Notes under the pieces: generated by a model
Told to the model about the DNA's origin: nothing
The model's database searches: none
Seen by the model: the letters and a program-made list of their open reading frames with translations, nothing else
In this document: positions 1 through 64,000 of the stretch, piece by piece
Layout: each line of letters opens with the position of its first letter
Position numbering within the stretch: position 1 is the stretch's first letter
Program-made: the position numbers and the translations under genes
Source of the DNA: Acidimicrobiia bacterium
Lineage (GTDB): Bacteria; Actinomycetota; Acidimicrobiia; Acidimicrobiales; Bin134
Direction: 5' to 3'
NCBI GenBank assembly: GCA_009843865.1
Contig: VYCQ01000021.1
Span: 1-64,000 of the forward strand
Length of the DNA stretch: 64,000 nt

Positions 1-165
1 CACAACAACTTCTCCTGCCAGCAACTCCTCTTGTTCATCTGCCATCTTCAAAAACAGCAGATAAGTGAGCTGCTCCAGATAATCGCCATAAGACAAGCCA
101 TCGTCTCTAAGCACATCGCAAAAGTCCCATAACTTCTGCACCATGGCTTTAGGGTCAGAACTCAT
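1..165 (-). CDS. hsdM: Type I restriction-modification methyltransferase subunit HsdM, N-terminal part (cut by window edge)
   Basis: The minus strand encodes 55 residues from an ATG at 165 that run off the left edge. They read like the N-terminal helical domain of type I M subunits: a KLWDFCDVLRDDG stretch followed by YLEQLTYLLFLKMADE. In the family this domain precedes the SAM-binding N6-adenine methylase domain and contacts HsdS and DNA; the catalytic NPPF region would lie outside the window. The start is 36 bases beyond the doc stop codon, so antitoxin, doc and hsdM probably form one transcript. The matching hsdR and hsdS lie more than 11 kb away at 11745-15190, on the same strand but separated by cargo genes. 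Identification rests on the N-terminal motif only. Confidence 0.8.
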   Translation of the reverse strand, partial: MSSDPKAMVQKLWDFCDVLRDDGLSYGDYLEQLTYLLFLKMADEQEELLAGEVVV

Positions 166-201
166 CAACCCTTCACTATGTCACAACTAGAAATGTCACA
201 A

Positions 202-600
202 CTAGGAATCAAGAGCCTGCTCATACATGAGCAAGAGAGTTCCCGCAATGTCTTCAACACTCAAGGCAGCCGTTGCAACAGCCATCACCAAGTCATACAC
301 ATCGTCGTTGGCAACGCTACTCACACTAGCTGCGTTAAGTTCCAAGAAAACGGCAGCCGCAAGCCAGCCAAGCCGTTTGTTCCCATCAACAAGAGGATGG
401 TTGCTGACAATCGAATGCAACAGCGCACCGGCTTTGCTGTATATATCAGGATATGCATCTTCGCCAAACGCTGATGCCTGCGGTCGAGCGGCTGCTGCAC
501 CCAGTAAACCAAGATCGCGAACCGGTGGAGGGTCGCCCAACAGTCGACGGGCGAGTTCCAGCAAATCCTCGGCATCAAGGTATTCAACAGCGAGGGTCAC
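202..600 (-). CDS. doc: Doc-like toxin of the Fic/Doc family
   Basis: A 132-residue protein with the Fic-fold core motif HPLVDGNKR at about residues 67-75. It corresponds to HxFx(D/N)(A/G)N(K/G)R, with Leu in place of the usual Phe and the Lys-Arg ending typical of Doc rather than AMPylating Fic proteins. Doc of phage P1 inactivates EF-Tu by phosphorylation; the same activity here is inference. The length fits Doc (about 126 residues). Its start overlaps the stop of the upstream RHH antitoxin by four bases, the usual antitoxin-toxin order with coupled translation, and hsdM follows at once. Sitting inside a type I R-M locus, it may act as an addiction module or guard of that locus. Confidence 0.85.
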   Translation of the reverse strand: MTLAVEYLDAEDLLELARRLLGDPPPVRDLGLLGAAAARPQASAFGEDAYPDIYSKAGALLHSIVSNHPLVDGNKRLGWLAAAVFLELNAASVSSVANDDVYDLVMAVATAALSVEDIAGTLLLMYEQALDS

Positions 601-800
601 TCGCCTAGGCGCTGCAACGCAACGCCATGGCGCTGCGTAATCAACTCAGCGGCAACTGCAACTCGGTCGCGATGATCGGCCTTAGCGATGTACTCGCGCA
701 CTGCTCGCCGCACGGTCTCTTGCATAGACATACCCTCAAGCACTGCTCGCTCTCGCAAAGCGTCTTGTTCTTCCTCAGTAAGCCTAAGCGTCATGGCCAT
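597..800 (-). CDS. Ribbon-helix-helix antitoxin, partner of Doc
   Basis: A 67-residue protein beginning MAMTLRLTEEEQDALRERA, a short beta strand followed by two helices as in CopG/Arc-type ribbon-helix-helix DNA-binding antitoxins. The C-terminal 30 residues are charged and probably neutralise Doc. The stop overlaps the doc start by four bases. An alternative start lies at 794 (MTLRLTEEE). No good Shine-Dalgarno sequence is visible. A perfect inverted repeat at 809-827, just upstream of the start, is the likely operator for autoregulation. P1 Doc is instead paired with Phd, an unrelated fold; RHH-Doc pairs are also known. Confidence 0.8.
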   Translation of the reverse strand: MAMTLRLTEEEQDALRERAVLEGMSMQETVRRAVREYIAKADHRDRVAVAAELITQRHGVALQRLGE

Positions 801-808
801 TTAAAGGA

Positions 809-827
809 TGGTATCAGCTAGATACCA
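809..827. promoter_or_regulatory. Inverted repeat, likely operator of the RHH antitoxin-doc operon
   Basis: TGGTATC and GATACCA are perfect 7-base arms around the 5-base centre AGCTA, ending nine bases from the antitoxin ATG. Ribbon-helix-helix antitoxins bind such short palindromes over their own promoter; the assignment to this regulator is inference. Two tandem copies of GGGTCGCAGATAC lie directly behind at 841-853 and 854-866, of unknown meaning. Confidence 0.5.
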
Positions 828-902
828 GACTGCAAATACTGGGTCGCAGATACGGGTCGCAGATACTAGGTATAAAAGGGCTATGGCAGCCCGACACTAG
901 GT

Positions 903-2261
903 TCAGGAAACCAGAGGGTAGCTGCAAGCCTCGTCGCCGATTGGCCTGGTAACAGCTCCTTGGATCAAAGCTTGGCTGCGAGGCGGAGGAGCGAGAAAGT
1001 AGCGGCGCTGGCTTGAGTCGAATTCGACGGTGTAGCCATGCTTGTGGACTCTGGCATGGCACCGGGGACAAAGAAGAACGAGGTTAGCGATATCGGTGAG
1101 ACCGCCTTCTTCCCATGTCAAGATGTGATGGACTTCGCAAGCGGTTGGGTGTAAACCACAGCCGATGCAGTGGCGATCTCGTCGATATAACGCCAGCCTC
1201 TGTGCCCGGGTAGCTGAACGCTGAGCCCGACCGATGTAAAGCGGCTGGCCGTCAACATCAAAGATGGCTGGCACGATCTCGGCATCACAGGCCAACCTAC
1301 GCATCTCGTCAACGCTGATCGGAGTGCCGTCGATGAGACCAGCGCGCTCAAGCTTTCCGGTGATGGCGTTGTAATCAACAGAAACGACCAACACCGTCTT
1401 TTGCGGAGCGAGGTTGCCATATTCATGGCTGTCTGCCCGATCAGGATCATCTTGTACACCTGCGGGAACATCCTGGGGCTGCTGGGTTATCAAAGCAACA
1501 AGGGCATCGGCAGTACGCTGCTCCCAAGTGCGATCACCACCATGGGCAGCATCGTCACGAAGCAACTTTGAGTTCATGGCATCAAGCGCAGTGCGAACCC
1601 TCTCACCGGCGACACGATCAAATTCAGCATGCAGCACCACCATGTCTTCGTCGCCATCAAACACCTTGGCATGTCTGCGTGCCTGTTGCCGCTCAATGCG
1701 GTCTAGACCTATTGAAGACAAACGCTCATCCTCGCTCGCGGCTAGTGTCTTCTTAAATTCACCGCAATCTTGTTGAATGGCGAGGACGACCAACTCCGAC
1801 TGTTCGTCCTCGCCAATGGGTACACGGCCATGCGAATCGGCGATCAGGGCCGCATGGTCCATCGTGATCCAACCGTCTTTGGCTGCTGCCAATACATTGG
1901 GCATGGCACGAAGCCCCTTGGCGACCTTCGCCTGCTTGCGCGCTTTCGGCCCGCTCAACCCAAACTGAGAGCAGACCGCAAAAACCGCTTCGTCACCTTC
2001 AACCTCACCGAGCCTAGCCAGCAGATTAGCCAGTAAACCCTCAGCCTGACGACGAGCTAAATCAGTCTGAATTATCAGCTTGACCAAATCAGAAGTGCCG
2101 AGTGAAGAAACATCAACCGCAGTGTTCTGACCATGCGCATCGCTACCGCAATCGCAGCGACGAGCACTCTCTATGGTGCCTTCTATGGCACCCTCGGCGG
2201 CACCCTCTATACCACCTTCGATAGCAATCTTGGTGGCAATGGTGGCAGACCCAAACTCCAT
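903..2261 (-). CDS. DUF222 domain protein with C-terminal HNH endonuclease domain
   Basis: A 452-residue protein. A helical DUF222 region occupies about residues 55-330. A McrA-like HNH domain follows near residues 365-415: CIGCG, then EVHHI, then CPRCHARVHKHGY, giving two CxxC zinc-binding pairs and the catalytic His pair. This architecture is very common and multicopy in actinobacteria (the 13E12 repeat family of Mycobacterium). It is mobile-element-associated, and its biological role is not settled. The N-terminus holds a short imperfect repeat (IEGG, IEGA, AEGA, IEGT), encoded by a roughly 12-base repeat near 2170-2230 that could vary in copy number. The gene stands alone, with an AT-rich non-coding stretch on its 5' side. 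Confidence 0.85.
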   Translation of the reverse strand: MEFGSATIATKIAIEGGIEGAAEGAIEGTIESARRCDCGSDAHGQNTAVDVSSLGTSDLVKLIIQTDLARRQAEGLLANLLARLGEVEGDEAVFAVCSQFGLSGPKARKQAKVAKGLRAMPNVLAAAKDGWITMDHAALIADSHGRVPIGEDEQSELVVLAIQQDCGEFKKTLAASEDERLSSIGLDRIERQQARRHAKVFDGDEDMVVLHAEFDRVAGERVRTALDAMNSKLLRDDAAHGGDRTWEQRTADALVALITQQPQDVPAGVQDDPDRADSHEYGNLAPQKTVLVVSVDYNAITGKLERAGLIDGTPISVDEMRRLACDAEIVPAIFDVDGQPLYIGRAQRSATRAQRLALYRRDRHCIGCGLHPTACEVHHILTWEEGGLTDIANLVLLCPRCHARVHKHGYTVEFDSSQRRYFLAPPPRSQALIQGAVTRPIGDEACSYPLVS

Positions 2262-2524
2262 GCATGTAATAATACCAGCACTTGTGACAATATGCAGTCG
2301 AAATAACGGAGTTTTTTAGATATATATTAAAATATTTAAGAAATCTTTAAATTGTTTGGAAATATATGGTTAGGATAAACTCAAGTTAGTTTTTCTTTAA
2401 GGTCTTATAATGAAAGGTGACCGGAAACAGAACTTTCAATGTCTCTGATAAACTTCGCCCAAGCCGACGTATCAGCATGAACACTGTGGCGAACCAAAGA
2501 ATGTAAAAGTAGGTAATAGCAGCA
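2262..2524. other. AT-rich intergenic stretch
   Basis: No coding region is recognised here. Bases 2310-2420 are conspicuously AT-rich compared with everything around (runs such as TATATATTAAAATATTTAAG). This fits a promoter region for the minus-strand HNH gene or an acquired segment. No inverted terminal repeats or transposase remnants are visible. Confidence 0.4.
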
Positions 2525-2609
2525 ATGACCTCGGCTCCCCTTGACGACCCTAGCCTCAATGATGCATACGCACTGGCCTACAAAATGGGTTTAAGGACTC
2601 TGATGGCAA

Positions 2610-2906
2610 GTGATCGCCACAACAGGCTTCGCCACTATTGTTATCTGCACCATGTGCATCTGGCGACGGGTCAAAATCCAAACCACCCAGAACTCAAAAA
2701 CGCTAATCGGCTCCTTCATTGAGGGAACTCCGCCGATGACACTGCCCAAACTACATCGAGAGTTAGCCATTTGGTTCGGCACTCACGCCGACAGGAATCG
2801 AGTGCCGTTGACACAAATGCAAAGAACGTTTAGCGTCAGCCAATTCGCATTACTAATACAAATGTTCGGACTCATAGCCACGATAGGAGATGCGATCCAT
2901 GTTTAG
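2610..2906 (+). CDS. Possible small membrane protein, unrecognised
   Basis: A GTG-started frame of 98 codons whose N-terminus is hydrophobic (residues 2-18, IATTGFATIVICTMCIW) followed by basic residues, as in a single-pass membrane anchor; the rest is soluble-looking. An AAGGA sequence lies about 12 bases upstream of the GTG, a poor distance. A different frame beginning at 2525 (MTSAPLDDPSLNDAYALAY) overlaps its first part, so this could also be one older gene broken by a frameshift. The stop overlaps the next small frame (2899) by eight bases. I do not recognise it and give it low weight. Confidence 0.25.
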   Translation: MIATTGFATIVICTMCIWRRVKIQTTQNSKTLIGSFIEGTPPMTLPKLHRELAIWFGTHADRNRVPLTQMQRTFSVSQFALLIQMFGLIATIGDAIHV

Positions 2907-3057
2907 GAAAAATCGCAAAAACGACAAAACCGCCAAACCCAAAGAAACCCGCCGCGCTCACATCGACGACCTGCCAGAACCGACCACCCCCGACCCTGGC
3001 AATATGGAACTTCGTAGCTACCAAGACACAGATAAACAAGACACACGCCGTCAATAG
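2899..3057 (+). CDS. Possible 52-residue basic small protein, unrecognised
   Basis: A short frame (MFRKNRKNDKTAKPKETRR...) that is very rich in Lys, Arg, Asp and Pro and has no hydrophobic segment. The support is a GGAG sequence ten bases upstream of its ATG and its overlap with the preceding small frame. It could be a real accessory peptide or chance. Confidence 0.25.
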   Translation: MFRKNRKNDKTAKPKETRRAHIDDLPEPTTPDPGNMELRSYQDTDKQDTRRQ

Positions 3058-3102
3058 CCCCTTTAACAAGCAAACTCTAGACAAACCGCCAAGAAGCAAC
3101 AA

Positions 3103-3335
3103 TGCAACCCCATAACTGCTCCTCAACAGCTACAAACGCGTCGCCCCTCACCGTGTCGGAAGCTCAAAAAAGTGGAACCCTGCACCTCTCCGGACGGCGA
3201 GTGACCAGGTTTCTGCGCGTTAAGAGATACGCAAAAACACCCGACAGAAAGCACAAAAACAGGGATCAGAACAACTTCGCCCTGTGGCCGGTGGAGCCAA
3301 GGGACAGCTACAGGCTATGGGTTCGCTTCGGAGAC
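3103..3335 (+). pseudogene. Decayed third copy of the compound repeat, with a DUF2442 N-terminal remnant
   Basis: Three blocks of the longer repeats at 5145 and 10743 recur here in the same order and orientation, with internal deletions. An hsdS-tail piece (about 3103-3162) ends in CCCCTCACCGTGTCGGA. The hairpin block (3178-3209) follows, and then about 100 bases matching the start of the DUF2442 gene at 11141. The last part encodes VEPRDSYRLWVRF, the conserved DUF2442 opening, with the Trp codon TGG that is a stop in the 11141 copy. Similarity stops close to the 3' end of the AlbA_2 gene (3336), which apparently replaced the rest of DUF2442. The plus-strand frame stays open to 3362 but is a truncated remnant. 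Confidence 0.7.
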
Positions 3336-5111
3336 TTAGGTGCGGCGGTAGTCGAGCAGTGACGAGCGTCCTTCGATAGCGGTCACGGTCACCAACAGCA
3401 CGTTCCCGTTGGCATCTTCGAGTCGTAGCTGATCAGTACCGGGCGCGAAGTGAACCGGCTGCTGCTGGCCTCCGTTGATTGCCACATTGTCCGCATACAG
3501 GTAAGTGCGGTCGTGAGTATCACGGATGGGGTTCAGCCGTCCCTCTAGGCCCGGCAGGAATCCCGTGGACTCGGCGAATACTGCCGAACCGCCGTCCGGC
3601 ACTGGTTTCAGTTCTATGGCAAGCGCACGCTCTGCGGGCACCCAACCCCGCTCCACATGGGCAACACAGCCCTCACTCGCTACGAACACGGTCATGGGCA
3701 ACTCGGCCGAGTGCAGCTCCAGATGCGCGTCGCCCTGGGCATCGGTCACAGCACGCTTCCATGTCTTGTTCGGGAATAGTGCCAGCACCGTAGCTCCTGC
3801 TATCGGCAGTCCGGCACTACGCACCGTCACGACGGGGGCTGCGGGATCCGCTGGTGGTGGTGCCGCGGGAATGGTCAGACACAGCTCATCGCCATCAAGC
3901 AACCGGTAGATCGGCAGCTTGCCAGTAAGCGCCTGGGTCTCGCGCCGGATAATCGTCACCCCATCGCCCCTGCGCTCCATGAAATAACTCCGACCCGCAG
4001 CATCAATCCCGCTCGCGTCCAAACGTCCAAAGACCGACGTGAGCAGTTCATTGCGTGTGGCCTGCCGCTCTCCCATGCTGTCGATGCTCAAACTGTTAGG
4101 CAGCGACCCGAGCGAGCACAGCTCAAGGCGGTCAGCAAAGATAGACAGACGGATTCTGCTTGAGCGCAGCGCGTAATCGCGATGAACAACGGCATTCACG
4201 ACCGCTTCGAAGACCGCAGCAAGGCTGTACTCGGGCACGTTCTCCCTCGCCGGAGTCTTGCGTGCGCTTACCCGCATATTCCGCTCCACAAACAGCAGCA
4301 CGTCACGGACCTGGCGGTCAAGCGGACCATCGATCGTCTGTGCGTCGAGTTGGCCGGACGCACGGTCGGTGCCTCGATAGCGCACCGCTGAGATCTCCGC
4401 CGCCGGGATCCACTCCGCCGGACGATGCGTACACATCAAAACCCCAGCTACCGAGGCACGCTCTTCGCCGGTCTCATCTCGAGTGAGCAGGCCCAGCTTC
4501 GCTAGGCCTACCTGGGGATCGGCCTGTCCGTGGGGGCTGAGCAACGGTCGCCACAGATCCACCTCCAGTGTCGAGAATCCAGTGGCTCCTACCGGCTGAT
4601 GGTCGAACCCCATAAACCGAGCCTGACCAAGACGTTGCGCCAACCGAAGTCGCTCATCGGGTGACAAAGGCACATTCGCAGCGCCTACACGCTGCAAGGC
4701 ACCGTTCGGGCCGTCGTGCTGAGCGTCGCCGCTAGGCACAGCAACCAACAGAAACGCCTTGCCTTCGTACTCCTGGCGATAAATCCGCACCCGCACCGGC
4801 GGTTTCACCGAGTCGGTGCTGACCTCGCGGACTGCCGTTTCAGCTATATCTAACTGCTGACGCGACATGTCAGTCACCACACCTGCGTCGGTGACCCCCA
4901 AAAGCAGCACGCCACCGTCTGAGTTAGCGAAAGCCACTATCGAATCAGCCCAAGAGTCGCGCTGCGAGGAGGCCACTTTGCTGCCTCGGAACTGGACCTC
5001 CTTGAACTCCCAGCCGCTGTCCTCACCGAGCCGGAGGTGACGCTCGACGACATCATCGGGAAACGGCAAATCAAGCATTCGTCCGGACGATACCGTGTTG
5101 TCAGCCATCAT
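3336..5111 (-). CDS. AlbA_2 (Schlafen-type) domain protein with ATPase-like domain and C-terminal Ig-like domain
   Basis: A 591-residue protein. The N-terminal AlbA_2 domain shows the motifs WEFKEVQ (residues 34-40) and AFANSDGGVLLLGVTD (60-75), known from putative nucleic-acid-binding AlbA_2/Schlafen-like proteins. Residues about 280-420 match the associated GHKL-like ATP-binding domain (EAVVNAVVHRDY at 302-313). Residues about 440-520 resemble a carboxypeptidase-regulatory or Cna-B beta-sandwich (PIAGATVLALF...TDAQGDAHLEL), unusual in a cytoplasmic protein. The start overlaps the stop of an hsdS fragment by four bases. AlbA_2 proteins are regular passengers in type I R-M operons, so a role in defence or in controlling R-M is inferred. 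By eye the gene is richer in GC than its neighbours. Confidence 0.8.
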   Translation of the reverse strand: MMADNTVSSGRMLDLPFPDDVVERHLRLGEDSGWEFKEVQFRGSKVASSQRDSWADSIVAFANSDGGVLLLGVTDAGVVTDMSRQQLDIAETAVREVSTDSVKPPVRVRIYRQEYEGKAFLLVAVPSGDAQHDGPNGALQRVGAANVPLSPDERLRLAQRLGQARFMGFDHQPVGATGFSTLEVDLWRPLLSPHGQADPQVGLAKLGLLTRDETGEERASVAGVLMCTHRPAEWIPAAEISAVRYRGTDRASGQLDAQTIDGPLDRQVRDVLLFVERNMRVSARKTPARENVPEYSLAAVFEAVVNAVVHRDYALRSSRIRLSIFADRLELCSLGSLPNSLSIDSMGERQATRNELLTSVFGRLDASGIDAAGRSYFMERRGDGVTIIRRETQALTGKLPIYRLLDGDELCLTIPAAPPPADPAAPVVTVRSAGLPIAGATVLALFPNKTWKRAVTDAQGDAHLELHSAELPMTVFVASEGCVAHVERGWVPAERALAIELKPVPDGGSAVFAESTGFLPGLEGRLNPIRDTHDRTYLYADNVAINGGQQQPVHFAPGTDQLRLEDANGNVLLVTVTAIEGRSSLLDYRRT

Positions 5112-5302
5112 GTACCTAACCCTATGCGCTCTAGCAGGGCTGACGCTGGTTCGTCGTTAGGGTCTTGAGGTACGAGCTGGTCGGAGAAAGCATTCATAAG
5201 AACCCGACGACGCAAACCCCGCAATTTCTGCTCAACAGCAGCAAGCGTATCACCCCTCACCGTGTCGGAGCACAAAGGTTGTGTGCACAACCTCGTGAGC
5301 AA
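5108..5302 (-). pseudogene. hsdS: Fragment of hsdS (3' tail only), copy A
   Basis: The 64-codon frame ends with RRRVLMNAFSDQLVPQDP and then NDEPASALLERI, the C-terminal conserved tail of type I S subunits. The same tail is present in the full hsdS at 11745 and in copy B at 10706. The target-recognition domain is absent, and the first 20 residues correspond to promoter-block DNA on the other strand, so this is a remnant. Its stop overlaps the AlbA_2 start, suggesting the AlbA_2 gene was once translationally coupled to a complete hsdS. Confidence 0.8.
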
Positions 5303-5428
5303 TAAAGGTTGCGTCTAGTCGCAAAATCACTATGATGGAAGGAGCCGAGAGCGGTAGCTCAAGGAAGTGGAGCCCGGTACCTCTCCGGACGGTGAGTGGC
5401 CGGGTTTCTGCGCGTCAGGGGAGGCACG
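5145..5428. repeat. Direct repeat copy A (hsdS tail plus promoter/hairpin block)
   Basis: These 284 bases match 10743-11026 over the same length with no visible gap and roughly 15-20 substitutions counted by eye. The repeat joins the hsdS 3' tail (minus strand) to a plus-strand promoter-like block and two hairpins. To the right of copy A comes the minus-strand DUF3800-like gene; to the right of copy B comes the DUF2442 pseudogene. The two copies are in the same orientation and about 5.6 kb apart, so recombination between them would remove everything from 5.4 to 10.7 kb as a circle. Confidence 0.9.
5277..5404 (+). promoter_or_regulatory. Operator-like palindrome, promoter and structured RNA candidate (copy A)
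   Basis: A palindrome GGTTGTG-TG-CACAACC (5277-5292) precedes TTGCGT (5309-5314) and TATGAT (5331-5336) at 16-base spacing, a good sigma-70-type promoter on the plus strand. The predicted transcript folds into two hairpins: GAGCCG/CGG..CTC (5342-5360) and CCCGG/CCGGG with an inner CTC-CC/GG-GAG stem and GGAC loop (5373-5404). No coding frame continues through both copies, so the product is RNA or a leader. In copy A it points into the 3' end of the opposite-strand DUF3800-like gene. Confidence 0.45.
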
Positions 5429-5957
5429 AATCTACCTCTTTGACTTGCTCAACGAGCTCGCGAGTCCGCTGGCGCCAGCTGCCTCCAGCCCCGTAGGCCC
5501 ATGCCACGGCATCTGCGATCCATAGGAGCGGTTCCTCGTTGGGTCCCAAATGGGCGTAGGTCAACCTAGCTGGTGCTAATCCAAGGCGCTTCGCCTCGGC
5601 AATCTGGGTTTTCTCTTTAGCATCCTGGCTGATTTCCCGCCGTTCAATGACGAGCCGCTCTCCATTGACAGCATCTAAATCCTGCAACAACGCATCGATG
5701 CTGCGCTTTCGCGCCAGTGGTTCCTTTTCTCCCGACATATAGACCCAAACTCGAACTGGGAGTTTGACCATTCCTGCCAAGATCGACTTACGACATCTAT
5801 TGCTCTCAGTGGCGAAATGCAACCGGCGCTGCCCGGACAGGAGCATTCCTCGGAGGCTCACTCTGGATCGGGTAAGGTCTTCAGCTTCGACCACCACTGC
5901 ACAGACCAGGTAGGACCGACCCCGCCTCGATTCGTCAACGAACGCTTGAACAGTCAT
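5415..5957 (-). CDS. Hypothetical protein resembling DUF3800-type (RNase H-fold) proteins
   Basis: A 180-residue soluble protein. It opens with TVQAFVDESRRGRSYLV, an early Asp-Glu pair on a strand like the YxDESG start of DUF3800, and later has LLWIADAVAWAYGAGG, comparable to the C-terminal aspartate helix of that family. LHFATESNRCRK lies between. By memory, similar short proteins are widespread in actinobacteria and have no known function; an RNase H-like nuclease fold is my inference. Its start overlaps the stop of the winged-helix gene upstream by four bases, so the two form an operon. Both sit in the cassette between repeat copies A and B. Confidence 0.5.
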   Translation of the reverse strand: MTVQAFVDESRRGRSYLVCAVVVEAEDLTRSRVSLRGMLLSGQRRLHFATESNRCRKSILAGMVKLPVRVWVYMSGEKEPLARKRSIDALLQDLDAVNGERLVIERREISQDAKEKTQIAEAKRLGLAPARLTYAHLGPNEEPLLWIADAVAWAYGAGGSWRQRTRELVEQVKEVDSCLP

Positions 5958-6781
5958 TGGGGAGCCCCTGCCGAAGAGCCTTTCCGCTCCCTTGGTTCAA
6001 GTGGAGACCTGAGGGTGTAACGGTTCTCGAAGGTGAATCCTTCTGGTGCCAGCGGAGCAGTGATCCGATGCTTTTGGATGTCGAGCAATTCATGGTGTCG
6101 AAGACCTGTTGAACCTCGGTACAAGGTGTCGGCTGAGATCCCGTAGTAGTCGGGACCCCGCTCGAGCGGAAGAACAAAGCCATTGTGGTTACTCAGCCCG
6201 ATGATCAGAAAGACCAGTTCTGGGAGGGTCAGAAGCTCAAACCACCGTTTCGGCGGCCTAATACCTTCTTCTTCTTGGGCTGGCGTAGCTCCCTCGGTCC
6301 ATAGCGCGTGGGGGATGTTGATGAAGCCGCTTCCTGGTCGAGTGTAAAGATCACCGGAACCGTCTTCGCACAACAGGGTGAGCTCGGCCAATCGATTGCG
6401 GCGTGTCCGCACGAGTAGCTTGCGATCAACCAGACGTGTCCATGCCTTGGAAATACGACCCCTGGCTACCAAACCTGTCGGGTCGGGCAATCCGAGGGCG
6501 CGAGCCCAAACTGCAGAATGATGGGATACATCCCATGGCTCCTTGCTGGCCTTGGTGAGCGCTAGGAAATAGAGCAGCAATGCTGTACGGTCACGAGCAG
6601 ATACAAAACTGGCAAGAGGCCCCGGAATCGAAATGCTCTGTTGCTTTTGTTGAATGAAAGTCCGACGCAGGGGAAATGCATCACGCGACGTACTGCCAGC
6701 GATAGCATCCACGGTATCATGCGTGGATGCTGGACTGCCGTCTTGCGATGTGAACTGCATAGCACCAACATACCGATTCAT
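5954..6781 (-). CDS. Winged-helix-like DNA-binding protein, unrecognised family
   Basis: A 275-residue protein without membrane segments. The middle (about residues 85-145) reads like a winged helix-turn-helix: a helix LALTKASKEPWDVSHHSAVWARALGL is followed by a helix around GRISKAWTRLVDRKLLVRTRRNRL, which has the shape of a recognition helix plus wing. A second similar segment (ELVFLIIGLSNHNG to GLRHHELLDIQKHRI) suggests a duplicated winged-helix unit, as in replication initiators or repressor-type regulators. The ATG lies behind AAAGAG. It is the first gene of a pair with the DUF3800-like gene and is divergent from the membrane ATPase at 7171. It could regulate the cassette; nothing in the sequence proves this. 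Confidence 0.5.
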   Translation of the reverse strand: MNRYVGAMQFTSQDGSPASTHDTVDAIAGSTSRDAFPLRRTFIQQKQQSISIPGPLASFVSARDRTALLLYFLALTKASKEPWDVSHHSAVWARALGLPDPTGLVARGRISKAWTRLVDRKLLVRTRRNRLAELTLLCEDGSGDLYTRPGSGFINIPHALWTEGATPAQEEEGIRPPKRWFELLTLPELVFLIIGLSNHNGFVLPLERGPDYYGISADTLYRGSTGLRHHELLDIQKHRITAPLAPEGFTFENRYTLRSPLEPRERKGSSAGAPQ

Positions 6782-7170
6782 CTCTTTGTAAACAACTGAC
6801 TATAGCGATGACAACAAAGATCGAATTTCCGTTGTAGCGGTACCACAATGCTGCCCAAGCGGTATTACTACTAGAGCCACGTACAAACTCATACAACTAC
6901 CAGTTCAAGGTCCTAAGGACAAGTTCCTACTAGCCCCTTAACGGAATGATCTGTCAGCGACCGGTACGGCCCTTCGAGCTGGCGGATAGTAGGGGGATGG
7001 GAGAATTCCGTCGCCCTACAACCCAAAACGCAATAAGCGATCCATAATCGCCCAGCCGGAAATGGTGGCATTCGCAGGCGACCTCCCCAATGTTAACTAC
7101 TCTCCGCTCGAGACAACTGCAAGCGGACGAACTCACCGAAACCGTCACTATGCTGTGACAGACTTCATCC
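6782..7170. other. Divergent intergenic region of the 5.4-10.7 kb cassette
   Basis: About 390 bases without a convincing gene separate the minus-strand winged-helix gene from the plus-strand ATPase, so both promoters should lie here. I see GTTGTTTACAAAG (minus strand) close to the winged-helix start and the near-duplicated CGGTA motifs around 6838-6872 (AGCGGTACC and AGCGGTATT), but no clear operator. Small frames on the minus strand here look like chance. Confidence 0.35.
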
Positions 7171-9639
7171 ATGCCCAATGTCGCATTATTTCGCGCTCAG
7201 CTCCATGACGGTTTTCTGGAGCCCCTAGCGCATAACCGATTCGTCGGACGGGAAAGAGAACTGAACAGACTCGAGGAGATCCTCACTAAGCGGAAGTCCG
7301 CGACCGTTCTCTTAGCCGGGTTTCGTGGTGCTGGCAAGACAGCTCTGATGAACGAAGCGATTCGACGGGCGGATACTGACAAGAAACAGGTGGTGGTGCG
7401 CATCGCTCCGCCGCACCTGAATCAAGGATCCGATGCCCCCTCGATCCGATCGCAAGTGCTTCGCTCGCTGGCCCGAGGACTCTACTTTCAGGCCCTGGAG
7501 GTCGACGGAGTTTCGAAAGATGCGCTCTCCCTCATCAGCGCAACATACGAGAAAACCTACCTGACCGAGCTTGAGAAGCACCGAGTGGTGGAGAGCGCCG
7601 CTGCGTCGGCAAATGCTGAACGGCAAAGCACGGTTGTCCGCACATCGATCGATGTATCAGCATCCGTTCGGATGTTGGTGGGTGGACTGGTCGTGGCCCT
7701 CATCGGGACCCTGGGTGTCGGAGTGGCGGTGTGGGCTAGCGATCGTCTCGGGAACGGTTGGGGCATCGCTGCTGCTGTGTTTGTTGTGATGCTCGCTGTG
7801 GCTGGCGGCTTGATGTTCGAGCGGACGAGGAAGGATGAGACAGACACCATCTCGAAACTCATGGAGAAGGACGGGAGGACGGAACTCGGGAAGTTCGACC
7901 TGTCAGATGAAACTCTTGAGTTCGAACTTCGGCGTTCACTGGCCGAGTTGGCAGACGAAGGCCGACGGGTCATCTTTGTACTCGATGAGTTGGACAAGCT
8001 TCACTGGGACGGCGACGAGCCCTCCGGCATCGAAGACTCGCCTGTCTTTGCGATTCTGACTTCGCTGAAGAACTTCTTCATGCTTGGCAACGCCGTCTAC
8101 ATTTTCATCACCGACAATGAGTTCTTCGAGCGGGTATCGCTTGAACAGCGAAGCGGGAGCTATGCGCTGTCACACACCATCTTCAGTGATCGGATTTACG
8201 TCGGCCCTTTGCACTATTCCGAGCTTGAGGACCTCATTGATCGATCGATCCGGGAGAAACCGGCTGTGAAAGACTACGACCGGTTCCAAAATTTCGTGTG
8301 CTGGGAGTCGAAGAACCACGCATTCGATGCTATTCAAGTTCTAGGCGCGTTCGTCGAGAACCACAACCAAAAAGCTGTGCTCGCACCTACACAAAGCGGT
8401 GAGATTGACGGCGTATGGCAGGAAGGGAGCCTCCCATCTGATTGGCTTACAAAAGCAGCCCTCCAAAAGCATGTCGGGGTCGCTTACGGCGAAGCACGAC
8501 GCTCTGGGCAGGGCGAGGCTCTCTACAACCGGTCATTATGGGAGTCTCTTCATGCAGTAGCAGTGACACTGTTGGAAAGCAAGACAGTAGCCGTAGCGGA
8601 AGAGGGAATACTTGACCTGCCCGGACGCTTCATCGACTCACTGCCAGCAGATGATGTAATCGGCGTTAGCGATGCCGTTCAGCGAATGCTGCTCCGAATG
8701 GAGCGCCATCGCGCTGTTCAGGAAGAGGCCGGGGAAGACGAGAGCGAATACGATGACACTAATACTGAAATCTTCAAGACTAGACAAGCGCAATGCTATC
8801 GGTTGGCATCAGATGTGGCTTACCCGCCGTCGACAATCGCGAGCGAGTCAGTGCTTCTTCCCTCTGAGCAGACACTGATCGAATCAATGAATCGCCTCGA
8901 GACAGCCGTGAAGCTATCCCGCGACATTACAACCCTGACAGAAAATCAGATGCAAATGTTAAGCAGACTTCAGGCGATAGCGAAGGAGGTTAAACAAACC
9001 GGTCCAAGAAAGGCTCAAAAGCGGTTTATCGTCTTAAAAGCAATAGCCGAAGCTGGCGAACTTGCTGAGGCAGTCGTTCAAAGGGCTATCACCGGAGTTG
9101 TAAAAGAATGGGCATCCTCATTTGGCGGAGTTGTCAATATAGGTCTCCACTCAACCTGTCCACGCTCAGGTCAGGCTTGGGTTAATGTTCTCAGTCAGGA
9201 TTTCTCGCCATTCATCACCAAACTCCAAAAACTGGACATAGAACCGCTCATCGTGGGTGGCAACGCCAACGAGAATGGGATTGTAATGTTACCGCTGGTC
9301 GACGATGGCAACGCCGTCGCTCTCCAGAAGATCTACGGCCAATGCCTTTCAGCCGACCAAAACACGCGCGACGAGCGAAAACAACGTTTGCCGGTGGTAC
9401 ATATAGACATCAAAACAGGGAAAGGTACCCGGTTCCCGACCGAGATGATCGCTGTCATTTCAGAAGTTCAGCCAACCGGATGGTGGGGACAATTTGGATC
9501 TCAGCCCCCTTCCAAGAAAAGCAAGCGGTCAACAAGGCTCACTGGCTGGTCACACTTCGACCTCGAAGGAACTCTCAGCAACATCAACGAATTACCAATC
9601 CTGCTCAACAAAGTCTCATTCGTTGGATCTCAGGAGTGA
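7171..9639 (+). CDS. Membrane-inserted P-loop ATPase, KAP-like architecture; candidate defence protein
   Basis: An 822-residue protein. NRFVGREREL (22-31) resembles the entry to an Orc1/STAND-type ATPase. Walker A is GFRGAGKT (50-57) and Walker B is VIFVLDELDKL (267-277). Two transmembrane helices (about 167-189 and 197-216) sit in the insert between Walker A and Walker B. This is the hallmark arrangement of KAP P-loop NTPases, several of which are linked to phage exclusion; membership here is inferred from architecture. The C-terminal 300 residues hold a coiled-coil-like stretch (EQTLIESMNRLETAVKLS to VKQTGPRKAQKR) and an unrecognised alpha/beta domain ending near TRLTGWSHFDLEG. The start is ATG at 7171 with no clear Shine-Dalgarno sequence. 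A partner gene follows at 9798 on the same strand. The pair is bracketed by direct repeats. Confidence 0.65.
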   Translation: MPNVALFRAQLHDGFLEPLAHNRFVGRERELNRLEEILTKRKSATVLLAGFRGAGKTALMNEAIRRADTDKKQVVVRIAPPHLNQGSDAPSIRSQVLRSLARGLYFQALEVDGVSKDALSLISATYEKTYLTELEKHRVVESAAASANAERQSTVVRTSIDVSASVRMLVGGLVVALIGTLGVGVAVWASDRLGNGWGIAAAVFVVMLAVAGGLMFERTRKDETDTISKLMEKDGRTELGKFDLSDETLEFELRRSLAELADEGRRVIFVLDELDKLHWDGDEPSGIEDSPVFAILTSLKNFFMLGNAVYIFITDNEFFERVSLEQRSGSYALSHTIFSDRIYVGPLHYSELEDLIDRSIREKPAVKDYDRFQNFVCWESKNHAFDAIQVLGAFVENHNQKAVLAPTQSGEIDGVWQEGSLPSDWLTKAALQKHVGVAYGEARRSGQGEALYNRSLWESLHAVAVTLLESKTVAVAEEGILDLPGRFIDSLPADDVIGVSDAVQRMLLRMERHRAVQEEAGEDESEYDDTNTEIFKTRQAQCYRLASDVAYPPSTIASESVLLPSEQTLIESMNRLETAVKLSRDITTLTENQMQMLSRLQAIAKEVKQTGPRKAQKRFIVLKAIAEAGELAEAVVQRAITGVVKEWASSFGGVVNIGLHSTCPRSGQAWVNVLSQDFSPFITKLQKLDIEPLIVGGNANENGIVMLPLVDDGNAVALQKIYGQCLSADQNTRDERKQRLPVVHIDIKTGKGTRFPTEMIAVISEVQPTGWWGQFGSQPPSKKSKRSTRLTGWSHFDLEGTLSNINELPILLNKVSFVGSQE

Positions 9640-9765
9640 CTTTACCAAAAACCAACATGCCGACAACGGTCCGAAGCAACGCGGGCAATGAACTCACAAA
9701 ACGAAAGCCCATCGCCCCTCCCCAAACAAGGTGCCAATCTGAAAACAAGATCTTGCCCTACAAAG

Positions 9766-9779
9766 CACCTTGCAAGGTG
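9766..9779. promoter_or_regulatory. Perfect 14-base palindrome between the ATPase and its partner gene
   Basis: CACCTTGCAAGGTG is fully self-complementary and lies 18 bases before the ATG at 9798. A further half site, AAGGTGCC, is at 9728-9735. It could be an operator for a separate promoter of the partner gene or a short RNA hairpin. The 158-base gap between the genes contains no reading frame worth noting. Confidence 0.35.
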
Positions 9780-9797
9780 TGAAGATAAGACTTTGGA

Positions 9798-10643
9798 ATG
9801 GGCAAAATTCAAGCTGTGACTCCTGAAAACTTCTTCGAAGATGACATCTTCTCTGATAAACGCTCGCTCAATATCGAACTCTTGGGACACATACGTGCAG
9901 GCAACTACACGGAGCGCACCGATGCGGAAGTTGCCGTCGCGTTGCTGAGGCTAGCGCACGACGAACTTGAAGCCTACGGCACCAGCGGGACAGAGCGGAC
10001 AGATGAAAACGGAATTCGCCTCATCCTGAGAACTATCCGAATCTTGTTACAGCGGCTGGGAGTTCCACTTGAGCTCCCATTCAGCGACTACCGCACTTTC
10101 CGCAGCCACTGGATGGCCAACGATGCCTACGGCAGCTGGCAAGCCCGGCGCGACATCCTAAATGAACTCCTAGAGCCCGTGCACCTGAAACTCGCACGGC
10201 TTGAAGATCTCGAACTGGAATCGACCTTGGCAAGGCCGATCACAAACCATCCGGGCACGGGATGGTCCCTCGTGGATGCCGAGATCAACGAAATGCGGCG
10301 CCACTTTGGGATGGCTCGGAGCGCTCAGGACTACCGCAATATCGGAAACGACTGTGTGGCGGTTCTCGAACGGCTAAGCGAAGCCTTATTCGATTCCGAA
10401 CTTCACTTGAAAAAAGGCGAACAAGTCCCACCTGTCGCAAACACCAAGCTGCGACTTGGAAAGTTCGTCGAACATACCGCATCAGGTACTACAAATGCGG
10501 AGATAAGAAAGATGGCCCGAGCCGCCATCGAGTTAGCCCAAGCCGTCAAGCACCAAAGCGAACCAACCAGAAGGCATGCTGGCATCGCCGCGGACTCTGT
10601 AATCCTGCTAGCGAATATCCTTCGCCGACTTGCCGAGGAATAG
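9798..10643 (+). CDS. Unrecognised alpha-helical partner of the membrane ATPase (HEPN-like fold possible)
   Basis: A 281-residue soluble protein that is almost entirely helical by composition, with no cysteines in known metal motifs. The C-terminal part (about residues 165-281) has two long helices: an LERLSEALFDSELHLKK type segment, and later AVKHQSEPTRRHAGIAADS followed by VILLANILRRLAE. This pattern, polar His/Arg residues at the start of a last hydrophobic helix, recalls HEPN-type or abortive-infection C-terminal domains. However, the strict R-x4-6-H catalytic motif is not evident, so the fold is open. It lies 158 bases downstream of the ATPase in the same orientation, within the same repeat-bounded cassette, and is probably part of the same system. 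Confidence 0.4.
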   Translation: MGKIQAVTPENFFEDDIFSDKRSLNIELLGHIRAGNYTERTDAEVAVALLRLAHDELEAYGTSGTERTDENGIRLILRTIRILLQRLGVPLELPFSDYRTFRSHWMANDAYGSWQARRDILNELLEPVHLKLARLEDLELESTLARPITNHPGTGWSLVDAEINEMRRHFGMARSAQDYRNIGNDCVAVLERLSEALFDSELHLKKGEQVPPVANTKLRLGKFVEHTASGTTNAEIRKMARAAIELAQAVKHQSEPTRRHAGIAADSVILLANILRRLAEE

Positions 10644-10705
10644 CGCTCGCTCGGAATCCTACAGAACAGCCACAACGCGGCCGCGCTCCATTAGGCAGAG
10701 TGAAC

Positions 10706-10912
10706 TCACCTTGTCCCTAAGATTCGATCCAATAGAGCAGAGGCTGGTTCGTCGTTAGGGTCTTGAGGTACGAGCTGGCCGGAGAAAGCATTCATAAGAA
10801 CCCGACGACGCAAACCGCCCAATTTTTCTTCAACAGCAGCAAGCGTATCACCCCTCACCTTGTCGGAGCACAGAGGTTGTTTGCGCAACCTCGTGAGCAA
10901 TAAAGGTTGCAT
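10706..10912 (-). pseudogene. hsdS: Fragment of hsdS (3' tail only), copy B
   Basis: The 68-codon frame ends in RRRVLMNAFSGQLVPQDP and NDEPASALLDRI, the same S-subunit tail as copy A and the complete hsdS. No target-recognition domain precedes it. The opening residues come from the promoter block on the other strand. It lies directly behind the partner gene of the ATPase, in convergent orientation. Confidence 0.8.
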
Positions 10913-11026
10913 CTAGTCGCAAAATCACTATGATGGAATGAGCCGAGAGCGGTAGCTCAAGGAAGTAGAACCCGGTACCTCTCCGGACGGTGAGTGGCCG
11001 GGCTCCTGCGCGTCAGGGGAGGCACG
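10743..11026. repeat. Direct repeat copy B (hsdS tail plus promoter/hairpin block)
   Basis: The partner of copy A (5145-5428), same length and orientation. A core of about 36 bases (GGCTGGTTCGTCGTTNGGGT, then CTTGAGGTACGAGC) is also present in the complete hsdS around 11783-11818. In copy B the repeat is followed by an intact-length but stop-bearing DUF2442-DUF4160 pair, which probably shows the original arrangement of the unit. Confidence 0.9.
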
Positions 11027-11140
11027 CCGCAGAGAGATCAATTTCAGGTCAATACGGCAGTTCTCCTCCGCTAGCCTGGTTCTCGGTGACAGACGGTTGT
11101 GCTTTCGCCTTGAAGGAACGCCCGACAGAAAGTGCAGGAG
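10875..11140 (+). promoter_or_regulatory. Operator-like repeat, promoter and structured 200-base leader before DUF2442
   Basis: GGTTG/CAACC arms (10875-10890), TTGCAT (10907-10912) and TATGAT (10929-10934), spaced 16 bases, mirror copy A. The hairpins at 10940-10958 and 10971-11002 are retained. A further CTGCG...CGCAG pair follows near 11006-11032. The leader then runs about 200 bases to the DUF2442 ATG at 11141, which is preceded by GCAGGAG. The length and folding suggest a regulatory leader or a separate small RNA; no protein frame is conserved between the copies. Confidence 0.4.
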
Positions 11141-11434
11141 ATGGAATCAGAGCAGCTTCGCCCCGTGGTAGTTGAGCCAAGAGACGACTACAGGCTGTAG
11201 GTTCGCTTCAACGACGGTGTCGAGGGTGAAATAGATCTCTCAGCACGGGTCGGCCGGGGTGTCTTCAAAGTTTGGGACGAGCCAGGAGTTTTCGAGTCGG
11301 TGAAGATCATGCCGAACCGAGCGATCTGCTGGACTGAGGAAGCCGAACTCTGTGCTGATGCCGTCTATCTGGAGCTCACCAACAAGAAGCCTGAGGAAAT
11401 CATGCCAGGCCTGCGGGCCTACTCAGATGCCTGA
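11141..11434 (+). pseudogene. DUF2442 protein, interrupted by an in-frame TAG
   Basis: Read from ATG 11141, the frame gives VEPRDDYRL, a TAG at 11198-11200, then VRFNDGVEGEIDLSARVGRG and later ADAVYLELTNKKPEEIMP, a complete DUF2442 of 98 codons. The decayed copy at 3.3 kb has TGG (Trp) at the stop position, so the ancestral residue was Trp and a single G-to-A change created the stop. The 3' end overlaps the DUF4160 start by eight bases. DUF2442 and DUF4160 genes are often neighbours and are suspected to form toxin-antitoxin-like pairs; this is unproven. Confidence 0.75.
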
Positions 11435-11684
11435 ACTCTGTCGGTTCTTCGGCATCGTCATAAGAATGTATGCCAGCGATCACCCACCTCCGCACTTTCA
11501 TGCCGAATACGCGGAGCACGAAGCCCAAATATCCATCGGTGACCGCCGCATCATGAGGGGCAGCCTGCCAGCACGCCAAAGCAGGCTCGTAATGGAATGA
11601 GCCGCTAAGCGCGAAGCAGACCTCCTAGCAGCATGGGCAAAGGCTTCTGCCGACGAGGCTCCGGGGACCATCGAACCGCTATAG
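11427..11684 (+). pseudogene. DUF4160 protein, interrupted by an in-frame TGA
   Basis: ATG 11427 opens MPELCRFFGIVIRMYASDH, then PPPHFHAEYAEHEAQISIGD, the characteristic DUF4160 start with its HFHAEY motif. A TGA at 11598-11600 interrupts VME-(stop)-AAKREADLLAAW, and the frame then continues to a natural end IEPL at 11684. Family members have Trp at the interrupted position (EWA), so again a TGG codon became a stop. The truncated 57-residue product would keep most of the conserved core, so some function cannot be excluded. Confidence 0.75.
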
Positions 11685-11744
11685 CAACATGATGACTGGC
11701 CACCGCCAATGCAGCCCGGTCGACTCTCAACAATCGGATCAAAA

Positions 11745-12365
11745 TCACCGCTGAGAATCAGCGATGCGCTTCAGTAAGGCTGAGGCTGGTTCGTCGTTGG
11801 GGTCTTGAGGTACGAGCCGACCAGAGAAGGCTTCGCGCAAGATGGATCGGCGTAATGCCTCCAACTTCTCCCACCCCGCGGCAAGTACTCCTTCAACCGC
11901 ATCCAGACGAGAGAAGTGCTCTTCGATAGCAGCGACGACTCGGAGTTGTTCATTGATTGGAGGCAACAGAACTGGTATCTCTTTCGATGCCTTCACTTTC
12001 ACAAAGGGTTGCGCCGAACCTCCTTTCAGCCAAAAATCTTCATCATTGGTTAAGTACCAAAGCCATTTTGAATCAATCCCATCGTGTGGAATGAGGACAT
12101 GAGTATTTGCAATCGCTGTCCAACTCCCGAGGGCAAGAAATGTTTTTCCACATCTGGCACCCACCGCTGACAACACCACTCCAGATTCACGATACTCTGC
12201 CTCTTCACACCAAACATCTTGACCAGAAGCGCTATACGCTGGCACCAAGCCACTTTCGGGAGCTGCGGCTAGTCGTCCCTTTATCAGTTTTGAGTTGCCC
12301 GACCTTGTTCTGACACATTCGCCGAGACTGATCTGAACCCACCCCGGCGGTAGTTCACCAGTCAT
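11745..12365 (-). CDS. hsdS: Type I restriction-modification specificity subunit, half-size HsdS
   Basis: 206 residues: one target-recognition domain (about 1-140, beginning PPGWVQISLGECVRTRSGN) and one coiled-coil conserved region (about 141-206, PPINEQLRVVAAIEEHFSRL to LVPQDPNDEPASALLKRI). A normal HsdS is about 400 residues with two recognition domains, so this is half a subunit. Half subunits can dimerise and then recognise a palindromic bipartite site, or this may be a deletion product. The start overlaps the hsdR stop (ATGA). The tail sequence is duplicated at 5108 and 10706. The expected hsdM neighbour is missing here and found at the window's left edge. Confidence 0.85.
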   Translation of the reverse strand: MTGELPPGWVQISLGECVRTRSGNSKLIKGRLAAAPESGLVPAYSASGQDVWCEEAEYRESGVVLSAVGARCGKTFLALGSWTAIANTHVLIPHDGIDSKWLWYLTNDEDFWLKGGSAQPFVKVKASKEIPVLLPPINEQLRVVAAIEEHFSRLDAVEGVLAAGWEKLEALRRSILREAFSGRLVPQDPNDEPASALLKRIADSQR

Positions 12366-15190
12366 GCAGCCAATGCCTCGGTTAGATCGTCCAGCAAAGA
12401 CCTCAAATCGCTTCCAAAAAGTTGGCGGGCTTTGCCCAGCCCGCCGCGGTCGCTGAAGGGAGGCGACTGAAGGTCGGCTAGGTCGATGCTGAGGCTAGAG
12501 GCGATCCGGTCTTTTATCAGGCTGAGAAAGGCTGATTGATCGTTGGTGAAGGTGGCACCAGCGGTTTGCTGTTGGTTCAACCAAACCTCGAAGCGCTCGT
12601 TGACCAGATCGGGGTAGGCCACCAGCTCGTCGGCGTTTCCGAGGGCGTAGCGAACCAGGCTTACGAGGTCGGTGGATACTCGATACCCTGAGCCTCGCAC
12701 TTTAGATTTGTCGAGGGTTTCGTATGCCTGCCAGAGGATATCTGGGGTCCAGCGATGAGGGGGACGGCCGATGGCGCTGACCAGTTCCTTGACATCCTCA
12801 TAGGTGAGGCCGCCACCATAGGGCTGGCTGTAGAGGACTTCCAGCGCAGCGATCTCGTCTTTGTGGTCTTCGATGAACTGCTTCCACGAGGCAACCTGAT
12901 TACGGGCTCGGTCGGCAGCATCAACAGAAAACTCACCTAAGATAACCCGATCTCTTGAAGTAATGTCGATCACCTGCTCGTAGCTACGACGGATGTCCAC
13001 CAGCTTCTCCCGCAACTCGGGGTTGCCAGCCAAAGGCTGAACCGCCTCGGCGATCAACTGCTGAACGGCTGCGGCCACCTGCTCAGGGGTCGGGGCATCG
13101 GTGCCTGTCGTGGTCGCAGCGGCAACAAGCTGACGATCGGGGTCGAGGGCATCAGTAATTTGACGAACCAAATCGCTCAGTTCGACCCCGGCGGCCAACT
13201 CCACCTCAGCCCGGTCTTCCGTGGTGATCCGACGGTCGAGTCGAGCCAAGCGTGATGCCACCGATGACACCACATCGGGATCCCTGACCCCGAGGCCGAT
13301 CTGGGTAAGCAGCTTGTCGAAGCTCACATGGCGCTGTCGCTCTAGCGGGACAGTGTCGTGAAGGTCGGCCTCGGTCACACCCACCGCGTCCACTATCACG
13401 AAGCGCTCCTTAGCCTGAGCATCGGGGGTGACGATGCGAAGGTGGTCGCTGTCAATCACTCGGACACCACGGCCCTTCATCTGCTCGAAAAAGTTACGAC
13501 TGCGCACCATGCGCATGAACATCACGCACTCGATGGGCTTCACATCGGTGCCAGTGGCAATCATGTCCACGGTGACCGCGATGCGGGTGGGATAGTCAGT
13601 GCGGAACTTCTGAAGTAGCTGCTCAGCACTCTCACCCGATTCGCCCGAGCGATAGGTGATCTTCACCGCCCCCTGATTGCCAAGACCGAACTCTTCCCGC
13701 ACGATCTGCACGATGTCGTCAGCGTGACTGTCGTCTTTGGCGAAGATGAGGGTCTTGGGAATGTGGCACAAAAAGCCCTCATCGTCGCGTTTTCGGTCTT
13801 CAAACATCTCGGGCAACGAATTACGAAACGTGCGCATGATGGTACGAATCTGATCGGGAGCCACGACCCGTTTATCAAGCTCTGCTGCGTTGTAGGCAAT
13901 ATCGTCATCAGCTCGCTCAAGGCGGGTGCTGCGGGTCTCCCTGTCGCGAAACTCTGTCACAAAACCAGCAGGAACAGTGCCGCCTGCTTCGGTGATCTCA
14001 GTTTTGATGCGGAATATATCGAAGTCCACATTCACACGGTCGGCAACTGCTTGGGTGTGCACATACTCCATCACCAGATTCTGGTCGAAAAAGCCAAACG
14101 TCTGGATGCCGGGCGTGGCGGTGAGGCCCACCAAAAAAGCATCAAAGTACTCCAGCACCTGACGCCACACGCCGTAAATCGAACGGTGGCACTCGTCGAT
14201 GATGATCACATCGTACGACTCAATAGGCACCCTCGGGTTGTAGGCCACCTCCACCGGCTGCTCAGGAGCAGTGTCGAAGCCCGACCGCTCATCAAAACCT
14301 TCGTCGAACTCCTCTCCCCGCAAGATGGAGTAAAGGCGCTGAATGGTGCTTACATGGACTTTGGTGGCAGCCTCATTGGCCATGTCAAGCTGCGAAGAGG
14401 CCAACCGGCGAACGTTATAAAGCTCGGTAAACTTACGGCGATCACCGGGCACTTCGAAGCCCTCAAACTCGCGAACCGCTTGGCGGCCCAGGTTAGCCCG
14501 GTCGACCAGAAACAAGATGCGGTTGACACGAGCATGGCGAAGCAACCGATAGCACACGTTGGCAGCGGTAAATGTCTTGCCCGCGCCCGTGGCCATCTGG
14601 ATCAGTGCCTTAGGGCGGTTTTCCTTAAACGAAGCTTCCAAGTTGCAGATGGCCTCGGCCTGTGCTGGCCATAGCCCCGGTGGATCATCACCTAGGTCGG
14701 GCAACTCGCTGAAGCCATTGCGCAAGGTGGCGCAACCATCAAACTCGTTATAGCTGTCACGCCAGCGAGCCAGCGTCTCGGGTCGGTGGAAGGCGAACAC
14801 CCGCCGAGATGTGGGCTTGGGGTCAAGCCCGCTGGTGAAACGAGTCTCGGCGCCAGTTGACTCGTAACCAAACGGCAACGCGCCATCAACTAGAAAGGCT
14901 GGCAACTCGCCGGGATAGGCCGTCTGATACTTGCGGGTCTGGGGCTCTACCCCGGTGAGGGTGGTGCCTTTCTTCTTAGCCTCGATCACCCCTACAGCCT
15001 GAGAATCAACATAGAGCACATAGTCGGCTGGGCCAGCCTCAGTAGGCACCTCACGCACCGCCACACCCTTAGCTGCGGCCACCGCCGCGTGCTGGTAATC
15101 CTGCACCTCCCACCCGCACGCCTCTAACTGCTCGTCGATCGCCATGCGAGCACGAGCCTCAGGATTGAGGTAGTCAGATGATGTTGTCAT
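12362..15190 (-). CDS. hsdR: Type I restriction enzyme endonuclease/translocase subunit HsdR
   Basis: 942 residues. The N-terminal PD-(D/E)xK nuclease shows Asp56 (GPADYVLY) and Glu70-x-Lys72 (GVIEAKKKG). The SF2 helicase motor has Walker A ATGAGKT (200-206), DECH (332-335), TATPG in motif III and an MKGRGVR sequence in motif VI. The C-terminal helical part would bind the methyltransferase. This is the ATP-driven translocating and cleaving subunit and needs HsdM and HsdS to act. It is intact and first in its operon, followed by hsdS with a 4-base overlap. It is the last full gene of the island before uvrA. Confidence 0.93.
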   Translation of the reverse strand: MTTSSDYLNPEARARMAIDEQLEACGWEVQDYQHAAVAAAKGVAVREVPTEAGPADYVLYVDSQAVGVIEAKKKGTTLTGVEPQTRKYQTAYPGELPAFLVDGALPFGYESTGAETRFTSGLDPKPTSRRVFAFHRPETLARWRDSYNEFDGCATLRNGFSELPDLGDDPPGLWPAQAEAICNLEASFKENRPKALIQMATGAGKTFTAANVCYRLLRHARVNRILFLVDRANLGRQAVREFEGFEVPGDRRKFTELYNVRRLASSQLDMANEAATKVHVSTIQRLYSILRGEEFDEGFDERSGFDTAPEQPVEVAYNPRVPIESYDVIIIDECHRSIYGVWRQVLEYFDAFLVGLTATPGIQTFGFFDQNLVMEYVHTQAVADRVNVDFDIFRIKTEITEAGGTVPAGFVTEFRDRETRSTRLERADDDIAYNAAELDKRVVAPDQIRTIMRTFRNSLPEMFEDRKRDDEGFLCHIPKTLIFAKDDSHADDIVQIVREEFGLGNQGAVKITYRSGESGESAEQLLQKFRTDYPTRIAVTVDMIATGTDVKPIECVMFMRMVRSRNFFEQMKGRGVRVIDSDHLRIVTPDAQAKERFVIVDAVGVTEADLHDTVPLERQRHVSFDKLLTQIGLGVRDPDVVSSVASRLARLDRRITTEDRAEVELAAGVELSDLVRQITDALDPDRQLVAAATTTGTDAPTPEQVAAAVQQLIAEAVQPLAGNPELREKLVDIRRSYEQVIDITSRDRVILGEFSVDAADRARNQVASWKQFIEDHKDEIAALEVLYSQPYGGGLTYEDVKELVSAIGRPPHRWTPDILWQAYETLDKSKVRGSGYRVSTDLVSLVRYALGNADELVAYPDLVNERFEVWLNQQQTAGATFTNDQSAFLSLIKDRIASSLSIDLADLQSPPFSDRGGLGKARQLFGSDLRSLLDDLTEALAA

Positions 15191-15420
15191 CAGCTAGTGC
15201 TCGAAGATGTGGATGAAGCGTTATGTGAAGAAAGAGTGTTCATGCTGTCGGGCTAGTTTATGCGGTTCGAAACAAACTGTCACAGGTGGCAAATATTATC
15301 CCCACCATGGCAGATACAACTGTGAACAGGGATTTTATTCATCAAGCGACTAAAATGGCACAACACCTATAGCTGTCCTATAACCACTGTCCTATAACCA
15401 ATTGGAGAATAGGTACCGAC
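15191..15420. other. Intergenic region upstream of hsdR
   Basis: These 230 bases should hold the hsdR promoter (minus strand). I see AT-rich words such as TTTATGCGG and two tandem CTGTCCTATAACCA sequences at about 15374-15401 (TGTCCTATAACCA occurs twice, adjacent). No gene or clear operator is recognised. Confidence 0.35.
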
Positions 15421-15507
15421 ATGCTGACAACGGGGATTGATCATGTTGCCACGATTACAAAGGACTCAGATCGACTTCAACGGTTCTACGTAGAAAACTT
15501 TGGAGCA
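15421..15507 (+). pseudogene. Truncated 5' end of a VOC/glyoxalase-family gene
   Basis: ATG 15421 opens MLTTGIDHVATITKDSDRLQ RFY... in the way of vicinal-oxygen-chelate proteins (IDHV with the metal-binding His, then a helix ending RFYVENFGA). After about 29 codons the frame enters the 3' end of uvrA on the opposite strand and stops at a TAG near 15570. The remaining 100 or so family residues are gone. The break lies within a few bases of the uvrA stop (15508), so it marks a recombination junction between island and core DNA. Confidence 0.65.
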
Positions 15508-18366
15508 TCAGATACCCAGCACGGGGCAGAGGAATTTGCCGGTGTAGCTGTAACCAGAGCGAGCTACTAGCTCGGGAGGGCCCTCAGCCACCACGGTGCC
15601 ACCATTGTCTCCCCCTTCAGGGCCCAGATCTACGATCCAATCTGCTGTTTTGATTACATCCAAGTTGTGCTCGATCACCAACACGGTGTTGCCCTGATCT
15701 ACCAGACGACTTAGCACTACCAGCAGCTTGCGGACATCGTCGAAATGCAGGCCAGTGGTGGGCTCGTCAAGGATGTAAATAGTGTGACCGGTTGCCCGCT
15801 TAGCCAACTCTGAGGCCAGCTTTACCCGCTGCGCCTCGCCGCCAGACAACGTAGGCGCGGGCTGCCCAAGGCGAATGTAACCCAGCCCAACATCCACCAA
15901 GGTCTGCATGTGACGAGTGATGGCTGGCTGGTTGCCAAAAAACTCCAAAGCATCGGCACACGACATGTTGAGCACCTCAGAAATATTGTGCCCCTTAAAC
16001 TGAATGTCCAACGTGTCACGGTTGTAGCGGGTCCCCTTGCACACCTCACAGGGCACATACACATCGGGCAGAAAGTGCATCTCTATCTTGATGTTGCCAT
16101 CGCCTGAGCAAGCCTCACAGCGCCCCCCCTTCACATTGAAAGAGAACCGGCCCGGCATATAGCCCCGCACCCGAGCCTCTTGGGTTTGTGCAAACAGTTT
16201 GCGAATGTGGTCAAACACGCTGGTGTAGGTGGCCGGATTCGACCGGGGGGTGCGACCAATAGGCTGCTGATCGATATTGATGACCTTGTCGAGAGCCTCC
16301 GTACCGTCAATGCCCTTATGCAGACCCGGTGGAACCTTGGACTTATAAATACGCTGCATCAACGACCGATACAAGATGTCGTTAACCAAGGTGGATTTGC
16401 CCGACCCCGACACTCCAGTAACGGTCACGAAACAGCCCAGCGGAATGTCGATGTCGATGTTGGCTAGATTATGTTCGCGCGCACCACGCACGGTAAGCCA
16501 CTGCTCGCCCGGGATGCGACGACCCTCAGGCACTGGAATCGATTTGCGACCCGACAGGTACTGACCGGTAAGCGACTGCTTGTTCTTCAACAAGGCTGGC
16601 ACCGTGCCAGAATGCACTATCACTCCGCCGTGCTCACCCGCACCCGGGCCGATATCCACCACATGATCGGCCACCCGCACCGTCTCCTCGTCATGCTCCA
16701 CCACCAGCACTGTGTTGCCCAAATCTCGCATCCGCTCCAAAGTATCGATGAGCCGACGGTTGTCCCGCTGATGCAATCCGATAGAGGGCTCATCTAGCAC
16801 GTAGAGAACCCCCACCAAACCGCTACCGATCTGCGAAGCTAAACGAATGCGCTGAGCCTCACCACCGCTGAGGGTGCCAGCCGAACGGCCCAGGGTGAGG
16901 TACTCCAACCCCACATCTAACAAGAACTTCAGTCGAGCATTGATCTCTTTGAGCACTTGTCCGGCAATGGTCTGATCCCGCTCAGATAGGTTCAAAGAGG
17001 CCAGCACTTCGGCAACATCGCGTATCGACAAATCACACAACTCGGCGATGGTACGACCATCCAACGTCACCGCCCGTGACAGCGGATTCAGGCGAGCCCC
17101 ATCGCAACCCGAACAAGGTACCTGACGCATGTAACCCTCAATTTGCCCGCGAGCCGAATCCGACTCTGACTCACTGTGTCGACGCTGCAAATACGAGATG
17201 ACCCCCTCGTAACGAGCAGAATAGCGCCGCACCCTGCCATAACGATTACGAAAACGCACCTCAGTTCGCTCATTGGATATACCCTTACCGTGCAGCAACA
17301 AATCCTGCTGAGAGCGCTTCAAACTCCCCCACGGCTGATCCATGGGAATGTCTCTGTCTTCGGCCACCGACTCCACCAACCGCTTGAAATACTGATTGTG
17401 CCCCTTCGCCCAAGGAGCAATGGCCCCATCTTCCAAGCTGAGGTCAGGGTCGGGAATCACCAACCGAGGATCCACCTCAAACACCGAACCCAAGCCATCA
17501 CAATGCGAGCAGGCCCCATAAGGAGAATTGAACGAAAAGTTCCGAGGTGCCAACTCTTCAAACGACTTGCCGTCAGAAGGCCGTGAAAGGTGCTGCGAAA
17601 AGGTGATGGTCTCAGGTTCCGCTTCAGGCTCGCTATCTGATGGCATCACCATCAGCTCAGCAACTCCCTCGCCTAGGCCCAACGCCGACTCCATCGACTC
17701 GGTAAGACGCCGCTCGATGCCCTCGCGCATCACCAACCGATCTACCACAACCGAAATGCTATGCATCTCATAGCGAGCCAAATCCATACCCGTAATGCTG
17801 CTGTCTAGCTCCACCAACTCGCCATCCACAATGGCCCGAGCAAAACCCTGCGAAGCCAGTTCTCCCAGCAGCGTGTCGTAAGTGCCCTTGCGACCCCGCA
17901 CCACCGGTGCCAATACCTGAAAACGTACGCCTTCGGGCATCTGCATCACCCGATCCACGATTTGTTGAGGCGTTTGGCGCACCAAGCGCTCGCCAGTTTC
18001 AGGGTCGTGGGGCACACCAACCCGAGCAAACAGCAAACGCAAATAATCGTACACCTCGGTAATGGTGCCAACCGTAGAGCGAGGGTTACGAGAGGCGCTC
18101 TTTTGATCTATAGAAATAGCTGGCGATAGGCCATCAATAAAATCCACATCGGGCTTATCCATTTGCCCCAAAAACTGTCGGGCATAGGCTGATAGCGACT
18201 CCACATAACGACGCTGGCCCTCCGCGTAAATGGTGTCAAACGCCAATGAAGATTTGCCTGAACCAGAAATACCGGTGAACACGATGAGCTTGTCGCGGGG
18301 AATGGTGAGATGCACATCTTGCAGGTTGTGCTCGCGCGCCCCACTGATAACTATCTCATCGGCCAC
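15508..18366 (-). CDS. uvrA: Excinuclease ABC subunit A
   Basis: 952 residues, the normal UvrA length. Two ABC ATPase modules have Walker [10 protein letters not shown] near residue 33 and GVSGSGKST near 650, each with an LSGGEAQR signature. Zinc-finger cysteines are at CSHC and, in the second module, CEAC...CEVC. UvrA2 recognises bulky DNA lesions and loads UvrB in nucleotide excision repair. The last residues (SYTGKFL then CPVLGI) differ from the usual SYTGRFL-x-x-VL ending only slightly. They lie at the junction with the truncated VOC gene, so the 3' end may have been rewritten by the island. The start ATG lies 102 bases from uvrB, in divergent orientation. Confidence 0.97.
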
Positions 18367-18468
18367 GCCGCGAACTTACCGGCTTGTGACCTGAATCAGA
18401 CAAGGCAGCCGCCAAATGATGCAGCTTCAAATCACCTAACTCCACATGTCACAGGTAATATCGCCCTA

Positions 18469-20508
18469 GTGAGTAGCAGAAGCGACACAGGATTTCGCGT
18501 GGTGTCGAACTTTGAGCCTGCTGGCGACCAACCCAAAGCTATCGCTACATTAACAGAAGGCTTAAAACGAGGCGACCGCTTCCAAACGCTGCTAGGCATA
18601 ACCGGCTCGGGCAAGAGCGCCACAATCGCCTGGACCATCGAACAAGTACAGCGGCCCACGCTGATACTGGCACCCAACAAATCTCTAGCGGCACAGTTAG
18701 CCAACGAAATGCGGGAGTTCTTCCCCGATAATCGGGTGGAATACTTCGTTTCCTACTACGACTACTACCAACCCGAAGCCTACATGCCAGCTTCCGACAC
18801 CTACATAGAAAAGGATTCTTCAATTAACGAAGAGATTGACCGGCTACGCCACTCTACCACCGAAGCACTGCTGACTAGACGAGATGTAGTGGTAGTGGCA
18901 TCGGTGTCGTGTATCTACGGGTTGGGTGCCCCCGAGGAGTACAAAAACCTGCTGTGTATCTCTAAGGTGGGTGAGAACTGCGACCAGCGCGACCTACTGC
19001 GACGCTTGGTGGACATGCAATATGAACGCAACGATACCAACTTAGTGCGGGGGCGCTTTCGAGTACGCGGCGACACCCTTGAGGTGTACCCGGCATACGA
19101 AGAGTTCATCGTGCGCATCCAGCTGTTTGGCGATGAAGTAGAGCAAATAACCACCATCGACCCGGTAACCGGCGAGCGGCTCCGCACCCTCAACGAGGTA
19201 GTGATATTCCCCGCCACTCACTACGTAGCAGGCGAAGAACGCATGCGCCGGGCTATAGACGGCATTGAAGCCGAACTTCAAGAGCAGCTAGCTCAGTTTG
19301 AACACCAAGGTAAACTCTTAGAGGCGCAACGGCTGCGGATGCGCACAGCCTACGACCTAGAGATGATGCAAGAGATCGGCTTTTGCAACGGGATCGAGAA
19401 CTACTCCCGCCACATCGACGGGCGAGCACCCGGCGAACGCCCCTTCACCTTATTGGATTACTTCCCCGACGACTTCATCACTGTGTTAGACGAATCGCAT
19501 GTAGGGGTGCCACAACTACACGGCCAATACGAGGGGGATCGCAGCCGCAAAAATATGCTAGTAGAGCACGGCTTTCGCCTGCCTTCAGCAGTAGACAACC
19601 GACCATTAAGGTTTGAAGAGGTAATGGCCAAAGTAGGCCAGGTGGTGTTTTTGTCGGCCACCCCCAGCGACTACGAACTACAAGTTTCACAACAAGTTGT
19701 AGAACAAATCGTGCGCCCCACCGGACTAGTAGACCCCGAAGTGCAGGTGCGTGCCACCAAGGGACAAATCGACGACCTAATCAAGCTCATTGAAGAACGC
19801 ACCGAGCGAGGCCAACGAGTGCTGGTCACCACCCTCACTAAGAAAATGGCAGAAGACCTAACCGCATACCTGCTAGAGATGGGTGTGCGGGTGCGCTATC
19901 TGCACAGTGAAGTGGACACCATTGAGCGGATCGAAATTCTACGAGACCTACGCCTCGGAGAGTTTGACGTGCTGGTGGGCATCAACCTCTTGCGTGAAGG
20001 ACTGGACTTACCAGAGGTTTCGCTTGTGGCCATCTTAGATGCCGACAAGGAAGGGTTCCTGCGCAGCGAAACCTCGTTAATCCAAACCATTGGCAGAGCG
20101 GCCCGGAATGTAGACGGGCAAGTAATCATGTACGCCGATGTGATAACCAACTCCATGCGTCGAGCCATCTCCGAAACGCACCGCCGTAGGGGATTACAGC
20201 AGGCTTACAACGACAAGCACGGCATCAACCCACAGACCATCCGCAAAGCCGTAAGCAATATCCTAGCCGAGCTGCGCCCCTCCGAAGATGGGGTGCCCGT
20301 TCCCGGTGAAGGTCGTCGCTCTCGCTCAATGGACCATCATCGACATCGCTCAAAGGTAATCGACCTTGACTCCGGTGGCATAGAGCGCCTTGTCCACACT
20401 CTCACTGAAGAAATGAATGAAGCAGCGACGGAATTGAAGTTTGAGTATGCCGCCCGCCTGCGTGACGAGATCAAGGATTTACAGCGTGACCTCAAGCAGA
20501 TGGTGTGA
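18469..20508 (+). CDS. uvrB: Excinuclease ABC subunit B
   Basis: 679 residues from GTG 18469, the family's usual length. The frame is open further upstream, to 18310, but that part overlaps the uvrA 5' end and has no homology. It has Walker [10 protein letters not shown], the beta-hairpin [10 protein letters not shown], helicase motifs ([12 protein letters not shown]) and a C-terminal UVR motif ([14 protein letters not shown]) that binds UvrC. UvrB verifies damage delivered by UvrA. No classical actinobacterial SOS box is seen in the 102-base divergent region. The 3' end overlaps the convergent rpsA by 17 bases. Confidence 0.96.
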
Positions 20509-22027
20509 CTGCGGACTCTGAGACTGGATCTAAATCTGAATCTGACGCTTCTGCTAAATCCACTTCTGCTAAGTCAACTGGCGGTGGCTCGTCTGTTAGC
20601 TCAACTCTGGGCTGCTCAGCTGCGGGTGCCTCTTCTGCTTCTTGATGGTCTGCTTCTTGATGATACTGGGCCCAAGCCTCGTCCTCATCGGCAGCAACAT
20701 CGCCCGTTGCAGCCTCTGAGCTAGCAGTACCAATGTAGTTGCCTGCCTCATCATAAGCATGCTCGCCAAAATGCTCTTGAAACTCTGCGGCCACCACACC
20801 ACCCTCTGCGGCCTGCTTGATGGACAAGCTGATGCGGCGGCGCTCCACGTCTAGGTCAATAATCTTCACCCATAGTTCTTCGCCGGGGGTTACCACCTGT
20901 TCAGGCAGCTCAATATGGTGCGAAGCAATCTCTGAGATGTGAACCAAACCCTCAATGCTCTCACCCACCTGCACAAAAGCCCCAAATGGCACAAGCTTGG
21001 TAACCCGACCATAAACCAACTCGCCAACTTGGTGACTGTTAACGAATTCCTGCCATGGATCCTGCTGAGTGGCCTTGAGTGACAAGCTGATGCGCTCTCG
21101 ATCTAAATCTACTTCTAGCACCTCCACCTCAATCTCGTCTCCTACCTTGACCACCGCACCAGGATGATCTACATGCTTCCAAGACAATTCAGAAACATGA
21201 ATCAGACCATCCATACCACCAAGATCCACAAAAGCTCCAAAGTTAACCACCGAAGACACCACACCGTTGCGACGCTCCCCAGTCTTAAGGTTAAACAAAA
21301 ATGCTTCACGCTGCTCTTTTTCGGTCTCTTCTAACCAAGCTCGCCGCGAAAGCACCACATTGTTGCGATTCTTGTCAAGCTCAATGATCTTGGCTTCCAA
21401 TGTCTGACCGATATAGGGCTGAAGATCACGCACCCGACGCAACTCCACCAGCGAAGCTGGCAGAAAACCTCGCAAACCAATGTCGATGATCAACCCACCC
21501 TTCACAACCTCAATCACCGGACCAGAAACGGTGCCTTCTTTAGCCTTCACATCTTCAATGTGGCCCCAAGCCCGCTCATACTGAGCCCGCTTCTTAGACA
21601 AGATCAGATGACCGTCTTTGTCTTCCTTTTGCAGCACTAAAGCTTCAATGTGCTCACCTATGCTCACAATCTCATTAGGATCAGACACGTTGCGAATGGA
21701 TAACTCAGGAATGGGAATAATGCCCTCCGACTTATAACCAATGTCTAAGAGAACCTCATCACGGTCAACCTTCACTATCTTGCCGGTGACGATCTGACCA
21801 TCCTCTACCTGCACCATGGTTTCCGCATATGCCTCTTCTAGATGCTCTACTGCGATGTCTAGATCTGTGATTTGGCGAGGAACGTAGTTACCCTCATCAT
21901 CAAACGTGGCCATGCTGTTAGGTGCTTCGCTGGGCGCTAACATAACCGCTGTTTCAGCCTCGGTTACGTCCCCTATTTCAGCCTCTGCGGAAAGCGAAGG
22001 GGGTGATTCGATTACGGTTTCGGACAC
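20492..22027 (-). CDS. rpsA: 30S ribosomal protein S1
   Basis: 511 residues with four S1 (OB-fold) repeats, at about residues 75-145, 165-230, 250-320 and 335-405. The last two are the most canonical ([17 protein letters not shown] and [17 protein letters not shown]). An acidic, Ala/Glu/Asp-rich tail of about 100 residues follows. S1 helps the 30S subunit bind mRNAs, though actinobacterial S1 has fewer repeats than the six of E. coli. The start is GTG at 22027 with a weak GAGG 11 bases upstream. The acidic tail overlaps the uvrB 3' end in antisense. Confidence 0.95.
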
Positions 22028-22142
22028 GTTGGGTTAAGCCTCGCTTGAGGTAGTAAATAAAAAGAGGGCAGCGCAACCGCCAACTCTGAGCTGCCAAATG
22101 CAAACAGCTTCTATTAATGTTAGCAGGCTCAGCCGCTAGGGA

Positions 22143-24914
22143 CTACTTGGCCTCGGCCCAAGTTCTGCCAGATGACAAATGCACCTCTAAGGGCACCTTC
22201 AGATCACAAGCTCCGACCATGATTCCTTGCGTGAGTTGGGCCACCTCATCGTGTTCTGCATGAGGTACCTCTAAGATCACCTCGTCGTGAACTTGCAAGA
22301 TAATGCTGGCAACTAAGCCCCGCTCTTGCAAAGCGTGAGCTAAACGAACCAACGCCACCTTAAATATGTCTGCTGCTAAACCTTGGATACCCGAATTCAT
22401 GGCTTGGCGTTCGGCTGCTTGGCGAAGGCGAGGGTTGGGCGAGTTAATCTCAGGAATACGCCGCCGCCTACCAAACAAGGTTTCGGAGTAGCCCTTGCTG
22501 CGAACATCAGCAACCGCTGTATCCATGTACTCTCGCAATGCTGGAAAGGCCGTAAAAAAAGCCTCTAAGACCACAGCAGCTTCGCGGGTAGCAATGTTAA
22601 GACGCTGGCCCAGCCCGTAGGCTTCCATACCATAAATCAACCCGTACGCCACCATCTTGGCAATGGAACGCTCCTTAATGCCGACCGCGCTGGGCTGAAT
22701 GCCGAACACCTGAGCCGCTACCGAAGTGTGGACATCTTGACCCGATGCAAAAGCCGCAATCAGCCCAGGATCATTAGCAAGATGGGCGATACAGCGAAGC
22801 TCTATCTGGTTGTAATCTGCTACTAGCAACTCGCAACCTTCAGCGGCTACAAACACCTCGCGAAACATCCGTCCCGCCTCGGTGCGCACAGGAATGTTGT
22901 GCAGATTAGGGGCATCAGAACTAAGCCTGCCTGTGCGTGCCACCGTCTGCTTGAACGTGGCGCGGATGCGGTTATCAGGCTCTGCTTCCACCGCTGCTAC
23001 AAGCCCTTCTCCGTAGGTAGAGCGCAGCTTTTCCACCTCCCGATAATCCAAGAGCGCATCCACCACCGGGTGCTGACCCCGTAGTTTCTCCAGAGTGCCA
23101 GCATCGGTGCTATAAGCACCTGTGCGAGTCTTCTTTTGAGAGGACAAGCCCAAAGTCTCAAACAGCAACTCGCCCACCTGCTTAGAAGAATTAACGTTGA
23201 AACTGCCGCCACCGGCTGCATCCATCACCAGCTCCTTCAGGCGCGCAGCGTCCGACACAAGCTGATCCCTCATAGCAATTAAAGCCTCCACATCCACCTC
23301 CACCCCAGCATGTTCCATACGCGCCAAAACCAGAACCAAGGGTACTTCCACATCATCATTGAGACGGCTGAGCCCCTGCTTGGCCAGAGCACTGCCCAAG
23401 GGCTCGGCCAAATGCCCTGCGGCTAACGCCTCCAACGCAGGCATCTCACTGAGTGCTCGCTGCTCAGATGCAAAATGCATTGTTTGCTGGCCCTGTTGAT
23501 ATTGCGTGTCCGGTGGCATTTGCACCCTGCTATGAGCTAATAAAAGATCATCTAGCTCATACCTGCCGCTCACTGGATCTAGCAAATAAGCCGCTATTTT
23601 TGTGTCCAAACACAGGCCCGTCACATCAACACCTTGCGATACCAGCCAATACAGCAGGGGCTTGGCATCGTGAACCACAAAACGACCACTGGCAAAGAAC
23701 TCACGAACCGCAACCTGCCTAAGCGTTGTTACCTCGCTAGCCCTCTGCTTGTAGGACAGCATCTCTACAAGCAAAGCGACAGGCAGCCAAGCCACCTCGC
23801 TAGCAGCTAAATCGCTTACCAAATATAGCCCCAGCAAGTCACAACGATGAGGCTGGCGGGCATCAATGGGCTCACCCCAACAAGCCGCCAGTGCCACTGG
23901 TTCTGCACGTACTTGACTCAGCAATTCAACTACAGCATCTGGCGTAGCCACAGGCGTGATCGCTGCTTTCAAAATACATCTTGAGCTGTCGCTGAACTCG
24001 TCGGGACCTAAATCAACCTTACGCACTTCTGCGGCAAAAGTGCGCAGATCCTTAGACTCCAAAAAGTCAAACAACTCAATAAAGGCATCTTTATCGGGAG
24101 CATCGAATCCTAAATCATCCACCCCAACTGCTAAGGGCACATCACGTAACAACGCCATCATTTCCAGGTTCAACTCCACCCGTTCTTGAGCCTCAGCTAG
24201 GTTCTGACGAAGCTTGGGAGATTGCTCATCCAGGTGCTCATACAACCCGTCAATGCTGCCGTAAGAGTTGATTAGCTTGGCGGCAGTCTTCTCTCCCACG
24301 CCATCTACACCTGCCAGATTGTCGGAAGGATCACCGCGCAACGCGGCATAGGCCACATAATCAGTTGGTTTCACCCCGGTGCGCTGCAATATCCCCGCCT
24401 CGTCATACAGGGCATAGTCCGACACGCCACGCTTGTTATAAAGCACGCGGATGTGGGGATCTTCAACTAGCTGGTAAGCATCCCTGTCGCCTGTGACCAC
24501 AAGTACCTTGCAGCCCTGCTTGCTGGCCTGAGTTGCCAACGTGGCAATGATGTCATCAGCTTCCACCTCAAAATGATCAATCGCAACAATGCCAAGCGTT
24601 TGAATCATCTGACGCACCAAGCCCATCTGCTGGCCTAACTGCTCAGGCATAGCCTCTCGTGTGGCCTTGTAGCTGTCGAGACGTTGGTGGCGGAAGGTCG
24701 GCTCCGACCTGTCAAAAGCCACAGCCATATGGCTGGGGTTGTGATCGCGTATCAAGTTTAACAACATTCGGGTAAACCCATATACCGCGTTGGTGGGCTG
24801 CCCACCAGAGGTTGCCATATCCGCTGGAACCGCAAAAAACGCGCGATAAACCAAAGAGTTTCCATCTACTAGAATCAACTGAGCAGGCTCAGGCATCGAA
24901 ACCGAGTCAAGCAT
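22143..24914 (-). CDS. polA: DNA polymerase I
   Basis: 923 residues in three parts. Residues 1-290 are the 5'-3' exonuclease/flap domain, with acidic metal ligands (LVDGNSLVYRAFFA, TGDRDAYQL, DPSDNLAGVDGVGEKTA). About 310-500 is the 3'-5' exonuclease fold, with LAACWGEP where the catalytic DxE motif should be, so proofreading is probably lost as in Taq and mycobacterial Pol I. About 510-923 is the polymerase, with motif A DYNQIELR, motif B RSIAKMVAYGLIYG and motif C QVHDEV. It fills gaps in repair and replaces RNA primers. Its start overlaps the small coiled-coil gene upstream by eight bases. Confidence 0.97.
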   Translation of the reverse strand: MLDSVSMPEPAQLILVDGNSLVYRAFFAVPADMATSGGQPTNAVYGFTRMLLNLIRDHNPSHMAVAFDRSEPTFRHQRLDSYKATREAMPEQLGQQMGLVRQMIQTLGIVAIDHFEVEADDIIATLATQASKQGCKVLVVTGDRDAYQLVEDPHIRVLYNKRGVSDYALYDEAGILQRTGVKPTDYVAYAALRGDPSDNLAGVDGVGEKTAAKLINSYGSIDGLYEHLDEQSPKLRQNLAEAQERVELNLEMMALLRDVPLAVGVDDLGFDAPDKDAFIELFDFLESKDLRTFAAEVRKVDLGPDEFSDSSRCILKAAITPVATPDAVVELLSQVRAEPVALAACWGEPIDARQPHRCDLLGLYLVSDLAASEVAWLPVALLVEMLSYKQRASEVTTLRQVAVREFFASGRFVVHDAKPLLYWLVSQGVDVTGLCLDTKIAAYLLDPVSGRYELDDLLLAHSRVQMPPDTQYQQGQQTMHFASEQRALSEMPALEALAAGHLAEPLGSALAKQGLSRLNDDVEVPLVLVLARMEHAGVEVDVEALIAMRDQLVSDAARLKELVMDAAGGGSFNVNSSKQVGELLFETLGLSSQKKTRTGAYSTDAGTLEKLRGQHPVVDALLDYREVEKLRSTYGEGLVAAVEAEPDNRIRATFKQTVARTGRLSSDAPNLHNIPVRTEAGRMFREVFVAAEGCELLVADYNQIELRCIAHLANDPGLIAAFASGQDVHTSVAAQVFGIQPSAVGIKERSIAKMVAYGLIYGMEAYGLGQRLNIATREAAVVLEAFFTAFPALREYMDTAVADVRSKGYSETLFGRRRRIPEINSPNPRLRQAAERQAMNSGIQGLAADIFKVALVRLAHALQERGLVASIILQVHDEVILEVPHAEHDEVAQLTQGIMVGACDLKVPLEVHLSSGRTWAEAK

Positions 24915-25221
24915 CAGAAGAGTACTTGTCTAATAAAAGGTCTTGCTGAGCTTCGAGGTTTTGAATATCCTCTCGCAAACGCGCCTTGTGACGAGCCATG
25001 CTCTGCGCGTGACAGGCTGCCTCACGATGCTGATGCTCCGCAAAGGGCGTTTCTGAAACCAAAGCACGAATGCGAGCATCCTCAGCGAGTTCATCAAAGT
25101 GCAAGCACTGCTCCTCGGTAACGGCAAGATCTTCTCTAAGCCGCTTCAGACACTCACCCACTTCTGCTAATCGCCGAGCTAACCGACTTTGTGACACAAG
25201 GGCGATCATATTGCCAACCAT
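24907..25221 (-). CDS. Small coiled-coil protein upstream of polA, function unknown
   Basis: 104 residues from ATG 25221 (MVGNMIALVSQSRLARRL...). An upstream extension to 25335 has a leucine/phenylalanine-rich, unlikely sequence and overlaps nth. Almost the whole protein is a heptad-like charged helix (RLAEVGECLKRLREDLAV, then HKARLREDIQNLEAQQDLLL). Similar short coiled-coil proteins are found next to polA in other actinobacteria as far as I recall, without a known function. Translation is coupled to polA by an 8-base overlap. Confidence 0.6.
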   Translation of the reverse strand: MVGNMIALVSQSRLARRLAEVGECLKRLREDLAVTEEQCLHFDELAEDARIRALVSETPFAEHQHREAACHAQSMARHKARLREDIQNLEAQQDLLLDKYSSDA

Positions 25222-25313
25222 CAGCAATTCTCGTGGTGACCACAAAGGTCTAAGCAGCAATGGTCTAAGCGGCGATGCATAAAAAGCAAAAAATCGTAGA
25301 GATGCTGACAAGA

Positions 25314-25955
25314 TCAAAGGTTGGCGGAAGGACAAAAATCAGCCAAGACACAGTCATGACAACAGGGGCGGCGGGCGATGCATACTCGTCGGCCATGCAA
25401 GATTAAGCGCAACGAAAAGTCTCCTCGCTCTGCGGCAGGCACCATAGGGTTCAGCTCTAGCTCAATCTTTACTGGGTCTTTCTGCTGAGTGATGCCTAAT
25501 AACTTGCTGAGCCTAGCTACATGAGTGTCTACCGGTAGCCCGGGCAGACCCAAAGCCACGCTACGCACCACATTGGCGGTTTTTCGACCCACTCCCGGCA
25601 AGCTCACCAAATCGGACATTTTGGATGGCACTTCACCGTCAAAGCGATCCATCAATCCCTGGGCCATAGCCACCAAGTTGCGGGCTTTGGTGGCATAGAA
25701 GCCCGTGGTGTGTACCAAATCCTCCACATGTTCTATAGATGCAGCGGCTAAGGACGCTGGGGTGGGATAGGCTGCAAACAGGTCAGGGGTCACCATGTTC
25801 ACCCGCTTGTCGGTGCATTGCGCCGACAGAATCGTTGCGACAAGCAGTTGAAAGGCACTATCGTGATCCAACTCGCAAACCGCATCGGGATACTCCTTGC
25901 CCAACAACTCGTGTACCCTTTTTGCCCTGCCTTTAGGAGTTCGCGGTTTAGCCAT
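25314..25955 (-). CDS. nth: Endonuclease III (DNA glycosylase/AP lyase)
   Basis: 213 residues with the helix-hairpin-helix LPGVGRKTANVV, whose Lys is the catalytic nucleophile, the downstream catalytic Asp in PVDTHVARLS, and a C-terminal [4Fe-4S] loop C-x6-C-x2-C-x5-C (CIARRPCCHDCVLADFC). It removes oxidised pyrimidines in base excision repair. The start codon is separated from the divergent mshD start by only two bases, so each gene's promoter and ribosome site must lie inside the other or the mRNAs are leaderless. Confidence 0.96.
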   Translation of the reverse strand: MAKPRTPKGRAKRVHELLGKEYPDAVCELDHDSAFQLLVATILSAQCTDKRVNMVTPDLFAAYPTPASLAAASIEHVEDLVHTTGFYATKARNLVAMAQGLMDRFDGEVPSKMSDLVSLPGVGRKTANVVRSVALGLPGLPVDTHVARLSKLLGITQQKDPVKIELELNPMVPAAERGDFSLRLILHGRRVCIARRPCCHDCVLADFCPSANL

Positions 25956-25957
25956 CT

Positions 25958-26710
25958 ATGGCCGCTAGTTTAGTTGCTGTGCCCCTAACCATTGCCGAGT
26001 CCACGCAAGGCAAGTTCGCGCTATCCATCACCGTAGGAGCCACCCAAGATCGCGACCATCACACTGCTCAACAAATCATCACAGCAATTAAGCATGCCCA
26101 AACCCCCGAAACAGTACAGCTTTGGATTGAGCAAGCCAGCGATCAAGACGACCAGTTTGCCAGCACCCTAGGCTTTACCCCCTACCGAGACCTCTGGCGT
26201 ATGCAACGCACACTCCCCACTCAACGCTCAACTATCCGAACAAGAGCGTTTGTGCCCGACAAGGACAATGAAGTTTTCTTAGAAATCAACAACCGCGCCT
26301 TTTATTGGCATTCCGAACAAGGAGACATGACAAACCAAGGTTTGCTTGAGCGCATGAGCCAAGGCTGGTTTAACCCTGAAGGCTTTCGCCTGTATGAACA
26401 GGATGGCCGCTTAGTGGGCTTTTGCTGGACTAAAACACATCTTCAAGAAACCCCGCCCGCGGGAGAGGTTTATGCCATTGCGGTAGATCCCAACTTTCAC
26501 GGCAAAGGCCTAGGCAAGCAAATCACACTGTCTGGGCTAGATTACCTCAGCCAACAGGGCCTCAAAGTGGGGTTTCTCTATGTAGAATCCAACAACGAGA
26601 CAGCAGTGGCTGTCTACAGCAGCTTAGGCTTCGCGCACCATTCAACCAATCGGGCTTATCGAATAACCGCACTCACGCATCAAAACGTCCAACAAGTGTT
26701 CACAGCTTGA
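25958..26710 (+). CDS. mshD: Mycothiol acetyltransferase, GNAT family
   Basis: 250 residues. The C-terminal GNAT domain is typical MshD: FLEINNRAFYWHSEQGDMT, a WFNPEGF sequence, GFCWTKTH, and the acetyl-CoA loop VDPNFHGKGLGKQIT. MshD acetylates Cys-GlcN-Ins in the last step of mycothiol synthesis, the thiol buffer of actinomycetotes. Characterised MshD proteins are about 300 residues with two GNAT domains. Here the N-terminal one is reduced to about 90 residues and lacks an obvious acetyl-CoA loop, so it is presumably only structural. The stop overlaps the TTG start of menG. Confidence 0.88.
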   Translation: MAASLVAVPLTIAESTQGKFALSITVGATQDRDHHTAQQIITAIKHAQTPETVQLWIEQASDQDDQFASTLGFTPYRDLWRMQRTLPTQRSTIRTRAFVPDKDNEVFLEINNRAFYWHSEQGDMTNQGLLERMSQGWFNPEGFRLYEQDGRLVGFCWTKTHLQETPPAGEVYAIAVDPNFHGKGLGKQITLSGLDYLSQQGLKVGFLYVESNNETAVAVYSSLGFAHHSTNRAYRITALTHQNVQQVFTA

Positions 26711-27423
26711 GCCGCTACGATTCTTTGCCCCAAGGCGACGAGAAACGGGCGAAGGTGCGCTCAATGTTTGACGCAATTGCCCCACGCTACGACTTGTTAA
26801 ACCGCCTACTTACCTTCAACATGGACAAAGGCTGGCGGCGCAAAGTTGTGCAGGCATTGCAGCTAGATGCCGGTTCGCTAGTGCTTGACCTAGCATGTGG
26901 CACTGGAGATATTTGTCAAGACTTAGAGGCAGCCCGATTCCGCGTAGTAGGGGTTGATCTTTCGGCTGGAATGCTCAAGAGGGCACAGCTACGTCAAACT
27001 TCCGAGAAGCTACGAGCACCCCTAGTGCTAGCCGATGCCTTGTGCCTGCCCATGCCCGATCAGAGCACAGACGGCATTACCTGCGGATTTGCGCTGCGCA
27101 ACGTGGTAGCCCTTGACCAACTCTTCACGGAGCTAGCAAGAGTGCTCCGCCCAAAAGGGCGAATGTCGCTGCTAGAGGTAGCCGAACCCTCTAATCAGCT
27201 ATTACGAACCGGTCATCGATTTTACTTCGGCAAGGTGGTACCCAAGATCGGCGGACTGCTATCTGACCGCGCTGCTTACACCTACCTGCCTAAATCGCTA
27301 ACCTATTTACCCTCCACAGAGCAACTAACAGAGTTGCTGACATCACAAGGCTTTACAGAGATAGCGCATACCCTGCTTTCTGGCGGCATCGCACAGCTCA
27401 TCACCGCCACCCGCTCTCACTAA
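26707..27423 (+). CDS. menG: Demethylmenaquinone methyltransferase
   Basis: 238 residues of the UbiE/MenG SAM-methyltransferase family: SMFDAIAPRYDLLNRLLTF at the start, the SAM loop VLDLACGTGDI, and GFALRNVVALDQLF in the middle. It carries out the last methylation of menaquinone. The TTG start at 26707 overlaps the mshD stop by four bases. The 3' end converges with and overlaps menA by four bases, so two menaquinone genes meet tail to tail. UbiE in ubiquinone organisms is near-identical; menA next door decides for MenG. Confidence 0.92.
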   Translation: MSRYDSLPQGDEKRAKVRSMFDAIAPRYDLLNRLLTFNMDKGWRRKVVQALQLDAGSLVLDLACGTGDICQDLEAARFRVVGVDLSAGMLKRAQLRQTSEKLRAPLVLADALCLPMPDQSTDGITCGFALRNVVALDQLFTELARVLRPKGRMSLLEVAEPSNQLLRTGHRFYFGKVVPKIGGLLSDRAAYTYLPKSLTYLPSTEQLTELLTSQGFTEIAHTLLSGGIAQLITATRSH

Positions 27424-28313
27424 AGCAACAGCGCCAATGTCAACAAGCAACCTAAAATCAGGTGCAAACGAGCTGTTTGGTTTAACAGCCGGGCCTTATC
27501 GCCATCAGCTAGGGCCACGCACGCTGCTTGCTGAGCAAATGCTAACGCAATCAAGCTTAAAGGTGCCCACCAGCGATAAGGGGCAAGCGCCGCGGCGGCT
27601 CCTATAGCCCCATACACCAACACCACATAAGCCCAAGCCGCACGCTTTTCACCGAAACGCACCGCCAAGGTCAACTTGGCTGATTGCTGGTCTTGAGGAA
27701 TGTCGCGCAAGTTGTTGGCCATCAAAATCGCACAGCACATAAGGCCCACCGGAACCCCAGCAGCCACATGCAACCCGCTGATCTGTTCAACCTGCACGAA
27801 CGCGGTGCCCGCGGTTCCTACCAACCCAAAGAACACAAAAACAGACAACTCCCCGAAGCCGTAGTAACCATAGGGATATTTGCCTCCGGTATAGAACCAA
27901 GCAGCCAGAACGCACACCACCCCAATAAGCAACAGCAACCACGTCGTAGCCAATGCCAACGCCAACCCAGCCCCCGCAGCCACCCCAAACGACACGAAGG
28001 CAGCTAAGCGTACTGCTCTCGAAGTGGCCATACCACCCCCCACCAAACGTGCCGGACCCAGCCGATTAGCGTCGGTGCCACGTATCCCGTCGGAGTAGTC
28101 GTTGGCGTAGTTCACGCCCACTTGTAAAGCTAAAGCCACTACCAATGCCAACGAAGCCCGCCACCAAATCACGTCAGGTGCCACAGCCGCTGTGCCTACT
28201 ACCACCGGCACCAACGAAGCAGGCCAAGTTCGAGGCCGCGCCCCTCTAAGCCACAACATCTGAGACTTTGACGCTATCGGCCTGCGCAACCAACTGCTAG
28301 CTCTTGATTTCAT
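27420..28313 (-). CDS. menA: 1,4-dihydroxy-2-naphthoate polyprenyltransferase
   Basis: 297 residues with eight or nine hydrophobic helices typical of UbiA-superfamily prenyltransferases. The first Asp-rich motif is NYANDYSDGIRGTD (residues about 88-101) and the second region is NNLRDIPQD (about 200-208). It attaches the polyprenyl tail to DHNA at the membrane in menaquinone synthesis. The divergent yyaL-like gene starts 45 bases upstream. Confidence 0.93.
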   Translation of the reverse strand: MKSRASSWLRRPIASKSQMLWLRGARPRTWPASLVPVVVGTAAVAPDVIWWRASLALVVALALQVGVNYANDYSDGIRGTDANRLGPARLVGGGMATSRAVRLAAFVSFGVAAGAGLALALATTWLLLLIGVVCVLAAWFYTGGKYPYGYYGFGELSVFVFFGLVGTAGTAFVQVEQISGLHVAAGVPVGLMCCAILMANNLRDIPQDQQSAKLTLAVRFGEKRAAWAYVVLVYGAIGAAAALAPYRWWAPLSLIALAFAQQAACVALADGDKARLLNQTARLHLILGCLLTLALLL

Positions 28314-28358
28314 CTGTCTAAGTCTTGCTTACCTAAATAGCCGGTTAGTGTCAAAACC

Positions 28359-30398
28359 ATGAATCGACTTGGCGATGAAACCAGCCCCTATCTCCGCCAG
28401 CACGCAAACAACCCCGTTAATTGGTACCCGTGGGGCAAAGAAGCGTTCGCTGCTGCCAATGCTAGCGACAAACCCATCTTGTTGTCAGTAGGCTATTCAG
28501 CTTGCCATTGGTGCCATGTGATGGCACACGAGTCCTTTGAAGATCCCGCAACCGCTGAGTTGATGAACAAGCTGTTCATCAACATAAAGGTAGATCGCGA
28601 AGAACGCCCCGATGTGGACACCATCTACATGCAAGCCGTACAGTCTTTCAGCGGTCGTGGGGGTTGGCCTATGACAGTGTTTATGACCCCCGACGGTAGA
28701 CCGTTTTATGGAGGCACCTACTACCCCAAGGTCAGCCACCCCCAAATGCCATCGTTCACCGAGATCATGCATCGCATCCAAGATGTGTGGGCCAATCGAC
28801 GCACAGATGTGTACACCCAGGCCGATGCCATAACCCAATCTCTACACCACGCTGCGCAAGACAACCCGACCCACCTATCCAGGCTAAGCCCCAACCTAGG
28901 CGAAACAGCTAAACAAACCAACGGAGCCCAAGACATGGCCGCAGCTGCCTCAGCTTTACGCAAGCAATACGACGCAGCTTGGGGTGGCTTTGGAAGTGCC
29001 CCCAAGTTCCCCCAAACCATGTGCCATGAAGTGTTGCTGCGCTGCTACCTCCACAACGGCGACCAAGATGTGCTCAACATGACCATCAACTCACTAGATG
29101 CCATGGCTTCGGGAGGTATCTACGATCACTTAGGCGGCGGCTTCAGCCGCTACGCCGTGGATGCCCAGTGGATCATCCCCCATTTTGAAAAAATGCTTTA
29201 CGACAATGCTTTGTTAACACGTCTTTACCTGCACGCTTGGCAGATCACCCAACACCCCCGCTTTCGCCAAGTCACAAACGAAACAGTGAGCTTCGTGCTG
29301 CACGATCTACGCCACCCTGATGGAGGTTTCTACTCGGCTCTAGATGCCGACTCCGAAGGCGAAGAGGGCAAGTTCTACTTATGGACACCCCACCAAATCG
29401 TCTCAGTTTTGGGAGACAATGCCGCTGAGTTCATGGCTTGGTACGGGGTAACTGATGACGGCAATTTTGAAGGCCAAAACATCTTGTGGCGCCCTGTGCG
29501 GGGCGACCTGTTACGCTCAGACAGCATTTCTAAAAGCAGAGAACGCCTACTAGAAGCTCGCAATCAGCGCATCTGGCCCGGGCTAGATGACAAAGTACTG
29601 TTGGAATGGAACGGGCTCATGTTGAGCGCTTTAGCCGAAGCTGCGTCAGCTACCGGAAACCAGCAATGGCTAGAAGCAGCCGTTCAAAACGGTCTCTTTT
29701 TGCTTGATCAGATGCGCCGCAATGACGGACGCTGGCTACGGTCTTGGCAAGCAGGTGACACAACCCGACCCGCCCAAGCCCGACACCTAGCCTATGCTGC
29801 CGACTACGCGGCAGTGACCGATGCCTTCACCCGTTTAGGAGAGGTCTCCGGGCAAAGCCGCTGGATTCACGAAGCCACCTTGGTTGCTGACGGGCTGTTG
29901 GAACTGTTCTGGGATGACACACATGGTGGAGTGTTCACCACTGGACATGATGCCGAAAAGCTAATCTGTCGCCCCAAAGAGCTGATCGATAATGCCATGC
30001 CGTCCGCTAACAGCGCTGCTGCGGTAGCGCTGCTGCGGCTTGGCACATTAACCGGCCGTCAGCACTACCTTGACAGAGCTCAAGACATCCTGGCGCTGTT
30101 AGACGATACAGCAGTGCTGCATCCCAACGGTTTTGGTCGCTGGCTAGAAGCTCGTGACATGTCTCTCAGCGGCATCACAGAAATTGTGATCGGCGGCGAC
30201 CGGCCCGATCTAAGAAAAGCTTTATGGTGTAAGCATCGCCCAAACACCGTGCTAGCTTGGGGTGAACCCTACAATTCGCCACTATGGGAAGGTCGCACCG
30301 AATCTCTGGGCTACGTGTGCCGCAACTACACCTGCCAAACACCGGCCAATACAATAACCGAATTTCTGGCTAACCTCGATGAGGTTCCCCAAAACTGA
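28359..30398 (+). CDS. YyaL-like thioredoxin-fold protein with glycosidase-like (alpha/alpha) domain
   Basis: 679 residues. The N-terminal DUF255 thioredoxin-like domain starts [20 protein letters not shown] and carries CHWCHVM, a CxxC redox motif. An (alpha/alpha)6-barrel-like remainder (for example [24 protein letters not shown]-like [24 protein letters not shown]) resembles AGE/glycoside hydrolase folds. The family (YyaL, human SPATA20) is widespread and has no settled biochemical function. The length matches the family. Confidence 0.88.
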
Positions 30399-30464
30399 AG
30401 TTTTTTGCTGTAAAGTCAAACATTGCGAGTCAGGCTCGCTGACATCGTTGAAGTGGAGGACGAC

Positions 30465-33400
30465 ATGTCCAAAGTCGCTATGTCCAAAGTTGCTGGCAGA
30501 CCAACCAGGGCAATGCTTATTTTTGTGGCTCTTTTAGGGCTCTTGAGCGCCCTCACAACGGTGGCAAACGCTCAGACCAGCACTCAGCGTTTCTACTCTG
30601 GGATTATAGATAGCCCTACCTACTGCATTAACCGCAGCTTGGGCGGGCCCACAACCTACGCCCACGATGCAGATAAAGACGGAGTTGCCGAGGTTTGTTC
30701 TCTGCCAACCACACGCCGAGCCACCGTCGCCATACAAAATGCCAGGGAACTCTTGGCTATGGACAACCGCCCTCGTTTTGGCCAACTCTATGCCTATGCC
30801 TGCACGTCAATTCTAGAGAGCTACGGCAATCCATCCAAAGAAGCCACTGATGAATGCTCCGCTTCGCGTAGAGCATTTGCTAACGGCGCTAGAGGAACTG
30901 ATATTCCCCCGGTGCCTAACTCGCAACTCTTTCCACAACCTTCTTCAGGCCCGCGGCCAGCTACATTTTATTCAGGGCCAGTAATCATCAACGATACGTT
31001 CTGCGCCAATTTCAGTCTAGGGGGGCCCACAACCTACGCCCACGACAGCGATGGCGATGGAGTTGCTGATGTCTGCTCTCTGCCAACCACACGCCGAGCC
31101 ACTATCGCCCGACAAAATGCCCTTGAAAGGCTCTCCATTGAACGAGCCACTCCTTTTAGGTCGTTATTAGCTGGTGAATGTGCTCGCATTGAAGGACGGG
31201 TTTTTGAAGGAGACAAAGTTGCAGATCTAAATCGAGATGAATGCCGTGCGGGTGTCCCTCTGCCTAGTGGCGATGATGACGAGACGGGTACTGGCTCCGG
31301 CAATGGCACAGGTACCGGCGATGTAGACCAAGATACTGGCACCTCAAGCAGCATCAGCTCTCCTCAAGCCACCAGGCCAGGCACCTACAGCAAGCGAGCT
31401 GCCCAAGATGTCAAGCTTGGCTCGGGCAATAATCAGATCACCGTAAGTTGGAATCGACCACAAGCTGACGACAACGACCAAGATGACGACAGCGATCCTT
31501 ACGATGTGGCCGACGTACTTGAATACGTGGTGGAGTACAGCACCAGCAGCTCAATGAGCAACCCACAAAGGCTGCGCTTACAGTTGACCAGCGGTGGTAC
31601 AGCAGGAACTAGCATTCCGACGGGTACCTGCGGCGCATCAGCTATCACCGGTTCGGAATACCAATGCCGTATTACCAGTCTTCAAAACTTGAGAAGATAC
31701 TACATCAGGGTTGAAGCCAACCGAGAGCTGCCCAACTCAACAGGTTCCTCTAACAGCTCTAGTCGCGACTATTGGACTCCCATCTTATCCTTAACCCCAG
31801 GTATCGCTGGCCCACCCGTATGGGTTGACTCAGATAAAGATACAGATGGCATACAACCATTAATCAGCCCTGAATTCGGCCAAATCACGGCCACTTGGGC
31901 ACCGCCAGCTGAGGGCAACGATGCCGTTCTAACCTATCGAATCCAATGGGGCACCAGCAGCAGGTTGGCCAACAATTGCAGCAACACCGCTAGTTGTGAC
32001 CAATTCCAACTAGCGAGAGACACTACTTTCTACACGATTCGAGGTCTCACCAACAACCGCACCTACTACGTCAGGGTTCAAGCTACCACCGGTAGCGGTC
32101 CTGGAACTTGGTCTTATGTAGAGAGCATTCGACTAAGCGCTCAAAGCCTGCCCAACCCCGGCAGGCCAACAAATGTGGTTGTAAGTTCCGCTTCTTTAGG
32201 TAATAACCTAAAAGTAGATTGGACAGCCCCTGCCATAACCGACAACGACCCTGAGCCCACGGGGTATAGAGTTCAATGGCGCAACCTAGATAACAACGAG
32301 GCTTGGTCAAGCCAAACACGCGAAGCGTCTCTTACCGGAGCCTCTGCCACCACCTATACCATTGTTGGCTTGGCACCGCTTGACCGCTACCAGGTACGAG
32401 TGCTTGCGGTTAACCAATATGCCGCTGGTCCATGGTCATCCACTGCACAGATCACCTTGGGCGTGGCTGGAGCACCTCATAGCGTTAATCTGACACCAGG
32501 TACCACTAGCATTACTGCGGTCTGGACTGTACCCACTAGCTCGCCTGCTGCTACCAACATCCTCATTCAGTGGGATACCAACAGGTCATTTGCTGCTAGA
32601 TGTCTTTCTGATGCCTCTTGCAATGAACATAACTTGACCAGTTCAACCACTACCTACATAATTAACGGCTTAACAAGGGGCACGGAATATCATGTGCGAC
32701 TAAGGGCCACCAACTCCAATGGCCCAAGTGCATGGTCACCTGTTGCTTCCATTCGAGTGAGCACTCCTATCGCTCCCAGCAGCTTGACCGTTGCTGAAGA
32801 TGCTGACAACGTCAGAAACCTTGACCTCTCTTGGTCATACACCAGAGAAACTGGAAAACGAGAAGCCAACGGATTCCGAATTCAATGGCGTAGAACAAAC
32901 TCTACAAGTTGGAGTTCTCGTAGCTTGTCGCTATCTCAAGTTGACTACGACGAAGCTAATGGCGATACCGATGCCGCCTACACGCTCACCGGGCTGACCT
33001 CGGGTATTGAATACGAAGTACGTGTGCTGGCCCGCAACATTGCTGGCGGTGGAACCCGCGATGGTCAGTGGTCACAACCCGTGTCAGCCACGCCCGGAAC
33101 AACGTTCATTCCTAGCAGCGTGGAGATTGCAGCAGGCACCTTGGACAACAACAACGCCACCATTGAAGCGTCATGGACTGCTCCCAGCTCTTCTATTACC
33201 GTCAGCGGTTACACAGTGCAATGGCGCACCTGTGGCACCTCCGGTGGTAGCTGTGGAAGCTGGGGCAGCACTGCAACCATCAACAGCGACGCAGCGACCG
33301 AATCGGGCTATCGCAGCACGCTAAGAAACAACATCTTCTATCAAGCGAGGGTGAGGACCAACGGATCATCCTCCTCAGGAGGCAACAGCGCTTACGCTGA

Positions 33401-33494
33401 ATCTGCCAAGTACAAGGTGGAGGTTGACGATAATGAGACACCTAGGGATCGTACCGACGACACCATCACGGTGACTGAGTTAGCGACAAACTAA
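30465..33494 (+). CDS. Secreted multi-domain protein: two excalibur-like repeats and six fibronectin type III domains
   Basis: 1009 residues from ATG 30465, chosen because GGAGGA lies seven bases upstream; an earlier in-frame codon at 30423 is unlikely. A signal peptide (MLIFVALLGLLSALTTVANA) is followed by two copies of a repeat (about residues 37-80 and 165-210) centred on LGGPTTYAHDADKDGVAEVC and PTTRRAT. It resembles the calcium-binding excalibur motif DxDxDGxxC. A Gly/Thr/Ser/Asp-rich linker precedes six fibronectin type III domains, each with the W...GYRVQW / Y.VRV pattern. There is no LPxTG, transmembrane or repeat anchor at the C-terminus, so it is probably released or held by other wall components. 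Substrate unknown; adhesion or matrix binding is inference. Confidence 0.8.
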   Translation: MSKVAMSKVAGRPTRAMLIFVALLGLLSALTTVANAQTSTQRFYSGIIDSPTYCINRSLGGPTTYAHDADKDGVAEVCSLPTTRRATVAIQNARELLAMDNRPRFGQLYAYACTSILESYGNPSKEATDECSASRRAFANGARGTDIPPVPNSQLFPQPSSGPRPATFYSGPVIINDTFCANFSLGGPTTYAHDSDGDGVADVCSLPTTRRATIARQNALERLSIERATPFRSLLAGECARIEGRVFEGDKVADLNRDECRAGVPLPSGDDDETGTGSGNGTGTGDVDQDTGTSSSISSPQATRPGTYSKRAAQDVKLGSGNNQITVSWNRPQADDNDQDDDSDPYDVADVLEYVVEYSTSSSMSNPQRLRLQLTSGGTAGTSIPTGTCGASAITGSEYQCRITSLQNLRRYYIRVEANRELPNSTGSSNSSSRDYWTPILSLTPGIAGPPVWVDSDKDTDGIQPLISPEFGQITATWAPPAEGNDAVLTYRIQWGTSSRLANNCSNTASCDQFQLARDTTFYTIRGLTNNRTYYVRVQATTGSGPGTWSYVESIRLSAQSLPNPGRPTNVVVSSASLGNNLKVDWTAPAITDNDPEPTGYRVQWRNLDNNEAWSSQTREASLTGASATTYTIVGLAPLDRYQVRVLAVNQYAAGPWSSTAQITLGVAGAPHSVNLTPGTTSITAVWTVPTSSPAATNILIQWDTNRSFAARCLSDASCNEHNLTSSTTTYIINGLTRGTEYHVRLRATNSNGPSAWSPVASIRVSTPIAPSSLTVAEDADNVRNLDLSWSYTRETGKREANGFRIQWRRTNSTSWSSRSLSLSQVDYDEANGDTDAAYTLTGLTSGIEYEVRVLARNIAGGGTRDGQWSQPVSATPGTTFIPSSVEIAAGTLDNNNATIEASWTAPSSSITVSGYTVQWRTCGTSGGSCGSWGSTATINSDAATESGYRSTLRNNIFYQARVRTNGSSSSGGNSAYAESAKYKVEVDDNETPRDRTDDTITVTELATN

Positions 33495-33522
33495 GGGTAC
33501 CGCTAACAAGCGCTACCTACCA

Positions 33523-33554
33523 TTCGCTAATAACCATTTTCGCTAATAACCATT
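33523..33554. repeat. Tandem 16-base duplication at a convergent gene junction
   Basis: TTCGCTAATAACCATT occurs twice without a gap. The second copy contains the stop codon of the nitroreductase gene. It is probably a replication-slippage duplication between the FN3 gene and the nitroreductase gene. Confidence 0.85.
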
Positions 33555-34136
33555 GTGGTAACGCACGACATCTTTTAGAGGTCTGCGGGGCCGCTTAGCT
33601 GAAGAGCTGAGGCGAGATGCATCAAAGCCTGAGCCTGGCTTTTCTGCTGACTTTGTAGGGTATCCCAGGGCTACCACACCAACGATGCGGTAATCTCCTA
33701 ACAGGTTGAACTTCGCCTTCACCGCCTCTTCCTGTTCAAACACTCCAAAAAAACAAGACCCCAGATCCTCGGCGGATGCCCTCAACAACAAATTTTGTAT
33801 TACCATGCCAGCATCTACCCACCAGTAAGGCACCAACCAAGCATCCAAAGACTGACCCAAACCCGCCAGCGTTTTGTCAGGCTCGCTGTAGCGCTGCAAA
33901 TACTGGCTAGGGTTGGTTAGTACCAGCACCAACACAGGTGCCCGCAGCAATCCAGGCCACGCAAACCCAGCACGGCGCTCGGGTGTAAGCGTCACCTCCC
34001 AATAGTTTTCAGGATTTGCTACCACCAAGAACTCCACAGCTTGGGTGTTGCCAGCCGAAGGTGCCCTACGCGCCTGATCTAAGAGTGCTTCCAACAAGCC
34101 TTCTGGCAACGAATCAGATAAAAAGTTGCGACACAT
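33543..34136 (-). CDS. Nitroreductase-family flavoprotein
   Basis: 197 residues. CRNFLSDSLPEGLLEALLDQ followed by ARRAPSAGNTQ is the FMN-binding start of the nitroreductase family, and VIQNLLLRASAEDLGSCFFG is the central helix and loop. The final segment GVVALGYP plus a basic tail RPRRPLKDVV completes the fold. The frame is open upstream of the ATG and the residues there (YRRP) look like family sequence, so the true start could be an earlier non-ATG codon. Substrate unknown (quinone, nitro compound or flavin-dependent dehydrogenation). The stop lies 48 bases from the convergent FN3 gene. Confidence 0.85.
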   Translation of the reverse strand: MCRNFLSDSLPEGLLEALLDQARRAPSAGNTQAVEFLVVANPENYWEVTLTPERRAGFAWPGLLRAPVLVLVLTNPSQYLQRYSEPDKTLAGLGQSLDAWLVPYWWVDAGMVIQNLLLRASAEDLGSCFFGVFEQEEAVKAKFNLLGDYRIVGVVALGYPTKSAEKPGSGFDASRLSSSAKRPRRPLKDVVRYHNGY

Positions 34137-34171
34137 AGGCCGCCGGTAGGGGGTTGACTGCTTGATGTTGC

Positions 34172-34840
34172 TCAGGCGTACTTCAGAAGGTCTTCAGCAA
34201 CAATCCAACCAAAAGCCACCATGGTGTCGCCGTTGAGGCGGTCTATGTGCTCAAACAGAGCGACCACCTCGGCATCAATGGCTTCGGATTTCAATGGTTC
34301 GTAATCCAAAAGGCACCCTTGGCTTTCGTCACCAACCACCTGAAAATCCCGATCTCGGTAACTGTTAACCCCGATACCAAACCTCTTGGCTAATCGCCTG
34401 CCCCAGGCTCGTTCTTCACCCGAGACCTTATGACTTGGGCGGGGCACGATATCTACCAAAGGCTTAAAGGCTTCAAAACCCCCCGGATTGTCAAACTGTG
34501 TGCCCACCAGCACATCTTCATCTGGGAAAGCCATCAAAGCTCGATGCAGCTGAGCATCAACAAGCTGCCGCAGCACCGCTGAGCGCCTAGAGGTACGAGC
34601 CACAGATGCCAATGCCACCAACACGCAAGGGGTGCCTCCAATACGCTCTAAAGTGGAAAAAGCAAACCCTCGCAGCTTACCATTCTCTCGGACAGTGGTG
34701 CTCAAAACCCACTCTTCGGTTTGCTTAGATAACAACCCCACCGAAAAAGGATTAGGGCCAGCAGCGCAAATATCGGCCATCTCAGCTAACTCAGCGTCGG
34801 TTACCGCTGTGCAATCCTTGGTTTCGACATCCATTATCAT
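34172..34840 (-). CDS. Conserved hypothetical protein, possibly GNAT-like
   Basis: 222 residues from ATG 34840, chosen because AGGAGG lies 11 bases upstream; a longer reading from 34909 has no ribosome site. The middle (WVLSTTVRENGKLRGFAFST to CVLVALASVARTSRRSAVL) has the strand order of an acyltransferase: substrate strand, then core strand ending in a basic loop before a helix. Near the end MVAFGWIVAEDLLKY is strongly conserved-looking. I do not recognise a named family. It lies between dnaE and the nitroreductase gene on the same strand. Confidence 0.5.
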   Translation of the reverse strand: MIMDVETKDCTAVTDAELAEMADICAAGPNPFSVGLLSKQTEEWVLSTTVRENGKLRGFAFSTLERIGGTPCVLVALASVARTSRRSAVLRQLVDAQLHRALMAFPDEDVLVGTQFDNPGGFEAFKPLVDIVPRPSHKVSGEERAWGRRLAKRFGIGVNSYRDRDFQVVGDESQGCLLDYEPLKSEAIDAEVVALFEHIDRLNGDTMVAFGWIVAEDLLKYA

Positions 34841-34909
34841 GCGCTGTGGATCCTCCTGGCTTGTGAGTGCCTGTGGATTTCTCCCGCAAACACCCTTATA
34901 GTTCACCAA

Positions 34910-35002
34910 TCAAGGCAGCATCAACGCAAACCCACCCCCTAACGCAGGCATTTTACAGGCACAACACCTCAAAACTGCCCGGCAGTGATCCCAGCAAAAT
35001 CA
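34910..35002. other. Intergenic region between dnaE and the GNAT-like gene
   Basis: Only about 90 bases (160 counted to the chosen 34840 start). No hairpin followed by a T-run is visible on the minus strand, so dnaE transcription may continue into the following genes. Confidence 0.3.
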
Positions 35003-38000
35003 CTACGCTGCTACCACAGCATCCCCGAACATCTCCCTTAACTCACCAAGCACACTGCTAGTTGCGTCTACCTTGTAGTCAGAGGGCAGTTTGACAGCTT
35101 GCTCGTCACCCACCAACAAAAACACTTCAGACTTGCCAGGATGTTCGGCAATCAATGTCTTGAGCTGATCCAGACACTCTAGCGACAATCCCGCAGGCCC
35201 GAAGCGAAGCTTCACCGGAGCCATGCCCACGGCAGCCTTAGGGTCTACCGACTCTATGTTGAAGCAAATGACCTTTGCCCCCTCATCACGACTCTCCAAA
35301 CGGCCTTGCACAATCACCACTAAATCATCAGCCAGCTTGCCCCCATGATCTGCCATGGCCTTTGGAAACACGGTTATCTCAACTGAGCCGTAAAGATCCT
35401 CCAACTCAAAAGTAGCCATCAGATCACCTTTGCGGGTCCAACGTTTGCGAAAATTGCTCACCACCCCACCCAGCGTCACGGTTATCTCATCTGTTGCCTC
35501 AGCGAGCCGATCAATGCGTTGGGTACCCTTGTGGGCCAAAAACTCTTCCATGCCCATCATGGGATGATCCGATATGTACAGCCCTAGCATCTCTTTTTCC
35601 ACGGACAGCAAACGGCTCTTGTCGAACTCCACATCTGGAATCTTGAATTGAGCCTCTTGGGTACCCTCACCAAACAAGTTCATAACCCCTTGACTGCGCT
35701 CCTTTTGCTGCACAATGGCGCGCTGCACGATGGGCTCAAACGCATGCAGCAAACCTTGACGGGGATGCCCTAACTTGTCAAAACAGCCTGCCTTAATGAG
35801 CGATTCCACCACTCCTTTGTTCAACACCAAGGGATCCACCCGATCACAGAAATCGTAAAAATCGTCAAAAGGCCCATTGGCCTTACGCTCTTCTAGAATC
35901 ATGGCTGCGGTACCTTCTCCCACATGACGAATGGCTGAGAGCCCAAAAGCGATAGAACGTGTACCCTCAGAGTTATCCATCGCAGCAAAACCTAATTCCG
36001 ACTGGTTAATGTCTGGTGGCAGCACCTGAAGCTTCATTTGGCGACACTCGGCTAAATACACCGCAGCACGCTCAAGCTTGCTCTTCACGCTACTCAACAA
36101 AGCAGCCATGTACTCCACCGGATACTGAGCCTTAAGGTAAGCGCACTGATAGGCAATCATGCCGTAACCATAAGAATGGCTCTTGTTGAAGGCGTAGTCG
36201 GCAAACTGCTCAATAATGTCAAACAGCTCGGTGCCTAAGACCTCACCATAGCCATTTCGTTCGCAACCAGCTACGAAAGAACTCCGCTCTTTAGCCATCA
36301 ACTCGCGATTTTTTTTACCACAAGCCTTACGCAAGTTATCAGCCTCAGCTAAGGAGTAGCCAGCAAACCGCTGAGCTACCCTCATCACGCTCTCTTGATA
36401 AATCATCAGCCCATAGGTGTCACCCAAGATATCGGAGGCATCCTCATGGAACACGGTCACCGGTTGGCGATTGTTCTTACGGTCGGCATAGTCGGTGTGC
36501 ATGTTGGCCGCCATGGGACCGGGCCGATAAAGCGCCACCAATGCCGCCACATCATCAAAGCAATTAGGTTTAAGCGACCGGATCAGCGACCGCATGGGCG
36601 GACTCTCAAGCTGAAACACACCCACGGTTTCACCCCGCGATAAAAGCTCATACGTGGCGACATCATCAAGAGGTGCGTTGTCGATATCTAAGCGATGGCC
36701 CTGCGACTGCTCAATAAGATCCAGAGCATCCTCAATCACATCTAAATTGCGTAGGCCCAAAAAATCCATCTTCAACAAGCCCAGCTCTTCTACAGCATGC
36801 ATCTCATACTGCGTGACAATGGGGGCTTCGTCAGCCTTCAACCCCCCTGAGGGTTTACGCTGGATGGGCAAGTACTCGGTAAGCGGCTCTTTGGTAATAA
36901 CCACCGCAGCGGCGTGGATGCTGTCTTGACGCCGCAACCCTTCCAACCCACGGGCCATGTCCACAACTTTGCGAGCATCTTCATCCTCGTTATACATCCG
37001 ACGCAGATCAACCGCGGCCACATAGCCATCGGCATACTCCTCACTTTGTTCAATACAAGCCCAAAGAGGAGTGTCGCGTCCCAACACCAACGGCGGCATA
37101 GCCTTAGCAAGCTTGTCACCCAGAGCATAGGGATAATCCAACACCCGAGCACTGTCACGCACCGCAGCGCGGGCCTTGATAGTAGAAAAGGTGATGATCT
37201 GCGCCACATGATCTTCACCATATTTTTGTGAGGCATAGCGGATGATCTCGTCACGATGGCGAGAATCGAAGTCCATGTCAATGTCGGGCATGGACACGCG
37301 CGAGGGATTCAAAAAACGCTCAAACAGCAAATCGTAGCGAATCGGATCTAGGTCGGTGATGCGCAGGCAATAGGCTACCGCGCAGCCTGCAGCGCTCCCC
37401 CGACCCGGCCCCACGCGAATACCCCGTTCGCGGGCATAACGAATCAGATCCCAAGTAATCAGGAAATAAGACGAAAAACCCATATCAAAGATCACCTTAA
37501 GCTCATAAGCCAAGCGATCCGAAACCTCTTCTGAAAGCCGATCCCCCCAACGCTGATGGGCACCTTGCAAGGTCAGCGCACTCAAGTAAACATCGGAATC
37601 TTCGTATTCTGGCGGAATCGGAAAATCGGGTAGCTGCGGCTTGCCGAACTCAATCTCCACATTGGCGCGCTCTGCCACCCACAAGGTGTTGTCGCAAGCT
37701 TCTCCTAGCTCCGAAAAAACTTGACGCATCTCACCGGCAGTCTTGAGATAATGGTTGTTGCCTTCGAACTTCAAGCGATTGGTATCTGAGACCAACGAGC
37801 CGGTCTGCACACACAACAAACAATCATGAGCTTCGGCATCACCGCGATGTGTGTAATGACTGTCGTTGGTAGCTAACAACGGGGCATTAATCTGACGAGC
37901 AATATGGATCAAGTCGGGGTTGGTGCGCTTTTGCTCTGCGATACCATGGTCTTGCATCTCCACAAACAAGTTGTCTTTGCCAAAGATGTCTTGTAGCCGG

Positions 38001-38521
38001 GCTGCTTTAGCCAGCGCCTCGTCGTAATCGTCTCGCAGCAACGACTGGAGTACATGGCCTCCCAAACAACCAGTAGTAGCGATGAGTCCTTCGCTGTGAT
38101 CTGCCAGCAGTTCCCAATCCAACCTAGGCTTGTAATAATAACCTTCCAAAAAAGCCCTGCTAGAAAGCTGGATCAGGTTCTTATAGCCCTTATTGTTCTC
38201 AGCCAACAGCGTCAGGTGATAGTACAGCTTCTCACCTTCAGCGGTGCTGCCTCCGCTATCGTCCACCCTACCCTGGCGCGGCGGGCGGCTACGACGATCT
38301 TCGTGGGCCATGTAAGCCTCAAAACCAATAATGGGTTTAATGCCACCAGCCCGACACGCCTGATAAAAGTCCACAACCCCGTACATATTGCCATGATCGG
38401 TGATACCAAGAGCGGGCTGACCATCAGCTACGGCTGCCTCCACCAACTCCCCCACCCTTGAAGCCCCATCCAAAATTGAATATTCGGTGTGAACATGAAG
38501 GTGAGTGAAGGAATTGGACAT
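35003..38521 (-). CDS. dnaE: DNA polymerase III subunit alpha
   Basis: 1172 residues, DnaE1 type. The PHP domain opens FTHLHVHTEYSILDGASRVG. The polymerase active site has PDIDMDFDSRHRDEI (about residues 400-415) and the upstream GPGRGSAAGC. Helix-hairpin-helix and OB-fold domains follow (VSNFRKRWTRKGDLMATFEL). The PHP metal ligands HVHTE appear kept, so intrinsic proofreading is possible, as shown for mycobacterial DnaE1. It is the replicative polymerase catalytic subunit. ATG 38521 has a strong GGAGGG eight bases upstream. It starts 15 bases after the bpa stop, so the two are likely co-transcribed. Confidence 0.97.
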   Translation of the reverse strand: MSNSFTHLHVHTEYSILDGASRVGELVEAAVADGQPALGITDHGNMYGVVDFYQACRAGGIKPIIGFEAYMAHEDRRSRPPRQGRVDDSGGSTAEGEKLYYHLTLLAENNKGYKNLIQLSSRAFLEGYYYKPRLDWELLADHSEGLIATTGCLGGHVLQSLLRDDYDEALAKAARLQDIFGKDNLFVEMQDHGIAEQKRTNPDLIHIARQINAPLLATNDSHYTHRGDAEAHDCLLCVQTGSLVSDTNRLKFEGNNHYLKTAGEMRQVFSELGEACDNTLWVAERANVEIEFGKPQLPDFPIPPEYEDSDVYLSALTLQGAHQRWGDRLSEEVSDRLAYELKVIFDMGFSSYFLITWDLIRYARERGIRVGPGRGSAAGCAVAYCLRITDLDPIRYDLLFERFLNPSRVSMPDIDMDFDSRHRDEIIRYASQKYGEDHVAQIITFSTIKARAAVRDSARVLDYPYALGDKLAKAMPPLVLGRDTPLWACIEQSEEYADGYVAAVDLRRMYNEDEDARKVVDMARGLEGLRRQDSIHAAAVVITKEPLTEYLPIQRKPSGGLKADEAPIVTQYEMHAVEELGLLKMDFLGLRNLDVIEDALDLIEQSQGHRLDIDNAPLDDVATYELLSRGETVGVFQLESPPMRSLIRSLKPNCFDDVAALVALYRPGPMAANMHTDYADRKNNRQPVTVFHEDASDILGDTYGLMIYQESVMRVAQRFAGYSLAEADNLRKACGKKNRELMAKERSSFVAGCERNGYGEVLGTELFDIIEQFADYAFNKSHSYGYGMIAYQCAYLKAQYPVEYMAALLSSVKSKLERAAVYLAECRQMKLQVLPPDINQSELGFAAMDNSEGTRSIAFGLSAIRHVGEGTAAMILEERKANGPFDDFYDFCDRVDPLVLNKGVVESLIKAGCFDKLGHPRQGLLHAFEPIVQRAIVQQKERSQGVMNLFGEGTQEAQFKIPDVEFDKSRLLSVEKEMLGLYISDHPMMGMEEFLAHKGTQRIDRLAEATDEITVTLGGVVSNFRKRWTRKGDLMATFELEDLYGSVEITVFPKAMADHGGKLADDLVVIVQGRLESRDEGAKVICFNIESVDPKAAVGMAPVKLRFGPAGLSLECLDQLKTLIAEHPGKSEVFLLVGDEQAVKLPSDYKVDATSSVLGELREMFGDAVVAA

Positions 38522-38535
38522 GAACCCTCCTACTA

Positions 38536-39057
38536 TTACAGATAAGTGCCCATGGATCGGTCACCCTGAGAGGAAGCCCCCGGAGGTAACTCAGCACGCA
38601 TGTTAGCTAACTGCTGCTGAGCCGAAATTTGCTGAGCAAACAAGGTTGCTTGAATGCCCTGCACCAACCCCTCCAACCAGCCCACAAGCTGTGCCTTGGC
38701 AACTTGCAACTCTGATTGGGTGGGTAGATGCTCTTCTGGGAACGGCGATATCAGGCGATCTAGCTCATCACGTAGCTCGGGCGACAAAGCCGAGCCAAGC
38801 TCAACCACAGAAGTGGAATAGATATCACGCAACCGATCGCGGCTAGATTCATCCAACGATGATTGGCGAACCTCGTCTAAGAGCTGCTTCATCATAGTAC
38901 CCACCCGCATCACCTTGGCAGGCTGTTCTATGGCTTCTGAACCCTGAGGCGGTTTCTCTTGCGTGGTGTCGCTGTTCGGCGACTCTGGCAATATGTCAGA
39001 CACTATTTCAGTAGCATCTAGCTTCGTGCATTCTGGATCTTCAGACATATCTGACAA
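38536..39057 (-). CDS. bpa: Bacterial proteasome activator (DUF2587)
   Basis: 173 residues. The central helical domain carries VMRVGTMMKQLLDEVRQSSL, a D-rich turn and AQLVGWLEGLVQGIQATLFA, the signature of Bpa/PafE of Mycobacterium. The protein ends in GTYL, close to the GQYL tail that docks into the 20S core and opens its gate. Bpa rings deliver partly unfolded proteins to the proteasome without ATP. The 50-residue N-terminus is acidic and unordered-looking. Presence implies a 20S proteasome elsewhere in the genome. The gene is immediately upstream of dnaE; no functional link is known. Confidence 0.88.
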   Translation of the reverse strand: MSDMSEDPECTKLDATEIVSDILPESPNSDTTQEKPPQGSEAIEQPAKVMRVGTMMKQLLDEVRQSSLDESSRDRLRDIYSTSVVELGSALSPELRDELDRLISPFPEEHLPTQSELQVAKAQLVGWLEGLVQGIQATLFAQQISAQQQLANMRAELPPGASSQGDRSMGTYL

Positions 39058-39107
39058 TTTACTCCGACATCAGGTTACTTAAACACAGGGTAGCTACAGA
39101 GATGCAC

Positions 39108-40280
39108 TCAACCACAAACACCAAACGCCCCTAAACAGGGCACTAGCACCTCCGCGCTTGTAAGTGAGCCGTGACGTCCAATGAGCTCAAACTTTTTCTT
39201 GTTGCTACGTTTTTTACTCGCTGGCACTAAAAAGGCCACCGGCTCTTGTGGCACCAAAGCAACATCTCCCATTCGCTGACGGGCTTGAGGACTCACATTA
39301 GGCCCAAACCACCCTTCATCTAGCACCTGCTCGACTGTTGCTACCAAGCCATACCTCTCGTAGTTGGCTTTGGCAACCTCTAGCAACGCTTGAGCCCGCC
39401 CCGGACGAGCATGCAACCAGCGGAAACGAGCTTCACCCGAAGTAACCGAGGTAAGACCCAAAACTTCGCCAGACAAAACTATCTTGTTATCACCCACATG
39501 TACCTGCCCGTGATCTGCCACCACTAGCAGAGCTACCGAAGATGGCAACAAGCTGAGCATCTGAGCCACTAACTGATCAACAGCCACATACTCAGCATCT
39601 AGGTGTTCTGCTAGTCCATATTCGTGGGCGATACGATCTGGCCCATCATAGTAAACGTATACCAGCGGCGCACCATCAAGCACTAAACGCTGGGTTGCCA
39701 CAGCCATGGTGCTGTTTAGCTGGTAACCAACATGAGGTACTCCGTCTAAATAAGCTCGGGTGAAGCCAGAACCACTGAACTCACTACGACCTACCGCTGG
39801 CACACGTTGTCCCAAAAAAGCGGGCAAGGTTTGCATCTGTTCAGGCAGGATAGATTTGCGAGCATCCTGGCCGCTTCTACCTATGGTCCAACGCAAAGTG
39901 TTTAGCAGTTGGCCCGCAACATAAACCTGATAACCGATCAACCCATGCTCACCCGGAGGGACACCAGTTACCAAAGAAGTGAGGGCCGTGGTGGTAGTTG
40001 TAGGTGCCACCGTGGTGATAGCCCCCCCCTGCATGGCCATCAAGGTAGGGGTTAGGTGGGCTCGTTCTTGGAGCTGCTGCCAACCCATCCCATCTACCAA
40101 CAACAACACCACCTGCTTGGCCTCAGCCACCGGAGCAGGCAGCCAGTCGCAGATCCCCGGTGGGCTAAGCAGAGCTGGCACCACATTGCTGAGACAAGCA
40201 CCCCGATAATCGGGCAAAACAGGGAACTTCTGGTCAAAGCTAGTAGGTACAGCTGCTGTGCTAGTGGTATTGAGGCTCAT
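39108..40280 (-). CDS. Alkaline phosphatase superfamily phosphodiesterase/nucleotide pyrophosphatase
   Basis: 390 residues. VVLLLVDGMGWQQL holds the first metal-binding Asp. TTTTTALTSLVTGVPPGEHG contains the nucleophilic Thr and the G-x-P-x-x-H-G turn. VYVYYDGPDRIAHEYG and VVADHGQVHVG provide the remaining Asp/His ligands. This set defines type I phosphodiesterase/nucleotide pyrophosphatases. No signal peptide is evident, so it is probably cytoplasmic. Substrate unknown. It is divergent from the Rrf2 gene, with about 50 bases between the starts. Confidence 0.85.
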   Translation of the reverse strand: MSLNTTSTAAVPTSFDQKFPVLPDYRGACLSNVVPALLSPPGICDWLPAPVAEAKQVVLLLVDGMGWQQLQERAHLTPTLMAMQGGAITTVAPTTTTTALTSLVTGVPPGEHGLIGYQVYVAGQLLNTLRWTIGRSGQDARKSILPEQMQTLPAFLGQRVPAVGRSEFSGSGFTRAYLDGVPHVGYQLNSTMAVATQRLVLDGAPLVYVYYDGPDRIAHEYGLAEHLDAEYVAVDQLVAQMLSLLPSSVALLVVADHGQVHVGDNKIVLSGEVLGLTSVTSGEARFRWLHARPGRAQALLEVAKANYERYGLVATVEQVLDEGWFGPNVSPQARQRMGDVALVPQEPVAFLVPASKKRSNKKKFELIGRHGSLTSAEVLVPCLGAFGVCG

Positions 40281-40330
40281 TGAGCCTTCAAACTAACCGA
40301 GGTAAGTGACAACAACTAGGGTTGGCCTTC

Positions 40331-40774
40331 GTGAGAGTATCCACCAGAGGAGACTACGCCAGCAGAGCATTGTTATCCCTAGCCCTACACCCTGAAGACA
40401 GCGGACCTACCTCAGTGCGAGATATCGCCGAACGCACCGGTCTACCGCAACCCTACTTAGAACAAATTCTTCAAGCCCTCAAAGGTGCTGGCCTAGTCCG
40501 CTCCAAGCGGGGCGCTAACGGTGGCTATACCCTAGCTCGACCAGCAGAAGACATCCGCCTCAGCGAAATCGTTAGTGCTGTAGATGGCCCCATCTCATTA
40601 GGCGACTTTAAAGAACCCCACCAAGGTGGTTCCTGCGAACACGAAGGCCAATGCGTGCTGCTAGCCATCTGGCTTCACGTTGGCGACAAATTAAACGAGT
40701 TTCTAGATGCCTACACGCTGGCCGACATAGCTAAAGCCTCGCAAGGACTACTGCCCTGGCCCGGCACCAACTAA
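40331..40774 (+). CDS. Rrf2-family transcriptional regulator
   Basis: 147 residues from GTG 40331 (MRVSTRGDYASRALLSLAL is the canonical Rrf2 start); an in-frame TTG nine bases earlier is less likely. The winged helix (SVRDIAERTGLPQPYLEQIL, then GLVRSKRGANGGYTLARP) is clear. The sensor loop has C-x5-C (CEHEGQC), but the third Cys that IscR uses for its iron-sulfur cluster is absent. It may bind a cluster with other ligands, as RsrR and NsrR do, or none. The stop overlaps the convergent rluD end by four bases. Its target is unknown. Confidence 0.85.
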   Translation: MRVSTRGDYASRALLSLALHPEDSGPTSVRDIAERTGLPQPYLEQILQALKGAGLVRSKRGANGGYTLARPAEDIRLSEIVSAVDGPISLGDFKEPHQGGSCEHEGQCVLLAIWLHVGDKLNEFLDAYTLADIAKASQGLLPWPGTN

Positions 40775-41775
40775 TCCTGGCTTGTGGTGATACCTACAAG
40801 AGCCAATACATCCACAAAGTCTTGAGGCGGAGGCACCTCAAAGTGAAGCGGCTCAGCGGTGGTGGGATGGATGCACCCAAGCGTGCGAGCATGCAGGGCA
40901 GGACGACTTAAGCGCACAACCCGAGGGCCTCCATAAAGCTCGTCGCCCAACAGGGGATGACCGATAGCGGCTAAATGTACTCTGATTTGGTGGGTGCGCC
41001 CTGTCTCTAACTGCAAATCCAGATGAGCTACAGCAACATCATTGTCAGTTACACCCTTCCCAGAAATGCGATCTAACACCACGTAATGAGTCCGAGCAGG
41101 GTGCCCACTAGACAACACCGCCATCTTGGTTGGACAACGAGGTGACCGCCCCACTGGAGCGTCTATAACCCCCCTGTCGTCGCTAGGAAGGCCTGCCACC
41201 AGCGCTGAGTAACATCGCTTCACCTCACGTCGGCTGAGCGCCCCCGTCAATGCTTCGTAAGCCACCTGAGTGCGCGCAGCCATCAACACCCCCGAGGTGC
41301 CCTTGTCTAGCCTATGAACTATGCCTGGCCTTTGAGGCTCACCTACATAGGCCATTTCGGGATACAGAGCCAACAAACCATTGGCCATAGTGCCTGTGGA
41401 ATTGCCCGTACCCGGATAGACCACCAATTGAGCAGGCTTGTTTACTACAACCACATGTTCGTCTTCGTAGAGTAAATCTAGATGCACCGACGCGTCAGGT
41501 TGAGGTGCAACTTGAGCCACAACCGGCAACTCCGTCAATTTGACCGCATCACCTGTTACTACCCGACGCGAACGGGTAGTAACAGCTGTACCGTTTAATG
41601 CAACCTTTCCTTCAGCAACCAACCTAGCGGCCTCAGCTCGACTGCATTCCCAAATCAGAGCTACCAGCCTGTCAAGACGCTCCTGCGCTAACGCGCTGGG
41701 CACAACCGCATTCAACCGCAGCGCTGGCTCTGTAACGGAATTGCTAATCTCTAGGTTCTGGGCTTCAAGATTCAT
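40771..41775 (-). CDS. rluD: RluA/RluD-family pseudouridine synthase
   Basis: 334 residues from ATG 41775. An S4 RNA-binding domain (ERLDRLVALIWECSRAEAAR) precedes the catalytic domain, with HRLDKGTSGVLMAA containing the catalytic Asp and HQIRVHLAAIGHPLLGDELY near the end. It modifies uridines, probably in 23S rRNA. The start lies inside the lspA 3' end (ATG overlaps the lspA stop region by 11 bases), so the two are coupled. A reading extended to 41844 only re-reads lspA DNA. The lspA-rluD order is conserved in actinobacteria. Confidence 0.92.
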   Translation of the reverse strand: MNLEAQNLEISNSVTEPALRLNAVVPSALAQERLDRLVALIWECSRAEAARLVAEGKVALNGTAVTTRSRRVVTGDAVKLTELPVVAQVAPQPDASVHLDLLYEDEHVVVVNKPAQLVVYPGTGNSTGTMANGLLALYPEMAYVGEPQRPGIVHRLDKGTSGVLMAARTQVAYEALTGALSRREVKRCYSALVAGLPSDDRGVIDAPVGRSPRCPTKMAVLSSGHPARTHYVVLDRISGKGVTDNDVAVAHLDLQLETGRTHQIRVHLAAIGHPLLGDELYGGPRVVRLSRPALHARTLGCIHPTTAEPLHFEVPPPQDFVDVLALVGITTSQD

Positions 41776-42307
41776 CGGTGACCGGCTGTTTGGAAAGGAT
41801 CGCGGTACGGCTAGGTAAGCTAAGCGCCAGCAGCACGGCTGCAATCACTATGGCAGAGTCAGCGACATTAAACACCGGCCACCACTGAAGATCCACAAAG
41901 TCCACCACTGCACCACCTAAAAAACCATCCCCGTCTCGAAAAGCCCGATCCGCCAAATTCCCCAGCGCCCCACCCAAAATCATGCCCGACAACAGCGGCG
42001 ACAAGGCCAAGCGACGACCTCCCCAACTAGCCCATGCCATACCTGCGACGAATAACAAAGCCAAAAACGCAATGTAGATATCTAAGCCTTGCCCTAACCC
42101 GAAAGCTGCCCCTTTGTTGTGTACCAAGTTCAAGCGCAATGTCCACACCAGATCTATGGTGCGGTCTTGCAACGCCTCTAGTGCCCACCACTTAGTGAGC
42201 TGATCAACGCCCACCACCAGAGCTGTCACCCCCAACAAAATCAGGTTGTGACAGCGAGCCCTATACCCGATATCAGCCGGGCTAGAAGCCACCGGCTTTA
42301 TGCTCAA
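41765..42307 (-). CDS. lspA: Lipoprotein signal peptidase (signal peptidase II)
   Basis: 180 residues with four transmembrane segments. The catalytic aspartates lie in GGALGNLADRAF and WPVFNVADSAIV, and the family motif LVHNKGAAFGL is present. It cleaves signal peptides of lipidated prolipoproteins at the outer face of the membrane. It overlaps the TraR/DksA-like gene upstream by 26 bases and rluD downstream by 11. Confidence 0.96.
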   Translation of the reverse strand: MSIKPVASSPADIGYRARCHNLILLGVTALVVGVDQLTKWWALEALQDRTIDLVWTLRLNLVHNKGAAFGLGQGLDIYIAFLALLFVAGMAWASWGGRRLALSPLLSGMILGGALGNLADRAFRDGDGFLGGAVVDFVDLQWWPVFNVADSAIVIAAVLLALSLPSRTAILSKQPVTDES

Positions 42308-42755
42308 CCCGCTCCGCCGCCCAGGGGATTGCGTTTAGCCGCTGACGAGGGATCGGCTTTCCAGACACCATACAAACCCCATAAGTACCATTATCAATGC
42401 GCTTTAGAGCCGCATCTATTTGCTCCACCGCGGCCCGAGCTTGAGCACTCAGTGCTAGGTCGCGCTCTCGTTCTACAGCCAATGTGTCACCCTCGCCAGA
42501 TTCTTCGTCAAACTGCACATCACCGGGCTCTCGCTCTTCCACCAGAGAATCAGCCTCGGCCTTGAGGCGAGTGGCAGACGTAATATAGCGACCGCGCTCC
42601 GCCAAAAGCTGTTTGCGCTGCTTTTCTAGGTACTTAGCATCAAACAAGGGTTTTGCCGCTGGCACCCGCTTAGCCGCAGGCTTTTTAGTAGTAGACTTTT
42701 TAGCCGCAGGCTTTTTAGCTGGCACCTTGTTAGTTAACGACTTGGTGGTAGGCAT
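42282..42755 (-). CDS. TraR/DksA-type zinc-finger-like protein with degenerate zinc site
   Basis: 157 residues from ATG 42755 (MPTTKSLTNKVPAKKPAAKK). The first 40 residues are Lys/Ala/Pro-rich and disordered. A coiled coil follows, then the DksA C4-type motif GTYGVCMVSGKPIPRQRL NAIPWA. Only the first Cys of the four is kept (CMVS instead of CxxC, and the second pair is missing), so zinc binding is unlikely. The RLxAxPWA part is intact. Homologues beside lspA are usual in actinobacteria. A role at the RNA polymerase secondary channel is inference. Confidence 0.8.
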   Translation of the reverse strand: MPTTKSLTNKVPAKKPAAKKSTTKKPAAKRVPAAKPLFDAKYLEKQRKQLLAERGRYITSATRLKAEADSLVEEREPGDVQFDEESGEGDTLAVERERDLALSAQARAAVEQIDAALKRIDNGTYGVCMVSGKPIPRQRLNAIPWAAERVEHKAGGF

Positions 42756-42838
42756 CAGGCGGCAAAGTTTACCCGCCGCTGCTGGCAATAAGGTCTATAC
42801 AGGATACTTTTAAAATTTCACATGTGCTGGGAGGTCTG

Positions 42839-45800
42839 TTGTCCAACTCTGCTACGCCATATCCCGAGGTTAACCCTAAACCCCACTTCCCCGATATTGA
42901 ACACAACGTGCTCAAAACCTGGGCCGAAAACAACACTTTTTGTCAATCCGTTCAAAATCGGCCAACAGGTGTCAACAAACACAACGAATACGTATTTTAT
43001 GACGGCCCCCCGTTCGCCAATGGCTTACCCCACCACGGCCATCTGCTCACCGGCTACGTCAAGGACGTAATTCCCCGTTATCAAACCATGCAAGGGCGAC
43101 GTGTGGAACGCCGCTTCGGATGGGACTGCCACGGCCTACCTGCTGAGATGGAAGCCGAAACAGAGCTTGCAGTATCAGGCCGAGCGGCTATTACCAACTT
43201 CGGCATTGAAAAGTTCAACGACTACTGCCGTCAATCAGTGCTGCGCTACACCCAAGAATGGGAAACAACCGTCACCCGTCAAGCACGTTGGGTGGACTTC
43301 ACTGCCGACTATAAAACTATGGATCTACCCTACATGGAGTCGGTCATGTGGGCCTTTAAAACCTTGTGGGACAAAGACCTCATCTACGAAGCCTACCGGG
43401 TTATGCCCTACTCTTGGGCTGCTGAGACCCCCCTATCCAACTTCGAAATCCGCCTAGACGATGCCACCCGCCCACGCCAAGACCCCGCTATCACGGTGGC
43501 ATTCGACCTTGTACCTCAACCCGGTGATCCCGGCCCGATGCGAATGCTGGCCTGGACCACCACACCGTGGACACTACCTTCCAACCTGCTACTCATAGTC
43601 GGCCCCGATGTGGAATACGCCATCGTGGAACACGACATGGCTGAACCCCATACCAGCAACCATCCTGGTAACCATTCTGGCGACCACCGCGGCTACGTAG
43701 TGCTCGCCGCAGCCACCTTAGATGCTTATCACAACGAGCTAAGCGAAGGCCGTGTCGTGGGTATCGTTTCTGGCTCAAAACTAATCGGCCGACACTATCA
43801 ACCCTTGTTCGACTACTTCGCTCATCTCACACACCCCACCGCAGCCAAACCCCATCTTGCAGCACAACCTGCCTTTCGGGTTGTGGGAGCCGACTTCGTG
43901 GATACCAACGAGGGTACTGGCATTGTCCACGCTGCTCCGGGATTCGGTGAAGAAGACCAACAAGTAGGCGAAACCAACGGCGTGGCCGTGGTGGTGCCGG
44001 TGGACGACCAAGGGCGTTTCACCGAAGAGGTCACAGACTGGGCTGGGATGAACGTCTTTGCGGCTAACCCCGACATCATCGCCCACCTTAAGACTCAAAG
44101 ACGCGTGCTACGCCACGCCACCTATGAGCACAACTATCCACACTGCTGGCGCACCGACCAACCCATCATCTACAGGGCGCTGAACTCTTGGTACGTACGC
44201 GTATCGGATATGCGCCAACGAATGCTAGAACTAAACCAGCAGATCAACTGGGTGCCTCACCATGTTCGAGATGGCCGCTTCGGCACCTGGCTGCAAGGTG
44301 CGCGCGACTGGTCTATCAGCCGCAACCGCTTCTGGGGATCACCCATACCAGTATGGCGCAGCGATAACCCCACCTATCCCCGCACCGATGTGTACGGCAG
44401 CCTTGATGAGATTGAACAGGACTTCGGGGTCCGCCCCAACGACCTGCACCGACCCTTCATCGACCACCTTACCCGACCTAACCCGGACGACCCCAGCGGC
44501 TCTTCGGTCATGCGACGAGTCCCAGAGGTGCTGGACTGCTGGTTCGAATCAGGTTCTATGCCATTTGCTCAAATCCATTACCCATTTGAAAATAAAGATT
44601 GGTTCGAGCATCACTTCCCCGCCGATTTCATCGTTGAATACATCAACCAAACCCGCGGCTGGTTCTACACCCTACATATACTAGCCACTGCTTTGTTTAA
44701 TCGACCAGCGTTCAATAACGTGATCTGCCATGGCATCGTGCTAGATGCCAAAGGTCACAAACTCTCTAAAAAGTTAAAAAACTACACCGAGCCTGAAGAA
44801 GTTTTCGCCACCAAAGGTGCTGATGCGCTGCGCTGGTATCTGATGAGCTCCCCAATCGTGCGGGGTGGTGATCTGCGCCTCAACGATGCTGGCATCGACG
44901 ATGTGCTGCGCCAAGTGATGATCCCCATTTGGAACGCCTATTACTTCTTCACCCTCTACGCTAATGCCGATGGCATCAAAGCCGAAATCCGAGCCGACTC
45001 CGATCAGCTGCTAGACCGCTACATCCTGGCCAAAACCCGTCTGCTGGGCGAAGCTGTAACCCAGCACATGGATGCCTACGACCTGCCAGGTGCAACCACT
45101 GAGCTAGAAAGCTTCGTGGACTCGCTTAATAACTGGTACATCCGCCGCAGTCGCGACCGCTTCTGGGCACCCGCCCGCCCCGCATCAACCCAAGATAAAC
45201 AAGATGCCTACGACACCTTGTACACGGTGCTTACCTACCTCACCCGACTACTAGCACCCTTTTTACCGCTGATCGCCGACGAGATCTATCGCGGCCTCAC
45301 CGGCGAACCAAGCGTACACTTATGCGACTGGCCCGACCCTAACGAGCTGCCCAACGAACCCGCGCTGGTAACAACTATGGATCGGGTGCGCGATGTGTGT
45401 TCGACAGGGTTACGGGTGCGTGAAGACAATGGTATCCGTGTGCGTCAGCCCCTATTATCACTCACCGTAGCTGGCACCGATACCGATACCTTAGCTCCGT
45501 TTGTACCGCTCATCGCCGAAGAGGTGAATGTCAAACAAGTGTTCTTCAGCAGCCAGCTCAAAGACTTCGGAGAATTTGTCCTACGCCCCGACGGACAAGT
45601 ATTGGGACCACGCTTAGGTAAAGATGTGCAGCAAGTGTTTGCTGCGGCCCGTAAAAATCAATGGACTCATAATCCAGACGGCAGCATCACAATCGCCAAC
45701 CATATCCTTAGCGAAGATGAGTTTGAATTGGCACTAAATCCTACCCCTAATCCTGTTACAGACACTGCCGCAGCAGCTCTACCCGGCAACGATGCCCTTG

Positions 45801-46117
45801 TGGTATTAAACATCACCATCACCCCAACATTGACTGCTGAGGGGATCGCCCGAGATGTGGTACGGGTCGTTCAATCCGAACGCAAAAACCAAGGCTTAGA
45901 GGTCACCGACCGGATTCACCTATCAATTGCAACAACACCAACCATTGTGTCAGCGGTAACAGCACACAGCGACTATGTGTGCCATCAAGTACTAGCCTCA
46001 GGTGAAATCCACCTGCACGAACTCAGCTCACCAGAACTAACCGCTCACGATGGCCTCAGCATCGACGCAGGACCTCTGACCATAAAATTGGCAAAAACTA
46101 GAGACATAAAAAACTAA
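42839..46117 (+). CDS. ileS: Isoleucyl-tRNA synthetase, type 2 (eukaryote-like)
   Basis: 1092 residues from TTG 42839, chosen because GGGAGG lies four bases upstream; an in-frame GTG at 42824 lacks such a site. The HIGH-equivalent is GLPHHGHLL and the KMSKS-equivalent is KLSKKLKNY. The long C-terminal part without the zinc finger of type 1 enzymes marks a type 2 IleRS, often resistant to mupirocin. The editing CP1 domain is present (TPWTLPSNL, and later DFVDTNEGTGIVHAAPGFGE). No T-box leader is visible in the 83 bases before the gene. It converges on sepF. Confidence 0.95.
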   Translation: MSNSATPYPEVNPKPHFPDIEHNVLKTWAENNTFCQSVQNRPTGVNKHNEYVFYDGPPFANGLPHHGHLLTGYVKDVIPRYQTMQGRRVERRFGWDCHGLPAEMEAETELAVSGRAAITNFGIEKFNDYCRQSVLRYTQEWETTVTRQARWVDFTADYKTMDLPYMESVMWAFKTLWDKDLIYEAYRVMPYSWAAETPLSNFEIRLDDATRPRQDPAITVAFDLVPQPGDPGPMRMLAWTTTPWTLPSNLLLIVGPDVEYAIVEHDMAEPHTSNHPGNHSGDHRGYVVLAAATLDAYHNELSEGRVVGIVSGSKLIGRHYQPLFDYFAHLTHPTAAKPHLAAQPAFRVVGADFVDTNEGTGIVHAAPGFGEEDQQVGETNGVAVVVPVDDQGRFTEEVTDWAGMNVFAANPDIIAHLKTQRRVLRHATYEHNYPHCWRTDQPIIYRALNSWYVRVSDMRQRMLELNQQINWVPHHVRDGRFGTWLQGARDWSISRNRFWGSPIPVWRSDNPTYPRTDVYGSLDEIEQDFGVRPNDLHRPFIDHLTRPNPDDPSGSSVMRRVPEVLDCWFESGSMPFAQIHYPFENKDWFEHHFPADFIVEYINQTRGWFYTLHILATALFNRPAFNNVICHGIVLDAKGHKLSKKLKNYTEPEEVFATKGADALRWYLMSSPIVRGGDLRLNDAGIDDVLRQVMIPIWNAYYFFTLYANADGIKAEIRADSDQLLDRYILAKTRLLGEAVTQHMDAYDLPGATTELESFVDSLNNWYIRRSRDRFWAPARPASTQDKQDAYDTLYTVLTYLTRLLAPFLPLIADEIYRGLTGEPSVHLCDWPDPNELPNEPALVTTMDRVRDVCSTGLRVREDNGIRVRQPLLSLTVAGTDTDTLAPFVPLIAEEVNVKQVFFSSQLKDFGEFVLRPDGQVLGPRLGKDVQQVFAAARKNQWTHNPDGSITIANHILSEDEFELALNPTPNPVTDTAAAALPGNDALVVLNITITPTLTAEGIARDVVRVVQSERKNQGLEVTDRIHLSIATTPTIVSAVTAHSDYVCHQVLASGEIHLHELSSPELTAHDGLSIDAGPLTIKLAKTRDIKN

Positions 46118-46125
46118 AGCAACAC

Positions 46126-46149
46126 AAGAAGCCGTTTAAATGGTTTCTT
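46126..46149. terminator. Possible shared hairpin at the ileS/sepF convergent end
   Basis: AAGAAGCC and GGTTTCTT form an 8-pair stem (one G-T) around GTTTAAAT. It lies between the two convergent stops and overlaps the sepF stop. The stem is AT-rich and no T-run follows, so it is a weak terminator candidate for either strand. Confidence 0.3.
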
Positions 46150-46660
46150 GATAATCGGCTTGCTTCATGCGACGGCGCTCCTCGTCCGACACCTCCACGT
46201 TGGAGGGGGTCAGCAAATACACCTGATCAGCCACCCGCTCCATACGCCCGTCAAGCCCGTAACAAAGCCCACTTGAGAAATCAATCAAACGCCTAGCCAC
46301 CTCACGGGTACTGTGTTGTAAGTTCACAATCACCGCTAGGCCCGTGCGAAAACAATCTCCTACATCCTTAGCATCATCAAAAGACACCGGAGTCACAACC
46401 GAAGGTTTGGTTGAGGTTGTGGACACCGGGCGTACAAAGCTAGTTCGTGCCGAATCTGAGCCAGCGGCCCCATCAAATGCTGCCGCTCCCTCCTGTAATG
46501 GCCGCACAGACCCTGAATCAGCGTCGCTAGAGGCTTGAGATTCAGACATTGGCGACACGAGTCGCATGTCTGCCTCATACTCTGGCGCGACCATCTGACC
46601 AAATTCTTCTTCGGTTCCGAACCCAAGCCAATACTTAGTTTTCTGCCATACGGACGACAT
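46136..46660 (-). CDS. sepF: Cell division protein SepF
   Basis: 174 residues. The N-terminal membrane-targeting helix (MSSVWQKTKYWLGFG) is followed by an acidic, Ser-rich linker of about 80 residues. The SepF core (SFDDAKDVGDCFRTGLAVIV, then RLIDFSSGLCYGLDG and a VYLLTPSNVEV end) has the expected order. SepF anchors FtsZ to the membrane in actinobacteria, which lack FtsA. It is the last gene of the division cluster here; yggT and divIVA, which often follow, are absent. Confidence 0.95.
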   Translation of the reverse strand: MSSVWQKTKYWLGFGTEEEFGQMVAPEYEADMRLVSPMSESQASSDADSGSVRPLQEGAAAFDGAAGSDSARTSFVRPVSTTSTKPSVVTPVSFDDAKDVGDCFRTGLAVIVNLQHSTREVARRLIDFSSGLCYGLDGRMERVADQVYLLTPSNVEVSDEERRRMKQADYQETI

Positions 46661-46700
46661 TTGTTGATCCTCTTCTGGGCAGACCGTGTGTAACTACTAT

Positions 46701-47387
46701 CTATAGTACCCGACGAGGGCCGAACAATGCTGTTCCTACCCTCACCATAGTGGCACCTTCGCTCACAGCTACCTCTAGATCGCCGCTCATGCCCATGGAA
46801 AGTTCCAAAACACCTAGTTCAACACCCAAAGAAGCTAGCTTACGAAATCCTAAACGAGCATCCTCGGGCGAACCAGGAACACCAACCCCCATCAAACCTA
46901 CTACCTCAAGACCTGCCTCTGTACAATGTTCAACTAGCCAGGCAGTGTCTGGCAGATGACAGCCGCCCCGCCCCTTGCCTGGCACACCAACTATGTCCAC
47001 CTGCACCAGCACCTTGGCAGCAGGAGCGTGCCGCGCAATCTCAGATGCCAACTCCGGGCGATCAACGCTTTGCCACAGATGCACCAAACCAGCAATCTTG
47101 CGCACCTTGTTGCGCTGTAGTTGACCCACAAAATGCCAGCGAGGCTTACCAACCACACTTGGGTCCCCTATCTTGAGATCTTCTGCTTTGGCTAGCAGCT
47201 CTTGGGCAAAGTTCTCCCCTATATCAACAATGCCCGCCGTCAAAGCTGCCGTAACAATCTCAGACCCAAACCCTTTGGTTACAGCTACCACCTTCACCCG
47301 ATCTCCACCTGCTGCGAACAGCCGCTCACGCAAAACACCTAGACGATGAGCTACCTCTTCGAAATGAATAGCAGTAGTTGACACCAC
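46701..47387 (-). CDS. yggS: YggS/PROSC-type PLP-binding homeostasis protein
   Basis: 228 residues. KVVAVTKGFGSEIV carries the PLP lysine, and GENFAQELLAKAEDL, WHFVGQLQRNKVR and ELSMGMSGDLEVAV are the characteristic family stretches. It binds pyridoxal phosphate and balances vitamin B6 and amino-acid pools, with no known catalysis. It lies 12 bases behind ftsZ; the yfiH-like gene usually between the two in actinobacteria is missing. Confidence 0.95.
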   Translation of the reverse strand: MVSTTAIHFEEVAHRLGVLRERLFAAGGDRVKVVAVTKGFGSEIVTAALTAGIVDIGENFAQELLAKAEDLKIGDPSVVGKPRWHFVGQLQRNKVRKIAGLVHLWQSVDRPELASEIARHAPAAKVLVQVDIVGVPGKGRGGCHLPDTAWLVEHCTEAGLEVVGLMGVGVPGSPEDARLGFRKLASLGVELGVLELSMGMSGDLEVAVSEGATMVRVGTALFGPRRVL

Positions 47388-47399
47388 AAAAAATATCTC

Positions 47400-48473
47400 T
47401 TAGCGAAGAAAGGCTGGAACCTCAAACTCATCTTGTTCGGATACCGATTCTTCAGCATTACTGAAAATATCGGGCACACCTGTAGTGCCCACAGCAGCAG
47501 CCGACATTCTCGTGGCACGTTCGCCATCCCAACGGTCAAACCCGGCGGCAACCACGGTCACCCTGATGGCATCACCCATACCTTCGTCCACCACCGTTCC
47601 AAAAATGATGTTGGCATCTGGATGAGCCACACCCTGTACAATCTCAGCCGCCTCGTTAACCTCCAACATCCCAAGCTCTGGCCCACCAGCCACGCTTAAC
47701 AAGATACCTCGGGCACCCTCAATAGAAGCTTCCAACAAAGGACTAGAGATAGCCTTGCGAGCAGCGCTAGATGCCCGGCCCTCCCCAGAAGAGAGCCCTA
47801 CCCCCATCAGCGCTGAGCCAGCATCATGCATCACCGTACGCACATCAGCGAAATCAGTGTTGATTAATCCTGGGGTGGTGATGAGATCGGTAATGCCTTG
47901 CACACCCTGCATGAGCACCTCATCAGCCATGCGGAAGGCTTCTACTACCGAGGTGCGATCATCGGAAACGTTTAACAACCGATCATTGGGGATCACTATT
48001 TGGGTGTCCACTTTGTCCTTAAGTGTCAAAATACCATTTTCGGCTTGCACTGAGCGGCGACGACCTTCAAACCCAAAAGGTCGGGTCACAACAGCAATGG
48101 TGAGGGCACCAAGACCCTTGGCAATCTCGGCAATAACAGGTGCCGCTCCCGTGCCAGTGCCGCCACCCTCACCAGCGGTCACAAACACCATATCAGCTCC
48201 GCTTAGAGCCTCTTCTATATCCTTACGATGATCCGAAGCAGCCTGTTCCCCCACTACTGGATCACTACCTGCGCCTAACCCACGAGTCAACTCCCGACCA
48301 ATATCCAGCTTGACCTCAGCCGAACTCATCATCAAAGCCTGCGCATCAGTGTTTACGGCAATAAACTCCACGCCGCGTAAACCGGATTCAATCATCCGAT
48401 CAATTGCATTAACACCACCGCCGCCAACACCGACGACCTTTATAACTGCTAAGTAATTTTGGGGTTCAACCAT
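47400..48473 (-). CDS. ftsZ: Cell division protein FtsZ
   Basis: 357 residues from ATG 48473 with GAGGA six bases upstream. The tubulin signature is [20 protein letters not shown], the T1 loop is [10 protein letters not shown], and the synergy-loop region is DFADVRTVM. The C-terminus has a short linker (about 35 residues) and a conserved tail FEVPAFLR, the docking peptide for SepF. It polymerises into the Z-ring. A 138-base gap upstream with palindromic motifs suggests its own promoter, besides read-through from the wall-synthesis genes. Confidence 0.98.
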
Positions 48474-48518
48474 GAGCTTCCTCAATCCGATAGCTCAAAC
48501 CTTCACCTTCTACCAATA

Positions 48519-48549
48519 GTTGATATAACAAGATAGTTGATATATCAAC
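48519..48549. promoter_or_regulatory. Tandem palindromic motif in the ftsZ promoter region
   Basis: GTTGATATATCAAC (48536-48549) is a perfect 14-base palindrome. A second, imperfect copy GTTGATATAAC (48519-48529) lies 17 bases away, one and a half helical turns. On the minus strand the same bases offer a TTGATA-like -35 and TATATC-like -10. It is either the ftsZ promoter itself or a dimeric regulator's double site; the regulator is unknown. Confidence 0.4.
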
Positions 48550-48611
48550 GGCTAGTATCAATGTTAGATTGAGACTTTAGAACCTATGCCTCTACCTGAG
48601 GTATAAGCAGC

Positions 48612-49352
48612 TTACAGGCAATCACGGTTGCTGGTCAAAACTGGAAATGCAGGGACGCTTAAATCAATCTTGTCATAGCAATTTGAATTCACTTTGTCTA
48701 AGAAAGTTGCTAGCGCCACGGCCTTTGCTTCAGCATTCTCACGGCCTCCCCAATACACCTGCTGATCACCTACTAAGTTCACCATCACCTGATCATTCTG
48801 CCAAGCAATTGAATCAATCCCTCGGCCTGCAATCGGCATTAATGCCTCGCTGACCTCCAAAAGCGGCACGACAACAGAAGACAACCACCCTCCCGGCTCC
48901 GCCACAGCACCAACTAAAACCACAGGCAACCGTTGTCGGCTAGGCACCACCTCTAACACCCTTCCCGCAATATCAACTAATGCCCACTTTTGATTAACCC
49001 AAACCTGAGCAACAGCAGTTCGTTCCGAAACATCAAAAGTAATCTCACCCCCCCAAGTACGATTGGAACGCACTTGATCCACCCACGGCAACGCAGCAAT
49101 GGCACGTCGGGCACCAGCCAAATCTAAACCCAACAATGGAGTGCCCAGCTCTATACCAGCCACCTCAATCACATTGTGCGCGCCGGTGCGTTGCGCGCCA
49201 ATCACCTGAATTTCATCCACATCCAAAAGCGGGCTCTGAGTGAAGGCATACCCCGCTGCGACCAGCAACGCCAACAAGCCCACCGAAATCCATATTCTGC
49301 GTCGGCGACGAAAACGCACGTTGGTGCGCCGCATAGCTATACGCGGTTCCAC
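48612..49352 (-). CDS. ftsQ: Cell division protein FtsQ/DivIB
   Basis: 246 residues: a basic cytoplasmic start (MRRTNVRFRRRRR), one transmembrane helix (IWISVGLLALLVAAGYAF), a POTRA domain (LLDVDEIQVIGAQRTGAHNV) and a beta domain (WALVDIAGRVLEVVPSRQRL). It bridges early and late division proteins with FtsL and FtsI. GTG 49352 and ATG 49334 are both possible starts. It lies between murB and ftsZ, as in other actinobacteria. Confidence 0.92.
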   Translation of the reverse strand: MEPRIAMRRTNVRFRRRRRIWISVGLLALLVAAGYAFTQSPLLDVDEIQVIGAQRTGAHNVIEVAGIELGTPLLGLDLAGARRAIAALPWVDQVRSNRTWGGEITFDVSERTAVAQVWVNQKWALVDIAGRVLEVVPSRQRLPVVLVGAVAEPGGWLSSVVVPLLEVSEALMPIAGRGIDSIAWQNDQVMVNLVGDQQVYWGGRENAEAKAVALATFLDKVNSNCYDKIDLSVPAFPVLTSNRDCL

Positions 49353-49370
49353 GCCAACACCTCAAACCAT

Positions 49371-50309
49371 CTAATCTGCCCACGGCCCCAGAACAAAGCC
49401 CATCAGCTGGGTCTCGGGCACCAAAGCAATAGCAAACTTAGCCTGAACGGCTAAAAAAACTTCGCACATCAACTCAAACACATCATTGGCTGAACCACCG
49501 CGATCCACCACAATAAAATTGGCATGCTTTGGCGATACCTGTGCTGAGCCACGACGTCGACCCTTCAATCCGACAGCTTCGATCAACCTGCCAGCATTGT
49601 CCCCGCTCGGATTTGTAAAAACCGAACCAGCGTTTTGACCTCCCGGTTGATGCTCTCGCCGCCAGGCCACAATCTCGCCGATTAACTCTTGAGATCGTGC
49701 TGCATCACCATAAGCCAGGCGCATTTCCGCGCTAAGCACCAAATGATGCGGTGCTAAAGCGGAACTGCGATAACCCAACTGAAACTGCTCAGCATCCCAA
49801 CACTGCACCGTGCCGCTCGCAAGATCAACTACCTGCGCTGACTGCAACGACGCTGCCATGTCTGCGCCATGTCCGCCAGCATTCATACGCACGCCACCTC
49901 CCAACGAGCCAGGCACGCCAACTGCCCATTCAAAACCGGTTAAATTCGCAGCAGAACTTTGGCGAGCCAACACAGCCAGGCTCACACCAGCGCCAGCGCG
50001 CAAGCTCTGGCCCTTGATCTCTACCCAGTCAAAGCCTCGCTCAAGCCACAAGGCCACGCCCTCAAACCCTTCGTCAGCCACCAACAAATTAGAACCCTTG
50101 CCCACCACCAGCAGCGGAGCTGGCGTTTGGCGTAGTACCTCAGCCAATGCTGCGAAATCAGCATTGGCTGAAAGGCTCACACCCACCCGCGCTGCCCCAC
50201 CCACCCGATATGTTGTATCAGGCCCTACGGGACGCTCTTGGCTCACCGCATCTGTTCCCAACACCGCAGCCAAAGCCCCGGCCAACTCCTCCCAGTAAGT
50301 GGAGCTCAC
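49371..50309 (-). CDS. murB: UDP-N-acetylmuramate dehydrogenase
   Basis: 312 residues. The FAD-binding LLVVGKGSNLLVADEGF, the middle GVPGSLGGGVRMNAGGHG, the catalytic Ser in NAGSVFTNPSGDNAGRLIEA and the final Glu in LVPETQLMG are all present. It reduces the enolpyruvyl ether to form UDP-MurNAc. GTG 50309 overlaps the stop of murG-murC by four bases (GTGA). Confidence 0.96.
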   Translation of the reverse strand: MSSTYWEELAGALAAVLGTDAVSQERPVGPDTTYRVGGAARVGVSLSANADFAALAEVLRQTPAPLLVVGKGSNLLVADEGFEGVALWLERGFDWVEIKGQSLRAGAGVSLAVLARQSSAANLTGFEWAVGVPGSLGGGVRMNAGGHGADMAASLQSAQVVDLASGTVQCWDAEQFQLGYRSSALAPHHLVLSAEMRLAYGDAARSQELIGEIVAWRREHQPGGQNAGSVFTNPSGDNAGRLIEAVGLKGRRRGSAQVSPKHANFIVVDRGGSANDVFELMCEVFLAVQAKFAIALVPETQLMGFVLGPWAD

Positions 50310-52876
50310 ACAACCTCCTGAAACATGGCCATCACCTGATCGGGAATATCGGTGAGATCACCAGCGCCCAAGGTCAAGCACAAATCACCCGGACGAAGCA
50401 CATCAACTAAGCACTGAGCTACCTCATCTAAAGACGCAATATAAGTGATGTCTTGACCAGGGTTGGCTTGGTTTACGGCTTGCCAAATCAGCTGGCCGCT
50501 AACCCCAGGAATCTCCGGCTCACCTGCCGAATAGATATCGGTGAGAATCGTCACGTCAGCCAGATCAAAACTACGGGCGAAATCTCGCCACAAATACAAA
50601 GTGCGCGTATAGCGATGAGGCTGAAACACGCAAACCACTCGCTTCCAGATACCCTCACGAGCCGCCCTCAACGCACAGCTCACCTCTGTGGGCAGATGAG
50701 CGTAATCATCTATAAACTCCACACCTGCGACCTCGCCACGCCTCTCAAAGCGTCTTGCTACACCAGCAAAATCAGCTACCGCAGCAACTCCAGCAGCCGC
50801 CTCTACCCCTAATTCGCAGGCCATCGTTAACGCCCCCAGAGCATTCAATGCGTTGTATTGCCCTGCCATCGGCACATCAAGCGCAAGTATCTCGCCGCTG
50901 GCTAAATAAATCTTGCTACTGCTAGATCTGCCATTCTGGCTAAGCATCTGCAAGCGATAATCGGAAAAAGCGGCTGTGCCATACAACACCCGCTCACACC
51001 CCTCAGAAGCTTGCAACGCGCCAGCATCGTCAGCACAAACCACCAAACCGTGAGTAGCCCCAGCACAAAAGCGGCCAAACTCTGCTTGCAAATTAGCGGG
51101 ATTACGATCACTGCGGAGATGATCTGGCTCCACGCTGGTAAGCACCCCACGGATTACCCGCAACTCTTCAAAGGTACCGTCGCTTTCGTCGGCCTCAATA
51201 ATAAAACAGTCCGGCCCTGACCAACGTGCCCCAATGCTGCCACCGGCCAGCGCTGCCCCCACCAAATAGCTAGGGTCGTGTCCTGTAACACTGAGGATAT
51301 GAGCCAGCATGGCCGAGGTAGTTGTCTTACCATGAGTACCCGCTACCGCCACTGTTGCACATCTCACAGTAATAGCCTGCAACATTTCGGCTCTGCGCCA
51401 AACCGCTATACCCGCAGCTTGGGCCGCAAGCACCTCAGGATTGGCATCGCCTACCGCAGTAGATCGAACTACCAGATCTGAACCGTTGACCTGGCTTGCT
51501 TGATGACCTACGAACACCTCCACCCCGCTGGCATGCAGACGATCCAACACTGCTGAGGCAGCTAAATCGCTACCGCTAACTGCCTTACCCATCTGTTGCA
51601 GCAACACAGCTAAACCCGACATTCCCGCCCCCCCTATCCCTAGCAGGTGAATCCGAGAAATTGAATCCAGCACAGAAACGGCTGATACTTCGGTATCGGA
51701 ATCGAGAGCAGGGCTGTGATGGCTAGTGCTGTGATGATTAGGGCGACTACAAGCATGGCGCTCTAAAAGATCGGCCAACCGCTCATCAGCATCTGGATGA
51801 CCCAAGCTGCGGGCCTTGTCGCCCATTGCTGCCAACTTGGGAGGATCTTCTAACAGCTTATTCACCTCAGCCATCAAACGCCGCTCATCCAACTCGTGAT
51901 CTGCCACCTGTACTGCGGCACCTTGAGTTGCTAAATGCGCAGCGTTGGCTGTTTGGTGATCTCCCGGTGCTCCCGGCAACGGCACCAACACAGAGGCCAA
52001 ACCCACCACCGTCAGCTCCGCGACACTAGAAGCACCGGCACGTCCCACCAGTAAATCAGCTGCAGCATACACATCGGCCATCTGCTCGCAGTACTCCACT
52101 GCCCGATACTCCAACGCTGCGACCGAAAGGTCGGGCCGTAAAGATGCTAGATCGTTCCAATCGCGCTTGCCCACAACGTGATAAATGCTCAGGTCGTCCC
52201 TGTCAAACCAGGCTCGTGCAGCTTCAAAAACGGCTCGGTTAAGACGCGCAGCCCCCAACGATCCGCTTACCGCCGCCACCAGAAACCGTTGCGAATCTAA
52301 TCCCAACGCAGCTCGAGCCTCATCACGCTGAGTGTGGCGATTTACAACTTGAATCTCTTGACGCACGGGATTACCGATGAGGGTTGACCGTGGCAACAAA
52401 GTGTCGGGAAATGCTACGGCAGCAACACGCGCCCAACGGCTAGCTAATCGGTTAGCTAGGCCAGGCACAGCATTCTGCTCAGCCACCACCAAGGGTATGC
52501 CCAACCGTTTGGCTGCCAACACACAGGCAACGCTGGCGTAACCACCCACGCTCAAAACCACAGCAGGATTCAGCTGCTGCAACAAAACCTTGGCCTGCTT
52601 AACCGCTTGAGCCAATCCCCATAACGACTTGATATTTTGCAGACTAACCCGACGCTGGATGCCCCGCCCCGGCAGCAAGCTTAACCCAAAGCGGGCTGCG
52701 GGCACGAGGGCTTGCTCCACACCCCTAACCGACCCTACAAAATGAATCGCTTCAGCCTCATAACCGCGCCGCTGCAATGCTTGGGCCACAGCTAATCCGG
52801 GATACACATGACCTGCGGTTCCGCCACCGGCAATCACAACCCACACCGGTGCCTTGCCCTGTGGCATGCTCATCAC
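50306..52876 (-). CDS. murG-murC: Fused MurG-MurC: lipid II GlcNAc transferase joined to UDP-MurNAc-L-alanine ligase
   Basis: One uninterrupted frame of 856 residues. Residues 1-374 are a complete MurG: GGGTAGHVYPGLAVAQAL (17-34), SVGGYAS (109-115), EQNAVPG and GRAGASSVAEL (278-288). Residues 375-402 form a His/Ser-rich linker. Residues 403-856 are a complete MurC: HLLGIGGAGMSG, ATP loop AGTHGKTTT, EADESDGTF, VEPDHL and DDYAHLPTEV, where most MurCs have DDYGHHPTE. MurC adds L-Ala to UDP-MurNAc in the cytoplasm; MurG makes lipid II at the membrane. The fusion therefore joins an early and the last cytoplasmic step. Starts and stops overlap ftsW and murB. No internal start with a ribosome site is visible at the linker. 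Confidence 0.93.
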   Translation of the reverse strand: MMSMPQGKAPVWVVIAGGGTAGHVYPGLAVAQALQRRGYEAEAIHFVGSVRGVEQALVPAARFGLSLLPGRGIQRRVSLQNIKSLWGLAQAVKQAKVLLQQLNPAVVLSVGGYASVACVLAAKRLGIPLVVAEQNAVPGLANRLASRWARVAAVAFPDTLLPRSTLIGNPVRQEIQVVNRHTQRDEARAALGLDSQRFLVAAVSGSLGAARLNRAVFEAARAWFDRDDLSIYHVVGKRDWNDLASLRPDLSVAALEYRAVEYCEQMADVYAAADLLVGRAGASSVAELTVVGLASVLVPLPGAPGDHQTANAAHLATQGAAVQVADHELDERRLMAEVNKLLEDPPKLAAMGDKARSLGHPDADERLADLLERHACSRPNHHSTSHHSPALDSDTEVSAVSVLDSISRIHLLGIGGAGMSGLAVLLQQMGKAVSGSDLAASAVLDRLHASGVEVFVGHQASQVNGSDLVVRSTAVGDANPEVLAAQAAGIAVWRRAEMLQAITVRCATVAVAGTHGKTTTSAMLAHILSVTGHDPSYLVGAALAGGSIGARWSGPDCFIIEADESDGTFEELRVIRGVLTSVEPDHLRSDRNPANLQAEFGRFCAGATHGLVVCADDAGALQASEGCERVLYGTAAFSDYRLQMLSQNGRSSSSKIYLASGEILALDVPMAGQYNALNALGALTMACELGVEAAAGVAAVADFAGVARRFERRGEVAGVEFIDDYAHLPTEVSCALRAAREGIWKRVVCVFQPHRYTRTLYLWRDFARSFDLADVTILTDIYSAGEPEIPGVSGQLIWQAVNQANPGQDITYIASLDEVAQCLVDVLRPGDLCLTLGAGDLTDIPDQVMAMFQEVV

Positions 52877-54045
52877 TGCACTCGAATTTGACGAGCCACG
52901 TTCAACAAAATGCCACTAGCAGCCATGCTGGTTATAAGCGACGATCCTCCAACCGACAAAAACGGCAAGGGCACCCCCGTTACCGGTACCCATCCCACCA
53001 CCGCAGCAATGTTCAAAAAGGCTTGGCTGCCAATCCACACAGTGATACCAGCGGCTAGCACCTGCCCAAAGCGATCACCGCTGTGCAGGGCCACCCAAAT
53101 GCCGCAGTAGATGAACCCCGCAAACAAAACCAACACAAACATAGCCCCAAGCCACCCCATCTCCTCGGCTAGCACTGCATAGATAAAGTCGGTTTGAGCT
53201 TCAGGCAAGAATCCCCATTTGATACGGCTCTCACCGAGGCCCAACCCCGAGATACCTCCTGAAGAAATACCAACCCTGGCCTGAATGGTTTGCCAACCAG
53301 CATCCAAAGGATCAGACCAAGGATCCCACATGGCTTGAATACGTTCCCGACGATAACCGGTCTGCCAAGCTACAAGCGCCGCTGCGGCGCTGCTCAACAA
53401 CGACCACCCCGTCAGCGGAATCAGAGGTGCCCCGGCGATGTACAAGGCAGCAAACGCGATTACCGCAACCAAAATTGGGGTTGCCAAGCTGCGCTGCACC
53501 AAGATCAAAGCGCTCATAACACAGCACACCAACAACACCGGATGGATGGTAACCCGAGCGCTATGCTCGCTACCTACCTTGTCGGCTAGCCACGAGGCAG
53601 CAAAAACAACCATTGCCAGCTTGGCCAACTCTGAGGGTTGGAAGTTAATGGGCCCCACGGCAATCCAACGGGTAGCTCCGTTAGCAGCCACGCCGACACC
53701 CGGAACAAGCACCGCAACCAACAAGATCAGCGACAAGCTGAGCAGCACCAAAGAGTACTTCTTCAACCCGTTGTAATCGAAGCGCATCATGGTTACCAGC
53801 ACCAACAAACCCACCAACATCCACACAAGCTGGCGTTGAAATGTGAAAAAGGTGGACTGCCCCACATACAAGCTCGTGACAGAAGACACCGACAACACCA
53901 TCACCAATCCCACCGCTGTCAAGGTAGTGACAAACCCAAACAGCAGATAAAACGGTACAGTTGCGCGTCCCACGGGTGCTGCGAGCAAGCCCGAGAACCT
54001 ACCCATACGGGCTAACGGCCGACGAGGAATGCTAACCACGGTCAT
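52873..54045 (-). CDS. ftsW: FtsW-type SEDS peptidoglycan glycosyltransferase
   Basis: 390 residues with about ten transmembrane helices. The SEDS hallmark between helices, GLGESRIKWGFLPEAQTDF IYAV, and GVPLPFLSVGGSSLI near the end are intact. The otherwise frequent QPDxGT motif reads QRSLAT here (VLIQRSLATPILV). FtsW polymerises septal glycan from lipid II together with FtsI. It overlaps murD (ATGA) and murG-murC (GTGA) by four bases each. Confidence 0.93.
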   Translation of the reverse strand: MTVVSIPRRPLARMGRFSGLLAAPVGRATVPFYLLFGFVTTLTAVGLVMVLSVSSVTSLYVGQSTFFTFQRQLVWMLVGLLVLVTMMRFDYNGLKKYSLVLLSLSLILLVAVLVPGVGVAANGATRWIAVGPINFQPSELAKLAMVVFAASWLADKVGSEHSARVTIHPVLLVCCVMSALILVQRSLATPILVAVIAFAALYIAGAPLIPLTGWSLLSSAAAALVAWQTGYRRERIQAMWDPWSDPLDAGWQTIQARVGISSGGISGLGLGESRIKWGFLPEAQTDFIYAVLAEEMGWLGAMFVLVLFAGFIYCGIWVALHSGDRFGQVLAAGITVWIGSQAFLNIAAVVGWVPVTGVPLPFLSVGGSSLITSMAASGILLNVARQIRVQ

Positions 54046-55418
54046 GGCGAACCTCCGATCAAAGCACGCACTGCCTCACAAAAGTGTTCTCCTCGTTCAA
54101 CGTAAGAGCCATACCAGTCCAAAGATGAGCAACCAGGTGACAAGATCACGGCCTCGCCAGGTTGCGCGCGATCTGTCGCCAACTTGACTGCTTGCGACAT
54201 GGAGCTAGCTGACATGGTTGGGCAGCTACCCACAAAAACCTGCTCTAGGTCTGAAGCGGCTTCGCCAATAACCACCACAACCCGCAGCACCTCAGCCAGC
54301 GCAGCCATCGGACTGAGATCTAAGCCCTTGTTGCGCCCTCCGGCGATCAGAGCGACCTTGTGATGAGGTTCATAGTGGGAACCTTGCACCAAAGATCGTA
54401 CCGCAGCACAAACCGCATGAGGAGAGGTGGCTTTAGAATCGTCGTAGTAGCTCACACCATCGTATTGACCCACCAACCACACGCGATGCGCTAAACCCTG
54501 CCACTCCAACATAGCTTGACGCAAAGCATCAGAGGTGGCACCGCCAGCAGTCGCCACCGCTGCGGCTGCTAGTAGATTGGACAGTTCATGGGGCAAGCGT
54601 CGTTGCAATTCCGAGATATCAACCAGCTTGTGGTGGTGCGCCCAAAGAGCGCCCTGCGCTAAACGAAAGTCCCCTTGGCCGAGCCCAAAGGTTACCACCT
54701 TGCAGCTTTTCTCAGCATGAAATGAAGGAGCATGAGCCACCACCACCGGGTCGTTTAGGTTCACTATGGCCGTGGTCGCTGAATCAGCACACCGCCAAAT
54801 GGCAGCCTTAGCATCACGATAACTATCCAAAGATGCATGCACATCTAAATGGTCAGCTGAAAAGTTCAACCACGCTGCAACCTCGGGGCGGTAAGCCGAG
54901 CTGTGACCCAGACGAAACGATGAGGCCTCTACCACAAACACTTGCGGTTGAGGATCGCGAATGGCTTCCACTAAGGGAGTATCGGTATTGCCTGCAATGC
55001 TTGTGGCAATGCCAGCAGCCTCCAACATGGCAGCAGCCATAACGGTCACGGTGGTCTTACCGTTAGTTCCGGTGACAGCTAAGTTAGAACGAGAATCCCA
55101 GCGCTGCGCTAAATCAAACTCTGAAATGATAGGAACCTCCGCTGCCGCAGCTTCCGCAAACACAGGGTGCGATTCAGTTAAACCAGGAGTAGGGACAACC
55201 ACATCAACATTGCGAACTAAATTCGCCCACTCAGCCTCAGAGGGTCGCTGCCGCAACTCCAAGCGCAGAGAAGCCGCATGGCTTTGAGCCCGTTCGCCCA
55301 CCGCTTGGTCAGCAAGGTCATCGGCAGCCACCACCTGATGACCTCGTTGCACAAGCTGTTCTGCCACAGCTTGGTTCGTTACGGCATAGCCCGCTAATAA
55401 AACCGACTGCAAGCTCAT
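54042..55418 (-). CDS. murD: UDP-N-acetylmuramoyl-L-alanine:D-glutamate ligase
   Basis: 458 residues from ATG 55418, which overlaps the mraY stop as ATGA; an open extension to 55496 is only antisense to nothing and re-reads mraY. ATP loop VTGTNGKTTVTVMAA, LNFSADHLDVH with the carbamylated-Lys-region equivalents, and YYDDSKATSPHAV are typical MurD motifs. It adds D-Glu to UDP-MurNAc-L-Ala. Confidence 0.95.
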   Translation of the reverse strand: MSLQSVLLAGYAVTNQAVAEQLVQRGHQVVAADDLADQAVGERAQSHAASLRLELRQRPSEAEWANLVRNVDVVVPTPGLTESHPVFAEAAAAEVPIISEFDLAQRWDSRSNLAVTGTNGKTTVTVMAAAMLEAAGIATSIAGNTDTPLVEAIRDPQPQVFVVEASSFRLGHSSAYRPEVAAWLNFSADHLDVHASLDSYRDAKAAIWRCADSATTAIVNLNDPVVVAHAPSFHAEKSCKVVTFGLGQGDFRLAQGALWAHHHKLVDISELQRRLPHELSNLLAAAAVATAGGATSDALRQAMLEWQGLAHRVWLVGQYDGVSYYDDSKATSPHAVCAAVRSLVQGSHYEPHHKVALIAGGRNKGLDLSPMAALAEVLRVVVVIGEAASDLEQVFVGSCPTMSASSMSQAVKLATDRAQPGEAVILSPGCSSLDWYGSYVERGEHFCEAVRALIGGSP

Positions 55419-56446
55419 TCGGCCCCTCCCACCGACACAAAATCTGCGTAGAACAGCCCCAAAGCGACTGCTGTTACCAAACCGGCCACTATCCATAAGC
55501 GAATGATCACGGTGGTCTCAGGCCAGCCCCAAAGTTCAAAATGATGATGCACCGGAGCCATGCGAAACACCCGTTTACCGAACACTCGAAAGCTGAACAC
55601 CTGAATAATCACCGACAAAGTCTCCATCACGAACAACCCGGCAATAATGGGCAGCAACAAGTGGGTGTTGGTAGCTAGGGCCATAGTTGCCATACCAGTA
55701 CCCAGAGCTAACGATCCGGTATCTCCCATGAAGATCCTGGCTGGAGCAGCATTCCACCACATGAACCCTGCAATCGCCCCAGCCATGACTGCGGCGATAA
55801 TAGCTAAGTCTAAAGCGTGGGGCACCCCATAGATGTGTTCATGACGAAAGGCCCAAAAACCGATCACCACGAAAGCAGCAAAAACGAACACAGAAGCGCC
55901 AGCAGCCAAACTGTCAAGGCCATCGGTGAGGTTCACGGCATTGCTGCTAGCCAAAATCAACAAAACCACCCAAAGCCCCCAACCCCACGGCCCGAGATCA
56001 AAGTTCAACGAGTTATAGCGGGTAAACGAAAGCTCGGTGCGCACATCGGTGAACTGCAACATCAGCACTGCATAGGTGATCGCCACCGTCAATAACCCCA
56101 AAATCTTGGCGGTTTTGTTCAGACCAAGGTTGCGCTCCCGAGACACCTTCAGCCAGTCATCCACAAAACCCACAGCCGCCGCAGCCAAAATAGTAAACAT
56201 AACGATCAAGCCGGTGCGGGTAAATATGCCGTTGTAGAGGTCGCTGATCACATAGCCAGCTAGCGCGCCACCCACGATTGCCACTCCCCCCATCGTGGGA
56301 GTACCAGCCTTGCTGGCGTGGCCTTGAGGGCCATCTAGTCGAATAGGCTGTCCAATAGAGCGCTTTCGTAGAAAAAGGATTAAAAAGCGAGTACCTACGA
56401 GGGTGGCGATTCCAGAGATGGCCAAAGCAAACAACAGACGAATCAT
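55415..56446 (-). CDS. mraY: Phospho-N-acetylmuramoyl-pentapeptide transferase
   Basis: 343 residues with ten predicted membrane helices. The active-site motifs FVDDWLKVSRERN, NAVNLTDGLDSLAAG and VHHHFELWGWPETTVIIR are intact. It transfers phospho-MurNAc-pentapeptide to undecaprenyl phosphate, giving lipid I. The start overlaps the murE stop by four bases (ATGA); in most bacteria murF would lie between them. Confidence 0.97.
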   Translation of the reverse strand: MIRLLFALAISGIATLVGTRFLILFLRKRSIGQPIRLDGPQGHASKAGTPTMGGVAIVGGALAGYVISDLYNGIFTRTGLIVMFTILAAAAVGFVDDWLKVSRERNLGLNKTAKILGLLTVAITYAVLMLQFTDVRTELSFTRYNSLNFDLGPWGWGLWVVLLILASSNAVNLTDGLDSLAAGASVFVFAAFVVIGFWAFRHEHIYGVPHALDLAIIAAVMAGAIAGFMWWNAAPARIFMGDTGSLALGTGMATMALATNTHLLLPIIAGLFVMETLSVIIQVFSFRVFGKRVFRMAPVHHHFELWGWPETTVIIRLWIVAGLVTAVALGLFYADFVSVGGAE

Positions 56447-57906
56447 CGTTGAACCTCTAACGCGTCTAGCGCTTCTCGTGTCACCACCCGATCATCAAAA
56501 CCAATCACATCTATGCCGATGGTCTGAGTGGTTTCATGGCCCTTGCCTGCGATCACCACCACATCGCCTTCACCCGCAGCTCGCAAACAATCCATGATCG
56601 CAGTCCGACGATCTGTTACAGCGTCAATGCTGGCAATACTGCTCTTAGCACCAGCGATAATTTCAGCGATAATGGACTCTGGGTTTTCACCGCGTGGGTT
56701 ATCAGAGGTAACCACAACCTGTTCACATAAGCGACTAGCTACTTGGCCCATCTCAGGTCGTTTGCTGGGGTCTCGTTCGCCGCCACAACCAAACACCACG
56801 CGAAGCTTGCCATCACCGTCAAGCAGTTCCCGCGCGCTTTCAAGCACCTGCATTAAAGCATCCGGAGTGTGCGCATAGTCCACCAAAACAGTGAACGGAA
56901 GTTGCGTGGGAATCTGCTCACAACGCCCGGGCACCGGCACAGCCGACTCTAAACCAGTAACCACCTGCTGAGCTTCAATGCCCAACAACAATGCTGCCTC
57001 GGCTGCTGCTAGGGCATTCACAGCGTTGAAACGCCCCATCAAATTCAACGACAACTCGTGTTTACGCCACTGCATCGTTAAACCTTGCACACTCGTTTGC
57101 ATCTTGATTGCACTTGGGTCAAACCCTGTTGTTGGAATCTCAGGATCGGCTGCCAAACGTTGGCCAAAGCGGTCGGCTACATTAACCAGCGCCTGCTGAG
57201 CAAGTTCGGGGGTAAACAAACGAGCTTTGGCGATGAAATAGCGTTCTAAGGTGCCGTGATAGTCTAAATGATCCATGCTCAGGTTGGTAAACACAGCCAA
57301 GTCGTAGCTGATGGCATCTACCCGATGCTGATGCAGGGCGTGACTAGAAACCTCCATTACCACTACCTCCACACCACTGGAGCGCCAAGCAGCCATCTGA
57401 TGCTGCAAATCTATTGCTTCTGGTGTGGTCAGAGTTCCGCTTAACGTACCCATTACCTTCACTGGCATTCCGCTGGTGGTAAGCAAGCTGCCCAACAAGC
57501 TGCACACCGTGGTCTTGCCGTTGGTTCCGGTTACTCCTATCACCTGCATCGCTTGCGACGGGTAGCCGAAGTAGGCCGCGCTGATCGGACCCATAGCAGC
57601 ACGCACAGAAGCAGTGACTAGCTGCGGACAAGCAAGCAGCAGCGGACGCTCCACCACCAAAGCTGCCGCCCCTCGCTTTAGCGCTGCTGAAGCAAAATCA
57701 TGCCCGTCATGGATAATGCCAGGAACACAAAAAAACAGGTCTCCGCGCTCAACAGCTCGCGAGTCATGAGCCAAGCCCGTAATTGTGGCCTCACCACGAC
57801 ACTCTGCTGATCCGCCAACAGCCGCTGCTAAATCTCCTAGTATCACCGACCGAGCTGTCGCTGCACTGGTTTTTCCAGCATTGTGTGCCCCTACACTGCG
57901 TATCAT
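56443..57906 (-). CDS. murE: UDP-MurNAc-tripeptide synthetase MurE, predicted meso-diaminopimelate-adding
   Basis: 487 residues. ATP loop VTGTNGKTTVCSLLG, EVSSHALHQHRVD and DYAHTPDALMQVL are present. The third-residue specificity motif DNPRGENPE matches the DNPR-type of meso-diaminopimelate enzymes rather than the Lys type. The length is normal, so murF has not been fused to it. It lies 24 bases behind ftsI. Confidence 0.95.
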   Translation of the reverse strand: MIRSVGAHNAGKTSAATARSVILGDLAAAVGGSAECRGEATITGLAHDSRAVERGDLFFCVPGIIHDGHDFASAALKRGAAALVVERPLLLACPQLVTASVRAAMGPISAAYFGYPSQAMQVIGVTGTNGKTTVCSLLGSLLTTSGMPVKVMGTLSGTLTTPEAIDLQHQMAAWRSSGVEVVVMEVSSHALHQHRVDAISYDLAVFTNLSMDHLDYHGTLERYFIAKARLFTPELAQQALVNVADRFGQRLAADPEIPTTGFDPSAIKMQTSVQGLTMQWRKHELSLNLMGRFNAVNALAAAEAALLLGIEAQQVVTGLESAVPVPGRCEQIPTQLPFTVLVDYAHTPDALMQVLESARELLDGDGKLRVVFGCGGERDPSKRPEMGQVASRLCEQVVVTSDNPRGENPESIIAEIIAGAKSSIASIDAVTDRRTAIMDCLRAAGEGDVVVIAGKGHETTQTIGIDVIGFDDRVVTREALDALEVQR

Positions 57907-57930
57907 TGCGCCACCTTCACAACACAGCCT

Positions 57931-59664
57931 TTACTGCGCTAACTCGGGATTGAGCGTGGTTGACACGGTTACATAATTAGGTGGAGGGGCAATGCGAAGA
58001 CGTTGCAACGAATAGTGAGCCAGTTCTGAAAACAAAGGTGCCGCAGCTTGACTGGCGTAATGGTCGGTTTGTGGCTCATCAATCACGATGATCATAGATA
58101 GCTGCGGATCATCCGCAGGAAAGAAGCCAGCAAAGGTGGCGGTGTAGCTACTACGGCCCTCCTCATCTTCATATGTACCCCCAGAAGATGCCTTAAGCCC
58201 GGTTCCGGTCTTGCCAGCTACGCTGTAGCCCTCCACTTGCGCATTGCGTCCAGTGCCCTCTCGCACCACGGTTACCAGCATGCCAGTCAGCTTGTCGGCA
58301 GTTGTTTCTGACACGACCCGTACCGGCTCACCCCGCTGAAAGGGCATTTGTCTGCCGTCATCATCAATCACGGAATGGCCCAATGTAGGAGGCACCCGTA
58401 CTCCCCCGTTGGCCAAGGTGTTATAAACCAACAGCGTCTGCAACGGCGTGGCCAAAAAACCTTGTCCCAAAGCAAAGCTGGCCACATCGGTACCGCTCCA
58501 GTCGGCCAAATCGGGCACTAACCCTACCGATTCCCCCTTGAAGCCAAGGCCAGTGGGCAACCCCAGCCCAAAACGTGCCATGTATTGCGCAAGCCCAGCA
58601 GAACCCAAAGTCAAAGCCCATTGAATGGTGCCAGTATTAGAGGAACGCGCCAAAATCTCCTCCATGGAATACACCACGGTGCCGTATTCGGTGTGGTCGG
58701 TGAACTCTTGATCGTAAAGCTGTAACCAATGGTTCACCTCGCGGAAATGGTTAGGTTGCCCTAGCCCTTCCTCAATAACCCCCGAAAACACCACAGGCTT
58801 CATGGCAGACCCAGGCTCATACGACCAAGTAACCGCGCGGTTCTCAGCCAGGAGCACTGAATGGCCCTCCTTATTGCGACCCACCGATGCCATGGCCAAA
58901 ATTTCGCCCGTATCAGGCACCATTATGATTGCCGTGCCGCTAGAAGCCTGTAGTTTACGAATCTGTCTCATGAGCGCCCGCTCTGCCTCAAACTGCAATG
59001 AGCGATCAATGGTTAACATCAGATCAACTCCAGACACTGCTGGCTTGACATGTCGGGCACCACCGGGGATGGTGCGCCCCCCATGACCGCTTTCCACAAC
59101 CATCTCTCCAGCCACGCCGCCTAGCAGTCCATCGTAGAGATACTCCACACCGCTAACCCCAATTTGGTCAATATCCACTGATCCAATCACCGACCGACCC
59201 AACAGCGAACCAGAAGGATTAAATCGGGCCGACTCTTCAACCTGATACACCCCTCTCAACTCCAAGTCAGCCACTGCACGAGCGACACTATCGGGAACCG
59301 TGCGCGACAAATAGGCGTGCTGATCTGGCTCAGTCAGCAAGCTGAACAAATGCAACTCATCCTTTTCCAAAATAGGAGCCAAAGCAACAGCAGCTTCTTC
59401 AGGGTTAATCACTTGACTTGGATCAGCCCAAATCGTCCACTGAGGTACAGACATGGCCATCTCTACCCCATTGCGATCTAGAATGCGCCCCCGCCTTGCA
59501 GGTAGATCCACTACACGGATGCGCTGCTGCTCACCGTAATCCACATACGCGTCAGATGGAAAAAGCTGTAAATCAGTTAGGCGATAAGTTAAGAAACCAA
59601 CCATCAAGGTGAAACACAGAACCATCGCCACCCCGCGACGACGCTGCGAGCGCTCCAACAGCAC
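57931..59664 (-). CDS. ftsI: Penicillin-binding protein FtsI/PBP3-type transpeptidase
   Basis: 577 residues. A short cytoplasmic start and membrane helix (VAMVLCFTLMVGFLTYRL) precede the dimerisation domain (RRGRILDRNGVEMAMSV). The transpeptidase has SYEPGSAMKPV (catalytic Ser, SxxK), SSN and the KTG box GYSVAGKTGTG. No PASTA domains are present. It crosslinks septal peptidoglycan with FtsW. GTG 59664 lies three bases after the ftsL stop. Confidence 0.95.
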   Translation of the reverse strand: MLLERSQRRRGVAMVLCFTLMVGFLTYRLTDLQLFPSDAYVDYGEQQRIRVVDLPARRGRILDRNGVEMAMSVPQWTIWADPSQVINPEEAAVALAPILEKDELHLFSLLTEPDQHAYLSRTVPDSVARAVADLELRGVYQVEESARFNPSGSLLGRSVIGSVDIDQIGVSGVEYLYDGLLGGVAGEMVVESGHGGRTIPGGARHVKPAVSGVDLMLTIDRSLQFEAERALMRQIRKLQASSGTAIIMVPDTGEILAMASVGRNKEGHSVLLAENRAVTWSYEPGSAMKPVVFSGVIEEGLGQPNHFREVNHWLQLYDQEFTDHTEYGTVVYSMEEILARSSNTGTIQWALTLGSAGLAQYMARFGLGLPTGLGFKGESVGLVPDLADWSGTDVASFALGQGFLATPLQTLLVYNTLANGGVRVPPTLGHSVIDDDGRQMPFQRGEPVRVVSETTADKLTGMLVTVVREGTGRNAQVEGYSVAGKTGTGLKASSGGTYEDEEGRSSYTATFAGFFPADDPQLSMIIVIDEPQTDHYASQAAAPLFSELAHYSLQRLRIAPPPNYVTVSTTLNPELAQ

Positions 59665-59667
59665 CGG

Positions 59668-60069
59668 TTAATCCAATTCCACTGGCACCAAATACACCCG
59701 GCGCTCCGGTTCCACCATCCCCAAGCTATTAATCGCCACCGTCACGACCCGCTCCGGTGCCTCAGCCCTAGCCACGTTCAGTCGCAGCTTATCGTTCACC
59801 GCACGCACGTCTTCTAGCTCATTATTAACGTCATCTAAGTTGGTCTGACGATCCACAATCACAGCTTGAAGCGTGGCCAAAGCAAATAAAACTACGACTG
59901 CGGTGATCACCGCCACCCAACCCAAAGTTGGCACCAACCGACGTGTTGACACCGCGGCCAGACGCAAATGACTATCGTGGCGGGGCGACTGCGGAATGCC
60001 ATGCTGGGGTGCTACACGATAGCCCCGTTTAGGTTGCTCAAGAGGCACTGAAGCTGGTGCTGGCATCAC
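59668..60069 (-). CDS. ftsL: FtsL-like bitopic cell division protein
   Basis: 133 residues: a 45-residue basic cytoplasmic part, one membrane helix (LGWVAVITAVVVLFALATLQ) and a short extracellular coiled coil (DRQTNLDDVNNELEDVRAVN). Sequence conservation in FtsL is poor; assignment comes from topology and its position between rsmH and ftsI. It overlaps the rsmH stop by four bases (GTGA). Confidence 0.8.
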   Translation of the reverse strand: MMPAPASVPLEQPKRGYRVAPQHGIPQSPRHDSHLRLAAVSTRRLVPTLGWVAVITAVVVLFALATLQAVIVDRQTNLDDVNNELEDVRAVNDKLRLNVARAEAPERVVTVAINSLGMVEPERRVYLVPVELD

Positions 60070-61052
60070 ACTGCTCGCTCGTTGTTTGCTAGCTTACGAA
60101 AAGCCCGCAGACGCGCACTAGATGCCCTGGGATTGCGGCTAATCTCAGATGCGCTGGGCTGACAGCTCCTACGGGACACAAGCTCAATAGCTGGCGGGTG
60201 CAGGTTTGTAGCACGGGGCAATCCTCGAAACCTGCTCGGATCGCTCAGACCAGCCAAGTTGCATAAGGTTTGCTTCACGATGCGATCTTCGCCACTGTGG
60301 TAGCTGATGAGTGCCCCTGTTGCGTCGGGCACCATACGAGCGACCACTTCTTGCAGCGCTAAAGGGATTTGAGATAGCTCGTCATTAACCGCAATGCGAA
60401 TGGCTTGGAAAGTGCGCTTAGCGGGATGGCCCCCCTTACGTCGTGCTGGAGCGGGAATAGCCTCGCGGATCACCTCTGCTAGCGCTAGCGTGCCCCTAAT
60501 TGGTCTAGCCGAAACAACGGCCATAGCAATACGCCTGGCATAACGCTCATCGCTATAAAAAGCGATAATTCTGGCTAGCTCTTGTGCGGTCCAGCCATTC
60601 ACAATGTCATTGGCCGACAGTGTTTGGCTGCGGTCCATCCGCATATCTAACGGACCATCATGGCGATAGCTAAAACCCCTAGCTGGGTTGTCTAACTGCG
60701 GAGAACTGACACCTAAATCAAACAGACAACCCGCTACCTCACCTATACCCAAGGAACCTAAGGTCTCACCGATCTCAGCAAAGTTGGCGTGCGCCACGGT
60801 GGCATCCAAGCCCGCTAATGCAATCGATGCTGCTGTGGTTGCTATGAGATCGCGGTCAAGCCCAACCAAAGAGATATCCGCTCGAGCTTGCAAAATTGCC
60901 TGCGCATGCCCTGCCCCTCCCACAGTGGCATCCACAATCATTCCCGATGGAGCCTTTAATAAGTGTCGCAGCACCTCATCTAGCATCACGGGGTGATGAA
61001 CAAAGCCACCGTTAAAACTAGCCTCAGAACTAGCAGGTTTCTGCCGATTCAT
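60066..61052 (-). CDS. rsmH: 16S rRNA (cytosine1402-N4)-methyltransferase
   Basis: 328 residues from ATG 61052 (MNRQKPASSEASFNGGF); ATG 61061 three codons earlier is equally possible. HHPVMLDEVL, the SAM loop VDATVGGAGHAQAIL, GCLFDLGVSSPQLDNPARGF and the final RSCQPSASEISRNPRASSAR are canonical RsmH sequence. It methylates C1402 of 16S rRNA. The frame stays open for another 220 codons upstream, but that part runs through the structured RNA and antisense-frame mraZ and has no family similarity. Confidence 0.96.
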   Translation of the reverse strand: MNRQKPASSEASFNGGFVHHPVMLDEVLRHLLKAPSGMIVDATVGGAGHAQAILQARADISLVGLDRDLIATTAASIALAGLDATVAHANFAEIGETLGSLGIGEVAGCLFDLGVSSPQLDNPARGFSYRHDGPLDMRMDRSQTLSANDIVNGWTAQELARIIAFYSDERYARRIAMAVVSARPIRGTLALAEVIREAIPAPARRKGGHPAKRTFQAIRIAVNDELSQIPLALQEVVARMVPDATGALISYHSGEDRIVKQTLCNLAGLSDPSRFRGLPRATNLHPPAIELVSRRSCQPSASEISRNPRASSARLRAFRKLANNERAV

Positions 61053-61115
61053 CCCTCTCATCTCTCTTATGATGTTGTGCCTTTTTGCACTCCTTGCTAC
61101 TAACCGGCAAGAATG

Positions 61116-61237
61116 TCGCTGATCGGCAGTCCTTCGCCCGGCGACCGCACTACGGGATTTCTCCCCGCCAGTGTCGATGGCAAGCGGGTGGAGTAGGGGC
61201 CTTCCATCTCGTCGGACGAAAGACTGCCCATCAGCGA
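61116..61237 (-). ncRNA. Structured leader upstream of rsmH, probable mraW RNA motif
   Basis: On the minus strand TCGCTGAT-G-GGCAGTC-T-TTCG pairs with CGAA-G-GACTGCC-G-ATCAGCGA: 8, 7 and 4 perfect pairs broken by two single mismatches (61217-61237 with 61116-61136). The closed 80-base loop contains further helices, for example CCCGC with GCGGG. The mraW RNA motif described from actinobacteria is a cis-regulatory structure directly 5' of mraW (rsmH), and position, strand and phylum agree. I matched it by location and strength of folding, not by aligning to the published consensus. It ends 64 bases before the rsmH start and begins 14 bases after the mraZ stop. Confidence 0.65.
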
Positions 61238-61251
61238 TTTGCCCCGCTAAA

Positions 61252-61659
61252 TCACAACCACCGGTCCATCTCGGCATTGCCCATGCTGTCTTGAAGTAAC
61301 TGCCATTGCTCCGCGTCCCAAACCTCAGCGCGGTTAAACACTCCAATGAGGGCAACCTGCTTGCCGATACCCAGCTTTTCTCGTTTAGAGGCGGGCAAAG
61401 CCAAGCGACCTTGAGCGTCAACGGTTGCGAAATCCAAATTAGCGGCAAACCATCTCTGATCATCACTAGATGCCTCTCCTGAACGAACCGCTGTCTCAAA
61501 CCTGTCAAGCGCTTTATTGGCTTCGGTGGCAGTCCAAATCCCAAGGCAGTTCTTATAAATGCCCACATACGCGCCATCCACAAGCGCCAAACGAAAAGGA
61601 GGCGGCAGCGAAAGCCGACCCTTGTCGTCAAGAGAGCGTCTGTGTTCACCGGTAAGCAC
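61252..61659 (-). CDS. mraZ: Transcriptional regulator MraZ
   Basis: 135 residues from GTG 61659 (VLTGEHRRSLDDKGRLSLPP). This matches the usual MraZ start and is preceded by GGGGGAG three bases upstream; the open frame to 61785 is not homologous. Two AbrB-like repeats contain the DKGR motif (residues about 12-15) and the second VDAQGRLALPASKREKLGI. MraZ forms a ring and controls the dcw cluster by binding its own promoter. A fitting operator array is found at 61687-61731. The gene heads the cluster on the minus strand. Confidence 0.94.
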   Translation of the reverse strand: MLTGEHRRSLDDKGRLSLPPPFRLALVDGAYVGIYKNCLGIWTATEANKALDRFETAVRSGEASSDDQRWFAANLDFATVDAQGRLALPASKREKLGIGKQVALIGVFNRAEVWDAEQWQLLQDSMGNAEMDRWL

Positions 61660-61686
61660 GTTCTCCCCCGAGGGACACTCGGTATC

Positions 61687-61731
61687 TCCCCTTTTCTCCC
61701 ATAACACCCCACAGTAACCCTTAAAACCCCA
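61687..61731 (-). promoter_or_regulatory. MraZ operator: G-tract repeats with 10-base period
   Basis: Read on the minus strand, the pentamers TGGGG (61731), AGGGT (61721), TGGGG (61711), TGGGA (61701) and GGGGA (61691) start exactly ten bases apart. Characterised MraZ boxes are TGGGN pentamers separated by five bases. The array lies 28-72 bases upstream of the mraZ start, where it would overlap the promoter and allow autorepression. Confidence 0.7.
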
Positions 61732-61809
61732 CCTTGCAACCTCCAGCAGCATTAACCGTCTCATAAACGCTGCTGCCAGCAACACCTGCTGCCAGCAAAA
61801 TCACACCCC

Positions 61810-62487
61810 TTAAGAAGGCAATGAATCCAAAAAAGCTCTATACAAATCGTCGGAATCGCTGCCAATAGACCAAACCGAGAATGCCAAACTGTCTCGCAAG
61901 CCAGCCACATACTCAGGTGCTACAGCCAAACTAGCGATCAACTCGTCTGGCGACCAGTACCTATATATAAGGCACTGAAATCGGGCAGCTAAACGGCTAC
62001 GACGCTGGCTAATCCCTACTGCCTTAGCATTACCCACCAGCACCTCTCCGGGGCCACGGCCAGCAAAACACACCAAATCCCCCCAGCGGCCTGGATCATA
62101 ACTGTCGCACACATCCACCTCGACAATGCCCAGCAACCCCAATGCCCTAGCCCAGGCATGCCCCAACCACATAGGTGCCTTGTGTACGTCATCATTCCAC
62201 AACGAATCGCCTTGCGAGATCACGACATCCACCCACAACGAGTTGGTGGGCGACAACAACACCGCTGCGCCGCCGCTGCGCCGCCGCTGTACCGCTACAG
62301 GGTTTGTCTCATCATCTAACTTCTTGGCAACCGCCTGAGTTTGCGTTGATCCCAACACCAACGCCGTATCAGTAGGCAACAACAACCACACCTGCCGCCC
62401 TGCTTCGGGGTCAGGAACTAAGCCATGCAGCTCAGCAACCTTGCCCTGATACTGCCTGATCGTCCACCCCGAAGATGTCCAACACAT
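61810..62487 (-). CDS. Lipoate-protein ligase A-like (BPL/LPL fold) protein
   Basis: 225 residues. VQRRRSGGAAVLLSPTNSLW is the RRxSGG(G/A)xV lipoate-binding loop, WVDVVI follows, and GNAKAVGISQRR carries the conserved Lys of the adenylate pocket. It probably attaches lipoate or octanoate, or belongs to a related ligase-like subgroup; the actual substrate cannot be told. It lies just upstream of mraZ on the same strand. Confidence 0.8.
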   Translation of the reverse strand: MCWTSSGWTIRQYQGKVAELHGLVPDPEAGRQVWLLLPTDTALVLGSTQTQAVAKKLDDETNPVAVQRRRSGGAAVLLSPTNSLWVDVVISQGDSLWNDDVHKAPMWLGHAWARALGLLGIVEVDVCDSYDPGRWGDLVCFAGRGPGEVLVGNAKAVGISQRRSRLAARFQCLIYRYWSPDELIASLAVAPEYVAGLRDSLAFSVWSIGSDSDDLYRAFLDSLPS

Positions 62488-62497
62488 GGCAGAATCA

Positions 62498-63016
62498 TCA
62501 CGCAGTTTGAGCTACCGACTTTGCAGAAGAAGCCAAGTAAGGCAACCAGGCCTCAGGTACATGCCCCACTGCCGAGGTTACCCATGCCGAGCGCGAGGGC
62601 TCAGCGGGGGGACGCAACAACCTCATGGGGGTCTCCGACAAAAGCCGGTCTCGCTTGGCAACATTGCAACGACGACAAGCCGCCACCACGTTATCCCAAG
62701 AATGAGCGCCACCACGGCTCTTAGGTCGTACATGATCAATGGAATCAGCACGACAACCGCAATATTGGCAACGGTACCCATCACGAGCAAAAACGCCTCG
62801 CCGACTTAACCCACCTGTGCGAAAAAACGGCACCTTCACGAAATAGCGCAGCCGCACCACTGAGGGCACGGCTAAATCTAAGCGCTCAGAACGAAACCTG
62901 TCACCCGACCCCAAAACCATCTCGGCCTTGTCAGCCAGCACCAACACCAAGGCACGACGCGATGCCACTACGCTCAAAGGCTCATAGCTCGCGTTCAACA
63001 CCAGCGCTCCGCTCAC
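62498..63016 (-). CDS. HNH endonuclease-domain protein
   Basis: 172 residues. ALVLNASYEPLSVVASRRAL opens the protein. The HNH part is DGYRCQYCG (first CxxC), SIDHVRPKSRGG (His pair), WDNVVAACRRCNVAKRD (second CxxC and Asn). Such proteins are common single-copy chromosomal genes next to the dcw cluster in actinobacteria; the role is unknown. Confidence 0.88.
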   Translation of the reverse strand: MSGALVLNASYEPLSVVASRRALVLVLADKAEMVLGSGDRFRSERLDLAVPSVVRLRYFVKVPFFRTGGLSRRGVFARDGYRCQYCGCRADSIDHVRPKSRGGAHSWDNVVAACRRCNVAKRDRLLSETPMRLLRPPAEPSRSAWVTSAVGHVPEAWLPYLASSAKSVAQTA

Positions 63017-63046
63017 AGACAGAACCTTAGTGAACCTGCTTGCTGA

Positions 63047-63307
63047 CTAGAATAGTTTACCGACACGGCCCTGATAATCCTTGCACCAACGCAAATAAGC
63101 CAGCAGATCGTCTGATTGAGGTTGAGCCTGAGCATCCCCATACATGGTCAGCATGCGAAACCTCATGTAATTGATATCAGGCACCAACCCAAAACGCTTA
63201 ACAGCGCGAACTGCCGTAAACCACAAGTTGGGACGACGCGCCACCACAATCAGCAACCCGAGAAATCTCCACAGGCCAAATAAGGTTCTACTCTTCAGGC
63301 CAAACAC
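63047..63307 (-). CDS. Small conserved protein of unknown function
   Basis: 86 residues: a hydrophobic N-terminal helix (LFGLWRFLGLLIVVARRP) and an amphipathic remainder ending LLAYLRWCKDYQGRVGKLF. Position before the HNH gene on the same strand, 30 bases away, and its well-formed composition suggest a real gene. I do not recognise a named family. Confidence 0.6.
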   Translation of the reverse strand: MFGLKSRTLFGLWRFLGLLIVVARRPNLWFTAVRAVKRFGLVPDINYMRFRMLTMYGDAQAQPQSDDLLAYLRWCKDYQGRVGKLF

Positions 63308-63354
63308 TCTGACATTTTACGCCATTTTCAACAGACACAGATACCATGGCTGCT

Positions 63355-63930
63355 ATGGGAACACTTGCTGTCACCGGCGATCACGAGGCCGACCAACTTC
63401 TTCTAGACGATCCGTTCGCCCTATTGCTAGCGATGATGCTAGACCAACAAATCCCCATGGAATGGGCATTTAAGTCACCCCTCAGGCTCAAAAAACGCAT
63501 CCCTAACGACTTCTCAGCCAAACGACTTGCCGCCCTCAACCCCGACACCGCAGAGGCCGCCTTCAAGGAAAAACCAGCCCTGCACCGCTTCCCGGGCTCC
63601 ATGGCCCGCCGTGCCCAAGAACTCGCCCGCCATATTGTGACTAACTACCACGGTGATGCTGCCAACATTTGGAATGACACCAACACCGGACAGGAGCTTT
63701 TGGGGCGGCTACAAGCTTTGCCGGGCTACGGCGAAGAAAAAGCTAAAATCTTTCTAGCCTTGCTAGCCAAGCGTTTTGGCGTAAAGCCCCAAGGATGGGA
63801 GCAGGCTTGTATGCCCTTTGCCGATGGTACCCCCCGAACAGTGGCTGACATTGATGGTCCTAATGCCCTAGCCAGCGTCAGAGCTTGGAAAAAGGCTCAA
63901 AAAGCTAAGGGCAAATCCAAAAGCGACTAA
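63355..63930 (+). CDS. HhH-GPD superfamily base-excision repair protein
   Basis: 191 residues from ATG 63355; ATG 63346 is also possible. ALLLAMMLDQQIPMEWAFKS opens an Endo III/AlkA-type helical fold, and the helix-hairpin-helix is LQALPGYGEEKAKIFLALLA. No iron-sulfur cysteines are present. A clear catalytic Lys is lacking, so it may be a monofunctional glycosylase or only a DNA-binding relative. It ends 70 bases before the window edge and is divergent from the small conserved gene. Confidence 0.82.
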   Translation: MGTLAVTGDHEADQLLLDDPFALLLAMMLDQQIPMEWAFKSPLRLKKRIPNDFSAKRLAALNPDTAEAAFKEKPALHRFPGSMARRAQELARHIVTNYHGDAANIWNDTNTGQELLGRLQALPGYGEEKAKIFLALLAKRFGVKPQGWEQACMPFADGTPRTVADIDGPNALASVRAWKKAQKAKGKSKSD

Positions 63931-63963
63931 GGCCATCTATCAATGTCTCCCACCAATATCTCA

Positions 63964-63991
63964 AATATCAGTATCGCAATATCAGTATCGC
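63964..63991. repeat. Tandem 14-base duplication at the right edge
   Basis: AATATCAGTATCGC occurs twice without a gap. Two copies only; the nearby ATATC words at 63956 and 63966 could be the origin. No function is evident. Confidence 0.8.
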
Positions 63992-64000
63992 CTGCACGGT

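Follow-up and report, generated by a model that had tools for sequence, protein, structure and literature searches.

Genes A and B as probable, separately transmitted defence-type cargo between hsdS and hsdM at a type I restriction-modification locus

One of the questions raised by this stretch of DNA concerns why two genes with the appearance of a system should be found side by side within a type I restriction-modification (R-M) locus. Do the two, here called gene A and gene B, work as a single anti-phage unit, or do they merely share a site? The question is posed by the window, the whole stretch of 64,000 nucleotides that was analysed, which forms the start of contig C5 in a genome of 1.79 Mb, and by a sequence-only reading that described two neighbouring plus-strand genes in a repeat-bounded cassette and took them for one autonomous defence system. 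The description is borne out: both frames are intact, both genes are under selection, the cassette is bounded by a 300-nt direct repeat, the defence setting is that of a type I R-M locus and neither gene belongs to a housekeeping family. The unity of the pair does not hold up, and the locus is probably one in which two unrelated, separately transmitted defence-type cargo genes occupy the gap between hsdS and hsdM (Table 1).

Table 1. Features of the locus and of related loci; positions are those of the window unless a locus (L number) is named, and G397 is a genome of the same genus.
Feature	Position	Strand	Remarks
hsdM, N-terminal 54 aa	1..165	-	Other part lies at the C34 contig end, split between two frames
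Schlafen/AlbA_2 cargo gene	3336..5111	-	C-terminal module common to other defence-type proteins
Direct repeat, left copy	5124..5423		hsdS 3'-end fragment + cassette flank
180-aa companion cargo gene	5415..5957	-	Weak DUF7088; also next to gene A in G397
275-aa companion cargo gene	5954..6781	-	Unnamed family; also next to gene A in G397
Gene A	7171-9639	+	Intact; 822-aa P-loop NTPase, TM hairpin between Walker A and Walker B (KAP-like / AAA_16)
Gene A Walker A, GFRGAGKT	7318..7341	+	Residues 50-57; sequence, homologue comparison
Gene A, two predicted transmembrane helices	7645..7827	+	Residues 159-191 and 192-219; hydropathy scan
Gene A Walker B, IFVLDELDK	7972..7998	+	FVLDELDK = residues 269-276; sequence
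Gene B	9798-10643	+	Intact; soluble and helical, 281 aa; domains at about 1-150 and 151-281
Direct repeat, right copy	10722..11021		92% identical to left copy
hsdS, single-TRD, half-length	11745..12365	-	206 aa; both halves of full HsdS align
hsdR, type I R-M	12362..15190	-	942 aa, intact
370-aa gap protein without family match	L084:6688-7800, L086:6499-7614		Two congeners
Gene B N-domain/Abi_C fusion	L093		Arthrobacter cousin

Since hsdR and hsdS lie to the right of genes A and B and the start of hsdM lies at the very beginning of the window, the two genes are inside the hsdS-hsdM gap, which here also holds the Schlafen/AlbA_2 gene, DUF222-HNH and Fic genes and the two companion genes. The direct repeat consists of the hsdS 3' end joined to sequence flanking the far end of the cassette, two halves that occur separately in congeners, and it would fit recombination at hsdS 3' ends. 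Fragments of the hsdS 3' end persist at about 5123-5266 and 10694-10900, in addition to the single-TRD hsdS. A plus-strand frame at 11117-11434, which by eye resembles DUF2442 and is interrupted by an in-frame stop, has a second partial copy near 3236 (3236-3329), and the two look like a toxin-antitoxin remnant. A scan for sigma-70 promoters found nothing.

The Schlafen/AlbA_2 protein carries at its C-terminus (3336-3854, minus strand) a module of about 160 aa in which a CarboxypepD_reg-like part is followed by a motif like IPGLxGxLNPIxDTxxRTYLYADNxAIxGGxQQPVxF, this last part having no Pfam model. The same tail is found on a nuclease-like protein of Chryseolinea (L059:7028-9025), a ParA-TIR protein of a Sinorhizobium plasmid (L111:6588-8792) and an AAA_14/DUF4143-looking ATPase in G263 (L113:331-2013), such that one module is present on four different conflict-type proteins. 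In Chryseolinea (L059:5627-9025) 9 bp separate an A-like membrane NTPase (463 aa) from the nuclease-like protein with the tail downstream of it, and a further ATPase gene, which by eye looks like the KAP type, lies beyond. The idea suggested by this order, that the tail marks the partner of gene A, was rejected because the upstream neighbour of the Sinorhizobium carrier is not A-like and the gene A-bearing congeners do not have the module.

What, then, occupies the same gap in related genomes? Nine further genomes of the genus carry hsdR at 84-90% identity and another two have fragments of it, and the congeners keep the order hsdR, hsdS, gap, hsdM, with hsdM seen wherever the contig reaches that far. 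The cargo of the gap, on the other hand, turns over. In G397 it consists of genes A and B plus the two companions, relative to which the window has the Schlafen gene in addition. Gene A without gene B is found in G405, in G401, where the locus is split over two contigs, and in G414, where hsdS and a gene A with one in-frame TAG share a short contig; in these three gaps gene A is alone or accompanied by small ORFs. Elsewhere the gap contains a 370-aa protein that matches no family (G399 and G408), a DUF6338 protein (G398), a HigB-like toxin (G416) or a 275-aa unnamed protein with an extra hsdS fragment (G415), and the loci of G410 and G413 are decayed. Genes A and B thus lie between hsd genes in a position whose content varies among relatives and, since the contents differ, gene A is one cargo option among several. 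Two congeners whose hsdR is decayed have, at this locus, a gene for a ClpP-like SDH-type serine protease (L090:5232-6098, L091:13002-13865).

The layout that had been proposed for the ATPase is confirmed, in that gene A has, as KAP ATPases do, two hydrophobic segments between the Walker A and Walker B motifs of a P-loop NTPase. Across five homologues G50, R52, G53, G55, K56 and T57 of Walker A are invariant, the Walker B signature FV.DELDK is kept as far as other phyla, and the hydropathy scan also detects the hydrophobic pair in the G397, G405, G105 and L059 homologues. The Pfam matches, all above cut-off, are to ATPase_2 (1.5e-10), AAA_16 (8.9e-10) and KAP_NTPase (1.1e-5), the KAP model PF07693 giving 25.3 bits against a cut-off of 20 and the other two scoring higher. 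The HMM search that the sequence-only reading had advised places gene A in the group formed by AAA_16, ATPase_2 and KAP_NTPase and leaves gene B without a Pfam match. Structure prediction, also advised, gave for gene B a nearly all-helical AlphaFold model (mean pLDDT 75) with a mostly confident C-terminal bundle, and for gene A a model (pLDDT 44) that is too poor to search. A PDB sequence search with gene A returned P-loop matches only, to ORC and Clp ATPases, and PADLOC, in a library that may not include Tmn, gave no match to a Tmn model. The values of omega are 0.17-0.22 for gene A (four genomes) and 0.10-0.19 for gene B, with 0.07-0.10 for hsdR as a comparison; synonymous change dominates, and both genes are therefore under purifying selection.

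Among 296 sampled genomes of the class, gene A was detected at E 1e-8 only in the window's own genome; phage and viral collections contained no relative and a plasmid search gave no match. A distant homologue in another class (G105), 24-27% identical over the NTPase part, adjoins an HSDR_N_2+N6_Mtase gene; ParA-like, ParB-like and ArdC-type genes are nearby. Remoter relatives, similar in the layout of the membrane insert, are present in Chryseolinea, in Acidobacteria, in Methylobacterium, where the hydrophobic segments are weaker, and on a Priestia plasmid, where the relative adjoins plasmid rep genes; in the flanks read, none of these four has a recognised R-M neighbour. As the genus copies are all orthologous, the linkage of gene A to R-M represents two events only, and both this and the remoter relatives count against its interpretation as defence cargo.

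The position of gene A also raises the possibility that it guards the type I R-M enzyme as PrrC does, silenced by the Hsd complex and freed when a phage anti-restriction factor hits that complex. PrrC is the known precedent for such a guard, and likewise for a second-line gene within an hsd locus (PMC2610378), gene A is always on the hsdS side of the gap within the genus, and its G105 homologue lies beside an R-M gene. However, gene A has no ABC-ATPase family match in Pfam, and the PrrC/RloC triad R-x3-E-x(36-52)-H is not conserved, its single match being in the window protein at R754; nor is any histidine conserved between gene A and the G105 homologue, so that there is no conserved RNase triad. 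Moreover, in the window's genome hsdM is out of frame (a break that assembly error could explain) and hsdS is halved while gene A is intact, which makes a strict guard role less likely. A guard is thus an unlikely identity for gene A, whereas a defence role in the broader sense is quite probable.

With gene B there is no match in Pfam, PADLOC or NCBIfam, and a PDB sequence search gave nothing credible; the fold search with its model was discarded, having yielded meaningless helical matches only (best E 0.14). Full-length relatives, at 43-49% identity, are present on plasmids of Arthrobacter, Rhodococcus, Prescottella, Clavibacter, Gordonia and Kocuria as well as on chromosomal and virus-labelled contigs, with one viral-contig relative in the phage and viral collections. 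In Arthrobacter U41 a 308-aa ORF joins a gene B-type N-domain to Abi_C (Pfam 1.2e-23, PADLOC AbiJ 2.4e-10), and the N-domain of gene B is therefore of the kind found on AbiJ proteins, which a 2013 survey described as HEPN RNases with exchangeable N-terminal domains, some of them in R-M operons (PMC3710099). The likeness to HEPN proteins that had been noticed in gene B is indirect, by way of this fusion. The invariant residues of the C-domain include W156, R237 and H252, but the HEPN motif Rx4-6H is not conserved, R237 and H252 standing 15 positions apart, and the alignment to the Abi_C profile is co-linear but not significant (hhalign P 0.07 with all rows and 0.01 with distant rows, probability <5%). 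An HEPN RNase in either gene A or gene B was rejected, as there is no conserved motif. Gene B is best described as AbiJ-like in design rather than as HEPN, and the balance tips slightly towards its acting as an abortive-infection protein.

The relatives of gene B have neighbours of several kinds. For instance, type III mod and res lie directly downstream in L096, an operon with DISARM drmA and drmB diverges from the relative in G096, a CBASS cyclase with a 1TM effector lies directly upstream on the same strand in G590, and a type II methyltransferase is found 1.5 kb away in L034. All four independent non-plasmid loci of full-length relatives (window/G397, L096, G096 and G590) adjoin R-M, DISARM or CBASS. 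No defence neighbour was recognised for the weaker chromosomal relatives (G025, G286, G441) in the ORF lists read, or for most plasmid-borne homologues, the latter being a further point against defence cargo. Could genes A and B then serve plasmid or island maintenance instead of phage defence, left behind by a mobile element? Gene B relatives are indeed common on actinobacterial plasmids, and gene A has its ParA-, ParB- and ArdC-like company in G105 and its rep neighbours in Priestia, but the four non-plasmid loci and the conservation of gene A at a chromosomal R-M locus make maintenance a distinctly improbable function.

Finally, do the two genes belong together? Gene A is present in 5 of the 22 genomes of the genus and gene B in 2, the latter only where gene A is found, and gene B is missing from three of the five gene A-bearing genomes. 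At the loci of gene B relatives used to examine pairing, all outside the genus, no gene A homologue was found at 18 of 18, N-domain relatives included, in flanks of roughly 2.5-9 kb. The homologues do not co-occur, the outcome set beforehand as refuting a two-gene unit, and there is no obligate pairing. The notion of one autonomous two-gene anti-phage system, with gene B sensing or acting in the cytoplasm and gene A at the membrane, is therefore largely refuted and very improbable, for although the genes are adjacent, intact, under selection and on the same strand, occur together in G397 too, and although in the genus gene B is seen only alongside gene A, gene A lacks gene B in three congeners, gene B lacks gene A at every locus read outside the genus, the G397 gene B is frameshifted beside an intact gene A, and a gap of 158 bp separates the two, which makes a shared transcript uncertain.

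The two genes are thus best regarded as separate pieces of cargo, with the hsd gap probably acting as a parking place for second-line defence genes. Gene A would be a membrane-anchored NTPase whose ATP cycle drives the membrane hairpin and the long C-terminal region, and we tentatively suggest that movement of the hairpin might block the entry of invaders or perturb and damage the membrane once they have escaped restriction. Gene B would be an AbiJ-like abortive-infection protein in which the N-domain may sense or regulate and the C-domain may take the place of the HEPN RNase. For its family as a whole it is conceivable, at a little short of even chances, that these are stand-alone abortive-infection proteins combining an AbiJ-type N-terminal sensor with a new effector domain, marked by the invariant R237 and H252, and that they back up type I and III R-M, DISARM and CBASS. 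What looked like one system therefore becomes two single-gene candidates, of which the gene B family, although none of three curated libraries includes it, is found beside four kinds of defence locus. The gap itself, with changing cargo at one locus in one genus, lends itself as a ready-made series to the question of why R-M loci come to house defence genes.

How does this arrangement compare with known systems? Accessory genes that vary between strains are found within hsd loci as the rlo/mlo ORFs of Campylobacter jejuni (PMC5183652), TgvAB lies in the hsd locus of Vibrio cholerae VPI-2 and has been shown to defend against phage (PMC11411939), and DarTG2 is carried in a type I R-M island of EPEC (PMC12255303). 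The window shares with these the presence of variable accessory cargo inside an hsd locus, but here a KAP-like membrane NTPase is carried together with an AbiJ-like protein, and whereas the embedded genes sit in the hsd operon, genes A and B are on the strand opposite to hsdS. PrrC and RloC resemble gene A in being large NTPases encoded within or beside an hsd locus, and ardC is close to some RloC genes just as an ArdC-type gene is close to the G105 homologue, but gene A has neither their ABC-ATPase character nor their anticodon-nuclease triad. Tmn is the closest functional counterpart of gene A. It belongs to the KAP NTPases, has two membrane segments and blocks several phages, the mechanism being unknown (PMC11846954). 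Both proteins have two membrane helices inserted in the P-loop NTPase domain, but gene A differs in that ATPase_2 and AAA_16 outscore KAP and in having its own C-terminal region. Gene B resembles AbiJ through the Arthrobacter fusion and a helical C-terminal domain in the same place as Abi_C, and departs from it in that this domain has no conserved Rx4-6H. Embedded R-M cargo is thus already known, and the gene B family is the newest part of what this locus contains.

Follow-up and report, generated by a model that had tools for sequence, protein, structure and literature searches.

A conserved structured RNA between mraZ and rsmH of Acidimicrobiia, with a probable role in gating rsmH translation

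Our analysis has shown that the gap between mraZ and rsmH in an Acidimicrobiia bacterium holds a structured RNA, located within a window of 64,000 nucleotides (the whole stretch of contig VYCQ01000021.1 that was analysed). We favor, at a probability of roughly 60%, the interpretation that it belongs to a cis-acting leader of mraZ-rsmH found throughout Acidimicrobiia, separate in sequence from the mraW RNA, in which the main stem (P1) would gate rsmH translation. The conserved structure, strand and location of this RNA were established computationally, as was the presence in P1 of an embedded rsmH start codon preceded by a purine run at many loci. From these features, the RNA probably controls the amount of RsmH made. 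Occlusion of the start codon, as modeled here, accounts for part of Acidimicrobiia and does not account for the window itself.

Results

On the minus strand of the window, the gene order is mraZ, the gap, rsmH, ftsL, a penicillin-binding protein gene and murE. The rsmH (mraW) gene (60066-61052, minus strand), encoding the 16S rRNA C1402 N4-methyltransferase, matched TIGR00006 with 287 bits (cut-off 154), and its reading frame starts at 61052 with an alternative in-frame start at 61061. mraZ (61252-61662, minus strand) has an inferred GTG start at 61662 and a stop codon that translation places at 61252-61254; its product matched TIGR00242 with 68 bits, below the cut-off of 98, and the FtsL score was likewise under its NCBIfam cut-off. 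These translations and family matches agree with the original prediction, which had put a stem between mraZ and rsmH at a distance of 14 nt from the mraZ stop codon. No promoter-like site was detected in the region of the element, and one terminator-like site was detected where 1.8 are expected by chance; judging from the sequence, co-transcription of the element with mraZ is plausible. Elsewhere in the window, a small protein (62498-63016) scored best in NCBIfam, at 46 bits and thus far under the cut-off of 175, against a part of IscB that we take to be an HNH domain, and two tandem GCGCCGCCGCT units occur at 62265-62290 within an ORF (61810-62487) that has no NCBIfam match.

Folding of the minus strand gave -76 kcal/mol for 61105-61251, compared with -53.0 +/- 4.2 kcal/mol for 200 dinucleotide shuffles (z -5.5), and -70.3 kcal/mol for the 132-nt core at 61109-61240, compared with -45.0 +/- 3.7 kcal/mol (z -6.9). 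The energy of the core was reached by 0 of 200 shuffles, in keeping with the earlier claim that the stem is far stronger than chance. The outermost pair joins 61237 with 61116, exactly as first proposed; the 19 pairs then counted were too few, as the fold gives P1 24 pairs (8 + 16, G-U counted) about one mismatch, with 3 more pairs besides. The arms of P1 lie at 61213-61237 (5' arm) and 61116-61140 (3' arm) on the minus strand. Two further hairpins are enclosed on the same strand, P2 at 61176-61208 and P3, with the loop GAGAAAU, at 61148-61173. The loop element of P2 (61183-61193, minus strand) is CUCCGCCC in most relatives and CUCCACCC in the window, with an A at 61189. In 60900-61900, no inverted repeat was reported by a repeat finder that relies on ungapped extension of exact seeds.

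Covariation, which the original prediction had named as a check, was found. An alignment (A1) was assembled from 50 sequences, namely the window and 49 relatives, using mraZ-rsmH gaps from RsmH-encoding loci and loci of the genus. The relatives were cut out around the letters CTCCGCCC, which 60 gaps possessed (49 once repeats were removed), so the invariance of the loop in A1 is true by construction. These letters are lacking in the gaps of L126 and L130 and in the window, which was placed in A1 by hand. RNAalifold predicted 35 pairs with two-sided changes in 27, and addition of four P3 pairs brought this to two-sided changes in 29 of 39 pairs. By helix, two-sided changes affect 22 of 24 pairs in P1, three of six in P2 and four of nine in P3, with 92.9% and 89.6% of cells paired in P2 and P3, respectively. 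For the 39-pair structure, 92.8% of cells in A1 are paired as opposed to at most 47.5% in slid controls. Cells with two-sided changes numbered 305 among the 50 sequences (shuffles, 95.6; slid controls, no more than 71), and the covariation score was 0.470 (shuffles, 0.199; slid controls, no more than 0.115). A covariance model (R1) matched the window, which itself belongs to the alignment of R1, over 132 nt (61109-61240) with 125.7 bits (E 4e-29) on the minus strand and 37.4 bits on the plus strand. The element in the window is a structured RNA of the minus strand.

We consider it very improbable that the repeat acts at the DNA level, as an operator or other palindrome, or that it is mobile, serves as a terminator or attenuator, or arose by chance. 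In favor of such readings, both strands do fold, and the plus strand reaches -70.6 kcal/mol; any inverted repeat folds well on either strand. Covariation that includes G-U pairs, along with the strand preference, stands against them. The sole terminator-like site lies off P1, and a terminator or promoter was rejected on the counts given above. A mobile or repeated element was rejected on the single copy in the genome, where the other eight matches listed span 14-24 nt with E values of 0.39 or worse. Within the genus, the RNA is 88-95% identical over the matched stretch; MraZ is 60-80% and RsmH 58-66% identical. A DNA search of 60 relatives gave a match at E<=0.1 in 39, including 21 of 22 genomes of the genus (the window's own genome counted), and the matches beyond the genus are partial, some being at chance level.

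R1 extends the range of the RNA well past the genus. It matched 165 of 198 Acidimicrobiia genomes, some of which supplied the relatives from which R1 was built, and 111 of the 137 of good quality. In a phylum survey, 13 of 246 genomes matched, all of them Acidimicrobiia. In f89, a family with genomes near 1 Mb, R1 matched only at E ~6e-6 to 9e-4; the RNA lies directly before rsmH in all three f89 loci inspected (L189-L191), one of which (L189) has no MraZ on the stretch examined. The 33 genomes without an R1 match, and 21 loci lacking the RNA among the 22 whose mraZ-rsmH gap is short or odd, indicate that it is dispensable or was missed there, and the latter loci suggest that it can be lost. 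None of the Rfam 15 families searched matched the RNA in the window or in the related loci, and the accessible portions of the open-access literature searched contain no report of such an RNA in Acidimicrobiia. It is a new, class-wide family of a known kind of element, its new trait being the start codon in the stem. As a side observation, an 80-nt near-perfect hairpin elsewhere in one locus (L058:437-516) matched only microRNA models, under their cut-offs.

The RNA exists as a long form (mostly 126-137 nt), which comprises P1, P2 and P3, and as a short form (98-107 nt), which is one long hairpin lacking P3. Among 66 distinct loci that were not cut out by the loop letters, MraZ is upstream in 65, RsmH is downstream in 66 (an overlap with the RNA of up to 60 nt being permitted) and both are present in 65. 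In one locus (L111), mraZ and the RNA have an ORF between them, and the RNA remains beside rsmH; this ORF (L111:349-1086) encodes 245 aa and looks by eye to be secreted. The RNA lies between -46 and 207 nt from the mraZ stop codon, with median distances of 14.5 nt for 22 short forms and 59 nt for 71 long forms, counts that still include three repeats (L143, L151 and L157). With so wide a range, coupling to mraZ through a terminating ribosome would not be general.

Both forms mostly share the loop CUCCGCCC. After the three repeats, whose RNAs are the same as those of loci already used, were removed (64/69 becoming 61/66), the letters CTCCGCCC were found in 61 and CCGCCC in 62 of the same 66 distinct loci; R1, by which these loci were found, rewards the loop letters as well. 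In same-sized flank windows (n=2407, from the set still holding the repeats), the frequencies were 0.46% and 11%, respectively. Conservation of the loop argues for a specific partner. Two pairings of the loop within the RNA were considered and rejected. Pairing with the 3' arm (GGGCGGAG in the genus) is, by eye, not kept in other families. A pseudoknot between CUCC of the loop and GGAG of P3 has nearly invariant sides, L020 has no GGAG and short forms have no P3. In a distant copy (L126:1303-1429), the loop is ACCUCCUUU, which presumably resembles the anti-Shine-Dalgarno end of 16S rRNA, and AAGGAGGU a little downstream could pair with it.

The 3' arm of P1 frequently contains a start codon. 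ATG or GTG stands at one fixed place of this arm in 48 of 91 distinct loci, with no other offset from -45 to +39 exceeding 12. With rsmH starts inferred from reading frames rather than from proteins, an in-frame rsmH start (TTG counted, no stop between) occupies this place in 39 of the 91 (39/94 before repeats were removed), comprising 20 of 23 short forms and 19 of 68 long forms. At 32 loci no other in-frame start precedes the aligned portion of RsmH. In 38 of the 39 loci, five or more consecutive purines (e.g., GGGGGG) stand just upstream on the same arm. The predicted accessibility of the start stretch was compared between 38 of the embedded loci (L159, with a TTG start, was left out) and 20 of 21 control loci without the RNA. 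The median unpaired probability was 0.06 versus 0.43, and the median opening cost was 31 versus 7.9 kcal/mol. No rsmH start is present at this place in the other 52 loci or in the window; start occlusion therefore cannot account for all that the RNA does. In the window, the place (61121-61134, minus strand) reads AAGGA and AUC, and the rsmH start is roughly 60 nt downstream in a stretch predicted to be open (unpaired probability 0.50-0.58). Six loci of the genus (L011, L012, L014, L021, L023 and L024) have AUG at the equivalent of 61121-61123, and the window, L010 and L020 have AUC instead. By eye, the AUG in the genus begins a small upstream reading frame (MSDILAV... or MGAIFI...), which closes at the rsmH start or ahead of it.

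The original prediction had called the element a probable mraW RNA, an RNA listed for Actinomycetales (Weinberg et al. 2010, PMC2864571). The Rfam model of that RNA (RF01746) did not bear this out. It gave no match to the window at its gathering score (50 bits), none in 60900-61900 up to E=10, and none in 38 related loci (18 searched up to E=3 and 20 more up to E=1). The absence of both a model match and covariation had been named in advance as grounds for abandoning the prediction; the first is what we observed, and the second is contradicted by the covariation described above. Across the phylum, RF01746 matched nine of 149 genomes, seven over the cut-off, and the Corynebacterium glutamicum control was positive.

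To place the two RNAs relative to each other, we also looked at the class of genome G153, which we take to be Actinomycetes from its RF01746 matches and from taxonomy. Of 38 loci from this class, eight (L131-L138) were fetched as RF01746 matches and 30 (L236-L265) irrespective of the RNA. The pattern [CT]TTCCCC occurs within 500 nt upstream of RsmH in 37 of the 38, by eye in a long hairpin with the loop CUUCCCC and a 5' arm that is often CUCCxCCCGCUC. Among the 30 loci fetched irrespective of the RNA, 29 have the hairpin loop, and 10 reached the RF01746 gathering score with the same tool. The hairpins of this class are of the mraW type, and most of them are missed by the Rfam model, which looks too narrow. 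Of the 37 loci found by the loop pattern, 33 were aligned (L239, L255, L260 and L265 were left out), and a wider model (R2) of this type of hairpin was built. R2 found five of six loci left out of it and, across the phylum, 17 of 246 genomes under stricter filters.

It is possible, though less likely than not, that the Acidimicrobiia RNA is an mraW RNA that diverged past the Rfam model; both would then descend from a single ancestral RNA, with the apical part remodeled in Acidimicrobiia. The two share their place between mraZ and rsmH, and both groups have a long stem and a C-rich loop, these loops being alignable by eye (ACUUCC-CCG with ACUCCGCCCG). Moreover, the best match of R1 among the 30 Actinomycetes loci (L242 1333-1437, E 0.024) is the exact stretch matched by RF01746 with 58.7 bits. 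Against common descent stand the failure of RF01746 in the window and the 38 related loci, and that of R2 in 40 sources (39 loci and the window), where no match reached E<=1 and a single match in the right place had an E value of 2.8. The remaining R1 matches on Actinomycetes hairpins had E values of 0.14 to 1.9; R1 matched one locus on both strands and another solely on the wrong strand, a pattern that a long hairpin of any kind could produce. On nine loci fetched as mraW matches, R1 gave a single match (E 0.13), which fell outside the hairpin. The RNA is the positional counterpart of mraW RNA in Acidimicrobiia and is possibly its distant homolog; a common origin is possible.

Discussion

We propose that the RNA is a cis-acting leader of its own, resembling mraW RNA in several respects. 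Both are cis-acting candidates between mraZ and rsmH with a long stem and a C-rich loop, and for neither do the accessible parts of the literature searched give a function. Nevertheless, neither group's models match the other group's RNAs at E<=0.01, and the bacterial classes differ. The mraW RNA is a single long hairpin with an apical CUUCCCC, whereas the long form in Acidimicrobiia is a three-way junction with P3, and its short forms, although single hairpins, mostly have the loop CUCCGCCC. The rsmH start codon within the stem in 39 of 91 distinct loci is another difference.

Based on the predicted accessibility of the start, we envisage that P1, on a long mraZ transcript, would prevent translation of rsmH for as long as the stem stays closed. 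Opening might be brought about by a factor that recognizes the loop, or by double-strand cleavage by an enzyme such as RNase III, and would separate the output of RsmH from that of mraZ. The arrangement is similar to leaders that occlude the ribosome-binding site, as a start codon and an upstream purine run are paired in a stem at many loci; it differs from them in that this is not so in the window's own species, and we know of no ligand or factor for the Acidimicrobiia leader. P1 is far more stable than typical switches. This speaks against a gate, since a small regulator could hardly open such a stem. In the window's species, the open start some 60 nt downstream implies that the RNA could act only indirectly (through processing, mRNA stability or factor binding) or is decaying.

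The length of P1 argues for cleavage, and it is possible, albeit on the unlikely side, that processing is the main role of the RNA. In that case RNase III would cut P1 and part the mraZ mRNA from the rsmH mRNA, and the loop and P3 would be secondary. A stem of 24 pairs with one mismatch would suit such an enzyme. RNase III needs no invariant loop, which makes the retention of CUCCGCCC in 61 of 66 distinct loci an argument against this role. In Corynebacterium, three reports are relevant here. The listed 5' end of rsmH in C. glutamicum falls within the mraW motif (PMC3890552), the motif in C. diphtheriae is upstream of the rsmH transcription start (PMC5784534), and RNase III is reported to cleave the mraZ mRNA of C. 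glutamicum (Maeda 2016, as cited in PMC8247434), although the reported cut is in the mraZ coding region and not in the gap. By analogy, the 5'-end data from Corynebacterium would fit processing of an analogous RNA, or a promoter inside it.

The gate that we favor requires something to act on the loop or the stem, and RsmH itself was considered as the partner of the loop. We regard as unlikely a self-regulation in which the loop imitates the 16S target of RsmH (CCGCCC around C1402) and bound RsmH keeps the leader closed. The best ungapped 16S match of the loop is the C1402 site in three of three 16S rRNAs (9 of 12 letters), the site being placed by 16S numbering. This match was striking by rank and was then weakened on several counts. 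Shuffles that preserve composition reached it in ~3% of cases, and 404 of 2000 had their best place at C1402, ties counted, so the C-richness of the loop explains much of the match. A place in 23S rRNA tied in one of three genomes, and the window loop CUCCACCC has an A for a G. The best 16S match of the Actinomycetes loop is not at the C1402 site, and the 300 nt preceding rsmI lack CCGCCC in six of six genomes. As judged from sequence comparison, the loop resembles the 16S target of RsmH only weakly beyond composition.

CCGCCC is also the regulatory motif of sgm, and we presume that this element is common to sgm and the loop. Two actinomycete genes for 16S methylases, sgm and kgmB, are described as being under negative translational autoregulation (PMC2791848). 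In each case, a methylase of the 16S decoding region is under suspected translational control. RsmH differs from those enzymes in being a housekeeping enzyme, in the weakness of the loop-target similarity beyond composition and in that its autoregulation is only predicted. Further evidence against mimicry comes from two reports. RsmH is reported to act on the 30S subunit but not on 16S rRNA that is free of protein (PMC5053481), and METTL15, the human ortholog of RsmH, showed no sequence specificity in its binding of h44 RNA, single-stranded RNA and poly(A) (PMC10828496). It is distinctly unlikely that a class-wide autoregulatory leader exists in which RsmH binds the CCGCCC copy in its own mRNA and locks the start in the stem. 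If this were true, autoregulation would link how much the division gene cluster produces to small ribosomal subunits that are still unfinished.

Conclusions

The mraW-type hairpin is more common than matches at the Rfam gathering score imply, given that the loop is present in 29 of 30 loci and the score was reached in 10 of 30. For Acidimicrobiia, the embedded start codon turns a vague question about an "mraW RNA" into a testable claim on rsmH translation. With this study, the class, including the f89 family with its genomes near 1 Mb, gains a structured RNA that is well supported and lies where the division gene cluster begins.
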